Shown here: piece after piece, positions 1 to 64,000 of the stretch
Position numbering within the stretch: the stretch's first letter is position 1
Layout: the number at the start of each line of letters is the position of its first letter
NCBI RefSeq assembly: GCF_017347585.1
Contig: NZ_AP024480.1
Span: 2,333,501 to 2,397,500, forward strand
DNA: 64,000 bases
Source: Caldicellulosiruptor diazotrophicus
GTDB lineage: Bacteria; Bacillota; Thermoanaerobacteria; Caldicellulosiruptorales; Caldicellulosiruptoraceae
Direction of reading: 5' to 3'
The notes under the pieces: generated by a model
The model's input: only the letters and a program-made list of their open reading frames with translations
What the model was told of the DNA's origin: nothing
Databases searched by the model: none
Program-made: the position numbers and the translations under genes

Positions 1-498
1 TATTTTAAGTTTCAGCATGTTTTCTTTTGATTGTCTGATATTGCCAATGTATTTAAGTCCAATAATAAGTCTTACTATCTCTTCAAAAAGCTCTTTTAAT
101 GGACTTTTTCTGTACTTATAAGATAAAAAGATAAATTCATCTTGAACATTGGACTTTAAAGGTTTCTGACTTTTTTGAACAGATTTAAATATTCTTGCTC
201 GTATATTGTCTTTTATCAATTTTAATTTCTGTACAAACTTTGATTTAATTTGTTTAGTTAAATCGACAAATGATATATGTAAACTTTGACTGTTTTTTTC
301 AACTTTAATAGTCTTTTTCTCATTATGTTTTTCTTCATCTGCCAGTCCAATTTTTTTATTCGCCCATTTGTTCGTTTGATTGTCTTTCTGTTTACTGCTC
401 AAATTATCTTCAATTATTTTAGGGACAAACTTAGCTTTTTTCTGGTCTAAAACGGTGGCTGTGGCAGATGTCTTAGATTTTGTATGGTTCTTGGCCAC
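1..498 (-). CDS. Unrecognised basic protein (partial, runs off left edge)
   Basis: A reading frame stays open for 166 codons from a GTG at 498 to the window edge. The GTG follows a strong AGGGGG ribosome site about six bases upstream, and a promoter lies further upstream. The product begins VAKNHTKSKT and is very rich in lysine, with no signal peptide, membrane segment or motif I recognise. The visible part ends in a leucine/lysine helix-like stretch. It is transcribed away from the xylan locus as a separate unit. It could be a regulatory or DNA-binding protein, but that is only suggested by its charge. Confidence 0.6.
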   Translation of the reverse strand, partial: MAKNHTKSKTSATATVLDQKKAKFVPKIIEDNLSSKQKDNQTNKWANKKIGLADEEKHNEKKTIKVEKNSQSLHISFVDLTKQIKSKFVQKLKLIKDNIRARIFKSVQKSQKPLKSNVQDEFIFLSYKYRKSPLKELFEEIVRLIIGLKYIGNIRQSKENMLKLKI

Positions 499-527
499 AA
501 GAACACCCCCTAATTAACAAAAAATAA

Positions 528-548
528 AAGGGTATTTAAATTACCCTT
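528..548. repeat. Short inverted repeat in leader of the left-edge gene
   Basis: AAGGGTA and TACCCTT, seven bases each, flank a seven-base AT spacer about 30 bases upstream of the GTG start at 498. It may be an operator or a small leader hairpin. It has no U-tract in the right place for a terminator. Confidence 0.35.
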
Positions 549-593
549 CTATATAATTTATACTATGTTGAATATGCAAAATACTATACTTTT

Positions 594-622
594 ATTTTAA
601 TTGACATTGTTTGAGATGTCAA
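594..622 (-). promoter_or_regulatory. Sigma-A-type promoter overlapping an inverted repeat
   Basis: Minus-strand -35 TTGACA (622-617), 17-bp spacer and -10 TAAAAT (599-594) point at the GTG gene at 498. The -35 lies in an inverted repeat, TTGACAT-N8-ATGTCAA (601-622), a likely binding site for a repressor or autoregulator. Confidence 0.55.
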
Positions 623-675
623 AACCAAAAATTGAAAGAAACATGCAAAATTGCTTTACTCGACTGACATTTTTA

Positions 676-2124
676 CTAACCATTCTTAATTGTAACAGCC
701 ACAACTGAGTGAGGTAAGACAATCAAATCAAATGTAACTTCATTATTATTTACAGTCCCCCACGAAATTTTCTCTTTTTTCAGTTCTGATGCTTTTGTCA
801 ACTCCTCAATCTGTTCTCTATTGAGATACGCAGGACTGCCCATTTCAAGCCATACTCTTTTTGGATTGGTATTATGTTCATCTATTCTCTCAACAAAAAC
901 TTCTCGGCAATCCTTAATACCTTTTAAAACAACTTTTATATTTTCGGTATCAATAGGAGACAACGGAACATTATGGTTTGAGATCACGAGTACTATCTCT
1001 CTGTCATTCTGGACAGCTATACAATCAATGGTTGGACTTTTATCTTCAAACTCTATCTCAATCCTCTCTCCGCTCAATTTATTTAAAATTTGAAATGCTC
1101 TATAGGATGGTTTTGGTATACCATGAATATTTAGAAGCCCGAATCCCCCATGAAAAGGTAATGAACTCTGTCCACATTCTTCAAAAATATCTGTAAATGT
1201 CCAATAAGAATAACACCCAAGTGGTAAATCTATAATGTCAATTATTGTTTTTACAATAAAAGCAGCATCGTAAGGTATGTCGTGATATGAATCTCGAGGA
1301 CTTGGAGAGTTATTCCATTCAGTGTAGTAAACAGGCAATGGATATGCTTCCTCTAAAGCCTTTTTTACCCTCTCTGCTAATTCACCTCTCTTTGCTTTTG
1401 CCATAGCCTCTTCCATATTTGAACTTGTACTAAATGCTAAATCTGTTGGATATTGATGCGTTGAAATAAAATCTATTGGAACACCATTTTTTGTACAAAA
1501 ATTTTTTAGTTCAGGTATCCATGCATCGATTGCAGTAGCTGGTCCACCAACCTTTAGTTCGGAGTCCACTTTCTTTATTGCAAAAGCAGCATATTTGTAA
1601 AGTTCAAAATATTCTTCCATTGTTCCTGCCCAGAAGAAATCCTTTAGATTTGGTTCGTTCCATACCTCAAAAAACCATTCTCTTACTTCATTTTTCCCAT
1701 ATCTGCTAATAAGATGCCTTGCTAACTCCGCAATAAGCTGACCCCATTCTTCATAAGATTTCGGCGGCGTTATATTTCCTTTGTAATGGAAAACTGTCTT
1801 TGTACCTGATGCTAACGCTTCTGGCATAAAGCTTAGTTCAATAAATGGTTTCATACCTATCTCCAAAAGAAAATCAATTATAGAATCTATGTTGAAGAAT
1901 GAAAATGAAAGTAGCCCATCATCATTCCTAAAACAAACACTCATATCATCATTCAACCAACCGTGAAATCGAACATACTCAAAACCAAGTTCATCACGAC
2001 ATTTTTTTAATTGCTTTCGCCAGTCTTCTCTTAATGCAGTTGTTGCATGACAGCTTCCAACACATTTTGCCCAAAATTTATTTATTTTGCCAAGTTTCTT
2101 TCCATAATTAATAGTTATTTTCAT
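676..2124 (-). CDS. GH39 beta-xylosidase (second paralogue)
   Basis: Retaining glycoside hydrolase family 39 enzyme of 482 residues, expected to release xylose from xylo-oligosaccharides. The acid/base glutamate is E157 in FEVWNEPN and the nucleophile is E269 in YYTEWNNS, both in normal GH39 context. There is no signal peptide, so it should act in the cytoplasm on imported oligomers. The start follows a GAGGAGG site. It is the last gene of the minus-strand xylan cluster, 33 bases after the divergent GH10 gene. It is a diverged paralogue of XynB (5414-6919) and may prefer different chain lengths or substituents. Confidence 0.88.
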   Translation of the reverse strand: MKITINYGKKLGKINKFWAKCVGSCHATTALREDWRKQLKKCRDELGFEYVRFHGWLNDDMSVCFRNDDGLLSFSFFNIDSIIDFLLEIGMKPFIELSFMPEALASGTKTVFHYKGNITPPKSYEEWGQLIAELARHLISRYGKNEVREWFFEVWNEPNLKDFFWAGTMEEYFELYKYAAFAIKKVDSELKVGGPATAIDAWIPELKNFCTKNGVPIDFISTHQYPTDLAFSTSSNMEEAMAKAKRGELAERVKKALEEAYPLPVYYTEWNNSPSPRDSYHDIPYDAAFIVKTIIDIIDLPLGCYSYWTFTDIFEECGQSSLPFHGGFGLLNIHGIPKPSYRAFQILNKLSGERIEIEFEDKSPTIDCIAVQNDREIVLVISNHNVPLSPIDTENIKVVLKGIKDCREVFVERIDEHNTNPKRVWLEMGSPAYLNREQIEELTKASELKKEKISWGTVNNNEVTFDLIVLPHSVVAVTIKNG

Positions 2125-2157
2125 TATTTTCCTCCTCTCTATAAGTGTTGTCCATTC

Positions 2158-3441
2158 TTATTTGCTTAATAAAGACGCCTTCCAGTCTAAACCTGCTTGG
2201 AGAAATGAGTAAAAACAAGGTTTAGGATTGCAATTTTTATCCCAAAGATACATGCACTGTTTAAAATTTTTATATAGAGGATAATCGTCACAGATACCAA
2301 AAACAGTAACACAAGTTATGTTGCAGAGCCCACCATTATCAGTATCTTCCTTCAATAATAACTTCATCATTTCGTAATACCTATCTGCTTGTTTTTTGAG
2401 ATTTTCAGGAGTACGATTGCTCTCATCTCCCTTTATTTCAAAATTTAACTCAGTAATATGAATTTGTAAGCCAAGTTTTGCAAATGTTTCTAATGTCGTT
2501 TTGAATGAATCTATATCATCAGAATCTAATTCAGGATAATTCAAGCCTACTGTAGGTTGAAGACCCAACCCGTCAATCAATCCTTTTTCTTTAAGTTTCT
2601 GAGCAAGATTATAAATTGCTTCTCTCTTTGCAGGGAGAAAAACATTGTAATCATTGTAAAACAGGGCAACATCTTTTTTGGCATATTTTCTTGCATAATA
2701 AAATGCCTTTTCCACATACTTTTCTTTCATAATGGTATACCAATTATTATTGGTTTCTCTCCATGAACCATCATCAAGTATAGCTTCGTTAACAACATCC
2801 CAGCAATAGACAACACCGGGATAATTTTTTTGACAAAATTCAATTACCTGTTTGATATAACTTTCCAACCGGCGTTCCATAGTAGCAGCATCTACAAGTG
2901 GTTTCGATACATCATAGTCTTTGTGGAAAAACCATTCTGGCGTCTGATTATGCCATACTAACACATGTCCTCTCATTTTTATGCCATATTCTTTACAAAA
3001 TTGTAAAGCAGGTATGCAGCTGTCAAATTTGCACACTGGCATTCCATCTTTACTTGCTTTTGTAGCTTCATAATCTAAAAGGTATTGGGGCTTCATCAAA
3101 TTAGAGAGTGTAGTACTGTTAAAGTGTTTCTCTAAAATTGCAACCATACCAGGGTGATTGATAGCAGCAGTTTCAACAGAATAGCCATTAATTGCTGCTC
3201 CAACCAGGAAATAATCCTTATATACATCTTTTAAAGCATAATCTTCAACTTCATTCTCTTTCATTGTTGCTGGTTGCCCCCTTGAATTTATTTTGTCCTC
3301 ACTCTCACCTATTTTGCCCAAGAGTTCCTCAACACTTTTCTTCTGCTCTATAGCAGACTGAATAGTACACGAAGTAAAAAAGAAAACCATTGCAATGCAT
3401 ATAACTAAAATTGACAAGAAATTTGTCCACTTTTTTTTCAT
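2158..3441 (-). CDS. Divergent GH10 family lipoprotein
   Basis: 427-residue GH10 protein with a lipoprotein signal: hydrophobic residues 8-22, then a lipobox ending FFTSC, so it is probably anchored outside the membrane. The GH10 barrel starts near residue 72. The acid/base E219 (WDVVNEA) and nucleophile E331 (HITELNF) are present. Several usually invariant positions are changed: the His after the GLQ motif is replaced (GLQPTVGL), the ENxMK glycone motif reads SNLMK, and the Trp of the late TFWG motif is Phe (TVFGICDD). The catalytic pair suggests activity, but the glycone pocket must differ from XynA. It lies in the xylan cluster behind a GAGGAGG ribosome site. Confidence 0.85.
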   Translation of the reverse strand: MKKKWTNFLSILVICIAMVFFFTSCTIQSAIEQKKSVEELLGKIGESEDKINSRGQPATMKENEVEDYALKDVYKDYFLVGAAINGYSVETAAINHPGMVAILEKHFNSTTLSNLMKPQYLLDYEATKASKDGMPVCKFDSCIPALQFCKEYGIKMRGHVLVWHNQTPEWFFHKDYDVSKPLVDAATMERRLESYIKQVIEFCQKNYPGVVYCWDVVNEAILDDGSWRETNNNWYTIMKEKYVEKAFYYARKYAKKDVALFYNDYNVFLPAKREAIYNLAQKLKEKGLIDGLGLQPTVGLNYPELDSDDIDSFKTTLETFAKLGLQIHITELNFEIKGDESNRTPENLKKQADRYYEMMKLLLKEDTDNGGLCNITCVTVFGICDDYPLYKNFKQCMYLWDKNCNPKPCFYSFLQAGLDWKASLLSK

Positions 3442-3531
3442 TTTTCATCCTCCTCCTCAATAAAATAGAGTTAAAAAAACCTATTCACCCCCAAATCTAT
3501 TTGTAAAACTTAAAACAAGATACGTGAAGAC

Positions 3532-4332
3532 TTAGTCAGAAACTTTACTCATCCACTCAAAAGCATTTGCAATATATTTGTTCCAAAAATCCCAATCATG
3601 TCCACCTTCGTCTTCCACATAAATCACGTCTATACCTTCATTTTTCAAAAAATTAAATAAATCTCTGTTTTCTTGAACCAAAAAGTCATCCTTGCCACAT
3701 GCCATGTATATTTTTGGAATACTACCTTTTTCTTGTTTTAGCTTAGTAACTAAGGCATTTATGTCTTTATCGCTACCTATTAAAGAGTTTAGGTCTCCAA
3801 ATACTCGTCTATAATAGTTATAACTTGCATAAGCATTTCTATAATCCTTAGGAATGCCTGCAATCTTATGAATTATTAGTGCTGATGATAAAGCTATTAT
3901 ACCTACAAAATTCTTATTATATTTGAGTCCATTTCTAAGAGCACCGTAACCTCCCATTGATAAACCACCAATAAAAGTTTTTTCTCTTTTTTGAGGAATA
4001 GGAAAAACGTTTCTTGTAAATTCTATAATTTCATTTCCCACAAATTCACCAAAATATTCTTCCTTTTCTTCATCATCTAAATAAAAACTATTTTCACCTG
4101 ATGGCAGAAACACAGCAACATTATATCGCATTGATAATTCAACAATTCGGGTTCCACACAACCAATCCATGTAGTTACCAGCATAGCCATGCAAAAGATA
4201 TAATGTTTTAAAATTTTCACCATCAACATCTTTTTGGAACTTCTTATCTGGTTTATCTACGGGTAAAATAGCCAAAATTGTTGTGTTCTTCTTCAACATC
4301 TTTGAATAAAAGTTGATTTGCATGATGGTCAT
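3532..4332 (-). CDS. xynC: Acetyl-xylan esterase XynC, esterase-D type alpha/beta hydrolase
   Basis: 266-residue alpha/beta hydrolase of the esterase D (PF00756) group, matching the length and start region I recall for XynC of Caldocellum saccharolyticum. The nucleophile S125 is in GGLSMGG, the acid is D215 or D216 in CGKDDF, and the His is H245 in EGGHDWDFW. It has no signal peptide, so it probably deacetylates imported xylo-oligosaccharides in the cytoplasm. The start ATG follows AAAGGGG at good spacing. It lies directly after xynA in the same direction. Confidence 0.88.
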   Translation of the reverse strand: MTIMQINFYSKMLKKNTTILAILPVDKPDKKFQKDVDGENFKTLYLLHGYAGNYMDWLCGTRIVELSMRYNVAVFLPSGENSFYLDDEEKEEYFGEFVGNEIIEFTRNVFPIPQKREKTFIGGLSMGGYGALRNGLKYNKNFVGIIALSSALIIHKIAGIPKDYRNAYASYNYYRRVFGDLNSLIGSDKDINALVTKLKQEKGSIPKIYMACGKDDFLVQENRDLFNFLKNEGIDVIYVEDEGGHDWDFWNKYIANAFEWMSKVSD

Positions 4333-4363
4333 TAAAAGAACCCCTTTCTTCGTTAAAAAATCT

Positions 4364-5377
4364 TTAAAATCTTAATATCCTGTACAAGGCTTCTTTTGGT
4401 TTTACATTTACATCGAATAAGAGAGGCCAATCTTTTCGACCCTTTACAGGAAAGTTATCTTTCCATGTGTGTCTGTCGCTAATACCCCATAATGTAACAG
4501 AAGTTATTACATCTTTATATTCTCGAAAAACCGCAAATACATCTTCATATACTTTTGCTTGTAGTTCAAGCATTTCCGGGGTTGGTTCAAACAAGTCAGT
4601 CCTCTTATCTTCAAACTCAAATACTGAAATGTCAAGTTCTGTAATATGAATTTCTAAACCTAAGGAAGCATATACTTCTATTGCCTTTTTTAAATTACTA
4701 ACAAGATTTTTATCCCATATATTCCAGTGTGCTTGTATACCAATTCCATCTATTGGAGTACCTCTTTCTAAAAGCTCTTTTAGAACTTTGTAGGTTTTTT
4801 CTAATTTATAAGGCATTTCATTGTTATAATCGTTATAAAATAACTTTGCATCTCCTGCATATTCTCTTGCTATCTCAAAAGCTATTTTAAGATAATCATC
4901 TCCAATAATTTTTCTCCAGTTTGATTCTCGTAAAAGCTTTTCTGTTTTATCTTCTACTGCTTCGTTCACCACATCCCACGCATATACTACATCCTTGTAT
5001 CTCTCACACAAACTTTTTATATGCCCTCTTAGCCTTTCAATAACTAATTCTTTTGAGGCTTCTTCCCCATTCTTATCTAAAAACACCCACCCTGGAGTTT
5101 GATTATGCCAGACAAATGTATGTCCTCTCATCTTCATGTTATTCTCTATTGCAAAGCTTCTTATCCTGTCAACCTCTTCAAAATCATACCTCTGCTCTTC
5201 TGGATGAATATTTTCAAACTTCATAGCATTTTCTGGTGTGAGGCTATTGAAATGCTTCAAAAGAATCTCCCTATGAACTCCTTCTAAATCTTTCGCAGTT
5301 ACTGCAGCACCTATTTTAAAGTAATCTTTGTATGTTTTTGCTAATGATAAGTTTAGCATCTCTAAATTTTCGCCCAC
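4364..5377 (-). CDS. xynA: Intracellular GH10 xylanase XynA
   Basis: 337-residue GH10 endo-beta-1,4-xylanase without signal peptide. It is near-identical to what I recall of XynA from Caldocellum saccharolyticum. The canonical motifs are intact: LTPENAMKFE, RGHTFVWHNQ, acid/base E139 (WDVVNEA), H217 (GIQAHW), nucleophile E247 (HITELD) and the LWGISD motif. I take the GTG at 5377, behind GAGGTG at seven bases, as start rather than an ATG 12 codons upstream that has no ribosome site. XynB ends 36 bases upstream, so the two are translated from one message. It should trim imported xylo-oligosaccharides. Confidence 0.92.
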   Translation of the reverse strand: MGENLEMLNLSLAKTYKDYFKIGAAVTAKDLEGVHREILLKHFNSLTPENAMKFENIHPEEQRYDFEEVDRIRSFAIENNMKMRGHTFVWHNQTPGWVFLDKNGEEASKELVIERLRGHIKSLCERYKDVVYAWDVVNEAVEDKTEKLLRESNWRKIIGDDYLKIAFEIAREYAGDAKLFYNDYNNEMPYKLEKTYKVLKELLERGTPIDGIGIQAHWNIWDKNLVSNLKKAIEVYASLGLEIHITELDISVFEFEDKRTDLFEPTPEMLELQAKVYEDVFAVFREYKDVITSVTLWGISDRHTWKDNFPVKGRKDWPLLFDVNVKPKEALYRILRF

Positions 5378-5413
5378 AATTAAACACCTCATTCCTTTTA
5401 TTTTATAAAGCAA

Positions 5414-6919
5414 CTAATAACCCGGTATTTTACTATCGTCAAGTCCTATATAAGTATCTGATTCATCTACAACCTTGCTTATCTCAAAAAGCACCACAGC
5501 ATTTTTACTTAGCGTAAATTCAAGGGTAATATAACCATTTTCTGCCATCATTCTAAATGTACTTATTTTAGGCTTTGCTACCTCTCTTAATGTTTCTATT
5601 TGTTCTTTTGTGGGATACCTGGGTCTGCCCATTTGAATCCAAGTACGCCATGGATTCCCGTTTTCTTCGTCTATTAGTTTTTGCTTTATAAATACATCAT
5701 TATAATCTACAGGTATTTCTATCTTATATTTTTTATCAGTTGCTTCCTCTTTTTTCATAACTTCATTCCATGCAACTATGGCAATTGTACCATTTTCTCT
5801 TTCCGTTATTAATATATGTTCATCTCTATAGAGTATCTTGTTTCCCATAGCATTAAAGAAGGTAAACATATGAAAAACTGGTTTTGGAATATTATTAAAT
5901 GCAACAAGGCCAAAACCTCCATGAAAGATTGCCCTTGGAACATCTGCTTCCTCGAACACATCGCTAAATGTCCAATACGAAAAAGAATCCACGTAATCAC
6001 CAGCTTCACTCAGTACTCTTGCCAAATACGCAGCATTAAATGGTGTATCATGTATCGGACACAGCGGATGGTACGAACTGTTGAATTCGGTTATGTGTAT
6101 CGGAAGGTCCGGAAACGGCGAATTCCTTACCTTTTCTCTGACATTTTTAAACTCGCTTAGCATATATTCAATTGGATGCACATCCTGGTATACAAAATGT
6201 GGTGTGTACTGTGGAGGCTTACCTGTGTACGCATGTCGTGTTAAAAAATCTACCGGTACTTTATTCTTGTAGCAAAAGTGCAAAAAATCATCAATCCAAT
6301 AATCGGAACCGCCACAGATTGCCGGTCCACCCACTTTTATATTCTCATTTACTTCTTTTATGGCTTTTGCTGTAACTTCATATAATTTGAAGTATTCTGC
6401 CTGGTTTGCATCCTTCCAGAATACATTCAAATTAGGTTCGTTCCAGATTTCAAATGGCCACTGAATAACCTCTTTTTCGCCATATCTGTCTATAAAATGC
6501 TTTACAACACTTTTGATTAACTTTTCCCACTTACCATAGTCCTTAGGAGGGGTAACATTACCCCTCCAGTAAAATACTGTCTGAGTACCAGATGCAAGTT
6601 TTGATGGCATGAACCCAATTTCAACAAACGGTCGTATGCCAAGTTCTAAAAATGAGTCATATATTCTGTCAATATACGTGAAATTGTAAAATGGAACTTC
6701 ATTGCCATCAATTATATCTTCACGGTAAATACCTACATCATCATGCAGCAGCCCATGAGCTCTTATATATTTAAAATCTATGTGTTTTTTTACATATGAA
6801 AGAGCATCTATATACTCCTTTTGCAATGCAAGACCTATTCGACCGCTACCAACACAAAACTTCCATTTATCTGGAAATATGCCTATTTGCTTGCCTTTCT
6901 CAATCTTTATATTCGTCAC
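5414..6919 (-). CDS. xynB: GH39 beta-xylosidase XynB
   Basis: About 501-residue GH39 retaining beta-xylosidase. Counted from the GTG at 6919, the acid/base is E161 (FEIWNEPN) and the nucleophile E278 (HITEFNSS). The GTG follows GGGGGAAGG closely; an ATG five codons upstream (6934) has no ribosome site. There is no signal peptide, so it acts in the cytoplasm. It sits between the secreted CBM22-GH10 gene and xynA, as in the known xylanase cluster of C. saccharolyticus, and supplies the xylose-releasing step. Confidence 0.92.
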
Positions 6920-6957
6920 TATACCTTCCCCCATTCAATCATATTCTGACCTTTGGG

Positions 6958-9060
6958 TTATTTCTTCGTATTCAATTTAGGAATAGCCGGTGGTGCAGGC
7001 AGATTTATATTTTGTGGTACTACTGAGTAATCTATCAGTGCCCAGAAAGCTGGTTTGCCATCATAATGTTCATCAAACAAAAGCGGAAAATCTGGCTTGT
7101 TGAAAACTCCCCTGAGCCATGAATAGTCATCTTTGAGCCCCCAGAATGTAACACTCTTGATTATTTTTTTGTATTTTTTAAATAGATTAAACAGTTCATA
7201 ATACTTCTTTGCTTGCCTCAGCAGCATCTCTCTGGACGGTTCAACATAGTAAATAGAAGAACCCCATTGATAAAAGCTCATGTCAAGCTCTGTAATCTGA
7301 ATCTCAAGCCCCGGAATTGTACTGAACAGTTTTATTGTTTCTTCAATTTCTTCAACAGACGGACTGTCGACATTTATATGACACTGAAGCCCTACACCGT
7401 GAATAGGAATACCTTTAGACTTCATCTTTTTAATCATGTTGTATATAAACATCCTCTTCTGCGGTACCTCGGTGTTGTAATCGTTGTAAAAAAGCTTGGC
7501 TTGAGGGTCTGCCTCATGCGCCCATATAAATGCTTTTTCGATATACACTGGACCACAAATGTTGTACCAGTTCGATCTTCTATACCCATCTGGCTGAGTT
7601 TCATCTATAGCTTCGTTCACAACATCCCATGCGTATATCTTGCCTTTATATCTCCCAACAACTGTATATATATGCTTTTTCAGTCTCTTTAAAAGCTCAT
7701 CCTTTTTCAAAAAGTTCCCGTTGGAATCTTTGAAAAACCAGTCTGGGGTTTGATTGTGCCACACAAGTGTGTGTCCGCGAATACTGATGTTATTCTTAGT
7801 TGCAAACTCAACAAAAGCATCTGCTATTGTAAAATCATATTTGTCAGGCCCTCTAAGAAGGCTTTCCGGTTTCATCTCATTACCAGGTGTAATGCTATTG
7901 AAATGCTTTTTTATAAACTGTTTGTCAATGCTATTCATAAGCTCGCCATATCCAATTGCTACACCCACTTTAAAGTCGTCTTTGTACTTTTCTTTCAAAG
8001 AAGGCAGATCATAATTTGGCTGTTGCAATTTCATGGTATCAGATATTGTAAAGTCATCAACCCAGAAAGAAAGAGTTGGATCCGGAGATTCAATGTAAAA
8101 TTCAAGTTCTTCTATTTTATCGTTATCAGGCACAACGTAACTTCCGCTTATTTCTTCCCAGCCATCCCCGGCAACTTCTTTAGAAGTTATCCAGTCATAC
8201 CTGTATTGAGCTTCATTAACCATTTTCCTTTGAACCAGAATGGAGAATCTTTTCAAATCAAGTGATGTGTGGTATACCCATATACTGAATCTGTAGCGTT
8301 TGCCCGGCGTAACATGTTTGATTACTGGAATTTTCGCTCCGTGCCAGAAGGCTGTGCGACCAGATACATAAAGGCTTTTGTTACCCTCATGAAACTTTGA
8401 ACTGTCTAATTTTATCTTCACACTCTCGCCCCTTGGCTGCCAGTTAGTGGTATTATTTTCAAATGTGTCCTTATATACTATAGCTTGTGATAGATAAGCT
8501 TCCTCGGTCATTATCTGAATATTGTCTACATTATACGCGGTTGTCTTATCAACTGTTGGATGAATTGCTATTATCAAATTTGCTGGATTTTTCAGTATTG
8601 GCTTCCATTTTACAGCGATTTTTCCCCATTTGCTTGGCATTACTATTTTTTCGCCAAGCTGAATGTATTTTAAACCCTTGCCGTCATCATATAAAGCCGT
8701 TATGGAAAATGCTATTGGCTTTTTGCCAACGTGCTTTATATAACTTGATATCACCCATGTCTTGCCTCTTTTCAAGACATCCTTTACGTCTATTGCGAGG
8801 CTGTCCCATATGGATTTTCTGTTTGTGACCTTGATGCTCTTTTTCCCTTCTATCGCTGAAATTTGTTCTGTTGCTATTTTGGCATTGCCATATGCAAAGA
8901 AAGTGAATGTATCTTTGCCTTCAAAATTTACTGTTGTCACAGACGCTGTCTGAGCTATTGCGCCTGGTACCACCGGGTATATTAGTGAAAAGACACTTGA
9001 TATGATAAGAACAATAGCCACAGTCAAAGGTATCACAATCTTATACGCACTTTTTCCCAT
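6958..9060 (-). CDS. Secreted CBM22-CBM22-GH10 xylanase
   Basis: 700-residue modular endo-xylanase. The order is signal peptide or anchor (about 1-38), first CBM22-like module (about 42-187), second CBM22-like module (about 196-342) and GH10 catalytic domain (about 353-685). The acid/base is E483 (WDVVNEA), the conserved His is H561 (GLQCHIN) and the nucleophile is E591 (QITELD). The second CBM22 shows typical features ([17 protein letters not shown]). It has no SLH domain, so it is released or held by its N-terminus. The start follows AAAGGAGG. It should attack insoluble xylan and supply oligomers to the neighbouring transporters. Confidence 0.92.
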
Positions 9061-9076
9061 GCTTCTCGGCCTCCTT

Positions 9077-12000
9077 TTACTTTACAAATCTCCAGCAATC
9101 CATATCAAACAAGTTGCTTTCTTTTTCTCCTTTGAACACAAAATACAAATCATGTACACCTGTTACATTTTCAACCTTTGCTTCTATTTTGACCCACTGC
9201 GAAGTAGAACTATTTTGTGGCAAAACCTCTGCAACTGCAATTGTTCTGCCATCAACCGAGTCTATCTTGATTTCTATATAGCCTTTCCCGTTGATGTTAG
9301 AAACCATCGCCTCAAATTTCTGCGGACCTACATTTCCAAAGTCAACCTTAGAAAGCGCAATCCAATCTCCACTGTCTATATCTGTTAAACACATACTATT
9401 GCTCCCATTTGCTTTCTTTGTCGAAATTCCTGCACACCATGCAAATGTCTCTGCCTCAACCATTCTGTATGGGTCAAAATTTTTCACCTGAGCTATTCCT
9501 CTGTAGTCGGCAATTACTTCTTTTATTTTACCGTTTTCAATTTCCACCTGGTTTATATGCGGTGACCTGTAACCTTTCGCAACCCCCATATCCTTTGCGA
9601 GGGTCTGTGCATGGTATGCTATATACCACTTGCCATTAAATTCAAACAACTGGTGATGGTTATTTCCACCAACCCCAAAGAAGTTGCCAGGATTTTTAAG
9701 TATAACCCCCTTGTATTCCCACGGTCCCATTGGACTTTTGCTTGTCATGTATGCAATTACACCAGCAGGCGGACTGCCTTGCGGTCTTGCTCCGCTGTAG
9801 AAGTTTGTACAGTAGGAATAGTAATAGGTATTGCCAATCTTGTTTATCCCAGAGTCTTCAAACATGAAGGGTGCCGGAATAGTAACAGCACTACCAACAA
9901 CGCTTATCATGTCACTGCCAAGCTGCATAACACGTGCAGTGTTTGGCATAGCATCCTGGCCCTGTGGAACTCCTCCACCAAAATAAATATATGCCTTGCC
10001 ATCATCATCTACAAAGACTGCAGGATCAAACAGCCATACAACCCCTTCAACACCTGGTGTTGACCTTGAAATCAAAGGCCTTCCGATAGGATCCACCCAA
10101 GGACCTACTGGAGTGTCTGATGTTAAAACTCCTATACCACTTGCATTATTAGCAAAATAAAGGAAAAACTTATCTTTTCCATTTGTCTTCTTGTAAGCTA
10201 TGCTCGGTGCCCACGATTGAGTTGCCCATTTAGCAATACCGTTTGGACCGGCTACTTCAATCTCTCCATGGTCTGTCCAATTAACAAGGTCATCCGAAGA
10301 GATTATGGTAATTTTGTTTATTTTACTATATGTGTTATCCTTAATGTTGCCATTATCATCATACTCTAAAATATCATTAGTAAGATATATGTAAACCCTG
10401 TCTTTATAGACTAAAACTGCAGGGTCAGCGCCAAACTTGTGAGCTATTAACGGATTTGCATTTGTGGGAATTTTCCCAATAGGGTTTTTCGGTGCTACAA
10501 ATTTTACTTTCGTCACTGCACTTTCACTCCTATAGTTGATCTTTTCTTTTTCACAATTTACAGTTAATGATTGAATTCTAATCTCATCACAAAAAGATTC
10601 TGTTAATTTCTCTCTTTGCTTTAATTTAATATTAACTAAATCTATCCATCTATTGTCATTGTCTAATGCCTCAGTATCAATATTCTTAATATTTATTAAT
10701 GCTTGATCACTACCTTTCTTCTCAACTAAAACAACTGCATTTTTAATCCGCTTATCAGCAACAAGAGCCTCAAGAACATCAAGCTCCCAAGGAAATTTCA
10801 GAAGTATATTGATTTGTGTAGCTTTCTTGCCCTTTGGTAAGCTATTTAGCGAAACTGTTAATTCATAGTTTTTATCGATGTCATTACTAAGTTCAATGAT
10901 ATCTTCCTTAAGATAGGCTTTCAAATCCTCTTCAGTTTTTTCCCCTGTGAGCTTGCTTGAAAATTTAAAGAAATCGATATCTACATAACCGCCAGTTTGT
11001 TTAGTAGCAAAATTGAATATTGCAAACCTATAGCCTATAAAGTGTGGGATAGTATAGCGCATCGTTAAATCTGAACCAAATTTTATCCAATTTATTCCAT
11101 TGTAACTGTAATAAAAATACGCTTTATCTATTTCAAAGTCAAAATCTATTTTTAAATAAACCATTAACTGTTGAAGTTTTGTGTATTCTACTTCTTTGCC
11201 TTTTTCGACCATTACAATATAAAATTCTTCACCTTGTTTTTTTACGCCAATAAAGCCATACTCTTTTTGAAAAGCAGCAAGTCCAGCATAATCACCATCT
11301 TTCATATTTCTTACATCCATCAATATCCATCCAGAACATTTTGGTCCAAGAGTTCGCTGAGTAAGTGTATTTCGTGCTTGTTGTATATCACTTACTACAT
11401 TGCATGTTTTTAATCTAAGAAAACCTTTTCTTTCTAATAAAGACCACTTAGAATTGTCTGGGTTATGGTTCCACTGCCATGTCAAATCCAATACAGAACC
11501 ATTTGGTGCTACATCTTCTGATTCTTTTTGTGCAGCCAAAACCTCTTTTACCGAAACATATTCTACGTAGTAATCTATCAAATCCTTATTTTTATCTGGT
11601 TTTTCAGTTACAGGAGTTTGTATAAATAAGTAAACGGTTTCTATATCTTGATCAATTGTAAATGTTCCAGATATAGATGTCCATTTATTTCTATTTGCAA
11701 AACCCTTTATAAGCTCCTGGTAGCTTTCCTTACCGTTTGAGGTTATCTTCGCAGTTAAAATGAACTCCTTTGTATCAGGACCTTTAACATATTTGACTCT
11801 AAACACTGCTTTATACTTTTTCCCTTTTTCTACTCTACCTGTTAAATTCTGTTGAATGCCAGACCTGGGACCAGTTCTATTATACACCTGGATTATATTC
11901 TTGCTGCCTTCCCTTACAACCTCAAGCTTTGCTCCTTCTCTTCCTTTCCATCCTATTGTGCCTTTGGCAAAATTATTATTAATGACTAATTCAACATCCT

Positions 12001-13126
12001 TTGTTATCTCCGCATTTCTGATAACCTCAAATTTTCTTGGATTAGATTCAACTTTTTCTTGATAAAATTCATCGCTTTTTACTACTTCTGTCTCAAAGCT
12101 ACTCTGCCCTGGCTTTACAAATTTAAGTGGTACTTTCCCTTTTTCATCGCCAAATACTGGCCATCCATTTTCCCACTTTACAGGTACAAGAACAGGAACA
12201 CGCCCAACTGCATCATGGTCTTGAAATAGCATTGCGTACCATTTTCCGTCCGGTGTATCAATTAATCCACCCTGGGCAACTCCGTTGTTCTTATAACCTA
12301 AAGTATCACTAAGTACAACTCTTCCTTCGTATGGACCATCAATCTTGTCGGCTCTGTATACACACTCTTCTCTTATTCCACCCTTTTTCCATCGAATTGT
12401 TGTTATGTAATATTTGCCATTTATCTTATATGCATGTGACCCTTCTTCCAACCCATCTATTTTTGATTTTATTATAACCTTGTTTATTCCCTTAGGGTTG
12501 ATTGCTTTCAAATCAGGCGTGAGTTCCTTAACTCTTATCTCCGAGCCACCATAGATTATGTAGGCTTTGCCGTTATCATCAAACAAAAGAGAAGGGTCAT
12601 GTAAATATTCGTTAAATTCAACTCTTTCCCAAGGACCTGTAATATTTTTTGAATTAAAGAGATATGTCTTGCCAGTATCTAATGCTCCAAATAAAACATA
12701 AAACTTTCCTTTATAGTAGCGAATACACGGAGCCCATTGTCCTTTGCCATAAATATTCATCCCTTTTTTTAAATTATGTGCATCATTGTCTTCTAATCTG
12801 TCATAAATATAGCCTATTATTCTCCAATTAACAAGGTCTGTTGAGTGCATTATTGGCACTCCTGGAGTCATATGCATAGTTGTACTAACCATGTAGTAAT
12901 CATTTCCCACTCTGATGATATCAGGGTCAGGAATATCGGCTAAGATTATTGGGTTAGAGGAAATTGTAATATTTTCTTTTTGCAATTTGAATCCTCCTTG
13001 TTGATTACTAAAGCAGTTAACTTTGTCAGCTGGTCTTATATATGGATATGCAAATGTAGCAAATATTACAAAAAGAATAATTATCATTGATTTTCTTACA
13101 TTATATCTAATTGGCCTTTTTAGCAT
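9077..13126 (-). CDS. xynF: Bifunctional GH43-CBM22-GH43-CBM6 arabinoxylan hydrolase
   Basis: About 1349 residues from the ATG at 13126, chosen because the frame upstream of it reads through an intergenic hairpin. Visible order: N-terminal membrane segment or signal (about 12-28); GH43 module (about 55-370, with [16 protein letters not shown] and EEGSHAY); CBM22-like module (about 375-525); a GH43-associated beta-sandwich (about 540-745); a second GH43 (about 880-1215, with [17 protein letters not shown] and FMFEDSG); and a C-terminal CBM6-like module (last 130 residues). Inverting GH43 enzymes are mainly arabinofuranosidases or xylosidases. The layout resembles XynF of C. saccharolyticus. 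Likely role: debranching arabinoxylan outside the cell. Confidence 0.87.
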
Positions 13127-13180
13127 GTTTCTCAATACCCTCTTTGTTAATCTATTTAAAAATAAAAAATTAATTATTGA

Positions 13181-13209
13181 GGCATGCCCCAATAATCTTG
13201 GAGCATGCC
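13181..13209 (-). terminator. Intercistronic hairpin after second binding-protein gene
   Basis: A 12-bp stem with a five-base loop lies 18 bases after the stop at 13227. The one non-Watson-Crick pair is U-G in minus-strand RNA but C-A on the other strand, so the structure favours the minus transcript. U-rich sequence starts about ten bases after the stem. It probably acts as a partial terminator or 3' stabiliser, reducing GH43/GH10 expression relative to the binding proteins. Confidence 0.65.
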
Positions 13210-13226
13210 CTACAAAAAGACTATTC

Positions 13227-15011
13227 TTATTCAAGTTCTTCAACTTTAATATTGTCAATTACAAAGTCGACGCCCTCTTGTATTCCAATTCGCAAGGACA
13301 TTTTATCTGAGTTGTCTGGAATATTTGTTATGTTACCTTCTACTTTATATACTGTCTGAGCTTTGTCAATAGCTGTAGAAATGCTACCATACGATGTTGC
13401 ACCTGGCTTTGGCTCACTCAATATTGAACAAACTATTGTGGTCTTGCCTGCCTTGGGTGCTTTCAAAACTTTAACTTCGAAACTTACTTTATAATCGTGC
13501 CAGCCATATATCTTGACCTTCTCAGGTACTGTTACTACATAGATTTCGGCACCATCTTTAGCCTTGTCCCATGTAACTTTTAATGACTTACCCTTTATAG
13601 CTTCTTTGCCTGTTGCAATTGAAAGCTTAACAGTTTTCTTGTTAGGATCAAGTGACTTGAACGTGTCTATCTTTCCATCGTCAAAGTTAATTGTAAATGG
13701 CTTGAATGGCCTGTACACAATCTTTGTTGCAGTGCCCGTAGATGCCTCTCTTACGTTCTTTTCAGCCTGTGGTTTCAAGCTTGCAAGAGCTGATGCAACA
13801 GAATCCTGGCTGTTAACTGGTCCAAACAGCTCCCACCATGGCATTCCAATTAGTGAGTCAGGTGAGGATGGATAGAATGGCTTTTTAGCCATATCGCTAA
13901 CAATGTCAAATATGAACTTTGATCTCTTTGACATATTCACATCGTCATGATACTTCTGCACATTCTCAAGTATGAGGTTAATGAACTTACCTGCGCCACG
14001 CGGATTCTTTGCACCCTTGCTGATACCATAACCATCTGCGTGGAATATATATACCTTCTTCTTGTTGTCTGGTCCAAGTGGTAGTGGTGCTGCCTCCAAT
14101 TCATCCTCAACTTCTTTCTTGTCCTGGTCATACTTGTAAAGTGGTGCAATAAGCATTGCTGTCTGTCTCTTTTTCAAACCGGACACTGTAATATCCCAAT
14201 CATCCATAAGCCAGCCTTCTTTTTTACCCTTCTTGTAGAAGTTGAGTGCTCTCTGAAGTGCAGGGTCGTCAAAGTTCAGTTTTCCTTTTCCGTTCTTGTC
14301 AATTGTTACAAAGGAAGTTCCGTTTGCATATACAAGATATGTCGGAGACCAGAGGTTTACACCGTATCTGTCAATCTTACCGTCTTTGTTTGTATCAGCT
14401 GCAAGTTTCTTAGCAAGTTTTTCGAATGTATCCCAGTTCCACTTTCCTGCTTTATAAAGTGAAAGCGGCATTTCATCTTCGTCGATTCCTTCCTCTAACA
14501 AGAGGTCCTTGTTGTATATGCAGAGTATTGGCACATTTGAACCCTTCTGGCTTGCAAGATAGTATTTGCCGTTGTACTTAAAGATAAGGTCCATAGCTGT
14601 TTTGTTAAGATATGGCGCTTTGAGATCAACATAGTTGTCAATCGGCTGAACAATACCCTGCAGATAGTATCTTGGGAAGGTACCGTCACTTCCAAAGATG
14701 ACATCAATAGGATCGCCTGCTGCCATTCGTGCTATGATCTTTGTATTCCAGTTGACCCAGTCTGAATACACGATGTTTACTTTACCGCCGAAGTTTTTCT
14801 CGTATGCATTGATTGCTCTGGCAACTGCTTTGTCAAACAAGTCCTTACTCTTCAAGCTTTCCTTTGAATAACCAGGTCTTAAGAATGAAATGTTACCATA
14901 TTTTGCAGACGCTTCTGCCTTCTGTGGTAGCTCACCAACCACAGCAAATAATGAAATAACAAACCCAACAATCACCATGAAAGCAATGACTTTTTTGAAA
15001 CTCTTTTGCAT
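13227..15011 (-). CDS. Sugar ABC transporter solute-binding protein with C-terminal CBM-like domain
   Basis: About 594-residue secreted binding protein. I take the ATG at 15011, behind AGGGGGA; an upstream GTG is part of that site. A signal peptide covers about 1-33 (FVISLFAVVGE...AEA). The family 1 solute-binding fold follows to about residue 425 and includes the DTNKDGKIDRYG loop common in these proteins. The last 150 residues form a separate beta-rich domain (INFDDGKIDTF... ending FVIDNIKVEELE), resembling CBM4/9/22 jelly rolls. It is paralogous along its whole length to the next protein (15107-16900). It probably binds long or substituted xylo-oligosaccharides for the permease pair at 17695-19677. 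Confidence 0.88.
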   Translation of the reverse strand: MQKSFKKVIAFMVIVGFVISLFAVVGELPQKAEASAKYGNISFLRPGYSKESLKSKDLFDKAVARAINAYEKNFGGKVNIVYSDWVNWNTKIIARMAAGDPIDVIFGSDGTFPRYYLQGIVQPIDNYVDLKAPYLNKTAMDLIFKYNGKYYLASQKGSNVPILCIYNKDLLLEEGIDEDEMPLSLYKAGKWNWDTFEKLAKKLAADTNKDGKIDRYGVNLWSPTYLVYANGTSFVTIDKNGKGKLNFDDPALQRALNFYKKGKKEGWLMDDWDITVSGLKKRQTAMLIAPLYKYDQDKKEVEDELEAAPLPLGPDNKKKVYIFHADGYGISKGAKNPRGAGKFINLILENVQKYHDDVNMSKRSKFIFDIVSDMAKKPFYPSSPDSLIGMPWWELFGPVNSQDSVASALASLKPQAEKNVREASTGTATKIVYRPFKPFTINFDDGKIDTFKSLDPNKKTVKLSIATGKEAIKGKSLKVTWDKAKDGAEIYVVTVPEKVKIYGWHDYKVSFEVKVLKAPKAGKTTIVCSILSEPKPGATSYGSISTAIDKAQTVYKVEGNITNIPDNSDKMSLRIGIQEGVDFVIDNIKVEELE

Positions 15012-15056
15012 AATCTTAAACTTTCCCCCTTTCACTTTAGAATATTTTTTTACCCC

Positions 15057-15081
15057 AGGGCATACTCAAAGAGCATGCCCT
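15057..15081 (-). other. Hairpin between the two tandem binding-protein genes
   Basis: A 10-bp stem (AGGGCATGCT paired to AGTATGCCCT in the transcript) with a five-base loop lies 26 bases after the stop at 15107. As in the 13181 hairpin, the odd pair is G-U only in minus-strand RNA, and the GGGCATGC core is shared. It is followed by A-rich rather than U-rich sequence, so it is more likely an RNA stabiliser than a terminator. Confidence 0.6.
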
Positions 15082-15106
15082 CGTTGCCTCCATATCAATT
15101 TTGATC

Positions 15107-16900
15107 TTACTTTAGCTCTTCAACTTTTATGTTGTCGATTATAAAGTCTCCACCGTTTTGGATACCAATCCTTAGGCACATCTTGTCTGAGTTGTCCTGA
15201 ATATTTGTAATATTGCCTTCTACTTTGTATACAACCTGCCCTCTATCAATATTCTTTGATACACTACCGTAAGATGTTGCACCCACCTTAGGTTCACTGA
15301 GTATTGAACATACAACTTTTGTACTGTCCGGTTTTACGTTCTTCATAACTTTAACGTCAAAGCTTATCTTGTAGTCGTGCCAGCCATAGACTTTTATCTT
15401 GTCCGGATTTGTTATTACATATACTTCACTACCATCTTTAGATGCATCCCATATCACTTTAAGTGATTTGCCTTTAATAGCCTCTTTGCCAGACACAACT
15501 GTAAGTTTAACTGACTTCTTGTTTGGATCATATACTTTGATTATATCCAACTTTCCACTTTCGAAATTAATTGCAAACGGCTTGAATTCGCGAATTACAG
15601 GTTTTGTACCAGTTCCATAGAAAGTCTCCTTAATAGCCTTTTCAGCTCTCGGTCTTAAGCTTGCCAAACCTGCTGCAACAGAATCAGAACTTTCGATAGC
15701 ACCTAATATTTGCCACCTTGGAATTACAGTCAGCAGGTATGAATCTGCTGCATAGAAGTAGAAGGGTTTTTTAGACATTACATTGACAGCTTCTGTTACC
15801 TCTTTCGGTAGCGGCGGTGCGGGGTCTTGAGGAACTTTTTGGTCTGCTTCGTGCATTAGTTCAATGAATTTCCCTGCACCAGCTGGATTCTTACATCCTT
15901 TTCCTATTGCCCATGCTATACCCAAAACAAAGTGATAATATTTGTTTTTGTTATCTGGTCCAAATGGCTGGGGTGCAAACAATATCTCGTCATCACAGTC
16001 TCTTCTATCCTGGTCAAACTTATAGTAAGGTCCTACCAACATTGCTGTTTGTCTCTTTTTCATACCGGATGAAACAATGTTCCAGTCTGTTGTCAACCAA
16101 CCTTCCTTAACGCCCTTCCTATAGAAGTTGAGTGCTCTTTGGAGTGCTGCACTGTCAAAATTCAATTTTACATTTCCGTTTTTATCTATCCCAACAAAAG
16201 GTGTTCCATTAAAATACGCCAATACCATGCCATTCCAGAATGTTACACCATACCTGTCAATTTTGCCATCTTTATTAGTATCTGCAGTTAGCTTCTTTGC
16301 AAGTTTCTCAAATGTATCCCAGTTCCATCTGCCGCGTTTGAAAAGTTCATATGGCATTTCACTTTCATCAATTCCTTCTTCAAGCATAAGATCTTTGTTA
16401 TATATAACACCCCATGGAACACTTGCTCCTTTGCCGACAACTGCATAGTGCCTGCCTTTGTATTTAAAGTTCTCCATAGCATTCTTATCAAAATATTGTG
16501 CTTTTAAATTGACATAATTGTCAACTGCTTGAATCAAGCCACGTGTGTAAAACGATGGTATGTCAGTCTCCCACACAGAAATAACATCAACTGGAGTACC
16601 TGCTGCTGCCATTGCTAACAGCTTTGTTCTCCATCCGTTGTAATCCGCAAATACAAATTTTACCTTTCCACCATACTTTTCTTGATATTCCTTAACCGCT
16701 AACGCCATAACTTTGCTTCCACGATCTGTTCCTTTTAAATTGTTTTCAGAAAAATCAGGTCTCAGGAACAGAATATCACCTAGTTTGGTTGATGCCTCTA
16801 CTTTTTGGATTTCCTTGCTTGTGACTACAAATAGCGACAATATCAGTGAAAAAGTCACTAAAATCGCAAGAACTTTGTTTGAAAATTTTCGTGTTTTCAT
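15107..16900 (-). CDS. Sugar ABC transporter solute-binding protein with C-terminal CBM-like domain (paralogue)
   Basis: 597-residue paralogue of the protein at 13227-15011, with the same layout: signal peptide about 1-36, family 1 solute-binding domain to about 430, then a beta-rich C-terminal domain ending FIIDNIKVEELK. The start follows GGAGG at nine bases. The two copies share many identical blocks (NKDGKIDRYGV, ALNFY, LSEP.GATSYGS) but differ around likely ligand residues. This suggests duplication and specialisation for different oligomers. Hairpins lie on both sides of this gene pair, and a decayed IS separates this gene from the permeases. Confidence 0.88.
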   Translation of the reverse strand: MKTRKFSNKVLAILVTFSLILSLFVVTSKEIQKVEASTKLGDILFLRPDFSENNLKGTDRGSKVMALAVKEYQEKYGGKVKFVFADYNGWRTKLLAMAAAGTPVDVISVWETDIPSFYTRGLIQAVDNYVNLKAQYFDKNAMENFKYKGRHYAVVGKGASVPWGVIYNKDLMLEEGIDESEMPYELFKRGRWNWDTFEKLAKKLTADTNKDGKIDRYGVTFWNGMVLAYFNGTPFVGIDKNGNVKLNFDSAALQRALNFYRKGVKEGWLTTDWNIVSSGMKKRQTAMLVGPYYKFDQDRRDCDDEILFAPQPFGPDNKNKYYHFVLGIAWAIGKGCKNPAGAGKFIELMHEADQKVPQDPAPPLPKEVTEAVNVMSKKPFYFYAADSYLLTVIPRWQILGAIESSDSVAAGLASLRPRAEKAIKETFYGTGTKPVIREFKPFAINFESGKLDIIKVYDPNKKSVKLTVVSGKEAIKGKSLKVIWDASKDGSEVYVITNPDKIKVYGWHDYKISFDVKVMKNVKPDSTKVVCSILSEPKVGATSYGSVSKNIDRGQVVYKVEGNITNIQDNSDKMCLRIGIQNGGDFIIDNIKVEELK

Positions 16901-16918
16901 TCCTTTTTACCTCCTTTT

Positions 16919-16935
16919 TTGATTTATTATTTTAG
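16919..16935. repeat. 17-bp direct repeat, left copy
   Basis: TTGATTTATTATTTTAG occurs here and again at 17630-17646, bracketing the segment with the IS remnant. It could be a long target-site duplication or the trace of a local duplication. Confidence 0.6.
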
Positions 16936-17013
16936 CCATTTGCAGAAACGCTGAATATGAGCGTTATCAAGCACTTGAATTAAATCAAAAAAGTCTGGTC
17001 TCCCATCATAGTT

Positions 17014-17049
17014 GTAGTAAAATATGTGTATATAAAACAATTTTACTAC
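17014..17049. repeat. 10-bp inverted repeat at the 5' side of the IS remnant
   Basis: GTAGTAAAAT (17014-17023) and ATTTTACTAC (17040-17049) form a perfect inverted repeat with a 16-base spacer just upstream of the transposase remnant. It may be the element's promoter or end region. Confidence 0.45.
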
Positions 17050-17067
17050 TATGAGGAGGGGTCTAAA

Positions 17068-17564
17068 TTGTTCAAAAACAAACCTACACACCTCTCTTTC
17101 TTAGATCTCTATTCCCATATAAAGGCTTCGGTTCTTAATCAGCCTGAAAGCCTTTTGGGCTTGTTCGAAAAATTTATCAATCTCTCCGATTTTATCCCTG
17201 AATCTTTCTACAATGCATACTATAAATTCTTGGGTAAACATAAATCTTTCTCTTTAGAGTCCTTACTTTGTGCTCTCTTCATCCAAAAAATCCTTAAACT
17301 CAACATACTAACTCAGATTCCTGCTGTATTATTCAAATCCTACGAACTTCGCACTTTCTGTAACCTTAATAAAGGACTTCTATATCTACTTTATTTCGAT
17401 TCGGAAAAATTTTCGTTCTTGAGATCGAAAAATTATTCAATAATCTCGCACATCATGCTCATAACATTGCTTATGAGCATTGCCCAGATGCTACTTCTAC
17501 TCTTATCTTAGATACTACTAGCCTTGAACCCAAAGTCCGTGAAAATAACCCTCAATTCTTTTAA
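17068..17564 (+). pseudogene. Frameshifted N-terminal remnant of a DDE transposase
   Basis: A TTG behind GAGGAGGGG starts LFKNKPTHLSFLDLY, typical of N-termini of IS4/IS1182-like transposases in these genomes. The frame drifts near 17400, and the coherent continuation is in another frame (LEIEKLFNNLAHHAHN..., then LILDTTSLEPKVRENN), reaching TAA at 17562-17564. That block looks like the region of the first catalytic Asp. The rest of the enzyme is missing, so it cannot be active. It lies against the direction of the xylan genes, between a permease gene and a binding-protein gene. Confidence 0.72.
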
Positions 17565-17629
17565 TCTTGTATTTAATTTCTATTTAACCTCTTATAGCCA
17601 TCACTCACCACCCATTTTGCAAAATGTTA

Positions 17630-17646
17630 TTGATTTATTATTTTAG
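17630..17646. repeat. 17-bp direct repeat, right copy
   Basis: Second exact copy of the repeat at 16919-16935, 711 bases away. A perfect 14-bp palindrome (CATTTTGCAAAATG, 17613-17626) lies just to its left. Confidence 0.6.
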
Positions 17647-17652
17647 TATCGC

Positions 17653-17684
17653 AACCTCCCGTTTTTCGATATCAACGGAAGGTT
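17653..17684 (-). other. Hairpin after permease gene
   Basis: An 11-bp stem with a ten-base loop lies 10 bases after the permease stop at 17695. Again the single imperfect pair is U-G in the minus transcript and C-A in the opposite strand. No U-tract follows. It is likely a 3' stabilising or processing structure before the binding-protein genes. Confidence 0.55.
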
Positions 17685-17694
17685 ATTGCCGTCT

Positions 17695-18714
17695 TTAACC
17701 CACAATACCTGTTCGCTCAATACTTTCGGTGAAATATCTCTGACCAATGATATACATAATTATCAAAGGCAGCATTACCATCAAACACCCTGCTTCAAGC
17801 ACAGTTGAACCCAAAAGGTATATATCATCTGACGAAAATCCCTGAGCTGCCTGAAGCATGCTCATGCGTGTGTTCAAAACTGTTAACATCACAGAGACCG
17901 GAAGATTTTCATTGTTAAACATTGCAGAGACGTAATAATCATTCCAATGCCACACAATTGTGAATAGCATTACAGTAATAATCGCACCTGTTGCATTAGG
18001 AACCATTATTCTGATAAATGTTGAAAATGGTCCACAACCATCTATTTTGGCTGCCTCTTCAAGCTCTGTTGGCATGTTTCTAAAAAATTGTCTGAATACA
18101 AATATATACAAGCTTGATCTTATGCCCATACCAAAAAGGTTTAGTATATAAAACGGCCAAGGTGTATCTAAAAGGTTAATTGTCAGCGGTTTTCCGGTAA
18201 ACAATCCTATCAGCTTTCCTATGTGGAGAAAATCAAAATACCTGAACTTGACATACAGAGGTACGATTATCGTTTGAATTGGTACTATGATTGTAAATAA
18301 CAGTATCCCAAAAAGAACCTCTCTTTCAGGAAATCTGAACCTTGCAAATCCATAGCCTACCATCATGCATATAAAGGTTTGTATTATAACCGATGGTATA
18401 AGCATTATGAGTGTATTCTTTATTGCTGTCGGATATGACAAAAGCAAATTAGCATACTCAAAATTCGCAAGTGTGATATGCTTCGGTATCCAGATAACAC
18501 TCGGATCAAACAGATCTTCCTTAGCTCTGAATGCGTTACTTATTAGAAATAACACAGGATAGAGTAGAATATAGCTCATGCAAACTATGAATGTGTATAG
18601 GAACAAATTTTTTAAAACTTTTAGTAAATTTTTCTTTGCAACTGACTTTGTAACCTCATCTATCCTTATACCTTTGCTTATCTGAGTTAGCTTCAATGAC
18701 TTTACATTTTTCAT
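17695..18714 (-). CDS. Sugar ABC transporter permease (MalG/LacG type)
   Basis: About 339-residue inner-membrane permease from the ATG at 18714, behind GAGG at nine bases. Six or so hydrophobic segments are visible, starting with LFLYTFIVCMSYILLYPVLF near residue 40. The ATPase-contacting EAA loop reads EEAAKIDGCGPFSTFIRIM. It pairs with the permease at 18760-19677. With the tandem binding proteins it forms a CUT1-type oligosaccharide importer; no ATPase gene is present in the cluster. Confidence 0.88.
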   Translation of the reverse strand: MKNVKSLKLTQISKGIRIDEVTKSVAKKNLLKVLKNLFLYTFIVCMSYILLYPVLFLISNAFRAKEDLFDPSVIWIPKHITLANFEYANLLLSYPTAIKNTLIMLIPSVIIQTFICMMVGYGFARFRFPEREVLFGILLFTIIVPIQTIIVPLYVKFRYFDFLHIGKLIGLFTGKPLTINLLDTPWPFYILNLFGMGIRSSLYIFVFRQFFRNMPTELEEAAKIDGCGPFSTFIRIMVPNATGAIITVMLFTIVWHWNDYYVSAMFNNENLPVSVMLTVLNTRMSMLQAAQGFSSDDIYLLGSTVLEAGCLMVMLPLIIMYIIGQRYFTESIERTGIVG

Positions 18715-18759
18715 TGTTATCCGCCTCACTTTGAAAAATTAGTTATGAACAATCATTTT

Positions 18760-19677
18760 TTAGCTCAAATAAACCACACGCCTACCTATAATTCTGTTCA
18801 CAATTAAAATGATTATCATCACGACCACAAAGTATACTATTGCAAGAGTGCTGCTATATTCGAACCTTCCATTGTTGGCCTGTGTGACCACCATTCTCAT
18901 AACCTGATTGCCATAGTCAGTAAAGTAGTCAATTATTGAATATATTATTGCCACATACACTGTTGGTGATATCATGGGAAAAGTTATCTTCCAGAACTTT
19001 TCCCACTCTGTTGCCCCTTCAATTATTGCAACTTCATAGAAGCTTTTTGGAATATTGTGAAGCGCAGCAAGTATCAAAAGTATCTGAACACCTGATCTCC
19101 AGGTAAGGTCAAATATCTTGTTGACTATATCAACAACATACATGCTGAACCATCTTGGAATACCTGCATTTATCATCACAGCTCTTAAATTTTCAGCTCT
19201 GAAAATAGTTGTGGCCGATGCAACCATACTCGAACCGCTACCAAGTACATTTTCTTTTAAAACTGTGATCACAACGCCCGATGCTATAATAACCGGGAAG
19301 AAAAATATTGTTCTAGCATATGTCCTCCCTCTGAACTCATCTTTTAGCAAATACGCAACAAATATGCTAAATACTATAACAATTGGAACTTCATATAACA
19401 TATTTGTAATTGATGAAGTAAGCCTCTTTACATAATCTGGGTCTTTGGTAAACGCATAGATGTAATTTTCCAAACCAATATACGTAAACTCAAGGCCATT
19501 GTCCCCAAAGCTTAGCTTGTGAAAAGTGTAGTAGACCGAATTTATAAATGGTATTATAAAGAAAACTACAAGACCAATTAGCCATGGAAGAATGAATAGC
19601 CTACCATACATTGCTTCTCTTTGTCTCAGAGTAAACTTCTTTTTACCCAGAAGGTTTTTTAAGTCAACTCTTGCCAT
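18760..19677 (-). CDS. Sugar ABC transporter permease (MalF/UgpA type)
   Basis: About 305-residue permease. The ATG at 19677 is preferred over an upstream GTG because AAGAGGTG lies eight bases before it. Hydrophobic segments begin with LFILPWLIGLVVFFIIPFIN, and the EAA loop reads EVAIIEGATEWEKFWKITF. It starts eight bases after the DUF5696 stop and 45 bases before the partner permease, so all three are co-transcribed. A long periplasm-like loop between the early segments is usual for the MalF side of the pair. Confidence 0.87.
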   Translation of the reverse strand: MARVDLKNLLGKKKFTLRQREAMYGRLFILPWLIGLVVFFIIPFINSVYYTFHKLSFGDNGLEFTYIGLENYIYAFTKDPDYVKRLTSSITNMLYEVPIVIVFSIFVAYLLKDEFRGRTYARTIFFFPVIIASGVVITVLKENVLGSGSSMVASATTIFRAENLRAVMINAGIPRWFSMYVVDIVNKIFDLTWRSGVQILLILAALHNIPKSFYEVAIIEGATEWEKFWKITFPMISPTVYVAIIYSIIDYFTDYGNQVMRMVVTQANNGRFEYSSTLAIVYFVVVMIIILIVNRIIGRRVVYLS

Positions 19678-19685
19678 TTTAGTTT

Positions 19686-21890
19686 TCACCTCTTGTTAAT
19701 TACTTTAAAACTCCTAGCTTTGACCAAAATACCGTCTGCATTTTGGTCTATTGGAGTGTAGTTGATCAGTATCTGTGTTCCTCCCTCATACTCAACCTTC
19801 ACGACGCCATTTTTGATGAGTGTATGTGATACAAATTTTTTACCCTTTATCTGATTCAACATCGGATATATTTCTTTATAAACCTTTTTCAGGTCGTTTA
19901 GCCAGAGTTTATAGTTTGATGAGTATAAATAGTCACATAGCGTTTCTTTTAATTCATCTTCATTTCGTGCAGTCCATGTAAATTTTATATACGAGCCTGT
20001 CTCAAGCACCTTCAGCTTCCAGTACCAGTCAGCTGTATAGTCATTTATCGATGGTGTGCTGTAAGGAATATAACCACGCAATACCATTTGATAGAATGGT
20101 ATCTCATAGTCTTCTATCGCAAACTTGCTGCTCTGTATTGGTACGTCTACAATCTCTGTACTATTTGCAACTAAGTACATATTGGGTTCTGTAAGTAAAA
20201 TATTAGAATGCTTTTTCATGAGATCTTTTAAAGTCTTTTTAAATATCTCCTGCGTTTTCAACCTATTAATTTCTCTAGCTCCAAAGTCTGAATAAAGCAT
20301 TTTTGACAGTGATGAAACTGACAAGGAGTTTACATAGCTCAAATTAGCTTTTAAAAACTTGTCAACAAACCTGCTTACATAAACAGGTGATGCAGCAAAC
20401 ATTACCGGATAGTCATCATCGGCATAACACGTCGCCGGAGAGTATCTTATTAGTTTTGCAGGTGTTTTTTTCATCGATTTCGTTGAAACAACATTTACCG
20501 GATAGAACAGAGATCCTTTCCTAAATGTTACAAAGTCAACATCAAGATATGTTCTAATACCATTTCGTTTAAAGTAATCTAGCATTCTGTCAAGTTCTCT
20601 TTTGCCACCAAGGACACTTTCAGGTCTTACAGAAAGTGGCATGTCATAGTATACTCCATTTCTGTACCAGCCAGTAAACTTTATTACAATATCATTTATG
20701 CCCAGTTTTTTTACATTTTTAACAATTTCTTGAGCATCTTTAAACGTTGTTAGTGGCAATGTTACATTCCTTGGCAGACCAACAATATACTTTACTTTCT
20801 TAACAGCTCCGTAGAGTTCTAAATACACAGGTGCTTTATCTTGTTTTGTTTTCTTCAATCCCTTTTCTTTTATTAAATACTCTCTGTATTTCTCAGCCAT
20901 TGCTAAGTAATCAGATTTGCCTTTTTCTAAGAAGTAGTATCTTACCGAGTATTTGTCTTGTGACGGAATTTTATCTTCAAAAACATTAAACGTCTCTTCG
21001 TTCCATTGTTTTTCTCTGAAGGTTATGCTATCCTGTTCTCTAACAATAAACTCAAAATACGCCTGATTGTAACTGTTTCGTGAACCGCTTGTGTATGCAT
21101 TCACAATTGCTTTTGAATCACCTTTGGTCGCAATAGCCAAAATCCCTTCATCATTCTTTTTAATACCAAACACAGGAAGTCTTGCATATTGTGTTACATA
21201 TACATTGGGTTCACGCACCATTGCATAGTCAGGACCATATATCCTCTGTGTATATTCTTCATTTCCTTTTTTGTTATTAAAGCTTATAACAGCACCGCAG
21301 CCATCAGGGACAACTATATAACCCTTGTCGCTTGTGCTCCCTGCCGCAAAAAACGGCAGAAGTTGTATGGAAACAAGTCTATACTTCTCAGTTTTTGTCT
21401 CCCTAATCTGGTTAACAAGAATGTCAACATTTAAATAATCATCATTAAGAGTAACTGCAATTGGTATCTCAAATCCTTCTTTTTTGAACCAGTATTTTAC
21501 TATGTATCCATTTTTTATTCTTTGAACTTTCAAGCCTTTTTTCATTGCCGAGCCTGCATAACTGTTAGCTGTTTGTGTTGAGTATGATTCCATATACGCA
21601 TACTTTATAACAAGCTGCGATGCAAGCTGTGTCCTCATGCTTCCTGCTGCAATTGGATCGTCTCGCCAGTTTTCCGGGTTGCTAAACCAGGTTGTTTTTG
21701 TTAGTTTGTCAAACACTTTGATGTATCCGTACTTTGGGCTTACATACAAAACAAATCTCTGGTTTTCAGCAATCTTTGTATACGAAATACCATCACCATA
21801 ACTTGGTACACTAATTATTACCTGACTTAATATTAAACTTAAAGCCAAAATTGCTAAAACCACTTTTCTACTGATTTTTTTGATAATCAA
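19686..21890 (-). CDS. DUF5696 family secreted protein, possible barrel hydrolase
   Basis: 734-residue protein with an N-terminal signal or anchor (about 7-30), starting at a TTG behind AAAGGAGG. I recognise it as a DUF5696-type protein. The N-terminal 300 residues are beta-rich (FDKLTKTTWFSNPENW, VVPDGCGAVISF). The centre alternates strands and helices like a TIM barrel (NDIVIKFTGWYRNGVYYD, TYLDVDFVTF, MLYSDFGAREINR). Its position between two permease pairs suggests a surface glycosidase or oligosaccharide-handling factor. I know of no proven activity for the family, and no catalytic residue can be assigned with confidence. Confidence 0.72.
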   Translation of the reverse strand: MIIKKISRKVVLAILALSLILSQVIISVPSYGDGISYTKIAENQRFVLYVSPKYGYIKVFDKLTKTTWFSNPENWRDDPIAAGSMRTQLASQLVIKYAYMESYSTQTANSYAGSAMKKGLKVQRIKNGYIVKYWFKKEGFEIPIAVTLNDDYLNVDILVNQIRETKTEKYRLVSIQLLPFFAAGSTSDKGYIVVPDGCGAVISFNNKKGNEEYTQRIYGPDYAMVREPNVYVTQYARLPVFGIKKNDEGILAIATKGDSKAIVNAYTSGSRNSYNQAYFEFIVREQDSITFREKQWNEETFNVFEDKIPSQDKYSVRYYFLEKGKSDYLAMAEKYREYLIKEKGLKKTKQDKAPVYLELYGAVKKVKYIVGLPRNVTLPLTTFKDAQEIVKNVKKLGINDIVIKFTGWYRNGVYYDMPLSVRPESVLGGKRELDRMLDYFKRNGIRTYLDVDFVTFRKGSLFYPVNVVSTKSMKKTPAKLIRYSPATCYADDDYPVMFAASPVYVSRFVDKFLKANLSYVNSLSVSSLSKMLYSDFGAREINRLKTQEIFKKTLKDLMKKHSNILLTEPNMYLVANSTEIVDVPIQSSKFAIEDYEIPFYQMVLRGYIPYSTPSINDYTADWYWKLKVLETGSYIKFTWTARNEDELKETLCDYLYSSNYKLWLNDLKKVYKEIYPMLNQIKGKKFVSHTLIKNGVVKVEYEGGTQILINYTPIDQNADGILVKARSFKVINKR

Positions 21891-21917
21891 TTTAAATTGC
21901 CTCCTTTGAATGCAAGA

Positions 21918-24047
21918 CTACATTCTGAGCAACATTTCGCTGTAAATATTTACTATAAAGTCGATAAGCTGACCAAAAAGTGTTAACATTAGGACTATTA
22001 TGAATAATATAATTCCAACACCGATGGCACTAGTAATCATAGCACCTACTGTTTTACCAGCTGAAAACTGATGAACTGCTTTTGTCGCATTAAATAAACA
22101 CACAGCTGTCCACAGCGTGCCGAGCATCTTCACGAAGTTTATGAACATTGCTTCATCAGCTATCATAAACTGGCTCATAATCACAGCAATTATTGTGCAT
22201 ATAATGTAAGGCACTAATGAATATGCTGAGAATATCCATACTTCTTCGAACTTCCCCTCGCCTTCCATTAGGGTTGTTACCATCCAGTTTGAAAGTACCC
22301 AGAAGAAGAATATTCCAACTGTACTTGAAAACAGCGATATTATGTTAATTTTGTCTTGTCTGTACGGGTTGAATATAAACCCGGTATATTGCCTATTTAT
22401 CACAGCTACAAGAAAGAAGAAAAATACTATTAGCAATGAAAGCCCTATTGAACCTTTCCTTTCTTCTTTTAATTCTTCAAATCCTCTGAAAGGATGCAGC
22501 ATCGTATGTATTGGGTATTTGTACTTGCTAATTTTCTTTGTCAATATTTCTTCGGCTGTAATAGGTTTCCTAAATTTTTTGAATGCTACATATATTGCTA
22601 TGATAAGAATTATAAATAGCGTTGCAAGGACACCAAAGTTTTTTTTCAAAAAGTCATTTCTTAAATTTTCTTTTGCTTCAGAATAACCATCTTTGTCATT
22701 TGCAAGTCTAAAATAATACATTGCATCTTCAAACTTGTTCATCCTCAGAAGAGCCTTTCCCAATCCAACCTGTGCAAGTGCAAAGTTAAAATCCATTTTG
22801 TGAACCTGTTCCCATAAACGTTTTGCCTCCTCATACTTGCCGTCATTGTAAAGTAAAGTTGCCTTGTGGACTAATTTTCCTAACAAAGTTTCTTCAAAAA
22901 CTGTAATCGACCCTTTAAGTTTATCAAGTACAAGTAAAGTGTTATTAATACTATCTATAGCAACTGGGTCTCTAAACGTTCCAACTTGGTCTCCTTTCCC
23001 GCCGCATATAAAAAGCAAGTTTGCGTTTTGGTCATATTGAAATATCCTTCCTCGCTCATAGTCAAGTGCACTTATAAAACCATCTTTTGTAACATCAATA
23101 TCTATAAAATATGTATCTTCCAGTTCCTTCCCATAATACTTTGGAATGTCACCAAAATCTCGTGTTTGGCCTTGCTTTTTGTACCAAAGTATATTTTCAC
23201 CTAAGTAATTTAATTTCCTTATCTCGCCCTGGCTAACATCCGTAAGGTTAGAAGTGGTATATATAAACCCATCTTTACCTATGTCGATACTAGTACACTC
23301 TGTTGGTAAATAGCGTACCATAGACGATTTTTGTTCTTTTGTGAGTATGCTTTTCCAGAACTTGTCGACTAAAAGCTGCCATGTTACAATAACTTTGTTG
23401 CTTCCATAAAATCCTAAAAAACTCCCATTCTGGTCAAACATATATGCGCCTTCAAAACTTCCCAAAGAAAGTACATAGATAACTCCTGCATTGTCTACGA
23501 CAACTTTAAACGGCACAAAGTCCTTTTGAGCAGCTTTTAAATCAGAAACAGGCTTTTCGATAGTTCTAATTACTTTTCCTTCCTGATTTATTATCCAAAC
23601 CAGTTTTGAGCCTTTGTCGCATATATAAATCAAACCATTTTTATCAACAAAAATTCCTTCTGGTTCTGCAATTTGTACTTCTCCATTTGTATCAAAAAAC
23701 TTGTTAATAACTTTTTTAAGCTTAAAATTCTGATCACATATTACCAAACGTTTATTTCCACTATCCATAATATATATCATGTTATTGTCATCAACATACA
23801 CATCTGTGGGATTTTTAAATTCTCCAACCCCAATATCATCTCCCTTTATAACTTTAACCGGATAATACCCAGCTGCGCTTGGGATTTCATGGAGATATAC
23901 GTCATAGTTATATTGGTAATATGGAACCTCTCTCATATCTTCAATTATGTATGCATAAACCTTTGCACTGCCAAGTATCTGAAATAGCAAACCTATTAGT
24001 AATATCAGTGCTATTGTCATTTTTATTCTCTTTTTTTCAACTTTCAC
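21918..24047 (-). CDS. NHL-repeat, TPR and Yip1-domain membrane protein
   Basis: About 709-residue protein. A GTG at 24047 follows GGTGAGG; an ATG seven codons upstream (24068) lacks a site. It has one N-terminal membrane segment (IALILLIGLLFQILG), then an extracellular beta-propeller of NHL-like repeats to about residue 395 (YVDDNNMIYIMDSGNKRLVI, FVDKNGLIYICDKGSKL), TPR-like helices (LGKALLRMNKFEDAMYYF), a further membrane segment and a C-terminal Yip1-like bundle (about 535-709). It sits between the two permease groups. A sensing or scaffold role for the transporter is inferred only. Confidence 0.78.
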   Translation of the reverse strand: MKVEKKRIKMTIALILLIGLLFQILGSAKVYAYIIEDMREVPYYQYNYDVYLHEIPSAAGYYPVKVIKGDDIGVGEFKNPTDVYVDDNNMIYIMDSGNKRLVICDQNFKLKKVINKFFDTNGEVQIAEPEGIFVDKNGLIYICDKGSKLVWIINQEGKVIRTIEKPVSDLKAAQKDFVPFKVVVDNAGVIYVLSLGSFEGAYMFDQNGSFLGFYGSNKVIVTWQLLVDKFWKSILTKEQKSSMVRYLPTECTSIDIGKDGFIYTTSNLTDVSQGEIRKLNYLGENILWYKKQGQTRDFGDIPKYYGKELEDTYFIDIDVTKDGFISALDYERGRIFQYDQNANLLFICGGKGDQVGTFRDPVAIDSINNTLLVLDKLKGSITVFEETLLGKLVHKATLLYNDGKYEEAKRLWEQVHKMDFNFALAQVGLGKALLRMNKFEDAMYYFRLANDKDGYSEAKENLRNDFLKKNFGVLATLFIILIIAIYVAFKKFRKPITAEEILTKKISKYKYPIHTMLHPFRGFEELKEERKGSIGLSLLIVFFFFLVAVINRQYTGFIFNPYRQDKINIISLFSSTVGIFFFWVLSNWMVTTLMEGEGKFEEVWIFSAYSLVPYIICTIIAVIMSQFMIADEAMFINFVKMLGTLWTAVCLFNATKAVHQFSAGKTVGAMITSAIGVGIILFIIVLMLTLFGQLIDFIVNIYSEMLLRM

Positions 24048-24095
24048 TGCCCTCACCTTTGCTTTCATAATTTACATATTGTTTAATAAGAATCC

Positions 24096-24959
24096 CTATT
24101 TTATACCTGCGTTCACCATGGTTTCCATAACACTGCTCTGCGAAATTATGAAAAGCACTATAGGAGGTATCATCAGCACCAATGCAACTGCTGCTCCAAC
24201 TCCAGCACGTGCAATACCTGCTGCTGCTATCTGGGACATAAGCGTAGGCAATGGTTTGAGGCTCTCACTGAATATAAACGAACCGCCTGTTTGATTCCAT
24301 AATTGCTGAAAAGACAAAATCATTAGAGTAAGCCATGCTGGCTTGACATTGGGCATAACTATTCGCCACCAGATTTTCAATTCATTTGCCCCATCAATCT
24401 TGGCAGCTTCTAAAAGTGCATCAGGAATCTGGGTCATGAACTGTCTCATTAGAAATAGCCCCAGAGTCATTTGCCAAGCAGGAAAAATCAGTGCTCCATA
24501 AGTATCAATAAGCTTTAAGTTAGACATAATTATATAAAGAGGAATATATGTAACCTGCGGTGTAAAAAGCAGTGCAAGAACTATTATCTCATTTATAATC
24601 CTCTTTGCCGCAAATTGATGCTTGGCAAGCGGATAAGCAGCAAGCGATGCAATGAAAATATGACCAACTGTGCCAACAATGCATATAAATAAGCTGTTGA
24701 AAACATATCTTGAAAAAGGCACCCACATGTTCGTTGCAAGTTGAAACAGTAAGACAAAGTTATCAAGTGTAGGACGCCGTACATATAGCCGTGGGGGGAA
24801 AATAAAGATTTCATCAAATGGCTTGAATGCGTTGACTATCGTATAAACAAGCGGCAATGCCATAAATACGCCTAAAATCGTCAGGATAGCAAATATGACA
24901 AGATTACCAGCTAAACTCCTGTTTTGTTTTCTCCAGACCAATGTTGCTCTTTTGCTCAT
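24096..24959 (-). CDS. Sugar ABC transporter permease (MalG type)
   Basis: About 287-residue permease from the ATG at 24959 (GTGGGTG upstream); a TTG ten codons earlier lacks spacing. The EAA loop reads LEAAKIDGANELKIWWRIV, and membrane segments such as FAILTILGVFMALPLVYTIV are clear. It partners the permease at 24996-25889 and the large binding protein at 25943-28798. This second CUT1 set is distinct from the one at 17695-19677. Confidence 0.88.
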   Translation of the reverse strand: MSKRATLVWRKQNRSLAGNLVIFAILTILGVFMALPLVYTIVNAFKPFDEIFIFPPRLYVRRPTLDNFVLLFQLATNMWVPFSRYVFNSLFICIVGTVGHIFIASLAAYPLAKHQFAAKRIINEIIVLALLFTPQVTYIPLYIIMSNLKLIDTYGALIFPAWQMTLGLFLMRQFMTQIPDALLEAAKIDGANELKIWWRIVMPNVKPAWLTLMILSFQQLWNQTGGSFIFSESLKPLPTLMSQIAAAGIARAGVGAAVALVLMIPPIVLFIISQSSVMETMVNAGIK

Positions 24960-24995
24960 TGATTTCACCCACTTTTTTGAAATTTGCAACTATAT

Positions 24996-25889
24996 TTAAT
25001 CATAAGAGTACCTTCTCAAAATCGATGCAATAACCTTGTTAGTCAAAAGCATCGCAATAAAGAGGATTACAGCAATTGCTGATGCATAGCCCATTTCAAA
25101 CCTCACAGTCCCATAGTCAATAAGATAAGTCACAACAGTGTCTGCACTGTACTCCCTTGTCGGCAGCCCCCCAAGTGCCATAACAACTGTGCTAACACCA
25201 AATGATGCACCTATTTGCATTACAGCCCCAAACAAAAGCTGTGGCGCCATCTGCGGGATTGTAATGTACCAAAGTTCTTGAAATCTGTTTTTTATACCGT
25301 CAATTGCTCCTGCTTCAAATAGCTCTCTATCAAGATTCTGAAAGCCTGCAACAAATGCCAAAAATCCAGCACCCATACTAAGCCAAAGCTGAACTATTAT
25401 AATTACCCATAAAATGTAATTCGGGTCCTGAAGCCAGTTAATAGGCTCATCTATAATCCCCAGTTTCATCGCCCATCCATTTATAAGTCCATAAACATCA
25501 CCACTGAATATAAACGACCATATGAAAAACACATTTCCAGCAAGTGACGGTGAATAAAATACAAGTGTTAAAAATGCTCTCAACTTCGGATTGAACTCAC
25601 TTATAAACCATGCAAGAAAAAAAGACATAAAATAGCTAAGCGGTCCTGTCAAAAATGCAAATATTAACGTATTTCTGAGAACTTTTAAAAATATTTTGTC
25701 ATTTAGAAACAGCCTTATGTAATTTGACCATCCAACCCATTTGGGTGGCTGAAGCATATTGTAATTTGTAAAACTTAGAAATATAGAGCTTATAACTGGA
25801 ATCAATGTAAATATTGTAAATAACAACACATATGGAGCTATCATTAAATAACTTGCTTTGTTCTTTTTTATATCTTCAATCAAGCTCAT
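24996..25889 (-). CDS. Sugar ABC transporter permease (MalF type)
   Basis: 297-residue permease starting at an ATG behind AAGGGAG. The first membrane segment is YLMIAPYVLLFTIFTLIPVI, and the EAA loop reads FEAGAIDGIKNRFQELWYI. It follows the large binding protein gene by 53 bases and ends 36 bases before its partner's start, a standard binding protein-permease-permease order. Confidence 0.88.
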   Translation of the reverse strand: MSLIEDIKKNKASYLMIAPYVLLFTIFTLIPVISSIFLSFTNYNMLQPPKWVGWSNYIRLFLNDKIFLKVLRNTLIFAFLTGPLSYFMSFFLAWFISEFNPKLRAFLTLVFYSPSLAGNVFFIWSFIFSGDVYGLINGWAMKLGIIDEPINWLQDPNYILWVIIIVQLWLSMGAGFLAFVAGFQNLDRELFEAGAIDGIKNRFQELWYITIPQMAPQLLFGAVMQIGASFGVSTVVMALGGLPTREYSADTVVTYLIDYGTVRFEMGYASAIAVILFIAMLLTNKVIASILRRYSYD

Positions 25890-25942
25890 TTATAAAATCT
25901 CCCTTCATGGAATTATGAAAATCACTGAAATAGTTTTTTCGA

Positions 25943-28798
25943 TTATTTATTCAAACTAAGCTCTATCCTCTTTCTTTCAAGCTCATCATTTATTTCTTTT
26001 GTATATTTCCACATACTTTCTCTTGGATTTATCCCCTGATAAACAACAGCTGAAAATGCACTGTCTATACTTCTTGTAATGTAATAGCTTCCTGGAACTT
26101 CCTCTATTTCTTTTACATATTTCCACTGTGTCTCTAAATTTTCTATCTCCTCTTTGTTCCACGGAAGTCTTTGAAAAGCTCTCAAATTTGCTGTATTGTA
26201 CCTTGCAGCAGTACCCATCAGCATCTCAAGCTCTTTTCCAAACTGTGTTTGAACTTCGTCAGAGGTCCACCATTTCAAAAACTCCCAGCATGCCTCTTTA
26301 TTTCGGCTCTTCTTTAATATAATACATGCTGTGCCTGACCCACCTGTTGAGCGGTCAATTTCGCCGTTTGGCTTTTTTACCCCAGGTATTGGTGCCATTC
26401 CCCACTCATTTCGAATTTCAGGCGCAGCTGTCGATAACAGGTTATACGTGGTATATGGTGCTATTCCAAGTGGCATCTCACCTGTTCTGAATCTGTTGTA
26501 AAAGTCATATATCAAAGGAAGATTATACTTTGTGTAAAAATCTGTCCAAGTCTTAAATGCGGCTATAGCTTCTGGGCTATCCAAGAGTGTTCGTGTTTTT
26601 GTTTTGTCATAAAAGTTTCCACCAAACTGAAGCAACAATGTAGGAAAGAGATTTCTTGCACCAAGCCCTGCATCAATTGCTTCAAGAGCGTCAATCCTTT
26701 GATACGGAAGACCAACCTGAAGATTATATCTCTGAAGCTTTGCTATGACTTTGTACATATCATCCCATGTTTGTGGCAATTCAATATTTAGCTCTTTTAA
26801 GATGTCTTTTCTGTAAAACATCATATAAAAATCCTGAGTAACTGGAAGCCCATATACACCGCCATTATACGTATATGGAACTAAAGCAGTTTTAGCAAAC
26901 CTTTTTTTAATTTCATTAAAATCTTTAAATTTGCTCAAATCAACAAGTGCACCACGTGCAGCTAAATTTACTGGTTGTGCCCTTGAAACTGTTAAAACTA
27001 CATCTGGACCTTTTCCTGCAAGTATTGCTTCAACTAGTCCTGCTTGAACAAGGCTAACATTTACTTTAATTCCTGTCTGTGGTGTAAAAGAATCATTGAT
27101 TAGATCTCTTATAATCTGTGCCTGATCACGACCGCCGCCAACCCAAACTTTAATAACCTTTTGACCCTGATACACTTCACCTACGTTGTTATAATCTTCA
27201 ACAAAGGAATACAAAAATGCTTTTATTGAATTTACAATTTTACTTCCAATAGAAGCTGTTGGTGACGGTAATTTTGTTTCCGGTGATGTAATCAAAATAT
27301 AATCTATCTCTAAGGGCTGATCTCTTCTGTATGCAAGCCACGATGATAATCCACTTAAATTGTCTCTAAAGTTTGTCAGTCTTCCTGGTATTGTATCAGT
27401 GTCTTCAGCCATACTTCTCAGCTGAAGCGCAACCCTTCTTAAAAACTCAGCTTCCCCACCTTTTTGCCCTGCAAGTCTTTCAAACATAGCTGCTTCTTCT
27501 TCCAGCTCACTGCTTAGTCTTTTTAATGAACTAACAAGCCCTGGTATCTGTTCTTCAAGGAAATAGTCACGATACAAATCAGGTGACGTTCCCGTAATCA
27601 TTATTATCTTTCTGTATAAACTATTAAGGTCTATCGTTGTACTTTCGACTCTACTTAAAATTTCCGAAAAAGCTCCCAAAGTTGATTCTAACTTTAATTC
27701 ATGAACACCTTTTGTTAAATATATAAGATATGGTTGATTCTTCTTACCTATTGTTTTCATATACCAACTTATGCTATATGGAAATTCAATATCTTCAGCT
27801 TCTTTGAAAGGAATTTTCCCGTCAATATATAACTTCCTATGAACAGACAAGCCTCGGACAAAATTTTGTCTGGCTTTTATTGTAATTTTGTAATAACCTT
27901 CTTGCGGAACTTCAAAAATCCAACTCATCCACATCCCTGGATAACGCCAATTCCACTGACCTATTGTGTTAAGTCTTATTTTAGAAACATGATAAGGCTC
28001 CGTTGCAGGATCAGTTCTGTCATATGTTGGATATAAAATTGGATCAGATTTTAGATATGTCTTTTCACCTTGAATTTTAATAAACACATTTTTTGAATTT
28101 TTCCCATAATTTTTTGATATGTACTCATTATAAGTAGGTAACGCCCCACCATTATATATAATCAATTGCTTTAAAGCAACAGGCTCTCTGATACTAACAA
28201 GTCTAATTTTATGTTCGCCTTTTGTAAAATAGAACGGTAAAGCCTTGTTATAGAAACCCTCAGTATCTATAAAATCAATTTTTTGCCATTGCGGGTGTTC
28301 ATCACATTTTGGTCTCAAATCATTGCCTTTTTTATCTTTCCTAATTCCTGTTGTATCCTTCCATACTCTTGGAAATGTAACTTTTTGGGCTTCTTTATAA
28401 GGAATTTTTCCATCAATAAATACGCTAAATTCTATTCCCAGCCCTTTACCTGACAAAGGATAATAGAGAAGAGCCATATTATAAAATCCATCTTCCGGAA
28501 TATTTACAGTCCACTCTAACCATCCACCTTCTTTTTCCCACAAAAGCACATCTTTTTCACCATAGAATTGTAATACTTTTCTGACACTTGCATTATTTGA
28601 ACCTGTATAATTAATTGCTTCAATTTTAATTTCTTTTTTAGGTCTATTAATATTCTTCCCCACTTTTTTTAGGTAATCTTGAAGAGTAGGTATTTCACTT
28701 GAAGCAAATACTGAGACTTTACAGAGTAACATGAGTAATGTGATTAGTAAATATACAATAATTTTTATCCTTTTCAGAATTGTTAAAAATCCAGACAA
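25943..28798 (-). CDS. Large solute-binding protein with N-terminal carbohydrate-binding-like half
   Basis: About 951 residues. I take the TTG at 28798, nine bases after AAGGAG. The ATG three codons earlier overlaps the ribosome site directly, and a further-upstream ATG (28867) has none. The signal peptide is YLLITLLMLLCKVSVFASS. Two similar beta-rich modules follow (roughly 70-215 and 240-395; FIDGKIPYKEA recurs as YIDGKIPFKEA), then a helical linker and a family 1 solute-binding domain from about 540 (IKVWVGGGRDQAQIIRDLI) to the end. It is over twice the usual binding-protein length. It heads the cluster and probably captures bulky xylan fragments. Confidence 0.83.
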   Translation of the reverse strand: MSGFLTILKRIKIIVYLLITLLMLLCKVSVFASSEIPTLQDYLKKVGKNINRPKKEIKIEAINYTGSNNASVRKVLQFYGEKDVLLWEKEGGWLEWTVNIPEDGFYNMALLYYPLSGKGLGIEFSVFIDGKIPYKEAQKVTFPRVWKDTTGIRKDKKGNDLRPKCDEHPQWQKIDFIDTEGFYNKALPFYFTKGEHKIRLVSIREPVALKQLIIYNGGALPTYNEYISKNYGKNSKNVFIKIQGEKTYLKSDPILYPTYDRTDPATEPYHVSKIRLNTIGQWNWRYPGMWMSWIFEVPQEGYYKITIKARQNFVRGLSVHRKLYIDGKIPFKEAEDIEFPYSISWYMKTIGKKNQPYLIYLTKGVHELKLESTLGAFSEILSRVESTTIDLNSLYRKIIMITGTSPDLYRDYFLEEQIPGLVSSLKRLSSELEEEAAMFERLAGQKGGEAEFLRRVALQLRSMAEDTDTIPGRLTNFRDNLSGLSSWLAYRRDQPLEIDYILITSPETKLPSPTASIGSKIVNSIKAFLYSFVEDYNNVGEVYQGQKVIKVWVGGGRDQAQIIRDLINDSFTPQTGIKVNVSLVQAGLVEAILAGKGPDVVLTVSRAQPVNLAARGALVDLSKFKDFNEIKKRFAKTALVPYTYNGGVYGLPVTQDFYMMFYRKDILKELNIELPQTWDDMYKVIAKLQRYNLQVGLPYQRIDALEAIDAGLGARNLFPTLLLQFGGNFYDKTKTRTLLDSPEAIAAFKTWTDFYTKYNLPLIYDFYNRFRTGEMPLGIAPYTTYNLLSTAAPEIRNEWGMAPIPGVKKPNGEIDRSTGGSGTACIILKKSRNKEACWEFLKWWTSDEVQTQFGKELEMLMGTAARYNTANLRAFQRLPWNKEEIENLETQWKYVKEIEEVPGSYYITRSIDSAFSAVVYQGINPRESMWKYTKEINDELERKRIELSLNK

Positions 28799-28951
28799 AT
28801 CTATCATCTCCTTCGATACATTTATACGCAATTTTGCCCAAACTTTATTTATTAAGAAATTGGGCAATTTAACCTATAAAATCTTCATGTAAATTGGTTT
28901 GTAACCTTTTTCAAAATTGAATATATTAAAAATTGGCTTTCTTTTGTTTAT

Positions 28952-28980
28952 ATAATATATCGTAAGCGTTTACTAGTCAA
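28952..28980 (-). promoter_or_regulatory. Xylan-locus promoter with LacI/CcpA-type operator in the spacer
   Basis: Minus-strand -35 TTGACT (28980-28975), exact 17-bp spacer, -10 TATTAT (28957-28952). The spacer contains the palindrome-like site GTAAACGCTTAC (28973-28962), typical of LacI-family or CcpA operators. A repressor bound there would occlude RNA polymerase. The leader to the TTG start would be about 145 bases. Confidence 0.72.
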
Positions 28981-29303
28981 TATTTTTTGTGAGTATTTTA
29001 TTAAAAACTTGTATGTGAACAAGTTGCACCTAAGATCTAACGTTAAAATTACCCATTTCAAAATTTGATACCGTTTCTAATCTGTCGAATCGTGTCGAAA
29101 ATTTATTAATTATCGTTTAAAACATTATTCCCAGTCTATATTTTCTTGTTCTTTATTAATCTGTATCATATAATAAATACTGATTTAATCGAATTTTAGT
29201 ATAAAAAAAGAAAACAAGCAGCGTATCTTTTTTGAACACATAAACCCTACAAAAGCTATTGTTTGCTTGAATAAAATTTATTGTAAAAAGATTTAAAAAA
29301 TCC
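28981..29303. other. AT-rich divergent intergenic region
   Basis: Between the xylan-locus promoter and the abrB promoter I see no open frame with a ribosome site, no hairpin with a U-tract and no repeat worth reporting. It may hold binding sites for the regulator of the xylan genes. Confidence 0.4.
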
Positions 29304-29332
29304 TTGACATAAAATTGTAACGATGGTATAAT
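29304..29332 (+). promoter_or_regulatory. Consensus sigma-A promoter of the AbrB-type gene
   Basis: TTGACA (29304-29309), 17-bp spacer and TATAAT (29327-29332) make a perfect consensus promoter about 50 bases before the ATG at 29382. Confidence 0.85.
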
Positions 29333-29381
29333 AGCAATGTAAGAAAAATGTCGAAATTTGTTGAAAGGAGGAAGATTTGAA

Positions 29382-29624
29382 ATGAAATCAACAGGCGTTG
29401 TAAGAAAGGTTGACGAACTTGGCAGAATAGTTCTTCCTATTGAACTTAGAAGAACACTTGACATTGCTGAGAAGGATGCTCTTGAAATCTTTGTTGATGG
29501 CGACAAAATAATCCTCAGAAAGTATGAGCCAGCTTGTATTTTCTGTGGAAATGCAAAGGATGTCATCTACTACAAGGGCAAGAATATCTGCAAAGACTGC
29601 ATGGAAGAACTCAAAAAGAGCTAA
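29382..29624 (+). CDS. abrB: AbrB/SpoVT family transition-state regulator
   Basis: 80-residue AbrB-type DNA-binding protein starting MKSTGVVRKVDELGRIVLP, the classic swapped-hairpin domain. The C-terminal part carries CIFCGNAKD and ICKDCMEE, two CxxC-like pairs, consistent with a small metal site also seen in Clostridial AbrB. The ATG at 29382 follows AAAGGAGGAAG; a longer frame from 29358 would start within the ribosome site. It has its own consensus promoter and terminator. It is a global repressor of post-exponential genes in related species; targets here are unknown. Confidence 0.9.
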   Translation: MKSTGVVRKVDELGRIVLPIELRRTLDIAEKDALEIFVDGDKIILRKYEPACIFCGNAKDVIYYKGKNICKDCMEELKKS

Positions 29625-29660
29625 TTTAGAAAAAGAAGATAGATAGACCAACACTACAAG

Positions 29661-29695
29661 AATAGAGGGCAGAAAAATTTATTCTGCCCTCTATT
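29661..29695. terminator. Bidirectional terminator between abrB and rsmI
   Basis: A perfect 14-bp stem (AATAGAGGGCAGAA with its complement) and a seven-base loop, with T-rich sequence on the plus side and A-rich sequence on the other, lies between convergent genes. Confidence 0.85.
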
Positions 29696-29706
29696 CTTTT
29701 TCATTT

Positions 29707-30555
29707 TCATTTAAACTCATTGCTTTCAATCATAATCTTATATACTTTGTTCTTAGACAAATTCAGCTCCTCCGCCACCATCTTTGTTGCCTCTTTTTTG
29801 GAAAATCCTTGCAAAAGCTTTTCTTTGAGCCTTTCTTTTATAAGTTCAGCATTGTCATCTTGTATTTTCTCTTTAGAATCTTCATAGCCTCTCACAACAA
29901 GCACATATTCACCCTTTGGAGGACTTTGCTTAAAGAATTCTACTGCATTGCCCAAAGTTGTGAGCATAATGCTCTCATGCATCTTTGTTATTTCTTTAAC
30001 AATACTTATCTCTCTGTCCACTCCAAAAATTTCAGCCATCTGAGAAAGCGTATCCAAAAGCTTGTGAGGTGCCTCATAAAATATAAGAGTACGCTTTTCA
30101 TACTTTAAGCTTTCAAGCTTTTCTCTCTTAGCCCTTTTATTTTTGGGCAAAAATCCTTCAAACACAAAACTGTATGTGTTCTGCCCTGAGACCACTAAAG
30201 CACATACAAAAGCAGAAGGACCTGGCACCACTGTAACCTCTATACCCTCTTTTATGCACCTTCTTACCAATTCATACCCAGGGTCTGAAATAAGAGGCAT
30301 TCCTGCATCAGACACAAGGGCAATCTTCTTGCCACTTTTCAATTCATGTATAATTTTCTCTTCTTTTTCTTTTGGGCTAAACTCATGAAAAGAAACAAGT
30401 TTCTTTTTTATCCCAAAATGGTTCAAAAGCTTTATAGTGACCCGTGTATCCTCACATGCAATAAAGTCTACCGAATTTAAAGTGTCTATGGCACGTTTTG
30501 ATATGTCATCTAAATTCCCAATTGGTGTTCCGACAATAAAGAGTTTTCCCATCAT
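29707..30555 (-). CDS. rsmI: 16S rRNA (cytidine-1402 2'-O)-methyltransferase RsmI
   Basis: 282 residues, the normal RsmI length. Diagnostic motifs are FIVGTPIGNLDDIS near the N-terminus, ACEDTR near 34, LVSDAGMPLISDPG around 100 and VPGPSAFVCAL around 126. It methylates the ribose of C1402 in the decoding centre using S-adenosylmethionine. A C-terminal helical domain (KEATKMVAEELNLSKNKVY) is present. The start overlaps the stop of the preceding methyltransferase gene by four bases, so they are translationally coupled. Confidence 0.93.
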   Translation of the reverse strand: MMGKLFIVGTPIGNLDDISKRAIDTLNSVDFIACEDTRVTIKLLNHFGIKKKLVSFHEFSPKEKEEKIIHELKSGKKIALVSDAGMPLISDPGYELVRRCIKEGIEVTVVPGPSAFVCALVVSGQNTYSFVFEGFLPKNKRAKREKLESLKYEKRTLIFYEAPHKLLDTLSQMAEIFGVDREISIVKEITKMHESIMLTTLGNAVEFFKQSPPKGEYVLVVRGYEDSKEKIQDDNAELIKERLKEKLLQGFSKKEATKMVAEELNLSKNKVYKIMIESNEFK

Positions 30556-31274
30556 TTTGTTTCATCCTCACAGCTATTTTGAGTCTCAAGGTAATATTCC
30601 ATTTCATCAATAAATAGCGGTTTGTCAACCACCAATGAACACTGTTTACCTTTTTTTGCCTCTATCAATACAAGCGAAGATTCTTTCACTTTGTTTTGGT
30701 GAACAAATCGTATAAGGCTTGGTTCCAACTTGTAATGTCTCAGATAGTATAGTGCATCTGTAAGTCTATCACTTCTGTAGACCATATAAAAACGCCCACC
30801 AAATTTTAGAATCTGCATTGCACTTCTCACAACATCTTCAATTGTATACATAATTTCATGCCTTGCAATAGCTTTTTTGATATTTGGATTTATGGTTCCA
30901 CTATTTACTTTTCGATAAGGCGGATTTGTAAATACTACATTTGCAAACTCAGAACCAAAAATCTTGAGAGCATCTTTTAAATCAGCATTAATCACCTCAA
31001 TCTTATCCTGAAGATTATTGATATTTCTGTTTAGCACAGCAAGTTCACAAACTTCTTTTTGAATCTCCAGCGCATAAAGTTTTTTGAATTTTTTACCTTT
31101 TGCCCAAAGCAAAATCGGAATTATAAGATTACCAGTACCAAATTCTACTACAACATCATTTTTCTTTATCTGGATAAAATCACTTAATACAACAGCATCT
31201 GTGCCATATAGAAAGTAATCTGTATCTTGATATATATAATAGTTTCCTATCTTTAAATTTTCCTTCCTAAGCAT
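30552..31274 (-). CDS. TrmN6-like N6-adenine tRNA methyltransferase
   Basis: About 240-residue class I methyltransferase of the YfiC/TrmN6 group, which methylates A37 of tRNA-Val in E. coli. The SAM-binding motif is VEFGTGNL (about 43-50) and the catalytic NPPY is at about 117-120. I prefer the ATG at 31274, behind AAAGAGGTAGAA, over one 15 codons upstream. The gene precedes rsmI, an arrangement common in Firmicutes. Substrate assignment is by family only. Confidence 0.85.
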   Translation of the reverse strand: MLRKENLKIGNYYIYQDTDYFLYGTDAVVLSDFIQIKKNDVVVEFGTGNLIIPILLWAKGKKFKKLYALEIQKEVCELAVLNRNINNLQDKIEVINADLKDALKIFGSEFANVVFTNPPYRKVNSGTINPNIKKAIARHEIMYTIEDVVRSAMQILKFGGRFYMVYRSDRLTDALYYLRHYKLEPSLIRFVHQNKVKESSLVLIEAKKGKQCSLVVDKPLFIDEMEYYLETQNSCEDETK

Positions 31275-31351
31275 AGTTCTACCTCTTTGCCTGCAAAATT
31301 GATAATTTAACAAAGTCATTATTCAGATGAAAAAATTTTATTCAATTAGTG

Positions 31352-31379
31352 TTGTTTTTTTTAGTAAAAGCATTATAAT
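31352..31379 (+). promoter_or_regulatory. Promoter of the CheY-like gene
   Basis: TTGTTT (31352-31357), 16-bp spacer and TATAAT (31374-31379), about 55 bases before the ATG at 31433. Confidence 0.6.
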
Positions 31380-31432
31380 ATATTATAGTGCCCTTGAAAA
31401 TATTTGACAATCTCAAAAAGAGGAGATTTGTT

Positions 31433-31819
31433 ATGAAGGTTTGTATAGTTGACGACGCCCAGTTTATCCGGCAAATTTTAAAAGAGATATTCACTTCACT
31501 CGGGCATCACGTTATTGCAGAATTTTCATCTGCATCACAGCTCATTGAAGAAATCGAAGATTTAAAACCTGATATCATAACGCTTGACATAACAATGCCT
31601 GATATTGACGGACTTACTGCAACAAGAATTATAAAGAATATCTTACCAGATACATATGTCATAATAATTTCGGCAATCTCTCAGCCAGATATTGAAAAAG
31701 AAGCAAAAAGATGTGGAGCATTTGAATTCATCAAAAAGCCATTTTCCAAATTAGCAATTGAACATGTTTTGAACCAAATTAAACAAGAACAGAGCAGTAA
31801 AAATGGGGCTATACATTAG
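31433..31819 (+). CDS. CheY-like single-domain response regulator
   Basis: 128-residue receiver domain with no output domain. Acidic pocket residues are D7/D8 (VDDAQF), the phosphorylation site is D52 (TLDITMPDIDG), and the conserved lysine is in FIKKPF near 102. The ATG at 31433 follows AGAGGAG. No histidine kinase lies nearby. It may be a chemotaxis-type CheY acting on the flagellar switch or a stand-alone phosphorelay protein; the sequence does not decide. Confidence 0.88.
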   Translation: MKVCIVDDAQFIRQILKEIFTSLGHHVIAEFSSASQLIEEIEDLKPDIITLDITMPDIDGLTATRIIKNILPDTYVIIISAISQPDIEKEAKRCGAFEFIKKPFSKLAIEHVLNQIKQEQSSKNGAIH

Positions 31820-31826
31820 CCCCATT
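31802..31826. terminator. Hairpin between CheY-like gene and hydG
   Basis: A perfect 10-bp stem (AATGGGGCTA with its complement, five-base loop) overlaps the CheY-like stop codon. The following T-tract is weak, so it may serve convergent genes as a modest terminator. Confidence 0.65.
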
Positions 31827-31837
31827 CTTGATTAGTA

Positions 31838-33271
31838 TTAAAAATATAAATCTCTTACACCTTTTTTTATCATCTCAAGTTTCTTTTCAGTTTCTTTACG
31901 CATTTTTTCATCCTTTATTTGATTCAAGCTCTCATATATAATCTTTCGCCCAATCTCTTTTGTTTTCTCAGAGCCATAGTCTTCCAAATACTCCATAAAA
32001 GTTAAAAGCGCATTTGGTGTACAAAAGTCTTGAATGTCACCTGTCTTTGCATATTGCATAAACAAATCCCCAGTTCTTCCTCTCCTGTAGCATGCTGTGC
32101 AGTAGCTTGGAATATAACCTGCCTCGCAAAGAGTTCTTATGACCTCATCAGGACTTCTCTTATCTTCAACCTCAAACTGTGCAAGATCTTTATCTAAATC
32201 ACCCGTGGATTTTCCTTCATATTCAAGTGTGTAGCCACCAACACCTGTGCATGACCCAGCGCTTATTTGCGATATCCCAAGGTCAATTACCTCTTCTCTA
32301 AAACCTGGTCTTTCACGGGTAGATAAAATCATGCCAGTGTAGGGCACGGCAAGTCGAATTATTGCAACAATCTTTTTAAACTCATCATCAGAAACAAGGT
32401 AAGGATACCTTTCTTTTGTCACCTCAACACCTTCGGCAGGTCTAATCCTTGGCACAGAGATTGTATGTGGTCCTACTCCAAACCTTTCTTCAAGATGCTT
32501 TGCATGTAAAATCAATCCTACAACTTCAAACTTGTAATCGTAAAGCCCAAACAAAACTCCTAAACCAACATCGTCGATTCCTGCCTGCATAGCTCTGTCC
32601 ATTGCCATCGCATGCCAATCGTAATCTGATTTGGGACCTTCAGGATGCATGTATTCATATGTTGGCCTGTGGTATGTTTCCTGGAAAAGTACATAAGTGC
32701 CTATTTTTGCTTCTTTTAGTATTCTGTACTCTTCTATTGTTGTTGCTGCAATGTTGACATTCACTCTTCTTATATTACCTTTTTCTTTGTAAACAGAGTA
32801 TATGGTATTTATGGCATCTACGACATATTCAATTGGCGCTTCTTTTGGGTCTTCGCCAAGTTCAAGAGCAATTCTTTTGTGCCCAAGAGATTCAATTATC
32901 TCAACCTCTTTACGTATCTCATCCATGGTAAGCTTTCTTCTTTTCATCTTTGTGTTTGACCTGTGATATCCGCAGTAGCGACAGTTGTTTATGCAAAAGT
33001 TACTGATGTAAAGCGGAGCAAAAAGAACAATTCTCTTGCCATAAATTCTTTCCTTTACCTGTCTTGCCGCATTAAAAAGCTTTTCTAAAACACTTTTATC
33101 TTCTATATTAAGAAGGGTTGCAACCTCATGAGGTTCAAGCCCATTCAGATTCAATGCTTTTTGAATTATATTCTCTGCCTTATCAAGGTTTTTCTTCCCC
33201 TTTTCAAGAATTTCAAAAACCATTTGGTCATTTATGAATTCACATCTTTCCCACTGGTCCTTTTTAAACAT
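31838..33271 (-). CDS. hydG: [FeFe]-hydrogenase H-cluster maturase HydG
   Basis: 477-residue radical SAM tyrosine lyase that makes the CO and cyanide ligands of the H-cluster. The SAM iron-sulfur cluster motif CX3CX2C is C93, C97, C100 (NFCINNCRYCGYHR). The C-terminal auxiliary cluster motif CX2CX22C is C391, C394, C417 (YCTACYRRGRTGD), which separates HydG from ThiH. It follows the small regulator gene by 21 bases. HydE and HydF are not in this window. It implies hydrogen-evolving fermentation. Confidence 0.93.
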   Translation of the reverse strand: MFKKDQWERCEFINDQMVFEILEKGKKNLDKAENIIQKALNLNGLEPHEVATLLNIEDKSVLEKLFNAARQVKERIYGKRIVLFAPLYISNFCINNCRYCGYHRSNTKMKRRKLTMDEIRKEVEIIESLGHKRIALELGEDPKEAPIEYVVDAINTIYSVYKEKGNIRRVNVNIAATTIEEYRILKEAKIGTYVLFQETYHRPTYEYMHPEGPKSDYDWHAMAMDRAMQAGIDDVGLGVLFGLYDYKFEVVGLILHAKHLEERFGVGPHTISVPRIRPAEGVEVTKERYPYLVSDDEFKKIVAIIRLAVPYTGMILSTRERPGFREEVIDLGISQISAGSCTGVGGYTLEYEGKSTGDLDKDLAQFEVEDKRSPDEVIRTLCEAGYIPSYCTACYRRGRTGDLFMQYAKTGDIQDFCTPNALLTFMEYLEDYGSEKTKEIGRKIIYESLNQIKDEKMRKETEKKLEMIKKGVRDLYF

Positions 33272-33292
33272 CTAAAACCACACTCCAATTCT

Positions 33293-33538
33293 TTATTTTG
33301 TAAGAGCACTCTTTACCTTTACACCAAGCAAACTCCCAAGCTTTCCTGTGAGTGCACCAATCTCATCAGTTGTTCCATCAACTATAAGAGAAATAACACA
33401 AAGCCCTCTTTCTTTATATGGTATACCCATCCTCCCAACAATAATATCACCATGATCGCTTAAGATTTTGTTGAGCTTATCTGACACCTCTTTTCTGTTT
33501 TCAACCACAATTCCAATAACGCCAATTCGCCTTTCCAT
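33293..33538 (-). CDS. TM1266-type iron-only hydrogenase system regulator
   Basis: 81-residue ACT-like small protein from the ATG at 33538 (MERRIGVIGIVVENRKEVS), with the VGRMGIPY and VISLIVDGTTDEIGALTGKLG segments typical of the putative iron-only hydrogenase system regulator (TM1266) family. Family members usually sit beside hydrogenase maturation genes, as here before hydG. The longer upstream frame would cross the leader structure and is unlikely. Its ligand is unknown. Confidence 0.82.
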   Translation of the reverse strand: MERRIGVIGIVVENRKEVSDKLNKILSDHGDIIVGRMGIPYKERGLCVISLIVDGTTDEIGALTGKLGSLLGVKVKSALTK

Positions 33539-33555
33539 TATTACCACCGTTCCTC

Positions 33556-33684
33556 TCCAAAAAATAAATCCACCTCTCCTGACTTTCCACAAAGTTTTAT
33601 CCAAAAGAGGTGGATGCAAGTTCTATTTTAGCTTTTCCCAATCCACTCCCCTCCTTATCAGGCTACTTTGCCCTCTAAGTCAGG
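33556..33684 (-). promoter_or_regulatory. Structured leader with terminator/antiterminator choice upstream of hydG operon
   Basis: The minus transcript can form a 10-bp terminator stem (AUCCACCUCU, 33615-33606, with AGAGGUGGAU, 33577-33568) followed by a UUUAUUUUUU tract. It can instead form nested pairings: CCUGACUU (33684-33677) with AAGUCAGG (33585-33578), CAAAGU (33670-33665) with ACUUUG (33595-33590), and GAGUGGAU (about 33648-33641) with AUCCACCUC. The inner alternative pairing uses the same bases as the terminator. This is riboswitch or attenuator architecture; I cannot match it to a known class. Confidence 0.6.
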
Positions 33685-33706
33685 ATTAAATATTCTGTTT
33701 GTTAAT

Positions 33707-33712
33707 ATTGTA
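33707..33712 (-). promoter_or_regulatory. Likely -10 element for the hydG operon
   Basis: TACAAT (minus strand, 33712-33707) would start transcription about 15-20 bases before the leader's first pairing arm. The -35 region is poor (TTTTAA at 17 bases), so the promoter may need an activator. Confidence 0.4.
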
Positions 33713-33853
33713 ACATACTTTTTTCTAAATTAAAACACTATTTTAACCTTCCTAGATACTAAATTATCTTTTTGATTTCAAACAACCAGTATATGATGAT
33801 ATAATTATAGTAAATTAAAAACAATAAAATAGTAGCAAAGGAGTTGGAACAAA

Positions 33854-34948
33854 ATGACTGTTTTATTTTTACTTTTAATATGTTGGACAGTAGGTTTTAT
33901 TCTCTTTGCAAAAATTTCCTTAGACCAAGAAGAAACTACTGAATTGCCAGATGTAAAAGTTTCAGTTATTATCCCCGCTCGAAATGAAGAAAAAAACCTT
34001 CCTTTCTTGCTTGATTCACTTAAAAGACAGTCTTTAAAACCATACGAAGTAATAGTTGTAAATGATTTTTCTGAAGATAAAACAAAGGAGATTGCAAAAA
34101 GATTTAATGTGAAAGTAATTGACAATCCACCAATTCCAAGCGGTTGGACAGGAAAAAACTGGGCTTTATGGAATGGATATTTGCACTCATCAGGAGAAAT
34201 TCTAATCTTTTTAGATGCCGATGTTCGGCTTTCTAAAGATGGCATTGAAAAGATTATCAAAGCGCTAATTAAGTCCAAAGGCGCAATTTCTGTAATTCCA
34301 TATCATAAAACTGAAAGACTATATGAAAAGCTGTGTATGATTGTTAATATACTTGGTGTTTTTGCTTTCACCTCGCCATATGAGAGAAAAAGTAAACAAA
34401 AAGGACTCTATGGTTCATGCATTGCACTTTTTCGTGATGATTACCAAAAGATAGGTGGACATAAAAGCATCTGCTATAAGATTACAGACGATTTGAGCCT
34501 TGGCAAACGCTTGAGTAGTTTTAACATCAATATAGAAAATTATCTTGGCATTGACACAGTCTGGTTTAGAATGTATCCAAATGGTATAAAAAGTCAAATT
34601 CATGGTATTGCAAAGAGTGCTGCTCTTTCAATGCAGCTTTTGCAAAAAAAGACAGTATTTTTAATTGCCCTGTGGGTCTTAGGTCTATCGCTTTCTGGGT
34701 TTTTAACACCATTTCTGTTTTTTTCTCATCATCATTTGCTTAGAATATTTCTGTTTTCATACTTACTTTATTTTGTTCAGATACTTTACCTTCAACGATA
34801 CATAGGGAATTTCGGAATTGTAATACCTCTTTTTCATTTTGTATCAACAGCTTTTTTCCTTTATATAGTTTTATATTCATTTTACCAGGTTAAATTTTCA
34901 GGAAGTGTATGGTGGAAAGGAAGACAAGTACAGGTAGGAGGAAAGTAA
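33854..34948 (+). CDS. Membrane GT2 glycosyltransferase (CrtQ-like)
   Basis: 364-residue family 2 glycosyltransferase with one N-terminal membrane helix, a catalytic domain (VSVIIPARNEEKNLP; FLDADVRL as the DxD motif near 124; TDDLSLGKRL), and three or four C-terminal membrane segments. The layout resembles the CrtQ group that glycosylates carotenoid or lipid carriers. It ends one base before the PlsY-like gene, so both probably work on lipids. Start at ATG behind AAAGGAG. The exact acceptor is unknown. Confidence 0.8.
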   Translation: MTVLFLLLICWTVGFILFAKISLDQEETTELPDVKVSVIIPARNEEKNLPFLLDSLKRQSLKPYEVIVVNDFSEDKTKEIAKRFNVKVIDNPPIPSGWTGKNWALWNGYLHSSGEILIFLDADVRLSKDGIEKIIKALIKSKGAISVIPYHKTERLYEKLCMIVNILGVFAFTSPYERKSKQKGLYGSCIALFRDDYQKIGGHKSICYKITDDLSLGKRLSSFNINIENYLGIDTVWFRMYPNGIKSQIHGIAKSAALSMQLLQKKTVFLIALWVLGLSLSGFLTPFLFFSHHHLLRIFLFSYLLYFVQILYLQRYIGNFGIVIPLFHFVSTAFFLYIVLYSFYQVKFSGSVWWKGRQVQVGGK

Positions 34949-34949
34949 G

Positions 34950-35576
34950 ATGCTTGCAGCAATTACTCTTTTAGAATTCTTTTGTGGGTCGTTAATGTTC
35001 TCTTACTGGCTTGGAAAGCTTTTCAAAAAAGACATAACAGCGGTTGGTGACGGAAATCCAGGAGCTTTTAACCTAATTCAGGCAGCTGGTATTAAAATTG
35101 GGCTTTTGGGAGTTTTTCTCGATTTTGCAAAAGGTTATTTTCCCCTTGTTTATTTTGTTGAAAAGGGATACCTGCCAAAGTCATATATTATCCCTGCTGC
35201 AATTGCACCCATCTTGGGCCATGCATTTTCACCTTTTCTAAGGTTCAGAGGTGGAAAAACAATTGCAACTACATTTGGAGTGTGGAGTGCTACAACTCGT
35301 TTTAGGGTTTCTCTCTTCTATGCGGTAGTACTTGCCCTGCTCTTTTTAATAGCGAAAAAGCTAAAGCATGGTGGCCGTACAACAACACAAGAGGATGCTT
35401 TTATGGTAGTACTTGGTTTTACAATTGTCGGTGCATATTTATATTTAAACAACTTTTCTGTTTATCTTCTTACTTTGTGGTTTTTAAATCTGATTGTTAT
35501 GATATACAAGAACAGGGAAAAACTTGCTACCTTTTATATTTCTCTTACTGATAAAGAACATGAAATAAAAAAGTAA
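34950..35576 (+). CDS. PlsY-like glycerol-3-phosphate acyltransferase family protein
   Basis: 208-residue polytopic protein with PlsY signatures GDGNPGAFNLIQAAG (about 31-45), PILGHAFSPFLRFRGGK and five or so hydrophobic segments. PlsY acylates glycerol-3-phosphate from acyl-phosphate. This copy is coupled to a glycosyltransferase gene (TAGGAGGAAAG site, one-base gap) and diverges from the usual SNPGATN motif. It may be a specialised paralogue in a lipid or glycolipid pathway. Confidence 0.82.
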   Translation: MLAAITLLEFFCGSLMFSYWLGKLFKKDITAVGDGNPGAFNLIQAAGIKIGLLGVFLDFAKGYFPLVYFVEKGYLPKSYIIPAAIAPILGHAFSPFLRFRGGKTIATTFGVWSATTRFRVSLFYAVVLALLFLIAKKLKHGGRTTTQEDAFMVVLGFTIVGAYLYLNNFSVYLLTLWFLNLIVMIYKNREKLATFYISLTDKEHEIKK

Positions 35577-35581
35577 TTCAT

Positions 35582-35603
35582 CTCCATCTTACAGAAGATG
35601 GAG
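35582..35603 (+). terminator. Terminator after the PlsY-like gene
   Basis: A 9-bp perfect stem (CTCCATCTT with its complement, loop ACAG) is followed by CTTTCTT, just after the stop at 35576. Confidence 0.7.
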
Positions 35604-35765
35604 CTTTCTTGCTTAATTTTTGATAAATTTTTTTTCCTCAAAAGAATAGTTTAGTATCTTTTGTCTTGAAAATGTTTAGTATAGCAAGTAATGTCTACTG
35701 TTTTTGTAAAATTTATGTTATACTATTGATATACCACACTTTATTGAAAGGAGCAGGAATTTACA

Positions 35766-37433
35766 TTGCTAAAAAAGTGGTAGAAGGAAGCTGTTGTATA
35801 TCAAATCTATCCTCGAAGCTTTTATGACTCAAATGGTGATGGAATTGGAGATTTGTCAGGAATAATAGAAAAACTTGATTATCTTCAAGAGCTTGGAGTA
35901 GACGTCATTTGGCTAAATCCCATCTACAAATCTCCAAACGCTGACAATGGTTATGACATCAGTGATTACTATGACATCATGGATGAGTTTGGTACAATGG
36001 AAGATTTTGATAGGCTCTTGAATGAAGCCCACAAAAGAGGAATTAAAATTGTAATGGACCTTGTAGTGAACCACACATCTGATGAACACAAATGGTTTTT
36101 GGAGTCCAGAAAATCAAAAGACAATTCTTACAGAGATTTTTATTTCTGGCGGCCTGGCAAAAATGGAGGGCCTCCTAATAACTGGACATCATTTTTCAGT
36201 GGTCCTGCTTGGGAATACAATGACCTGACAGGAGAATATTATCTTCACCTTTTTGCTGTAAAGCAGCCAGACCTCAATTGGGACAATCCAAAAGTCAGAC
36301 AAGAAATTTACAAAATGATGAAATGGTGGCTTGATAAAGGCATAGATGGTTTTAGAATGGATGTAATTAATCTTATTTCGAAAGTTGAAGGACTGCCAGA
36401 TGACTCAGATGAAAATCATGGAGGTTTGATAGGTTTTAAATACTATGCCAACGGTCCAAGGGTGCATGAATATCTTCAGGAGATGAACAGAGAAGTACTT
36501 TCTAAATACGACATAATGACAGTGGGAGAGACTCCATTTGTATCTCCTGAGATTGCAAAGCTGTATGTAGAGTATGACAGAAATGAGCTTAATATGCTCT
36601 TTCATTTTGAGCACATGGATATGGACTGCAGCGGCAGCAAGTGGAATGTAAAGCCTTGGAAACTCACTGATTTGAAAAAGATAATGTACAAGTGGTATTT
36701 GGCATTAAAAGACAAGGGCTGGAATTCGCTTTACCTTAACAACCATGACCAGCCAAGGATGGTCTCACGCTTTGGAAACGACAAAGAGTACAGGGTTGAG
36801 TCTGCAAAGCTTTTAGCAACCCTGCTTCACACATGGCAGGGAACTCCTTATATTTACCAAGGCGAAGAGATTGGTATGACAAACTGCAAGTTTGAAAGTA
36901 TTGATGAGTTCAGAGACATTGAAACACTCAACTGGTACAAAGAGATGAAAAAGCTTGGAAAATCAGATGAAGAGCTTTTAGAAATCTTAAACAAAAGAAG
37001 CAGAGACCATGCACGAACACCAATGCAGTGGGATGATTCTGAAAACGCAGGATTTACAAAAGGCACCCCATGGATCAAGGTAAATCCAAATTATAAGGAA
37101 ATAAATGTTAAAAAAGCTTTGGAAGATAAAAATTCGGTGTTTTACTATTATAAAAAACTAATTGAACTTAGAAAAAAGCATCCTGTCATTGTATATGGTG
37201 ATGTACAAATGCTTTATGAGGACGATGAAAAGATTTTTGCATATACAAGAAACTATGAAGATGAAAGGCTTCTTGTTATCATGAACTTTTCTGAAGAAGA
37301 AGGTGAGTTTTTAGCACCAAAAGAAATATTCACTCAAAAACCTGAACTTTTAATAAGCAATTATGAGGTTGATGATAATATTCAAGAAAAAATCGTTTTA
37401 AAGCCATTCGAAGCAAGGGTATATAAAATATAA
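35766..37433 (+). pseudogene. GH13 oligo-1,6-glucosidase with in-frame TAG at codon 6
   Basis: 555-codon frame starting at a TTG downstream of AAGGAG. The protein should begin LLKKW then W-K-E-A-V-V-Y-Q, as in Bacillus oligo-1,6-glucosidase (EKQWWKESVVYQ). Here the second Trp codon is TAG (35781-35783). Counted from the TTG, the catalytic residues are D199 (GFRMDVIN), E255 (TVGETPF) and D328 (NNHDQPR), essentially the Bacillus numbering. The rest is undamaged to the stop. Translation could restart at TTG 35853, but that would remove the first barrel strand. It is a recent nonsense mutation, a suppressed stop or a sequencing error. Confidence 0.8.
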
Positions 37434-37449
37434 AAAGGAGAACTTTATA

Positions 37450-37497
37450 AGAGGGCTGTTTGAAAAGGGTTAAAGAAGTTTGAAACAACAGCCCTCT
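37450..37497 (+). terminator. Terminator after the GH13 gene
   Basis: An 11-bp perfect stem (AGAGGGCTGTT with its complement) encloses a 26-base loop and is followed by TTACTTTTT. Confidence 0.75.
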
Positions 37498-37519
37498 TTA
37501 CTTTTTAAAAAAATTATTC

Positions 37520-37548
37520 TTGACAAATTTCAATATTGAAAATATAAT
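37520..37548 (+). promoter_or_regulatory. Promoter of the Fur/PerR-rubrerythrin pair
   Basis: TTGACA (37520-37525), 17-bp spacer and TATAAT (37543-37548). I saw no clear PerR or Fur palindrome over it. Confidence 0.82.
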
Positions 37549-37608
37549 AAAAATGTAATAAGTACAATCTAAAATAAAATCTATAAGGGGGAAGTAAAAA
37601 TTTCTGAT

Positions 37609-38019
37609 TTGGCATTTTTAAAAAGCAAGTTATTACAAAAGGGAATAAAACCATCGCTAATAAGGCTTAAGGTTTATGAATACTTGTCGAACAACAAAAC
37701 TCATCCAACAGTAGATGAAATTTACAGTAGCTTGGTTGCTGAGATTCCTACACTTTCAAAAACGTCTGTGTACAACACTTTGAGTTTATTTGTAGAAAAA
37801 GGGCTTGCACAGATAATTACAATTGAAGAAAATATTGCACGCTTTGATGCTGATACATCAGTGCACGGTCATTTTCAATGCAAAAGCTGTGGCAAAATTT
37901 ATGATTTCTCAGTAAAACCAGATTCTATTCAATCTTCTCTTTCTTCTGAATTTGTTGTTGATGAGATTTATGTCTACTATAAGGGCATCTGCCCTTATTG
38001 TAAAAATAAAAATAACTAA
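37609..38019 (+). CDS. Fur family metalloregulator, PerR-like
   Basis: About 136 residues: winged-helix DNA-binding half (HPTVDEIYSSL, LSKTSVYNTLSLFVEKGLA) and a dimerisation half with two zinc CxxC pairs (CKSCGK, CPYCK) and the regulatory-metal His motif VHGHFQC. The next gene is rubrerythrin, typical of PerR control of peroxide defence. The TTG at 37609 is far from the GGGGG site. An ATT at 37600, in frame and eight bases from that site, fits better, which would be a rare AUU start and add three residues. Confidence 0.87.
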   Translation: MAFLKSKLLQKGIKPSLIRLKVYEYLSNNKTHPTVDEIYSSLVAEIPTLSKTSVYNTLSLFVEKGLAQIITIEENIARFDADTSVHGHFQCKSCGKIYDFSVKPDSIQSSLSSEFVVDEIYVYYKGICPYCKNKNN

Positions 38020-38043
38020 GTTGTTGGGAGGTTGAGTTTTGAA

Positions 38044-38580
38044 ATGAAAGATTTGAAAGGAACACAGACAGAAAAGAACTTATGGGCGGCATTTGCTGGT
38101 GAGTCTCAGGCAAGAAACAAGTATACTTATTTTGCATCACAGGCAAGAAAAGAAGGATATGAACAGATTGCTGCGATATTTGAAGAGACAGCTGAAAATG
38201 AAAAGGAACACGCAAAGCTATTTTTCAAGTTTTTAAACGGAATTGGCAACACCCAAGAAAACCTCAAAACTGCTGCAGAAGGCGAACATTACGAATGGGC
38301 TGAGATGTACAAAGAGTTTGCAAAAGTTGCAAGAGAAGAAGGATTTGAAGAGATAGCAATTGCTTTTGAATTTGTTGCAAAGGTTGAAGAAAAACATGAA
38401 GAAAGATATAGAAAACTCCTTGAAAATGTTGAAAACGGTAAGGTATTTGTAAAAGATGATGTTGTCGTTTGGAAGTGCAGAAACTGTGGCTATGTGCATG
38501 TTGGGAAAGAAGCTCCAAAGGTATGTCCAACCTGCAAACATCCACAGTCATTTTTCGAACTAAGAGCTGATAATTATTAA
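38044..38580 (+). CDS. rbr: Rubrerythrin
   Basis: 178-residue non-haem di-iron peroxidase. The ferritin-like four-helix part supplies iron ligands in [27 protein letters not shown] and EEKHEE. The C-terminal rubredoxin domain has CRNCGYVH and CPTCKHP. It reduces hydrogen peroxide in anaerobes. The gene starts 24 bases after the Fur-like gene; I take the ATG at 38044 because the TTG at 38032 touches the GGGAGG site. Confidence 0.94.
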
Positions 38581-38592
38581 AAACTTTTCAAA

Positions 38593-38640
38593 GCTGCCAC
38601 TTGCCCTTGGATTGAACTGGTCAAAATAGCAGGTGGCAGC
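38593..38640. terminator. Terminator between rubrerythrin and SHOCT genes
   Basis: A 12-bp stem (GCTGCCACTTGC against GCAGGTGGCAGC, one T-G pair) with CTTTAAATTTTTT downstream on the plus strand, between convergent genes. Confidence 0.78.
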
Positions 38641-38651
38641 CTTTAAATTTT

Positions 38652-38933
38652 TTAAAGCTGTTTACTCTGAATTAATCGTTTTTTTCTTTCATACTCCTCT
38701 TCAGTTATCTCACCATTTGCAAATCTTATATTTAAAATCTTAAGCGCTTCGTCTTCTGGTGAAAAAGATTGCAAATTATTTTTCTTTGTTTGCATGTACA
38801 ATTGACTAAATTTGTTAATAGCATAAATTATTACAACAACTAATACTATTAAAAATAAAATACCCACAATAAAACCTCCTATCATATGAAGTCCCCAAAG
38901 ACCATCAAAGTCGTTATAAAAATGTCTCATCAT
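38652..38933 (-). CDS. Small SHOCT-domain membrane protein
   Basis: About 93 residues: one strong transmembrane helix (IGGFIVGILFLIVLVVVIIYA), a short linker and a C-terminal SHOCT domain (ALKILNIRFANGEITEEEYERKKRLI). SHOCT domains are short oligomerisation helices on many bacterial membrane proteins. AAGGAG touches an ATG at 38945 and lies 12 bases from another at 38933, so the start is uncertain. It is monocistronic and its function is unknown. Confidence 0.82.
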   Translation of the reverse strand: MMRHFYNDFDGLWGLHMIGGFIVGILFLIVLVVVIIYAINKFSQLYMQTKKNNLQSFSPEDEALKILNIRFANGEITEEEYERKKRLIQSKQL

Positions 38934-38945
38934 TGTAATTGTCAT

Positions 38946-39215
38946 CTCCTTTCAAATAGCTTGTGATTTACGTTATTTATAATACCCCATTAATATGAAG
39001 AAAGTATGATTAAATTGTAAAAAATGTGTAAAATTCATTTAGTGATAAAGGTAGTTTTAGAAGTAATTTTGGATTTAGTAACTCTTGTTATATATATTTA
39101 TTCGGAAAATAAGAAATTTGTAAAAAGCCAATACAAAATCTATATGGTAGATAAAGTAAAATTGAGTGATTAGTATTTATTCTTTGACGTATTTATCTGT
39201 TATTTCAAAAAATTA
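38946..39215. other. AT-rich intergenic region
   Basis: No coding frame, hairpin or repeat of note is seen before the promoter at 39216. Confidence 0.4.
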
Positions 39216-39244
39216 TTGACAGTAGAAGATTTTTTGGATATACT
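39216..39244 (+). promoter_or_regulatory. Promoter of the secreted protein gene
   Basis: TTGACA (39216-39221), 17-bp spacer and TATACT (39239-39244), about 45 bases before the TTG start at 39289. Confidence 0.8.
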
Positions 39245-39288
39245 TAACATATATTTAATTCCTAAAAATACACGAGGGGGTAATTTTT

Positions 39289-40461
39289 TTGAAACTAAAG
39301 AGAGCAATAAAGCTGCTCATTACATTTGTAGTTTCTTTAAGTTTTGTGATTTCTTCCGTTGCATATTCTCAAACAAATTCTACGCTTCTTTTCAAGGCGG
39401 GAATTGCTTACCTGCAGGCACAAAACGCAAAAACGGTTGATGAAGAAATAAGAATTGATTTTAGATTCTCCGCAGGCAAAAATGCAACAGCAGAGGATAA
39501 GAAATTGGAAGAGTTTTTAAAGAAAATGTATATAAAAGCAAGGGTTATAGCAGATGTTTACAACTATGAAACTAATATGGTACTAAGTTTGTATTACGAT
39601 AACAAACAAGTCTTAAGTGGTTCTGTTTACGTCAACAAAGAATTGGCTGCTTACAATTTCCCACAAATTTATTCCAAACCCTTGTATGTAAAACTCAACG
39701 ATGACAACAAAAACATGCCTATTCAAGTTGATGTTGAGAAATACACAAAATTGTTTGATGTAAGGACTAATAAACAGCTTCAAGAGCTAGTAGCAAGTTA
39801 TACCACAATTCTTTTGCCAAAACTTGCAGCTGCTGTTAAGTCTTCTGACAAAAAAGTGGAAGTTGTCTTCAGCGATGGTAAAAAACAGAGCTGTAGCGAA
39901 GTCATTTTTGAATTTAACAAAAACTCAAGCTTAGAAATTATAAAAGCGATTTTAACAAAAGCAGCAAATGACGCTAAAACAAAAGAGTTTATACTTCAAG
40001 TTTTAAAACTAATACTTGAAGATTCAAAAGCAATTATTCAGACACAGATGCTACCTGATGGAGAAGATTTTAACACTGAGGATTTAGATATTGGCGAAAT
40101 CTTAAATCAGGTAAACCAAAACTATACTCAAGCTGTTAATAGTGCTGTTTATGCCATTGATGAAGTAAAGTCTCAGATTCCACCTTTTACTCTTCAGTAC
40201 AGAATGATGATAGACGATAAGAATAACTTAAAAGGTGAAAGATTATACTTTTACTTAAAAGACTCCAATGATTTTAAGATTATGTTTGACATAAAAGGTG
40301 TTATAAATTCTTTGAATGCAAACATAAAAGTGCCCAAAATTGATATATCAAAAGGTGCTGATATGACAAAGCTGACTGAAAAAGATTTTGAAAAGATGCA
40401 GAAGAATGTGGAAAATATATTCAAAAAACTAGGATTGCCAATAGCAGAAATGAAAATGTAG
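39289..40461 (+). CDS. Secreted protein of unknown function
   Basis: 390-residue exported protein starting at a TTG behind GAGGGGG. The signal peptide is LLITFVVSLSFVISSVAYS, cleaved near residue 27. The mature part is mixed alpha/beta, rich in lysine and aspartate, without cysteine clusters or repeats I can define. Strands such as ADVYNYETNMVLSLYYDN suggest a lipid- or ligand-binding beta-fold like LolA/LppX, but that is a guess. It has its own promoter and terminator. I do not recognise the family. Confidence 0.72.
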   Translation: MKLKRAIKLLITFVVSLSFVISSVAYSQTNSTLLFKAGIAYLQAQNAKTVDEEIRIDFRFSAGKNATAEDKKLEEFLKKMYIKARVIADVYNYETNMVLSLYYDNKQVLSGSVYVNKELAAYNFPQIYSKPLYVKLNDDNKNMPIQVDVEKYTKLFDVRTNKQLQELVASYTTILLPKLAAAVKSSDKKVEVVFSDGKKQSCSEVIFEFNKNSSLEIIKAILTKAANDAKTKEFILQVLKLILEDSKAIIQTQMLPDGEDFNTEDLDIGEILNQVNQNYTQAVNSAVYAIDEVKSQIPPFTLQYRMMIDDKNNLKGERLYFYLKDSNDFKIMFDIKGVINSLNANIKVPKIDISKGADMTKLTEKDFEKMQKNVENIFKKLGLPIAEMKM

Positions 40462-40492
40462 GGTTGTGTTTATAAGTTTTCAGAAAATTAAA

Positions 40493-40534
40493 GGGGCTGC
40501 TATAACTTTTTCAAAAAGCAGCTCCGTTTTTTTT
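40493..40534 (+). terminator. Rho-independent terminator
   Basis: A 9-bp stem (GGGGCTGCT with AGCAGCTCC, one G-T pair) is followed by eight Ts. Confidence 0.88.
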
Positions 40535-40643
40535 GTTTTATTCTCAATTAAATCTTAAAATTTGACATATTTTTCGCTTTTTCGACAAGAAAAAATGCTA
40601 TAATTCTTTATAACTACATACTGTGATTAAAAGGAGGATTTTT

Positions 40644-41036
40644 ATGCCTGGTAAAAAAAGATCTGTTGTGGGTGTGTTGATATTTTCAATAATTACTTTG
40701 GGTATTTATTACTTATACTGGATTTATGCAATCTCTAAGGAAACTCAACAGTATTTGGAAAAGAAAACTATAAGCCCAGGCCTTGAACTTTTATTTAGCA
40801 TAATTACATGTGGTCTTTATTGGTTTTATTGGATTTACAAATATAGCAAAATTGCTGTTGAATGTCAACAGAAAGCTGGTCTGCCTCCAGAAGATAATGC
40901 TGTTATAAACCTTATTCTTGCTATCTTGGGGCTTGGAATTATAAGCTCTATGATTCTCCAAGCAAGCCTAAATAAAGTGTGGGAATTTGAAAGTCACAAA
41001 AATGATTCAGTTATTTCAACAACTAATACTTTTTAA
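40644..41036 (+). CDS. DUF4234-like small membrane protein
   Basis: About 130 residues from the ATG at 40644 behind AAAGGAGG. Three hydrophobic segments are seen (VLIFSIITLGIYYLYWIYAI; LLFSIITCGLYWFYWIYKYS; a third near the C-terminus), with repeated TxGxYxxYWIY motifs typical of the DUF4234 family. Function unknown. It is followed by the DUF2752 gene, 16 bases after its stop, suggesting a two-gene operon. Confidence 0.78.
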   Translation: MPGKKRSVVGVLIFSIITLGIYYLYWIYAISKETQQYLEKKTISPGLELLFSIITCGLYWFYWIYKYSKIAVECQQKAGLPPEDNAVINLILAILGLGIISSMILQASLNKVWEFESHKNDSVISTTNTF

Positions 41037-41052
41037 AACAAGGAGTAATGAA

Positions 41053-41388
41053 ATGTGTCCGTTTCGAAATATATGGGGAATCTCCTGCCCCGGTTGTGGT
41101 ATGACAAGAGCTTTATTAGCTGTGTTAAAAGGAGATTTGTTGGCTGCATTTTACTACCACCCGTTGTGGGTGGTAGTAATTTTATATCCTTTAATATATG
41201 CTATTTTTAAAGTTAGAAAATCCAAGCAAGATTTTGATGTCTGGAAAAATAAATCACTCAAAATAATTATTAGACTCTTTCTTTTTGTTTGGATAATCCG
41301 AATGATCTTTTTCTTTCCTAATGTTCCTCCTTTAGATTTTGAAGAAAATTCTCTACTTGGACGTTTATTACAGCATCTATTCTACTAA
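41053..41388 (+). CDS. DUF2752 family membrane protein
   Basis: About 111 residues from the ATG at 41053 behind AAGGAG. The signature CPGCGMTRALLAVLKGD follows CPFRNIWGIS, then two membrane segments. This Cys-rich motif defines DUF2752, a family of unknown role often beside DUF4234 proteins. A perfect 11-bp hairpin lies inside the gene at 41152-41178. Confidence 0.83.
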   Translation: MCPFRNIWGISCPGCGMTRALLAVLKGDLLAAFYYHPLWVVVILYPLIYAIFKVRKSKQDFDVWKNKSLKIIIRLFLFVWIIRMIFFFPNVPPLDFEENSLLGRLLQHLFY

Positions 41389-41449
41389 AACATATCTTAT
41401 TCCCATCTTAAAATTATTTTGAGACCTTGATTTAACAGAAAGAAAATGT

Positions 41450-41660
41450 TTAATTGCTATGTACAATTAAAATAATTCCAATTATCAAAAACAAAATAAG
41501 TTCTATTGGTAAAGCTTCTTGGTTTAAATTAGCCGAATCAGAAAACAAGATTACAATAACAGCAAGAGAATTAACTGTAAAATGCATCACAATTTAACTC
41601 CAAATTGAACCCGTTCAACATAAAGTAAGTGCAAAAAATTCCAATAAAAATGTAAATATA
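41450..41660 (-). pseudogene. Possible C-terminal remnant of a CPBP-type membrane protease
   Basis: On the minus strand a frame reads VMHFTVNSLAVIVILFS followed by a hydrophobic tail ending IIGIILIVHSN and a stop at 41450. Just upstream the matching frame shifts (FIGIFCTYFMLNGFN). The pattern resembles the last two motifs of CPBP (CAAX-type) intramembrane proteases. No start, ribosome site or N-terminal motifs remain. The wider gap 41389-41795 holds nothing else I can support. Confidence 0.4.
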
Positions 41661-41795
41661 TCTTTTTTAATATTATTTTACAATCCGACAACCTAGATAA
41701 AAATTTAATGCAATATATCTCTTTTTTGTCGTAATAGATTGTTAAAAAAAATAACATGTTATTAAATGTCATTACTAACATATTAAACAGTGCAT

Positions 41796-44700
41796 TTATT
41801 TTCTCCTCCTTAATAATACACATAAATTCATTGCAATATATACAATTGACAATAATAAACCAAACACATAAGCTATCTGTATTTTTTGACCAAATATGTA
41901 TTTGCTGCTTTGAGTGTAAAAACCATTCAAGAAAATGTTTACTTGTTTTGCTTTTTCACTGTTGTTTGTCCATAGAGGATTATAGGCTTCTTTTAATATA
42001 TTCAATTTGTTACTATTATCTACATTATATGGCAATATTACTACTGATGAAAATTTGTTCATTTTGCTTACCTCTAGTAACCTAATTTGTTTTAATTCAA
42101 ACACACCATCTTCTTTGCCGTTACTACGCACAAAAAATACTATCTGGACAAAACCATCTCTTTTAGGTGAAAATATGCTTTGTCCTCTATTATTAAATAT
42201 GTCAATAAATTGGCTATCGTAAAGAACTTTATTCTTGTCCATAAATAAAATTTTGGCACTAACTTCAGCCATTCCTTTTGCTTCAATATCAAAGTCTACA
42301 TAGTACAATTCGTTCTTTTTTGACTTTATTTGTTTTGTTCCATATATCAGCCAGTATTTTACCTTATCAGAATATATGTCTGAATACTTACTGCTAAATA
42401 TTTTATTTCCTTTTTTTTGAGTTGTCACAGATTCTTGGAGAATGTTTGAAATCAATATATAAAGAGTATCATCTACTTTTAAATTAACCTTAACCTCTTC
42501 GGGATGCAAAACATGAATATCCTCAGGGGCTGTTAAAGATTTTATTCCATTTTCAAGCTTTATCTCTAAGGTATATTGTCCTTTTTTCAGAAAACCAAGG
42601 TCAATACCATATAACTGTGAACTCCATTTTGGATTTTTTTCTTTTTCAATACTTAAAAAATATGAATAAGGTTTGTTCGAAACGTAAAATCTTATGCCAT
42701 TAAAATTATTATTAATCGATTTTAAAAATTTCAAATACCCAAATTTTACAACTTTATTATCATTGTCTTTCAACACTATTGCTACTTTACTAGTAATGTT
42801 TCCTACAAAATACAGTCTATAACTGTCGTTTCTCAGTATATCTATTTTCTTGGTATAAATCCCACTACCTACTACATCCACCATACTGTCAACAAAATTT
42901 GGATGAACATAGTAATTCTCTAAACCTTTAATTTTAAAACCTTCCTCTAATGCAAATTCATTACTAAACAATACAATTGCTTGTTTACTCTTCAAGTCCA
43001 TACTCTGAATTTTTTTATAAAACCAATCAGGTAAAACACAAAGAAGGTTTAACAGTACAAAGCCTTCCTCTGGTCTTATAACAATCGTGTCTCTGGTATA
43101 TTTACCAACATACAACCATTTAAACTGGTTCTCATCACCTTTTAAATTTATTTTGGCATCATTTATTTTAACCACTCCTCCATTCTCATTTACCAGAGCT
43201 CTAACATAAAGGTGGTACTTTCCTTTAATATATGAAGGAACTTTTATTTTCAGTTCATTAGATGAAATGCTTGAAAAATATCTCAACTCAAAGTCATGTA
43301 TCCAAAAATATACCGGTGTTTTTTGATCTTCAAGTAACCAAAGCTCTACTCTCATATACTTTGTTGCAGGGGGGACAACAGCATTGGTATTTATAAGCGC
43401 TTTATTGAACTCAGCTACTTCTCCGGGAACACTCCCATAAACTACCCCCAATTCATTCATGTTTTCATTGAAAAATTTAAGCTTGAAATGAACTTTTCCA
43501 GCATTTACACCTGAAACCACTGCTCGAAGACTTATATATCCAGGTTTTACTGACATAAGTTTTGACCTTGCAATTTTCCAGAAAACATTGCCAATAAATT
43601 TCTTTGGAGCAACTTCCGCCGCTAAGATGCTATTGCCCATTACATCTTTTGTAATCTCAAGTTTAAAATTAGTCTCCTCTTTGTCAATTTCAAAAAAATC
43701 TGTTTTTACAATATCATTAGAGTTGAGTATAAGCTCCCCAACATTTTTATTTAACTTATATGTAGGAAGTTCCACTGTATAAGGTGTATACGTGAATATA
43801 AATCCTTCACCATAATCATAATCCCATGGCAGACGATTTAAACTGTTCACTTTGTGAATCCAAAACCAGTCTGACTCCTTGCACATTGACTTGGCCCAGC
43901 CTACATATGGATTTCCTGTGTTTATTTTATCGAACAGTGAAATCATATATTTCTCAGGCAGAATATGTTGAAAAATATCAATCCTATTATCACCTACTAC
44001 TAAATTTACTTTCTCAAGATCAAACTTTTCCCTTTTGCCCTGAGACCAAATTATATTATATCCTTTCGCCCCCAATATATTTTCAAAGTCAAAGAGCTGA
44101 ACAAAATGATTCAATCCTTTGGTATTGTATATGTTCACCTGAACGTCATCAGAATTCTTCTTTACATCGTAAAGATAAATAAATCCTAACTTCTTTCTTA
44201 ACTTAACTTCCTTTTGCTTTCCCAAAATAAAAAGATTAAACCCTTGCCTTTCTTCTTGATCTTGAACATCCTTGTGATAAGCCACTTGATTGAAACCTGT
44301 AAGCTCTAATAATCTGCCTATCTTGTCAGTTCCACCTTTGTCCAGTAGATGTTGTAAATAAGAATAAAAATAGGAAATTGTTCCTACATTATTTTCATGT
44401 TGAAATATTGTATTTTTAGAAGATGCATATACATGAAAATCTCCAACCGCTTTCATTAAACCAGGCATTTCCTTGTTTATATTCCATCTATAAGCTGAAA
44501 TGCCGTTTGAAAGCACCATATTGTCCATAGAAGGTATCCATAATATTTTACCATCTTTTGAGTAATATTGACTTATTTCTTTATATTCCTTAGGAATCGG
44601 TACACCCTTGTAATAATTGTCAATGTAAAAAATCTTAATTGGTCTTTGATAGAAATAGAAACAAATCAGCATAACAATAACAAAAGCTACTGCAAATTTT

Positions 44701-46019
44701 CTACCAAAGCCTGCATTTAGCAAAAAAAATACTATTCTGTCTATGCCAAAACCCAAAATTATAGCCAAAAAACAAGCCAGTACACCTACTAGTTTGTTAG
44801 GATCTCTAAAGATATGACCTATTATCGGAACATTCATTACTACTTTAACGTATATATCAGCTAATGGGTCAACATTTGTTCCTAAAGAAAGTAAGATTAT
44901 AAAACTTGTTACTATGGTAAAAAGTCTTACATAAAAATGCCACCCAAAGCGATAAAATATTATGTATGCAATTATAAGCAGGAAGACTCCTCCAGCAATC
45001 CAAAACATTTTGTCTAAAAACATTTCTAAGTTAAAAAATGGAAGCCAGTAGGAAATTAAATAAAGAACATTCTGTACAGAACTATTTCGTGAAAATAATT
45101 GAAGTGTATCAACCACATTCACATTTTGAGGTTCAATATTGATAAATAATATTGCTATTGAATATGTTAAAAACCAATATATATTCCCAATTATCATTAA
45201 AATAATCATTATAAGGTATTTTCTTATGTAAAACAAAAGCACTGCTTTATAATACTTATTTAATTTCCATATTCTTAGTATAATACCTATAAACAATATG
45301 GTAAGAAAGATGATGTAAAAGAAAAAGTAGTGAATAGCTGCAGAACCAATCATGGAGTACAAAACTATTTTAAAAAAATCATCAAGAGCTATTTTCTCAC
45401 TTATAGGAATGTATTTTTTCTGAATTCTTCTTTTTTGTTGATATCCTTCAACTTCCTTCTGAAAGTTAAAAATTTTTATTTCAAACAATTTCAGAAATTC
45501 CATTATTATAAGGGGGAACATACTATACCCACTCAATAGAAAAATATGTTGAATTCGGAATATAACCCATGGATTTAAAGCATAATACACAGCTGGTATT
45601 ATTAAGCCAAAATAATGCACATAATCAGGAAAACCTTTGAGAGTTTTTAATAATAGGTATTCACATAATAAAAACATACCTATGCCAGATATTAATAAAC
45701 AAAACAAAATTATCAATTTAAGCATCGCTTGGTTATAAAAAGATGATAGCAAAAAATTTAGGATATAAAAAGGAAGTATAAAAAATAAACGAGATAGATT
45801 GAAGAAATTAGCTGAAGAAAAATGTGGGTTAAAAATCCCCCATATTCTCTCAATATATCTTTTATCGTTAATTCCACTAAAATCAAGATCGCTAAATATA
45901 ATAAAGCCATTATTTAACCAAATATTCTTTGTATCTATTAGGATGATTGCTACTACAGTAATCAATGAAATAGCTTTAGCTAATTTCCTTTGCTTTTGAA
46001 ATACCTCTTCTTGTTTCAT
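41796..46019 (-). CDS. Very large GT-C-like membrane protein with extracellular beta-sandwich region
   Basis: 1407 residues. About 11-12 membrane segments fill the first 470 residues, with an early acidic loop motif FSDLDF (about 42-47), as in GT-C glycosyltransferases using lipid-linked sugars. A long extracellular part follows, including a carbohydrate-binding-like sandwich (about 740-930: VELPTYKLNKNVGELILNS ... YFWIHDFELRYF) and further beta-rich stretches. One last membrane helix (FGLLLSIVYIAMNLCVLL) and RRRK close the protein. It is the last gene of the glycan operon. Likely role: transferring or polymerising glycans at the outer face; the donor is unknown. Confidence 0.7.
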   Translation of the reverse strand: MKQEEVFQKQRKLAKAISLITVVAIILIDTKNIWLNNGFIIFSDLDFSGINDKRYIERIWGIFNPHFSSANFFNLSRLFFILPFYILNFLLSSFYNQAMLKLIILFCLLISGIGMFLLCEYLLLKTLKGFPDYVHYFGLIIPAVYYALNPWVIFRIQHIFLLSGYSMFPLIIMEFLKLFEIKIFNFQKEVEGYQQKRRIQKKYIPISEKIALDDFFKIVLYSMIGSAAIHYFFFYIIFLTILFIGIILRIWKLNKYYKAVLLFYIRKYLIMIILMIIGNIYWFLTYSIAILFINIEPQNVNVVDTLQLFSRNSSVQNVLYLISYWLPFFNLEMFLDKMFWIAGGVFLLIIAYIIFYRFGWHFYVRLFTIVTSFIILLSLGTNVDPLADIYVKVVMNVPIIGHIFRDPNKLVGVLACFLAIILGFGIDRIVFFLLNAGFGRKFAVAFVIVMLICFYFYQRPIKIFYIDNYYKGVPIPKEYKEISQYYSKDGKILWIPSMDNMVLSNGISAYRWNINKEMPGLMKAVGDFHVYASSKNTIFQHENNVGTISYFYSYLQHLLDKGGTDKIGRLLELTGFNQVAYHKDVQDQEERQGFNLFILGKQKEVKLRKKLGFIYLYDVKKNSDDVQVNIYNTKGLNHFVQLFDFENILGAKGYNIIWSQGKREKFDLEKVNLVVGDNRIDIFQHILPEKYMISLFDKINTGNPYVGWAKSMCKESDWFWIHKVNSLNRLPWDYDYGEGFIFTYTPYTVELPTYKLNKNVGELILNSNDIVKTDFFEIDKEETNFKLEITKDVMGNSILAAEVAPKKFIGNVFWKIARSKLMSVKPGYISLRAVVSGVNAGKVHFKLKFFNENMNELGVVYGSVPGEVAEFNKALINTNAVVPPATKYMRVELWLLEDQKTPVYFWIHDFELRYFSSISSNELKIKVPSYIKGKYHLYVRALVNENGGVVKINDAKINLKGDENQFKWLYVGKYTRDTIVIRPEEGFVLLNLLCVLPDWFYKKIQSMDLKSKQAIVLFSNEFALEEGFKIKGLENYYVHPNFVDSMVDVVGSGIYTKKIDILRNDSYRLYFVGNITSKVAIVLKDNDNKVVKFGYLKFLKSINNNFNGIRFYVSNKPYSYFLSIEKEKNPKWSSQLYGIDLGFLKKGQYTLEIKLENGIKSLTAPEDIHVLHPEEVKVNLKVDDTLYILISNILQESVTTQKKGNKIFSSKYSDIYSDKVKYWLIYGTKQIKSKKNELYYVDFDIEAKGMAEVSAKILFMDKNKVLYDSQFIDIFNNRGQSIFSPKRDGFVQIVFFVRSNGKEDGVFELKQIRLLEVSKMNKFSSVVILPYNVDNSNKLNILKEAYNPLWTNNSEKAKQVNIFLNGFYTQSSKYIFGQKIQIAYVFGLLLSIVYIAMNLCVLLRRRK

Positions 46020-46060
46020 TTTATCTTATCCCTCGTCCATTTGCTTCTAAAAATTTTAGC

Positions 46061-46297
46061 TTATCTTTCTCGAGGATGTGTTTTTTTAGGCGCATAAGGT
46101 TGAACACTATTTGAATCTTTTCCATAGTTATAGCCCATGTTTTCGATAATGATAGATTTAAACCAACTGCTTGACTTTACAACTGTATGCCATCCTAATA
46201 AAATAAAGCTTCCAATTATTATAGAAACTAAAAGTGTTTTTATAAAAAATTTTTTTCGCTTCACTTTATATATAATATTTCTCCTTCTTTTTCTCAT
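46061..46297 (-). CDS. Small single-pass membrane protein in glycan operon
   Basis: 78 residues: a very basic N-terminus (RKRRRN, KVKRKKF), one transmembrane helix (LLVSIIIGSFILLGWHTVV) and a short outer tail. It starts three bases after the preceding GT2 stop, behind AAGGATG, and lies 41 bases before the GT-C-like gene. I do not recognise it; an accessory role for the large neighbour is plausible. Confidence 0.65.
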   Translation of the reverse strand: MRKRRRNIIYKVKRKKFFIKTLLVSIIIGSFILLGWHTVVKSSSWFKSIIIENMGYNYGKDSNSVQPYAPKKTHPRER

Positions 46298-46300
46298 ATT

Positions 46301-47146
46301 TTAATCATCCTTTTTTTTATTTAAATTTCTTGATAAGCTTATCCACAAAAAATTCATTGTCAATATAAGGTACATCAGCACAACTCCAATCGCTAAAATT
46401 GGATGTCTTACGTATTTCTTCAAATTTTCTTTATGGTAAAGATGGGGACGAAAGAAATAATACCTCTTTATTATATCCCATTTTGAACATTTCTCTGAAT
46501 CAACCATACAACTAAAGTAGGTACTCTTTTTTCTTAATAAGTCTTTGAAGGTTACTTTCTTTTCATCATGAAAAATAAAAATCTCCTGGATTTTTATAAC
46601 CTTTAAACCATTTTTAATACCTATAATTGTTGGCTGAATCTCTTCAAAAGCTTCCAAACCTTCAATAAAACCAGGAAACGATGCCACTTTCCATAACCTG
46701 GCTGCCTCAATGTTCCCACTCTCTCTACAATAATTTACCCTATATAGGTTTCTCTCAAAAACCTTAACTTTTGTCCAAAAGTTGTTGTAACTACTAAAAG
46801 CTACTTCAGGGATAATGAACCCATCACTATCATAACTTTCAATCACTGTCTTCAACTTTTTGAGAAAGCCAGGTGGAAGGACCATATCGCTATCTAAAAA
46901 TAAGAAATGGGTGCAACTTTCAGCTAAAATTTTTTTCACTCCCTCAATCCTTGCATAGCTTCTTCCCCTGTGCTCAGTCCTAAGAATATCAAAATGAGGA
47001 TATATAAGAGGTGAATCTGAACCATCATCAACGCATACAACATAAATTGGAAAATCTATTTCATCAAGTTGGTTATAGATAGAATCTAAACATCTTACAA
47101 TAATATCTTCATCATTATATGTGGTTATCAAAATTCCCAGTTTCAT
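46301..47146 (-). CDS. GT2 glycosyltransferase with C-terminal membrane anchor
   Basis: 281-residue GT-A fold enzyme. It begins LGILITTYNDEDIIVRCLDS, with VCVDDGSD for nucleotide binding and FLDSDMVLP as the DxD metal site near 95. A hydrophobic C-terminal segment (ILAIGVVLMYLILTMNFLWI) anchors it to the membrane. It lies between the GT4 gene (15-base gap) and the small membrane protein. Likely adds a sugar to a lipid-linked glycan. Confidence 0.82.
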   Translation of the reverse strand: MKLGILITTYNDEDIIVRCLDSIYNQLDEIDFPIYVVCVDDGSDSPLIYPHFDILRTEHRGRSYARIEGVKKILAESCTHFLFLDSDMVLPPGFLKKLKTVIESYDSDGFIIPEVAFSSYNNFWTKVKVFERNLYRVNYCRESGNIEAARLWKVASFPGFIEGLEAFEEIQPTIIGIKNGLKVIKIQEIFIFHDEKKVTFKDLLRKKSTYFSCMVDSEKCSKWDIIKRYYFFRPHLYHKENLKKYVRHPILAIGVVLMYLILTMNFLWISLSRNLNKKKDD

Positions 47147-47161
47147 AATTGTTCCAGCCCT

Positions 47162-48241
47162 TTATGTATTATCTATTATGCTTCCTACTGCCTGTAAAAA
47201 TTCTTCACATTGTTTATTATAGTTAAGATGTAAAGCAAATTCAAATGCACAAATTCTCATCTTTTCATATTCTTCCCTATCAATACTCAAAAACTTTTCC
47301 AATAAATAATCTCTTCCTACTTCCTTTGTTACAAAACCAGCCTTCCCATAATTTGTTGCATCCAGACAACCAGGAACAGGATATACTAAGGAAGGTGTCC
47401 CTAAGTTAGCTGCTTCGCTTATTACAAGCCCCCAACCTTCTCTAATAGAGGGGAAAATATGCATGTGGGCTTTCTCTATTATTTCCTGTTTTTTTTCTTC
47501 AGAAATATATCCAGTGAAAATTACATCTGCTTTAATTCTCTTTGCATAATTTTTTAATTTTCTTTTATATCTCTCTTGTCCTTCTCCTATAATAAATATT
47601 TTTCTATTAAGTCTCTTTGCTAAATAAATTGCATCCTCAAATCTTTTATAGGGCACTAATCTTCCTACACTAACAAGATAATCTTCTTTATCTGTATGGG
47701 GAAGTGAAGTATACTTGTGTCTTATTGAATTTTTTATAACCCATAAAAATTCCTCTTTGAAACCAAGCCTCTTTAGGTCCTCCTTAGTTGACTGACTAAC
47801 TGTTACTGCCATTCCAGATGATAAACGCCAAAGAAGTTTTTCAAGTAATTTGAGCACTTTACCAATGTACTTTGGAAAATAATATTCCCAAATCTCAAGT
47901 GTAAGCTGGTGAACTATTAATAATCTCTTATTTTTTGCAACATATAAAAAAGTGAAAAACTGATGCGTGTTTGTATGGTCAATTACTAAATCAATGTTTT
48001 CCTTATTCTTTTTGTAATAGAACATTGCTTTAAAAATTAGGCTAATTAAATTAGTTTTAAATCGAATAAACGTTATATTATCATAAATCTCATAATTTTT
48101 TTGAGTACCATCATTTTGACACAGACAAGTAATTTTGTAATGATCACTCAACACTCTTAGCACATTAAACAAATATCTTTCTGCACCGCCAGCTTTTTTG
48201 TGGCATATATCTCTTTGCGTTAATACTAAAATAGTCTTCAT
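47162..48241 (-). CDS. GT4 glycosyltransferase
   Basis: 359-residue GT-B fold retaining glycosyltransferase. The N-terminal AGGAERYLFNVL motif and the C-terminal donor-site motif REGWGLVISEAANLGTPSLVY place it in family GT4. SVGRLVPYKRFEDAI begins the second Rossmann domain near 192. It starts behind GTGAGGGAG, 26 bases after the flippase-like gene. Donor and acceptor sugars are unknown. Confidence 0.87.
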   Translation of the reverse strand: MKTILVLTQRDICHKKAGGAERYLFNVLRVLSDHYKITCLCQNDGTQKNYEIYDNITFIRFKTNLISLIFKAMFYYKKNKENIDLVIDHTNTHQFFTFLYVAKNKRLLIVHQLTLEIWEYYFPKYIGKVLKLLEKLLWRLSSGMAVTVSQSTKEDLKRLGFKEEFLWVIKNSIRHKYTSLPHTDKEDYLVSVGRLVPYKRFEDAIYLAKRLNRKIFIIGEGQERYKRKLKNYAKRIKADVIFTGYISEEKKQEIIEKAHMHIFPSIREGWGLVISEAANLGTPSLVYPVPGCLDATNYGKAGFVTKEVGRDYLLEKFLSIDREEYEKMRICAFEFALHLNYNKQCEEFLQAVGSIIDNT

Positions 48242-48267
48242 TTTTCTCCCTCACAATATTTAACTAT

Positions 48268-49392
48268 TTATTTGACATTTTTCTCATTAGTTGTAAGTTG
48301 AGTATAAAAAACTGAAAATACGTGAAATACTATCAAAAGTGTTAAAATTAAAATTAATATTTCAAATTTCAATTCATGCATTAGAAAGATTTTATTTTTT
48401 AAGATTCCAATTAATATGAATAAAAACAAAGGTTCAACTATTAAATGCTTCCTTTTTATGTAATTTAAATAATTTGTAAACAATATTACAGCCATTAAAA
48501 GGTAAAATAAAAGTGGTAATATATTTAAATCAATCGAATATGGAATTTTGAAAAGATAGTAATTTATTTGTCTCCCAAAAGAAATATAACCAATAAAAAT
48601 TCCAACCCATGCTATAGTCAAATAAATCCAATAGGGATATGTTTTTTTATTAATTAAAACAAGATTTCCAATCGACAATGTAACAACATAAGCAATTGAG
48701 CCCCAGGGCCTTGTCAAAACAAGCGAGTTATAAAAGTTCATTCCCCTTAATACTAAAAGATCAATATTCTGAATTACAAAAATTATCATTACAAAAACTA
48801 AATAATAGGCTCTTTTTTTGATTTCATCTATATTTATATATATAATTCTATTTTTGCTCTCTTTTTGTAAAATCTGCTTTATCAGAGATAAATATACTGT
48901 CAATACCAGCAAATACCCACCAATGTTGGATACAATCCATCTTGTTAAAAGACCATTTAAAGAAAATAATGCTAATATTCCAAATCTACTTGTGTGCAAT
49001 AGAAAGTTAATCAAGGCCGCTTTTATGTAACTCCTCTCTCTCAGCAAAGTTCCTCTGAGAAAAACTACAAAACTGTCCATTAATAAAAGCATACATATTA
49101 CCCATCCATAGGATGGATATAAGACACACAATACAATTCCTAAAATTAATGAAATTACACTTATTACTTTTACAGTTGCGTAAAAGCTGATATTGTATTC
49201 TATTTTGAAAAACATAACAATGTTAGAAATATAAAAAAACATACTTAGAAGTGAATTAGCAAACACAACTTCTTTTAAACTTTCTAATTCTGTAACTCCC
49301 AACCTGTAAAGGTATATAATGTACAAAAATGGTATAGTAGCAATAAACAAGTCTACAATAATATATACAATTTCTTTTTTTCGTTCACTCAC
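48268..49392 (-). CDS. Polytopic membrane protein, flippase-like
   Basis: About 374 residues with 10-12 hydrophobic helices and few loops. The GTG at 49392 follows AGGTGGGG; an ATG eight codons upstream (49416) has no site. No sequence motif of Wzx or MurJ is clear, but size, topology and position between glycosyltransferase genes suggest a lipid-linked glycan flippase of the MOP superfamily. Other polytopic roles, such as ligase or polymerase, cannot be excluded. Confidence 0.65.
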   Translation of the reverse strand: MSERKKEIVYIIVDLFIATIPFLYIIYLYRLGVTELESLKEVVFANSLLSMFFYISNIVMFFKIEYNISFYATVKVISVISLILGIVLCVLYPSYGWVICMLLLMDSFVVFLRGTLLRERSYIKAALINFLLHTSRFGILALFSLNGLLTRWIVSNIGGYLLVLTVYLSLIKQILQKESKNRIIYINIDEIKKRAYYLVFVMIIFVIQNIDLLVLRGMNFYNSLVLTRPWGSIAYVVTLSIGNLVLINKKTYPYWIYLTIAWVGIFIGYISFGRQINYYLFKIPYSIDLNILPLLFYLLMAVILFTNYLNYIKRKHLIVEPLFLFILIGILKNKIFLMHELKFEILILILTLLIVFHVFSVFYTQLTTNEKNVK

Positions 49393-49446
49393 TTTATCCC
49401 CACCTAAAAAGTTCAAATACTTGATGCTTTTATGCTTTTATTTTTA

Positions 49447-50220
49447 TCATTTATCATAACCTTTTTTTGTACATTCTTTAAGCAATTTTGAACGTGTAAA
49501 CAATATATACTTGCAAAACTTACAAGTAGTTTTTATAATCTCACTAATAGAAACAGAAGATTTGATTTTTCTTTCTACAACTTTTACATTTATTTCCTCA
49601 ATTTGATATCCTGCATTTAACATCAAATCCGTTAATATTAAGTCAAATAAAAACCCATCCTCATTAACTCTTTGACAACATTTTTTAGCTATATCTGCTC
49701 TAAACAATTTAAAACCTAATTGTGTATCACTTACAGGAAACTGTAAAAACAACTGTCTCAAAACAAAAAATATCAGCGAAACAAAACTTCTTACAAAACC
49801 TCTCTCTTTTCTGCATGTTTTAATAGCCAAGGCAGTAGCAAAAACTGCAGCAACCATTTCATCTTCCCTTAATAGTTCTAACATGGGAAAAAAATATTTT
49901 TTTATGTCCACAGGGAGGTCAGCATCACAAGTAAGTATGTATTTCCCTTTTGAAAAACATATACCTTTTCTCAAACTATATCCCTTTCCAAACTTTTTTG
50001 CATTTTCTAATACAACTGTTTTTTGGTTCTTTGATGAGTTTATTACCTCCAGAGTATTATCAGTACTTTTTTCAACTACAATAATTATTTCATAGTTGGG
50101 TACAAACTCGTCAAAATATTTGTAAATTTCTTTTAAGGTTTGTTCAATATTTTGTGCTTCGTTATAACAGGGAATTATAACACTTATTAGTTCGTCTTTC
50201 GGAAAATTTTTTAAACTCAT
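49447..50220 (-). CDS. GT2 glycosyltransferase, dolichol-phosphate-sugar synthase type
   Basis: 257-residue GT2 enzyme: SVIIPCYNEAQNIEQTLKE at the N-terminus, DADLP as the DxD motif near 106, and SDTQLGFKLFRADIAKK, which marks the Alg5/DPM-like group making polyprenyl-phosphate sugars. It is the first gene of the minus-strand glycan operon, behind GAGGG. It probably makes the lipid-linked donor that the GT-C-like protein at the operon end uses. Confidence 0.83.
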   Translation of the reverse strand: MSLKNFPKDELISVIIPCYNEAQNIEQTLKEIYKYFDEFVPNYEIIIVVEKSTDNTLEVINSSKNQKTVVLENAKKFGKGYSLRKGICFSKGKYILTCDADLPVDIKKYFFPMLELLREDEMVAAVFATALAIKTCRKERGFVRSFVSLIFFVLRQLFLQFPVSDTQLGFKLFRADIAKKCCQRVNEDGFLFDLILTDLMLNAGYQIEEINVKVVERKIKSSVSISEIIKTTCKFCKYILFTRSKLLKECTKKGYDK

Positions 50221-50452
50221 ATTTTATCCCTCATAACTAATTTTCTTTTCCTAATTTATTAATACCCATTTTGCGAGTTGTTAAAATTTGTCAGATTGAT
50301 TTTGATTTTCTTTGGAATTTTTAAAAATCAACTTTAATTTTAAAACTTCAAAATAAAATTTTCAACCATAATAATTAATTCTAAACGTGGTTATTTTAAA
50401 ATATAGTGTTTGTTATGTTCAATATTATCGCAAAATTTTCTATAAAAATCAA
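50221..50452. other. Upstream region of glycan operon
   Basis: AT-rich DNA with a weak minus-strand promoter candidate (TTAACA, 17 bp, TAATAA close to the start). No gene seen. Confidence 0.3.
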
Positions 50453-50507
50453 AAGGCTGCTACAGACAGTTGCAAACCTGCTTAAAAATTAAGTCTATAG
50501 CAGCCTT
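50453..50507. terminator. Hairpin between glycan operon and fruK region
   Basis: A 10-bp stem (AAGGCTGCTA with its complement), extended by four pairs after one mismatch, is followed on the plus strand by GCTTTTTT. Confidence 0.6.
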
Positions 50508-50612
50508 GCTTTTTTATCTTAATTTTTAAATTTAAATTCACATTTTACTCTACTCTTTTCTATAATTGCAATCAGTTTCTGTTACCTTCTTTTTAATATT
50601 TAAAACCTTTGC

Positions 50613-50839
50613 TTAATTTACGCTAAGTTTATCAACACCAAGACCAATCAAGATTGGCATAATATTTTCATCAGATACTATCTCCTCACACACCAACTTC
50701 TTTTCCTTTTTTGTGAGCATTTTCAACTGTCATTTTAATAAGTTTCAAAAAAGCTAGGTGCAAAGGAAAGATCTTTATTCCCTAAGCAGAGCCTGATAGC
50801 TCTGTACCCCAAAGGTGAAAACAAAGCTTTTATATCCAT
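50613..50839 (-). pseudogene. ptsI: Decayed C-terminal fragment of PTS enzyme I
   Basis: Immediately after fruK, a frame opening ATG-GAT reads FSPLGYRAIRLCLGNKDL and soon stops. In other frames follow LIKMTVENAHKKGKEVG and CEEIVSDENIMPILIGLG ... KLSVN with a stop at 50613. These match, in order, the late part of PTS enzyme I (GYRAIRICL; AHKxGKxVGMCGEMA; LGLDEFSMS). The sections between are deleted and at least one further frameshift is present. The gene is dead in this strain at this locus. Confidence 0.7.
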
Positions 50840-51777
50840 TTTAATTCCCCCAGTTTTTCTAATTTAATTTTTTCGAAAAACCTCTCAATCTCTTTTTTAT
50901 CAGGCGCCTTTACACCTTCCTTTGAGACTTTTGCCGCTGCACAGGCTAAAGCAAGTTTGAAAATAGATACATCATCCATATTTTGTGAAAGCCCATAAGA
51001 AATAGCTGCAACCATTGAATCGCCAGCACCTGTTGTGCTTTTTACCTCAACCTCAGCTGCATTTGCAAACAACTCCATGTTTTCTGTCACAAAAACTGCA
51101 CCCTTTGACCCCATCGAAATCAAAACCTTTTTTATCCCATTTTCTATAAGTTTTTTTGCTGAAGTTACAATAGAAGCTAAATCATTTTCCTCGACATCAA
51201 AAAGGCACTTAAATTCGTAGATATTAGGCTTTATAACATCTGGCTTTTCTAAAACACCGCTCTCAAGCGCTTTTCCGTCGGCATCATATATAACCTTTGC
51301 ACCTTTTCGTTTTAGCATTCTTATAAGCTCTACATACACATCTTCATCTGTACCAGGTGGAAGGCTTCCTGAGATCACAAAGATGTCATCAGTTTTTGCA
51401 ATTCTATCTATCTTATCAAACAAAAGGTTTATGTCTTTCTTCTTCACTTCAAAACCATTTTGATTGAGGTCAGTATAAACTTTTTGTGCCGTCTCAACAA
51501 TTTTGATATTTGTTCGTGTAAGACCATCTACAAAAATAAAGTCATAATCAATCTGCATGTTTTTTAAGTATTTCAAAAACCAGTCTTTATTGTCATTTCC
51601 TAAAAAACCAAGAGCAATTGATTTTCCGCCCAATGATTTTATAACCTTTGAAACATTTATGCCTTTTCCACCTGCATCTATTATACAAAGGCTACTTCTG
51701 TTTACTTGCCCTTTTTGAAGCTCATCGATATACACTGTCATATCTATTGCTGGATTTAGTGTGACTGTATAGATCAA
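50830..51777 (-). CDS. fruK: 1-phosphofructokinase FruK (PfkB family)
   Basis: 315-residue ribokinase-fold sugar kinase. It starts at TTG 51777 behind AAGGTGGG. The substrate motif GGKGINVSK is at 37-45 and the anion-hole/catalytic motif TTGAGDSMVA has the base D253. With the DeoR-type regulator just upstream (27 bases) it forms a typical fruR-fruK operon converting fructose-1-phosphate to fructose-1,6-bisphosphate. The PTS genes normally following are reduced to a fragment here, so the role of FruK may have shifted or be residual. Tagatose-6-phosphate kinase is an alternative. Confidence 0.87.
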   Translation of the reverse strand: MIYTVTLNPAIDMTVYIDELQKGQVNRSSLCIIDAGGKGINVSKVIKSLGGKSIALGFLGNDNKDWFLKYLKNMQIDYDFIFVDGLTRTNIKIVETAQKVYTDLNQNGFEVKKKDINLLFDKIDRIAKTDDIFVISGSLPPGTDEDVYVELIRMLKRKGAKVIYDADGKALESGVLEKPDVIKPNIYEFKCLFDVEENDLASIVTSAKKLIENGIKKVLISMGSKGAVFVTENMELFANAAEVEVKSTTGAGDSMVAAISYGLSQNMDDVSIFKLALACAAAKVSKEGVKAPDKKEIERFFEKIKLEKLGELKWI

Positions 51778-51804
51778 TTTGATCCCACCTTGAAATTTAA
51801 AGTT

Positions 51805-52557
51805 TTATGTTATGACCTTTACACCAAGTTTTTCATACTCAGCTCTCTGTCTGTCATCCATCTTATCAGTTATAATATAATCAAGTCTTTCTACAGGACA
51901 TATGAGTGAAAAAGTAACCTGGCCAAATTTTGAACTATCAGCTACCAAAAAAACTTCTTTTGCATTTTCTATCATTGCTCTTTTTATAGCAGCCTCAACA
52001 TGGCTTGGCGTTGTCACTCCAAACTCTATCGACACTCCGTTTGCTGCCACAAAAGCTTTGTCAACCCTAAATTGCCTGAGTATGCTTTGCGTTATATCTC
52101 CAACAAGAGCTTTTGTCTTTGTTCTTATAACCCCACCCGTAACAATAACTTCAATATTGTCATTGTTTGACAGTTCATAAGCTATATTTACTGAATTAGT
52201 TATAACAGTAACATTTCTTGCTGTTAAATTTCTTGCAATATACTGGGTTGTTGTACCTGAATCTAAAATAACTGTGTCTCCTTCACAAATCATGTTTGCT
52301 GCAAGTCTTCCTATATATTCTTTTTCTTTTGCAAACTTGTCCTCTTTTTCTGCAAAAGAAGGCTCGAAAGAGGTAATGAAATTGTTGACCGCCCCACCAT
52401 GGGTTCTTTTTATTATCCCCAGCGCCTCAAGCTCCGCCAAATCTCTTCTTATGGTAGACTCTGATACACCAAACAGCTTTGCAAGCTCTGAAACCTTAAC
52501 ACTTTGCCCACTTTTTATCATCTGCGCAATTTTACTTTTTCTTTCCTCAGCAAACAT
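51805..52557 (-). CDS. fruR: DeoR family regulator, FruR-like
   Basis: About 250 residues from the ATG at 52557 behind AAAGGTG. The N-terminal DeoR helix-turn-helix reads KVSELAKLFGVSESTIRRDL. The C-terminal sugar-phosphate sensor has VILDSGTTTQYIAR and FVAANGVSIEFGVTTP. It is first in the fruK operon and probably represses it until fructose-1-phosphate binds. Two identical 12-bp sites lie between its promoter and start. Confidence 0.88.
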   Translation of the reverse strand: MFAEERKSKIAQMIKSGQSVKVSELAKLFGVSESTIRRDLAELEALGIIKRTHGGAVNNFITSFEPSFAEKEDKFAKEKEYIGRLAANMICEGDTVILDSGTTTQYIARNLTARNVTVITNSVNIAYELSNNDNIEVIVTGGVIRTKTKALVGDITQSILRQFRVDKAFVAANGVSIEFGVTTPSHVEAAIKRAMIENAKEVFLVADSSKFGQVTFSLICPVERLDYIITDKMDDRQRAEYEKLGVKVIT

Positions 52558-52572
52558 TTTATTCACCTTTCG

Positions 52573-52616
52573 TTTATGCTCATTTTGATGAATGAATTTA
52601 ATCATTTATGCTCATT
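52573..52616 (-). promoter_or_regulatory. Tandem operator candidate for the DeoR-type regulator
   Basis: TTTATGCTCATT is present twice in the same orientation at 52573-52584 and 52605-52616, 32 bases apart (about three helical turns), downstream of the promoter at 52630-52658. Binding there would block elongation of the operon. Confidence 0.6.
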
Positions 52617-52629
52617 TATGATTAATTTC

Positions 52630-52658
52630 ATTATAGAACATGAAAGCTACCCTGTCAA
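52630..52658 (-). promoter_or_regulatory. Consensus promoter of the fruR-fruK operon
   Basis: Minus-strand TTGACA (52658-52653), 17-bp spacer and TATAAT (52635-52630), a perfect sigma-A consensus. Confidence 0.85.
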
Positions 52659-52731
52659 GCACCTTTTACAAAAAATATATGCCTTCTTGTCTAAATTTGT
52701 TTGATTTGCACATACATAATAAGATGATATT

Positions 52732-52893
52732 GTGAAAAGTGAAAAAGAAGTTTTGCAGGATGAAGAAGGTGTTCAGATTATGAGAGTGCTTGGCAAAAAC
52801 ATGGCTTGGCTTTTGAAGCTTGTTGAAAATGGAAAGGACAGCATTTTGGAGCCTCCTAAAGAGGCAAAGGTATTTACTAACTTTATAAGGTAA
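52732..52893 (+). pseudogene. C-terminal fragment of a flavodoxin-like reductase
   Basis: A 54-codon frame from a GTG reads VLGKNMAWLLKLVENGKDS and ends KVFTNFIR. This resembles the C-terminal helix region of flavodoxin/NADPH-dependent FMN reductase family proteins. There is no proper ribosome site or N-terminal flavin-binding part. It is likely a leftover after a deletion. Confidence 0.45.
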
Positions 52894-52900
52894 TAAAAAA

Positions 52901-52940
52901 AGAGGGGTTTTGGAAAAATTACTTTCTACCAAGCCCCTCT
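52901..52940. terminator. Terminator between fragment and deacetylase gene
   Basis: AGAGGGG pairs with CCCCTCT, extended inward by TTGG/CCAA-type pairs around a bulge, and CTTTTT follows. It lies between convergent frames. Confidence 0.65.
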
Positions 52941-52958
52941 AATGTTCTTTTTATCTAT

Positions 52959-53774
52959 TTATAAAAGCTTTGTTATCTTCCCACCTTCAACCTTAACAAT
53001 CTTATCATCTACAGAAATCCAGACGTCAATTGAAGATGGGTTGTATACAAAGTCGCCGTTTGCTGAAAACTTGAGATTTTGCAATGCCTTTATGTAATCA
53101 ACAATCTCGATGTTTGTTGCATACCAAATATCTGGTTGGTCACCTACCATTTTGCAAAACTCTTCAATTAAATCCCAGTTGTTGTCATTGTCAAACTCAT
53201 AGCTGTGTCCCCAGACATAAAAAAGATACAGATATTGCCTCTTATAAAAGCTTAAAAACTGCTCTGCAAGTTTTAAAAGATTATGGTTATGGTGGCAGGT
53301 TGCCTTCCATTCATAAAAATCAAACGGAAGAGAAAAATCAAAACTATCCCCAACTATTCTTGCATAATCAATTCCACAGTATGGCAAAAGCTTTTTTATC
53401 TCAGGTGTATAAGATCCATTTGGATAGGCAAGCCCTCTTACTGGATATCCAACGATGTCTTCTAAAATCTTTCTGTCCTCAATTATCTGCTGAACTACTT
53501 GGTCATGAGGACACCTTGCAATTGTTGGATGATTGTAAGTATGCGATGCAATTTCATGACCTTCATAAAGCTTTTTTACATCTTCTTTTGAAATTCTATC
53601 ACTTTGGCCCAAAAGTCCAGCGTTTAAATTAAATGTCCCTTTAATTCTATACTTGTTTAAAATTTCAACAAGTTTTATATCCTGCTTTTTGCCATCGTCA
53701 TAGCTCATTGTCAGTGCTTTGAACCTGCCACCAGGAAAACAATAATAAATCTTTTTCATCTTTTGAAAATTCAT
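52959..53774 (-). CDS. Polysaccharide deacetylase (NodB/CE4 fold)
   Basis: About 271 residues with no signal peptide. NodB motifs: MSYDDGKKQD (catalytic and metal Asp), SHTYNHPT (metal His pair) and GLAYPNGSY. The order and spacing fit CE4 deacetylases, though the domain is at the N-terminus and intracellular. AAGGAG touches the ATG at 53774, and another ATG at 53759 is 15 bases away, so the start is uncertain. It ends close to no other gene and follows the maltosyltransferase gene. The substrate is unknown. Confidence 0.82.
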   Translation of the reverse strand: MNFQKMKKIYYCFPGGRFKALTMSYDDGKKQDIKLVEILNKYRIKGTFNLNAGLLGQSDRISKEDVKKLYEGHEIASHTYNHPTIARCPHDQVVQQIIEDRKILEDIVGYPVRGLAYPNGSYTPEIKKLLPYCGIDYARIVGDSFDFSLPFDFYEWKATCHHNHNLLKLAEQFLSFYKRQYLYLFYVWGHSYEFDNDNNWDLIEEFCKMVGDQPDIWYATNIEIVDYIKALQNLKFSANGDFVYNPSSIDVWISVDDKIVKVEGGKITKLL

Positions 53775-53841
53775 CTCCTTGCACATCAAATTTATATTTT
53801 TTATTTTACCTCTTTGCCTGTGTAAGGAAAGTGCCAACTTT

Positions 53842-55920
53842 TTATTTTACCTTCAAAATTTTTATATCAAGAGTTTCCATATCAACTGTAACATGTGGAA
53901 AATCGTAAGCATTACTTTTATCTCCTTTCAGAGAGTAGATACACTCAATTTGTCTTCCTTTCCCCACATCAAATAAACCTGCTTTCATCAAATCCAACCT
54001 TATTTTTCTTTTTCGTAAAATATCAGCATTTGCAACTACAATCAGGTACTGCTTCTCATGTTCAGTAAAAAGTTTGTATCCAAATGGCAAAACAAATTTG
54101 CTGTTGTGAGGAATCTTGAAAAAGTTTTCTTTACTCATAAAGTCCAGATATTCTTTTCTTATCTTAGCTACTTCTTCAATTAAATCTATCATTTCATCTG
54201 CATCTTCGTTTGTCCAGTGAAGAGCGTATTTATCAAAAAACGCAAGCTTACCATAAAGAGGATCTGATTTAGAAAGCATGAACTTGCCATCTGGTTGTGG
54301 GTCAAGACCTAAGTTCATTGGCTGAACTTCATAAACTTCCTGCCCGCACGTGACAAAAGGCACGCTGTTTGGCAAAAAGAAATTTAAAACTGTTGCAAAC
54401 CGTGAAAATTCTCTTTTTCCAAGCCTTGAAGCCGCACGCGGACTGTCTGGGATTTCACATGCCGCAAAAACAGGAACTTCAAGCTGCAAAAGTATATCCA
54501 AAACCTTTTTCAGTGTTCCTTGATAGTATCGTGGTTCTCTTGCCCAAAGATCACCAATTATCATGTTATACCCCGACTCTTTCGCTTTCCTATCTGCATC
54601 CATTGAAAGTTCTTCTGCAATAAAGCAAAATTCGGGGTCTTCTTTTCTGGCATTTGAGATTATCATATCTTCCAGCTCTTTTGGAAGAGCGTGACCCATG
54701 TCAATCCTCGCACCATCTATGCCAAAGTTCTTCTGGTAATGTACAATGATGCTTGCAATTTTTTCCCAAAGCTCTTTGTTTGGCTTTTTGCCTTTGAAGA
54801 TATTTCCTCTTATAATATCAAAAAGAATATACGGTGGCTGGCTTTCATCTACATACTTTGCAGACTGCATAGGATTGTCAAGATACAGTCTCAAATACGT
54901 CACATCTGTCCAAGGCGGCTGCGGGTCATTCAGACAGTCTGAAAAAGCTGGTGCAGTAGTTATCCCAATCTCTTTTTCAATTAGCTCGAAAAAGTCAAGG
55001 TTTTTGTCTTTTTCGCACCTATCTTTTATACTCTGCCACTTTTGCGGTGCGAACCTGTCAGGTGATGGTACAAACTTTTTAATGTGCTTTTGCACAGCCG
55101 GATCCTTGTATATAAGCTCAATATTTTCTTCATTTGCCTTTGTAAACTCTTTTATCAAAGTCAGCTTTGGTGGACCGTATTCTTCTAAATCATCTATTTT
55201 AATCCAGTAAAACCAATCAGGATGTTCCAGTATAAAATCAGAGTCCCTTGCAGATGTGCGTGGAATAATATCAATTATAAATCTTATGTCAAGAATATGG
55301 CACGCTTCAATCAAAGCTTTAAATTGTTCATCTATTGAAAGCTTATCTGCCATAGGGTCAAAAAGCACTGGGTCAAGTTCAAAAAAGTTCTTGACTGCAT
55401 AAGGCGAACCCATCTCACCTTTTTTATACCTTGTGCTGTTTTTGTTAATTGGAAGAGCGTAAATGGCATCAAAACCCATTCTCTTTATATGAGGCAGCAA
55501 TGCAATTGTTTTAACAAATGTACCTGTATCTTTTAGACCGAAGCTATTTTCAAGTTCAAGTTCTTTTGATAAGTCATGATCCCAGGCTGAAAATGTACGA
55601 ATTTGCATACCATATACACTGCTCTTTTCAATCCAGCTGTTATAACTTTTTTCTGAAGGTCTATTGCCTTTAGAAAGTATTTTTGAAAGTGGTTGAAGGT
55701 AATCAGTATTATTTTTCATACAAGGCAAAATTGCTTTTTCTATCGCCTGTGCAACAAACTTATACGGGTTTACTGAGATTGTGCCATCATTGTTTTCTTT
55801 TTTCTCAAACCCATCATAGCCGAAACTATCCCAAAGTTTTGGTACTCTGAAATCGTTTTTTCCATCCCACTCTTTTGCTTTATTATTCAGAATCTCAACA
55901 AGTTTTTCTAAAACTGACAT
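53842..55920 (-). CDS. mmtA: GH13 maltosyltransferase (Thermotoga MmtA type)
   Basis: 692 residues. It matches, along its length, what I recall of Thermotoga maritima maltosyltransferase: VPKLW near the N-terminus, RTSARDSD, EHPDWFYWIK, NDPQPPW, GIDGARIDMGHALPKEL, PNSVPFVTCGQE, QPMNLGLD. The nucleophile is D407, the acid/base E436 (IAEEL), and the third Asp D492 sits in EIPDSPRAA rather than the usual NHD. The enzyme moves maltosyl units between alpha-1,4-glucans. There is no signal peptide, so it acts in the cytoplasm, probably on storage or imported maltodextrin. A palindromic operator lies upstream. Confidence 0.87.
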   Translation of the reverse strand: MSVLEKLVEILNNKAKEWDGKNDFRVPKLWDSFGYDGFEKKENNDGTISVNPYKFVAQAIEKAILPCMKNNTDYLQPLSKILSKGNRPSEKSYNSWIEKSSVYGMQIRTFSAWDHDLSKELELENSFGLKDTGTFVKTIALLPHIKRMGFDAIYALPINKNSTRYKKGEMGSPYAVKNFFELDPVLFDPMADKLSIDEQFKALIEACHILDIRFIIDIIPRTSARDSDFILEHPDWFYWIKIDDLEEYGPPKLTLIKEFTKANEENIELIYKDPAVQKHIKKFVPSPDRFAPQKWQSIKDRCEKDKNLDFFELIEKEIGITTAPAFSDCLNDPQPPWTDVTYLRLYLDNPMQSAKYVDESQPPYILFDIIRGNIFKGKKPNKELWEKIASIIVHYQKNFGIDGARIDMGHALPKELEDMIISNARKEDPEFCFIAEELSMDADRKAKESGYNMIIGDLWAREPRYYQGTLKKVLDILLQLEVPVFAACEIPDSPRAASRLGKREFSRFATVLNFFLPNSVPFVTCGQEVYEVQPMNLGLDPQPDGKFMLSKSDPLYGKLAFFDKYALHWTNEDADEMIDLIEEVAKIRKEYLDFMSKENFFKIPHNSKFVLPFGYKLFTEHEKQYLIVVANADILRKRKIRLDLMKAGLFDVGKGRQIECIYSLKGDKSNAYDFPHVTVDMETLDIKILKVK

Positions 55921-55982
55921 CTTTCTTGTTTCTCCCCTTTTTCAATTTGTTCTAATTAATTTATACCCATAGCTTATTTTGG

Positions 55983-55994
55983 GCAAACGTTTGC
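55983..55994. promoter_or_regulatory. Perfect LacI-type operator upstream of mmtA
   Basis: GCAAACGTTTGC is a perfect 12-bp palindrome about 63 bases upstream of the mmtA start. It overlaps the likely -35 region (TTTGCC, 16 bp, TATAAA on the minus strand). It is typical of LacI/GalR or CcpA sites. Confidence 0.62.
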
Positions 55995-56060
55995 AATTTT
56001 TATGAAATTATTTTAGCATACAAAACTCAAATTTTGTAGTGTCTTTTTCTGAAAAGCAAA

Positions 56061-56102
56061 GCGGCTCTGGCATATTTTGAAACATTTCTTCCCCAGAGCC
56101 GC
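56061..56102 (-). terminator. Terminator after the SPFH gene
   Basis: A perfect 10-bp GC-rich stem (GCGGCTCTGG with its complement) and a 22-base loop, followed on the minus strand by TTTGCTTTTC. Confidence 0.75.
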
Positions 56103-56137
56103 ACTTTTTAGGGATATAATATTTAAAATCTTACAGC

Positions 56138-58162
56138 TTAAGATACATTATTTTCCTGTTGTAAATTCTGTGAATTCTCTTTGATTTCTTCCTTCTTATC
56201 ACTTTCCTTTGCAAGAAGTATTGAATTTAGTATCTCCTGCTTTATCTTTTTGACATTCTCATCCTCTGTCTCTTTTACCTTGAATTCAATACCAAGTTCT
56301 TTTGTCAAAAGCAAAGTCAGTAGCATTTCAAACGCATTGAAAGATGCAGAAGAAGCCTTCTCACCCATTGCAACAACTGTTTCAGGAACAATGTCGATGC
56401 CAGTTTTCTCCAAAGCCTGAGTAAACTTGCCCATGACATCCTGCAGAACTTGATATTGCGGTCCGCCGTATGCCTTTACCTGCTCTTCTATGGCAATTGC
56501 CCGGCCAATACCAATTCGCGCTTCTTTCTCTGCTTCTGCCTCAGCCAATGCTTTTATCTTCTGAGCTTCTTGAAGTGACCTCTGATATTCCGCCTTTCCT
56601 TGGTTTGTCTGAATCTGGATGTTTATCTCAGACTCTGTCAAAAGTTTTTGCTGGGCAGCCCGAGCTTCTGCCTCTCTGAGCTCTCTTTCTTTTTCTGCTG
56701 CTTTTTGCTGGCGCGAATATGTTTCTATCTGCTCAAGGGCAATTTGCCTGTCGCGAAGCTGCTCTAAAATTGCGTCTATCTTGTTGTCGTTTGGAGATGA
56801 CATTGGCGTTCCAATTAAAACCTCTTCAAGTTCCAAGTTGTAATGAGCAAATCTCTCTTTCATTTCAGCTGATGCTATCTTTTGAATTTCATCCCTTTGC
56901 TGAATAAGCTCAATGAGAGTCTTTTTCTGCCCAATATTTTTAAAGTATGCAGATACCATCGGGTCAAGAGTCTGCTCAACAAGCATCTTCAAATCTCCAA
57001 ATCTCTGGACAACCAAAGGAGCTTTCCTGTAGTCTATGTGAAGAACAACTGCCAATGGTAGCGACGGTTCAAACGCATCTTTTGTAATTAAACTTACTTC
57101 TTTGAGGTTTTCGTCATAGCGGTGCGTGCCTGTCTGGTTGCTTATCCATTTTAATATTATATTTGTCGTTGGTACTTTGACAATTTTTCCAGCATATGTG
57201 TTAAAAGCGTATTTGCCCGGCATTAGAGGATCTTTCCAAACGCCTCTGTATCCTTTTTCAACAAGCTCACCATGTTTGTAGTCCTCACCTGATGTATCCT
57301 GCCCTTTTGGCCCAACATAAGATACAACAACTCCAACATATCCAACTTCAATGACCGTTTTGTCAATCAGCTCAACTGTTGCAAACAGACGGTTTATAAA
57401 GTATGTCCCTTCAACAAGCACCTGAAGCTGTCTTCCACGAAATCCACCTGCTTTTAAAAACTTTTCGGGGTCTTGGAAGTTGTTGTGATAAGTCTCAGGG
57501 TCAGATGGGTCATCGCCAACAGTTGGTGCAACAATATCACCACTTGGAAGTGATGGTCCGTCGTGTACAGTTACAATCCCAACCTTGTCCTCTGTTATTA
57601 CAATGGGTCTGAAAGCGTTTCGCGATTTTAGAGTCTGGACCATCTTCTCTATCATCTCTTTTTCCTCTTTGTTGCCCATTGGGAGATAATAAATTTTGTC
57701 CTCTGTAATGACTATAAACTGAGCAAGGTTAAATGCATATGTTCCTTCTCTCAGTATTGCCCTTTGAGGACCTCTTTGCCCTCCATTTTCTAAAAAAGCA
57801 CGTACATCTTGAAAATTATTGCACTCCGGAATAACTTTGCCAAGTGTTTGGGTTGGATCAAGCGGTTTCCCATCTCTTGCAAACACATAGCCAATCTGAC
57901 CCTGTGGAATTGTAACAAGTGGTACGATATGGACTTTGTACATAAGAGGTGTTCTAAAATGTATACCACCTCTTAAAACCTCTGGCTGAAAGCCTGCCTC
58001 CCCATGCAGCGCTATAATCTGCTCGTCCAGTGAACCTTTGAAAGACCACCATTTTTCGACAATACCCACTTTGTCATTTGGAATGACGCGAAGACCTATG
58101 AGCTTTAAAAAAAGATAAACTGCAAGTACCAAAACACCAATCATGATTAAAAGTTCCAACAT
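56138..58162 (-). CDS. Large SPFH/Band 7 (flotillin-like) membrane protein with duplicated N-terminal module
   Basis: About 674 residues from the ATG at 58162 (GAGGTG upstream; a longer frame reaches 58246). An N-terminal membrane helix (LLIMIGVLVLAVYLFLKLIG) is followed by two copies of a module containing NNFQDxxxFLxxGGxRGxQ and a later EGTY, then a Band 7 domain (about 270-480) and a long charged coiled coil (ETYSRQQKAAEKERELREAE...). A C-terminal helix pair and an acidic tail end it. SPFH proteins scaffold membrane microdomains. It is monocistronic, with its own terminator. Confidence 0.82.
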   Translation of the reverse strand: MLELLIMIGVLVLAVYLFLKLIGLRVIPNDKVGIVEKWWSFKGSLDEQIIALHGEAGFQPEVLRGGIHFRTPLMYKVHIVPLVTIPQGQIGYVFARDGKPLDPTQTLGKVIPECNNFQDVRAFLENGGQRGPQRAILREGTYAFNLAQFIVITEDKIYYLPMGNKEEKEMIEKMVQTLKSRNAFRPIVITEDKVGIVTVHDGPSLPSGDIVAPTVGDDPSDPETYHNNFQDPEKFLKAGGFRGRQLQVLVEGTYFINRLFATVELIDKTVIEVGYVGVVVSYVGPKGQDTSGEDYKHGELVEKGYRGVWKDPLMPGKYAFNTYAGKIVKVPTTNIILKWISNQTGTHRYDENLKEVSLITKDAFEPSLPLAVVLHIDYRKAPLVVQRFGDLKMLVEQTLDPMVSAYFKNIGQKKTLIELIQQRDEIQKIASAEMKERFAHYNLELEEVLIGTPMSSPNDNKIDAILEQLRDRQIALEQIETYSRQQKAAEKERELREAEARAAQQKLLTESEINIQIQTNQGKAEYQRSLQEAQKIKALAEAEAEKEARIGIGRAIAIEEQVKAYGGPQYQVLQDVMGKFTQALEKTGIDIVPETVVAMGEKASSASFNAFEMLLTLLLTKELGIEFKVKETEDENVKKIKQEILNSILLAKESDKKEEIKENSQNLQQENNVS

Positions 58163-58467
58163 CCCTATTGTAACACCTCTCTCTTTTTTATTTTCGATAC
58201 TTTCTTTCATTTTTCGACAAAATTCGTCTTTCTGTACTATCTGCAACTTTTGCTACATCAATTACCATATAATAATATCATATTGCCATTACCTATGCAA
58301 TATTGCTATTAAAAGTGGTATGCTGTTTTTTATATTTAATAACGCTAATGTTTATTAAAATGTTGCTAAAATTAGATAAGAAAATTAAAACACAAAAAAG
58401 TTAGACATTGCAAGGGCAGGAAAGCAGGATGTAACATAGCTTTAGAGTTAACATATGCGCCACTTTT

Positions 58468-59386
58468 TTATATTCGTTTAAGAAGCATCTCTTTCACCAT
58501 TTCTCTTAATTCGGGCAAATCATCGGTGTATCTTATATAAGTTTCTTCATTTTCTACATTTACAATAACAAAATTCTTTTCAAGTCCACAGTATGCAAAA
58601 AAGTTACGTTGCATTCGATCTTTTTTTTCTTTTTTAAGATAGTTCCTAACATTGTTCTTCAAGATATCTAAGGCTACTTTTTTGATTGGAGAACTAAGTT
58701 TATCTAATTCAACACACAAAATATCAATGTTATTAGTAAGACCAAATTTTCTATACATATCCTTCATCATATTCTTTATATCATCCTTTTTAACACCTTT
58801 TTGTTTTTCATATTTTAAAATGTTTGCATAATTTATCACACCAATTATCCCCAAATAAAATCCAAGAGTATTTATTATTTTAATCCATCTATTTTTGTCT
58901 AATTTCGGCGAATTTTTGTAGTTTTTGGCTATTTCAACATGCAAGTATTCAATTATCTTATCCAGCAACTTCTGAATTTCATCTGGTTCATCAATAATAG
59001 TATATAAATATCAATATAGATAAAGAGGTATATTGTTTTTTATAGCACTAAATGTCAGTAGAAATCTTTCTAAAACAGCTACCAGAAGTTCATTGGTCTG
59101 TTTATCAAATAACATCTTTTTCATGTCTTCAAACTTCCCACTTTTTATGTTTTCAAACTCCCACCTTTTTATAGGAGACTCAAAAAAAACATTAAACCTC
59201 TGCTCTTCAATATACACTTGATAGGTATTTTCACTTCCAGGTAAAACAGGGTCACAGATTGTGATGAAAAATTTTAGTCTTTTTTCTTTATCTACCCAGT
59301 GTCTTAAATTTGTAAATGTAGCAAAATGTCTGAGCGCCTCAAGCATTATTAGTATCCAAACGATCTAACTGATATATTAACTTCAT
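58468..59386 (-). pseudogene. Decayed HEPN-like CRISPR-associated gene next to cmr
   Basis: ATG 59386, with GGGAGG seven bases upstream, starts MKLIYQLDRLDTNNA and stops. The coherent continuation (LEALRHFATFTNLRHWVDKEKR) is in another frame from 59346. That frame meets an in-frame TGA at 59013-59011 and then continues unbroken (DEPDEIQKLLDKIIEYLH) to 58468. The C-terminus RNFFAYCGLEKN resembles the RNxxxH-G-E motif of HEPN ribonucleases such as Csx1, with His replaced by Tyr. Divergent from cmr2, it looks like an inactivated type III accessory nuclease. Two short genes are the alternative reading. Confidence 0.55.
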
Positions 59387-59420
59387 TCTTAATCCTCCCT
59401 TTTATGTAAAATAATTTCTG

Positions 59421-59448
59421 TTGATTTATTTCACATATATGATATAAT
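59421..59448 (+). promoter_or_regulatory. Promoter of the cmr operon
   Basis: TTGATT (59421-59426), 16-bp spacer and TATAAT (59443-59448), about 65 bases before the cmr2 ATG. Confidence 0.65.
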
Positions 59449-59515
59449 TATACAAAATCTTTCTTTGTCTGTCCAAACATGTTGAAATTTATTTAAAGCT
59501 TGAAAGGTGATCAAA

Positions 59516-62461
59516 ATGAGCATATGGAAATTAAAACTGAAAGCCTTCTTGCATGATCCTCTCGATAAGCAATGGATACTTAGCTTTGACAATAACCAAC
59601 CAAACACTAAAACTCAGCTCAATGTAGATAACTTTGTGTGCCCGAAAAATAAAAATCACAAAGCAGTCCACGAAATAGTAGCAGAAAAATTTCTCAATTA
59701 CATTCTTCCTGGAGAATGCATAGAGGAATTATTACCAATCATTAAAATTGCAGACAGAATTTCTTACCCGATGAATGAAGTATTAAGTGAAAAACTTAAA
59801 AGTAAAACAGAAAAAATTAGAGACCATAAAGATATTTGTTTTCGAGATATTTATATAGAAAAACTTGAAGAAAATGTGATTTGTAAAGATTTTGAAAATA
59901 AGCATCAAGAACTTGAAGAATTTTTCAAATTATTGGGAAATGTTTGCTCTGAAGTAACTTGTAATGATGAGGAAAAAGCAAAATTAGCCTTTTTACTTCT
60001 CTGGCAGTATGTTCCCGATTTATTCAAATGGGTAAATATCCATCCAGCAGATAGTAGAATACCTTCACATTCAATTTACAATCACTTAGTTCAAACAAGT
60101 GCAATTACAACAGCCATTACAGATGTTGACAAAGTTTCATCAGGAAATTTAGAAGGTAGCATTCCAGCATTTTTACTTTTCACTATTGGACCTGTTCAAG
60201 GCTTTATTGCAACAGCACGTAAAACTCAGGATTTATGGGCAGGAAGTTATATCCTTTCTTATCTTACATATAAGTGTTTAGAGCCTCTGATAGATAAGCT
60301 TGGACCTGATGTTGTAATCTATCCTAATTTGAGAGGGCAACCTTTAATTGAAAGATGGATTTATAAAACTTCTTCCTATGCAATAGATGAAAAAGCCTTT
60401 GTTGAAAAGTTTATTAAGCCTATTAAAGAAAAGTGCTGCAATCCAGAGAATGAAGAGAATGAGAAACTGTTAATTGCAAATATTCCGAATCGATTTTTAG
60501 CTATTATTCCTAATAGCAAAAACACAATTGTTGAAGAATGCAAAAGAGCTATCGAAAATGTACTTAAAAATTTTGCTAAGGAAATTGTAAATATTATTAA
60601 AGAACAATATTTAGAAGAATGGGAAACAAATCCTTTTCTTCAGAATGAAATTGAATCTCAATTGACGTCATATTTCCAAATTTACTATGCAATATTGCCC
60701 TGGACTACTAATAAATGCAATTCACAAAATAGTGGTACGATTCCTGGTGGACTAACAAGTGAAGGCGTATTTCATGATCATAAAATTTTATTTAAAGAAA
60801 GTGAAATTCGGAATTTAATAGAGGAAATAATTAGATTAAACCAAGGTTTTAAAAATGAGGAAGAGATTAATCCATCTAATGCTGGCATAGGCAGGGCTTA
60901 TCCATTATTACTTGATCTTTTAGAAAAACTTTTAGGTGCTCGAAAAAGTATTCGAGACATTCAATTCATACCCTATTATAATAGAGAAAAATGCCATTTG
61001 TGTGGCGAAAATGAAATAGTTTTTTTAGCTAAGGATGAAGAAAAAGATAAACTATATTGGCACAAACTAAGAGAAAAAAAACCTGGTCTTTTTAAACAAA
61101 ATGAAAGGCTCTGTGGAGTATGTTTATTTAAAAGACTTTTCCCAAAACTGATAGGAAAAGAATTTGGCTTTCAAATTTTGTCATTCCCATCTACTTCAGA
61201 AATTGCTTCTATACCAGTCAAGGTAGAGCTTTTAAAAAGTAATCAAAAATTTATTGAAGAATTTTTAGAAAAATATAATGAATTCCAAAAGTCAATTGAA
61301 GAAAGTGGCAAAAAGCTTTCTTTATCTGAAACAGTACCTGCTTTGAAAAGAATTTCTGGTGATAAACACCAATATTTTTGTTCTATCGACGGTCAGTGGC
61401 TTATGGAAGAAAGTTACTCAAAAGAGTATATTAAGAATGAATTTGGAATTGAAAATATTGATGAAAGCGATCTTGAGAATATGAGAAGTTTTTTGAAAAG
61501 TGCAAACTTAAATTTTTCAAGATACTTAGCAATTTTGCAAATGGATGGCGACCATATGGGCAAATGGATTAGAGGATTTGGAAAAAGTGAAAGTGATGAA
61601 ATTAAATTTCCCACAATTGGCGAAACTATTCACCCTAAGGTATATGATGAATTGTTGAAAAATTCTAATGATACAGAAAAAGAGAAACTTAAAAATCTCT
61701 TTAGCAAAACACATCCTGTTACACCTACATACCATCAAATATTAAGCAGCAGATTGTGCGATTTTGCCCTGCATGACGTTAGAAAAATCGTTGAAGAAAA
61801 ATATTTTGGAAAATTGATATATGCAGGTGGCGATGACGTTTTAGCCTTGCTTCCTGTAAATACTGTTTTAAATTGTGCATACGAACTTCAAGAACAATAC
61901 AAAAAAACAGTAAATTCTCGGGCTACAATGAGTGCAGGAATTGTTATAGCTCATCATAAATATCCTTTATCGCTTGCTTTAAAAGCAGTAAGAAGTGCAG
62001 AGAAAAAGGCAAAAAATAAACTTGGCAGAAACGCTTTTTATGTTCAGCTTATAACCCACTCTGGCGAAATTAGGGAATGTGGTGGCAAATGGAATTTTGT
62101 TGAATTTGTAAATAAAATTGTATATGACCTACAAAATGGTTCAATTTCCAAAGTATTTTGTAACCAAATTGTTGAGGTTATGAATCATTTATTAGACACA
62201 GAACAAGAATATGTTTCACGAAAAATAGTAGATATTTTAGAGCTGGAAATAAAAAGGTTGTGGAAAAGAAAGAAAAAATATGGAGAGAAAGAATCTGTGT
62301 TAAAGATAGAAGATATAATTTATTATTTTAGAGAATATATAACTGAAAAAGGAAAAATTTTTGAAGATTGTGAAATATTCAAAACACAAAACATCTTAAT
62401 GTTTGGCTATCTTTTTTCTTTAGCAAAGTTTTTAGCAGGCAAAGGTGATCTCAATTTGTAA
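59516..62461 (+). CDS. cmr2: Type III-B CRISPR Cas10/Cmr2
   Basis: 981 residues from the ATG at 59516 (AAAGGTG seven bases upstream). The large subunit of the Cmr effector complex. An HD-type motif is at H13-D14 (FLHDPLDK). The first Palm-like domain includes GPVQGFIATARKTQDLW. A zinc ribbon uses C493/C496 and C533/C536. The cyclase Palm motif GGDD is at 771-774 (YAGGDDVLALLP), intact, so cyclic oligoadenylate synthesis is expected. A helical C-terminal domain ends it. It heads the cmr operon, and cmr3 starts 43 bases after it. Confidence 0.95.
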   Translation: MSIWKLKLKAFLHDPLDKQWILSFDNNQPNTKTQLNVDNFVCPKNKNHKAVHEIVAEKFLNYILPGECIEELLPIIKIADRISYPMNEVLSEKLKSKTEKIRDHKDICFRDIYIEKLEENVICKDFENKHQELEEFFKLLGNVCSEVTCNDEEKAKLAFLLLWQYVPDLFKWVNIHPADSRIPSHSIYNHLVQTSAITTAITDVDKVSSGNLEGSIPAFLLFTIGPVQGFIATARKTQDLWAGSYILSYLTYKCLEPLIDKLGPDVVIYPNLRGQPLIERWIYKTSSYAIDEKAFVEKFIKPIKEKCCNPENEENEKLLIANIPNRFLAIIPNSKNTIVEECKRAIENVLKNFAKEIVNIIKEQYLEEWETNPFLQNEIESQLTSYFQIYYAILPWTTNKCNSQNSGTIPGGLTSEGVFHDHKILFKESEIRNLIEEIIRLNQGFKNEEEINPSNAGIGRAYPLLLDLLEKLLGARKSIRDIQFIPYYNREKCHLCGENEIVFLAKDEEKDKLYWHKLREKKPGLFKQNERLCGVCLFKRLFPKLIGKEFGFQILSFPSTSEIASIPVKVELLKSNQKFIEEFLEKYNEFQKSIEESGKKLSLSETVPALKRISGDKHQYFCSIDGQWLMEESYSKEYIKNEFGIENIDESDLENMRSFLKSANLNFSRYLAILQMDGDHMGKWIRGFGKSESDEIKFPTIGETIHPKVYDELLKNSNDTEKEKLKNLFSKTHPVTPTYHQILSSRLCDFALHDVRKIVEEKYFGKLIYAGGDDVLALLPVNTVLNCAYELQEQYKKTVNSRATMSAGIVIAHHKYPLSLALKAVRSAEKKAKNKLGRNAFYVQLITHSGEIRECGGKWNFVEFVNKIVYDLQNGSISKVFCNQIVEVMNHLLDTEQEYVSRKIVDILELEIKRLWKRKKKYGEKESVLKIEDIIYYFREYITEKGKIFEDCEIFKTQNILMFGYLFSLAKFLAGKGDLNL

Positions 62462-62504
62462 AATCAATAAAGGCTTAATATCTGTGTTTGAGGTGGTTCA
62501 AAAA

Positions 62505-63734
62505 ATGATGTTAAAATTTGAACTCAAACCATTTGATGTCTTGTTTTTTGGAAGTGGAAAACCTTTTAACAGGGGAGATGATTCAAGCTCAATCTTTCCC
62601 CCGCTTTCGCATACCATTGCTGGAGCAATATCAAAAAAAATTACAACTTTTTTCAAGATAGACTCTTCAAAAGCGATAAAATATATATATGGTCCTTTTA
62701 TAAAAAGGCTTACAGTAACATCAAATGAGGAAACCATATTTTTTTCTATACCTTCGAATATATACACTGCAAGAAAAGAAGATAACTCTAATTTTTTCTG
62801 CATATTAAATCCGTTGGAAAATCAAGCTTTGAAATTATTTTCTCCTCAAAATACTAATAAGCCAAATACAATCTCTACATTTTGTGTTTACACTAAAGAT
62901 GAAACTGAAATTGAACCTTTTACTGGATTTATTTCAATAAAATATTTAAACCATTGGTTAGACGGTTCGTTAGAAAATAAACTTTCAGATACGCATAATG
63001 ACATTGAAAATAAAAGAAACATTATCAAGCTTGATGAGATATGTCAAAACGATGAGAGAATTGGTATAAAAATAAATTATAAACAGGGAACTGTTGAAAA
63101 AGAAAATGGTGTTTTTAGAGTATCTTTTAAAAAACTCAAAATTGAGCCTGCAGAAGAGTTCTCGTTTGTTGTGTGGGTGGAATTTAATCTTGAAGATGAA
63201 AATCTCAAAAAAGCTAATTTAGGACATGACCAAATAAAAGCTATCTTTGAAAAACAACCACGTGTGCTAAAAGTTGGCGGTGAGTCAAAAACAGTATTTT
63301 ATGAGATTGAAGAAGTTTCGTTTTTTGATGAAATAAAAGAGCTTCTTGAAATTGAAAATACTTTTGTTGGATTTTTAAAGTTTGAAAATAATAGTTTATC
63401 AATATTTCCTGAAAAAATTATAAAAATTGAAAAAGGCGAAAAAGTTCAAATTTTATTTCTTACGCAGGGGGTATTTGATAACTTTTTGCCAGATTTTCTC
63501 AATAGATGTGGCTTTAGAACTATAAGCATGACAATGAACAGTTGTCTCAATGTAACACTATATTCATCAAAAAGTACAAGATTTTTCTCAAAAGCAATTC
63601 CAGCTGGTACAGTAATCTGGGCAGTTGCTGAAAAAGATATTGAAATTTCATCAGAAAATACTTCATCTTTGTCAAAAAATAGCTTTATTGGTTCAAATCT
63701 TGTGCTAATTAGAAAGGAGAAAATGAAAAAATGA
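62505..63734 (+). CDS. cmr3: Type III-B RAMP protein Cmr3
   Basis: About 409 residues from the ATG at 62505, behind GAGGTGG. It is Cmr3-like: LKPFDVLFFGSGKPFNRGDD...FPPLSHTIAGAI near the N-terminus and late glycine-rich RAMP segments (SKAIPAGTVIWAV). Cmr3 caps the complex beside Cmr2 and binds the 5' handle of the crRNA. Its stop overlaps the next start by ATGA, a tight operon. Confidence 0.9.
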   Translation: MMLKFELKPFDVLFFGSGKPFNRGDDSSSIFPPLSHTIAGAISKKITTFFKIDSSKAIKYIYGPFIKRLTVTSNEETIFFSIPSNIYTARKEDNSNFFCILNPLENQALKLFSPQNTNKPNTISTFCVYTKDETEIEPFTGFISIKYLNHWLDGSLENKLSDTHNDIENKRNIIKLDEICQNDERIGIKINYKQGTVEKENGVFRVSFKKLKIEPAEEFSFVVWVEFNLEDENLKKANLGHDQIKAIFEKQPRVLKVGGESKTVFYEIEEVSFFDEIKELLEIENTFVGFLKFENNSLSIFPEKIIKIEKGEKVQILFLTQGVFDNFLPDFLNRCGFRTISMTMNSCLNVTLYSSKSTRFFSKAIPAGTVIWAVAEKDIEISSENTSSLSKNSFIGSNLVLIRKEKMKK

Positions 63735-64000
63735 GGGAATACATCTTTCACTGTGAAGTTGTCACTCCTCTTTTTATGGGTGGGAGTGAACCAAATAAAT
63801 TAGAGTTAAGAAGTCAGTCTTTCAACGGACTTTTTAGGTATTGGTTTCGAATTGGAGGAGGAAATTTAGAAGATGAAAAAAGAATATTTGGTTTTGGAGG
63901 AAATAATGCCAGAAAAGGACTTGTGCAGATAATAGTGGTTGAAAAATTTTCTAACATAAATTTTTATCAGAACACACAGACAGCCCAAGCTGAGTTGAAA
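63731..64000 (+). CDS. cmr1: Type III-B RAMP protein Cmr1 (partial, runs off right edge)
   Basis: First 90 codons of a RAMP protein. EVVTPLFMGGSEPNKLELR and SFNGLFRYWFRIGGG match the Cmr1 N-terminus (TPLFxGG, then GxxRYWxR). The start overlaps the cmr3 stop by four bases. Cmr1 binds near the 3' end of target RNA. The order cmr2-cmr3-cmr1 suggests cmr4-6 lie beyond the edge. Confidence 0.88.
   Translation, partial: MREYIFHCEVVTPLFMGGSEPNKLELRSQSFNGLFRYWFRIGGGNLEDEKRIFGFGGNNARKGLVQIIVVEKFSNINFYQNTQTAQAELK

Follow-up and report, generated by a model that had tools for sequence, protein, structure and literature searches.

A conserved dyad-like hairpin in leader RNAs of [FeFe]-hydrogenase maturation genes, with TM1266 as candidate effector

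The window, a 64,000-nucleotide stretch of the Caldicellulosiruptor diazotrophicus genome (contig NZ_AP024480.1, positions 2,333,501 to 2,397,500), carries on its minus strand an operon in which a TM1266-family gene of 81 amino acids (33293-33538; TIGR03959, E 1.5e-34; PF21699 and NikR_C; related solved structure 2nzc) precedes hydG, which encodes an [FeFe]-hydrogenase maturase (31838-33271; TIGR03955, E 6e-196). CO, cyanide and an unusual iron cofactor are all produced during H-cluster assembly; how cells adjust this process appears to have been little studied, and TM1266 has long been annotated only as a putative regulator of the hydrogenase system. The operon is preceded by a leader RNA of ~160 nt (33539-33700, minus strand), the start of which was placed from an extended -10 promoter element, TGTTACAAT (TGTTATAAT in relatives; 33707-33715, minus strand), that was read from the sequence and is kept in the same-genus leaders. 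None of 200 shuffled versions folds as well as the whole leader (z -2.9). The leader is present in all 11 other genomes of the genus, and its hairpin core also occurs upstream of a TM1266-hydE operon in another family.

A candidate Rex-like operator, TTGTTAATATTGTAACAT (33699-33716, strand not assigned), with two mismatches to TTGTTAANNNNTTAACAA, overlaps the -10 region. In a window so rich in AT, sequence alone does not make such a site significant (22 matches versus 20.8 expected at three mismatches); the corresponding promoter region is conserved in 12/12 same-genus genomes. For the homologous C. bescii operon, Athe_0168-hydG, annotated as a CopG-family regulator plus HydG and with a Rex site 181 bp from the ATG, the cited passages report that Rex binds upstream in vitro and that operon expression is not raised by deletion of rex (log2 -0.21 to -0.27; PMC6391272). 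The binding means that the operon is also controlled at the promoter, and the lack of derepression leaves room for the leader, being a result that a second control layer of this kind would fit. Rex acts on the same operon of a TM1266-type regulator and hydG, from a site at its promoter, but what those passages describe is repression at the DNA level, and a leader RNA layer is unmentioned in them (PMC6391272).

The deeply conserved element of the leader is a 38-nt 5' hairpin that the preliminary description had not singled out. In the window it reads UCCUGA-CUUA-GAGGG-loop-CCUGA-UAAG-GAGGGG (33648-33685, minus strand; covariance-model match 33645-33688), with a computed folding energy of -17.1 kcal/mol alone, and its general form is UCCUGA-N4-RAGGG-loop-CCUGA-N4'-RAGGG. 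Inside its outer UCCU/GGG(R) helix lies a 2x2 internal loop, GA/RA, followed by a 4-bp helix whose sequence is free and which is shortened to 3 bp in some families; another 2x2 loop, RA/GA, then leads to an inner GGG/CCU helix with an extending pair. The whole is a nearly two-fold symmetric helix with two identical RAGGG/CCUGA modules. Since the two halves are near copies of each other, the hairpin has approximate two-fold symmetry, with two half-sites on either side of a spacer that is fixed in length and free in sequence.

The fold is borne out by covariation. When 30 cores were aligned by sequence only (MAFFT), 93.3% of the paired cells could pair versus 78.5% in shuffles, both sides had changed in 53 cells versus 20.2, and the covariation score was 0.394 versus 0.122, a value that was reached by none of 500 shuffles and that drops sharply once the partners are slid by one. 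Double changes are seen in all four middle pairs of this alignment, and in 7 of 11 pairs among 80 sequences, the alignment of which was fitted to the model structure. Two other architectures were considered. Tandem kissing hairpins, each of the form UCCU-GANNNNR-AGGG and together another way to read the direct repeat, are disfavored by the nested inner helix, which extends with covarying first and last loop letters (CG, UG, GC, AU, UA), and by relatives in which GGG/CCU has become GGA/UCU and CCU/GGG has become UCU/GGA; a K-turn does not match, the internal loops being symmetric 2x2 loops that lack an asymmetric 3-nt bulge next to tandem G-A pairs. One genome has two full copies of the motif 10 nt apart (L152, 1501-1540 and 1550-1589), and in another record a hairpin of the inner module lies ahead of the full motif (L037, 1802-1880).

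The distribution of the motif follows a single pathway. A scan of GTDB species genomes with the pattern TCCT-N6-RAGGG-N4..9-CCTGA-N4-RAGGG returned 60 stretches, 22 of which lie upstream of H-cluster maturation genes, a count that includes two Desulforamulus/Desulfotomaculum records with an uncharacterized protein and the same leader layout. The linked matches come from Caldicoprobacter, Fuchsiella, Dethiobacter, Desulforamulus, Marinitoga and other Thermotogota, Omnitrophota, Negativicutes and Syntrophales. The other 38, mostly inside coding regions or repeats, were set aside as chance matches, as were L190, L195, L196 and L264-L266 in coding regions or tandem repeats, and served as a control: in the segments that the pattern leaves free, on average 3.27 of the four middle pairs form in the 22 linked matches versus 1.47 in the 38 unlinked ones (p 2.5e-7).

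When 398 genomes of the phylum were searched with a covariance model of the 30 cores, 54 of them gave a total of 58 matches (E <= 0.02), and 52 of these are upstream of hydG, hydE, hydF, TM1266 or aspA; the other six comprise two sites ahead of an ECF transporter S-component (PF12822), one ahead of the Desulforamulus-type protein and three that are apparently chance. A model of 80 cores picked up 35 of the 37 genomes in the window's class, 10 of them only at E 0.01-0.1 and several with the motif directly before hydG. In other phyla it gave matches in 53 of 81 genomes for Thermotogota, 11 of 97 for Omnitrophota and 6 of 148 for Desulfobacterota, three of the last being real. All 30 Thermotogota loci that were checked are linked to hyd genes, one of them by inspection. 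The same fold is therefore found upstream of genes of the same pathway in at least four phyla, Bacillota, Thermotogota, Omnitrophota and Desulfobacterota, and what the leaders of this one pathway share is a covarying, aptamer-like RNA of the kind that characterizes riboswitches.

Some neighbors of the motif are less familiar. The S-component (PF12822) lies directly 3' of the motif in two genomes (L158 and L162, each 1501-1539), and in Caldicoprobacter (L084, L095) an S-component-like membrane protein follows TM1266; these may represent a transporter of some substrate connected with hydrogenase. A protein of ~182 amino acids without a Pfam match follows the motif and a terminator in Desulforamulus and a relative (L082, L114, L149).

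Downstream of the hairpin, the leader ends in an intrinsic terminator (33568-33615, minus strand; -22.1 kcal/mol), which is kept in the genus and is followed by the T-tract TTTATTTTTT (33559-33568, minus strand). The terminator had been proposed in the preliminary description and proved real, exactly where it was placed there, with its 5' arm at 33615-33601 and its 3' arm at 33577-33568, and the co-transcriptional folds likewise reproduce the three nested pairings that were said to compete with it. Just before the 3' arm is complete, these pairings are UCCUGACUU/AAGUCAGGA, GGCAAAG/CUUUGU and GGAGGGGAGUGGAU/AUCCACCUCUUUU, in which GGAGGGGAGUGGAU (33641-33654, minus strand) is the 5' strand of the antiterminator, and AAGUCAGGA (33577-33585, minus strand) is the ON-fold partner of the hairpin 5' strand UCCUGACUU (33685-33677). 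One detail of that description has to be corrected, in that AAGUCAGG does not pair with the terminator 3' arm; it abuts this arm and pairs with the 5' end of the leader. The long-range P1 pairing is seen in the window's genus only, and AAGUCAGGA as a partner is likewise seen only there.

In the computed folding path, the 5' hairpin forms first as the RNA grows. When the 3' arm of the terminator is nearly finished, the nested antiterminator fold is favored, at -35.0 kcal/mol versus -30.8 kcal/mol with the 5' hairpin kept, a gap that amounts to 7.5 kcal/mol at 70 C, and in the full-length leader the hairpin and the terminator together are preferred (-41.9 kcal/mol). According to these folds, the expression platform is mutually exclusive with the conserved fold, and such a profile would let an effector of the hairpin tip the switch towards termination. 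The earlier reading of the leader as an attenuator with mutually exclusive folds is thereby supported. Neither outcome named beforehand as its refutation arose, since the leader matches no Rfam 15 family and the core is conserved and covaries across phyla; a switch architecture is very probable.

In most leaders, a terminator lies 10-40 nt 3' of the hairpin. Relative to shuffled arms, the terminator 5' arm has excess complementarity to the motif (mean z -1.15, p 3e-5), which is striking in Thermotogota and weak in some leaders. This statement rests on the comparison with shuffled arms, because a rank test of own versus other leaders' arms was marginal (p 0.05).

The 3' strand of the hairpin doubles as a Shine-Dalgarno-like sequence, AAGGAGGGG (33648-33656, minus strand). 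In the window it supplies a near-perfect Shine-Dalgarno to a putative leader ORF of 14 codons (33597-33641, minus strand), which starts with TTG, ends with STSFG-stop and runs over the terminator 5' arm. A short ORF of this kind is open in 12/12 same-genus leaders, with a TTG or ATG start and an end at STSF-[G/D/V]-stop (TAA or TGA) within the terminator 5' arm, although the end of the peptide is partly fixed by the terminator sequence. Of 56 lineages with terminator-bearing leaders, 29 have an ATG at +4 to +16 from the motif versus 13.0 +/- 3.1 in shuffles, and the peak at 5-14 nt corresponds to the spacing of a Shine-Dalgarno to its start codon; about half of the lineages have no leader ORF. 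Where the terminator is missing, the hairpin 3' strand often lies on the Shine-Dalgarno of the gene itself (L119, L158, L217). A reading that unites these cases is that the hairpin, when held, would hide the Shine-Dalgarno and/or the antiterminator strand, so that effector binding would mean OFF.

Known RNA classes do not account for the leader. That it does not fit TPP, SAM, THF, cobalamin, Mn, preQ1 or T-box patterns had been judged by eye, and a cmscan search against Rfam 15 agrees, with nothing above the gathering score either for the window or for 20 relative loci, and no credible weak match. Among open-licence papers, none was found that describes this RNA or a role of TM1266 in RNA biology, and two surveys from the Breaker laboratory leave these genes unmentioned. 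The leader belongs to a real regulatory RNA class for [FeFe]-hydrogenase cofactor assembly that has apparently not been described so far.

The protein TM1266 stands out as a possible reader of the hairpin. It is above the family cut-off in 50 of 50 motif-positive versus 62 of 80 motif-negative HydG genomes (p 1e-4, kinship ignored), a comparison in which TM1266 is in many motif-positive cases simply the next gene after the motif, and in ~20 of the 50 genomes the motif lies elsewhere. Conversely, when a sensitive covariance model was run with filters off, the motif was found before hydG in 0 of 14 genomes in which TM1266 is lacking or only weakly matched, versus 17 of 29 TM1266-bearing genomes that had previously been called motif-negative (p 1.5e-4, kinship ignored). 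TM1266 is thus always present where the RNA is, as expected of the cognate protein of a protein-read attenuator. It is a small basic ACT/NikR-C-like protein with seven strongly conserved basic residues, and a domain search found PF21699/NikR_C only and no DNA-binding domain. One of its residues, R15, is present in 71 of 77 TM1266 proteins of the set versus 2 of 7 from motif-negative genomes (kinship ignored). These residues, the domain content and the R15 pattern fit an RNA-binding protein. Judged from sequence, TM1266 is the leading candidate for the effector of the hairpin, a role for which we see about an even chance. A second TM1266 subfamily (L308, L309, L312, L317, L324), with DAPxxxIS in place of DGTTDEIG and without R15, occurs in HydG genomes without a detectable motif.

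The principal alternative is a true riboswitch, in which the hairpin would directly bind a small molecule or metal of H-cluster assembly (e.g., iron, a product of HydG or HydE, tyrosine or a by-product) in the OFF state, and TM1266 would merely be co-regulated. A regulon of one biosynthetic pathway plus an ECF transporter S-component is typical for riboswitches, the two identical modules and the tandem copy in one genome recall multi-site riboswitches, and the invariant UGA/RAG modules could make ligand pockets. In its two near-identical small modules, short leader, pathway-specific genes and OFF/ON control via terminator or Shine-Dalgarno, the element resembles Guanidine-II (mini-ykkC) and other compact or tandem-module riboswitches, and in its position upstream of metal or metal-cofactor genes it resembles NiCo (czcD), Moco and other Rfam metal or cofactor leaders. 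However, it forms one nested hairpin rather than the two of Guanidine-II, it has neither a junction nor a pseudoknot, and no Rfam 15 model matches it; moreover, all that is conserved in it is a pair of symmetric GA-type modules on either side of a spacer of free sequence, which is more like a site for a symmetric protein, and direct ligand binding leaves the strict co-occurrence with TM1266 unexplained. We regard the riboswitch as a strong rival, though somewhat less likely than TM1266 as effector. Control by a metabolite, metal or redox cofactor, as suggested in the preliminary description, may apply, but the dyad-like hairpin and the strict co-occurrence make a leader read by a protein at least as likely as a direct riboswitch.

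Attenuation through a leader peptide, as in trp-type leaders, would have the ribosome stall on, or complete, the short ORF in response to a charged tRNA or a metabolite, the hairpin only aiding initiation. The putative ORFs, with their good Shine-Dalgarno spacing over the terminator 5' arm, are what this mechanism would use, but they share no conserved run of one codon and are missing or just 2-6 codons long in many lineages, in leaders that lack a terminator the motif falls directly on the Shine-Dalgarno of the gene itself, and a T-box is not matched in Rfam, all of which makes this mechanism very unlikely. A passive element that needs no dedicated effector, be it an RNA thermometer or a hairpin for mRNA stability, is likewise very unlikely: many carriers are thermophiles and the folding energies are temperature sensitive, yet the lineages carrying the motif are not all thermophiles in lifestyle, and a thermometer needs neither invariant GA modules nor strict pathway specificity.

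We therefore favor, with confidence that is evenly balanced, a leader that acts as a feedback attenuator of the H-cluster assembly genes, with TM1266 as the most likely effector. An effector would stabilize the hairpin with its two RAGGG/CCUGA half-sites across the free-sequence spacer of 3-4 bp, and the folded hairpin would hide its own 3' strand, which is the antiterminator strand and, in many lineages, the Shine-Dalgarno of the leader ORF or of the gene. The effector-bound hairpin would lead to termination or blocked translation (OFF), whereas the free hairpin would refold to the antiterminator or be opened by a ribosome (ON), translation of the short leader ORF covering the terminator 5' arm. 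TM1266, for which the first gene of the operon often codes, would bind the RNA as a homo-oligomer and would probably have a ligand of its own, taken up by the ACT/NikR-C-like fold. More tentatively, a TM1266 dimer may read the dyad-symmetric hairpin of two RAGGG/CCUGA half-sites and gate a Shine-Dalgarno, a leader ORF and a terminator, and may represent an RNA-binding regulator of a new kind. The proposed scheme shares with TRAP, PyrR and HutP a leader whose choice between terminator and antiterminator falls to a small homo-oligomeric protein that responds to a ligand and belongs to the pathway itself, but differs in its dyad-like hairpin with GA modules and in the ACT/NikR-C-like fold of TM1266, the binding of which is a prediction of the present work.

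With a conserved RNA switch on almost all of the maturation pathway, the regulation of H-cluster assembly becomes directly testable. The switch gives TM1266 a concrete hypothesis and provides a handle on producers of biohydrogen and ethanol; if the proposed role of TM1266 is true, at least four bacterial phyla would subject H-cluster assembly to feedback control.
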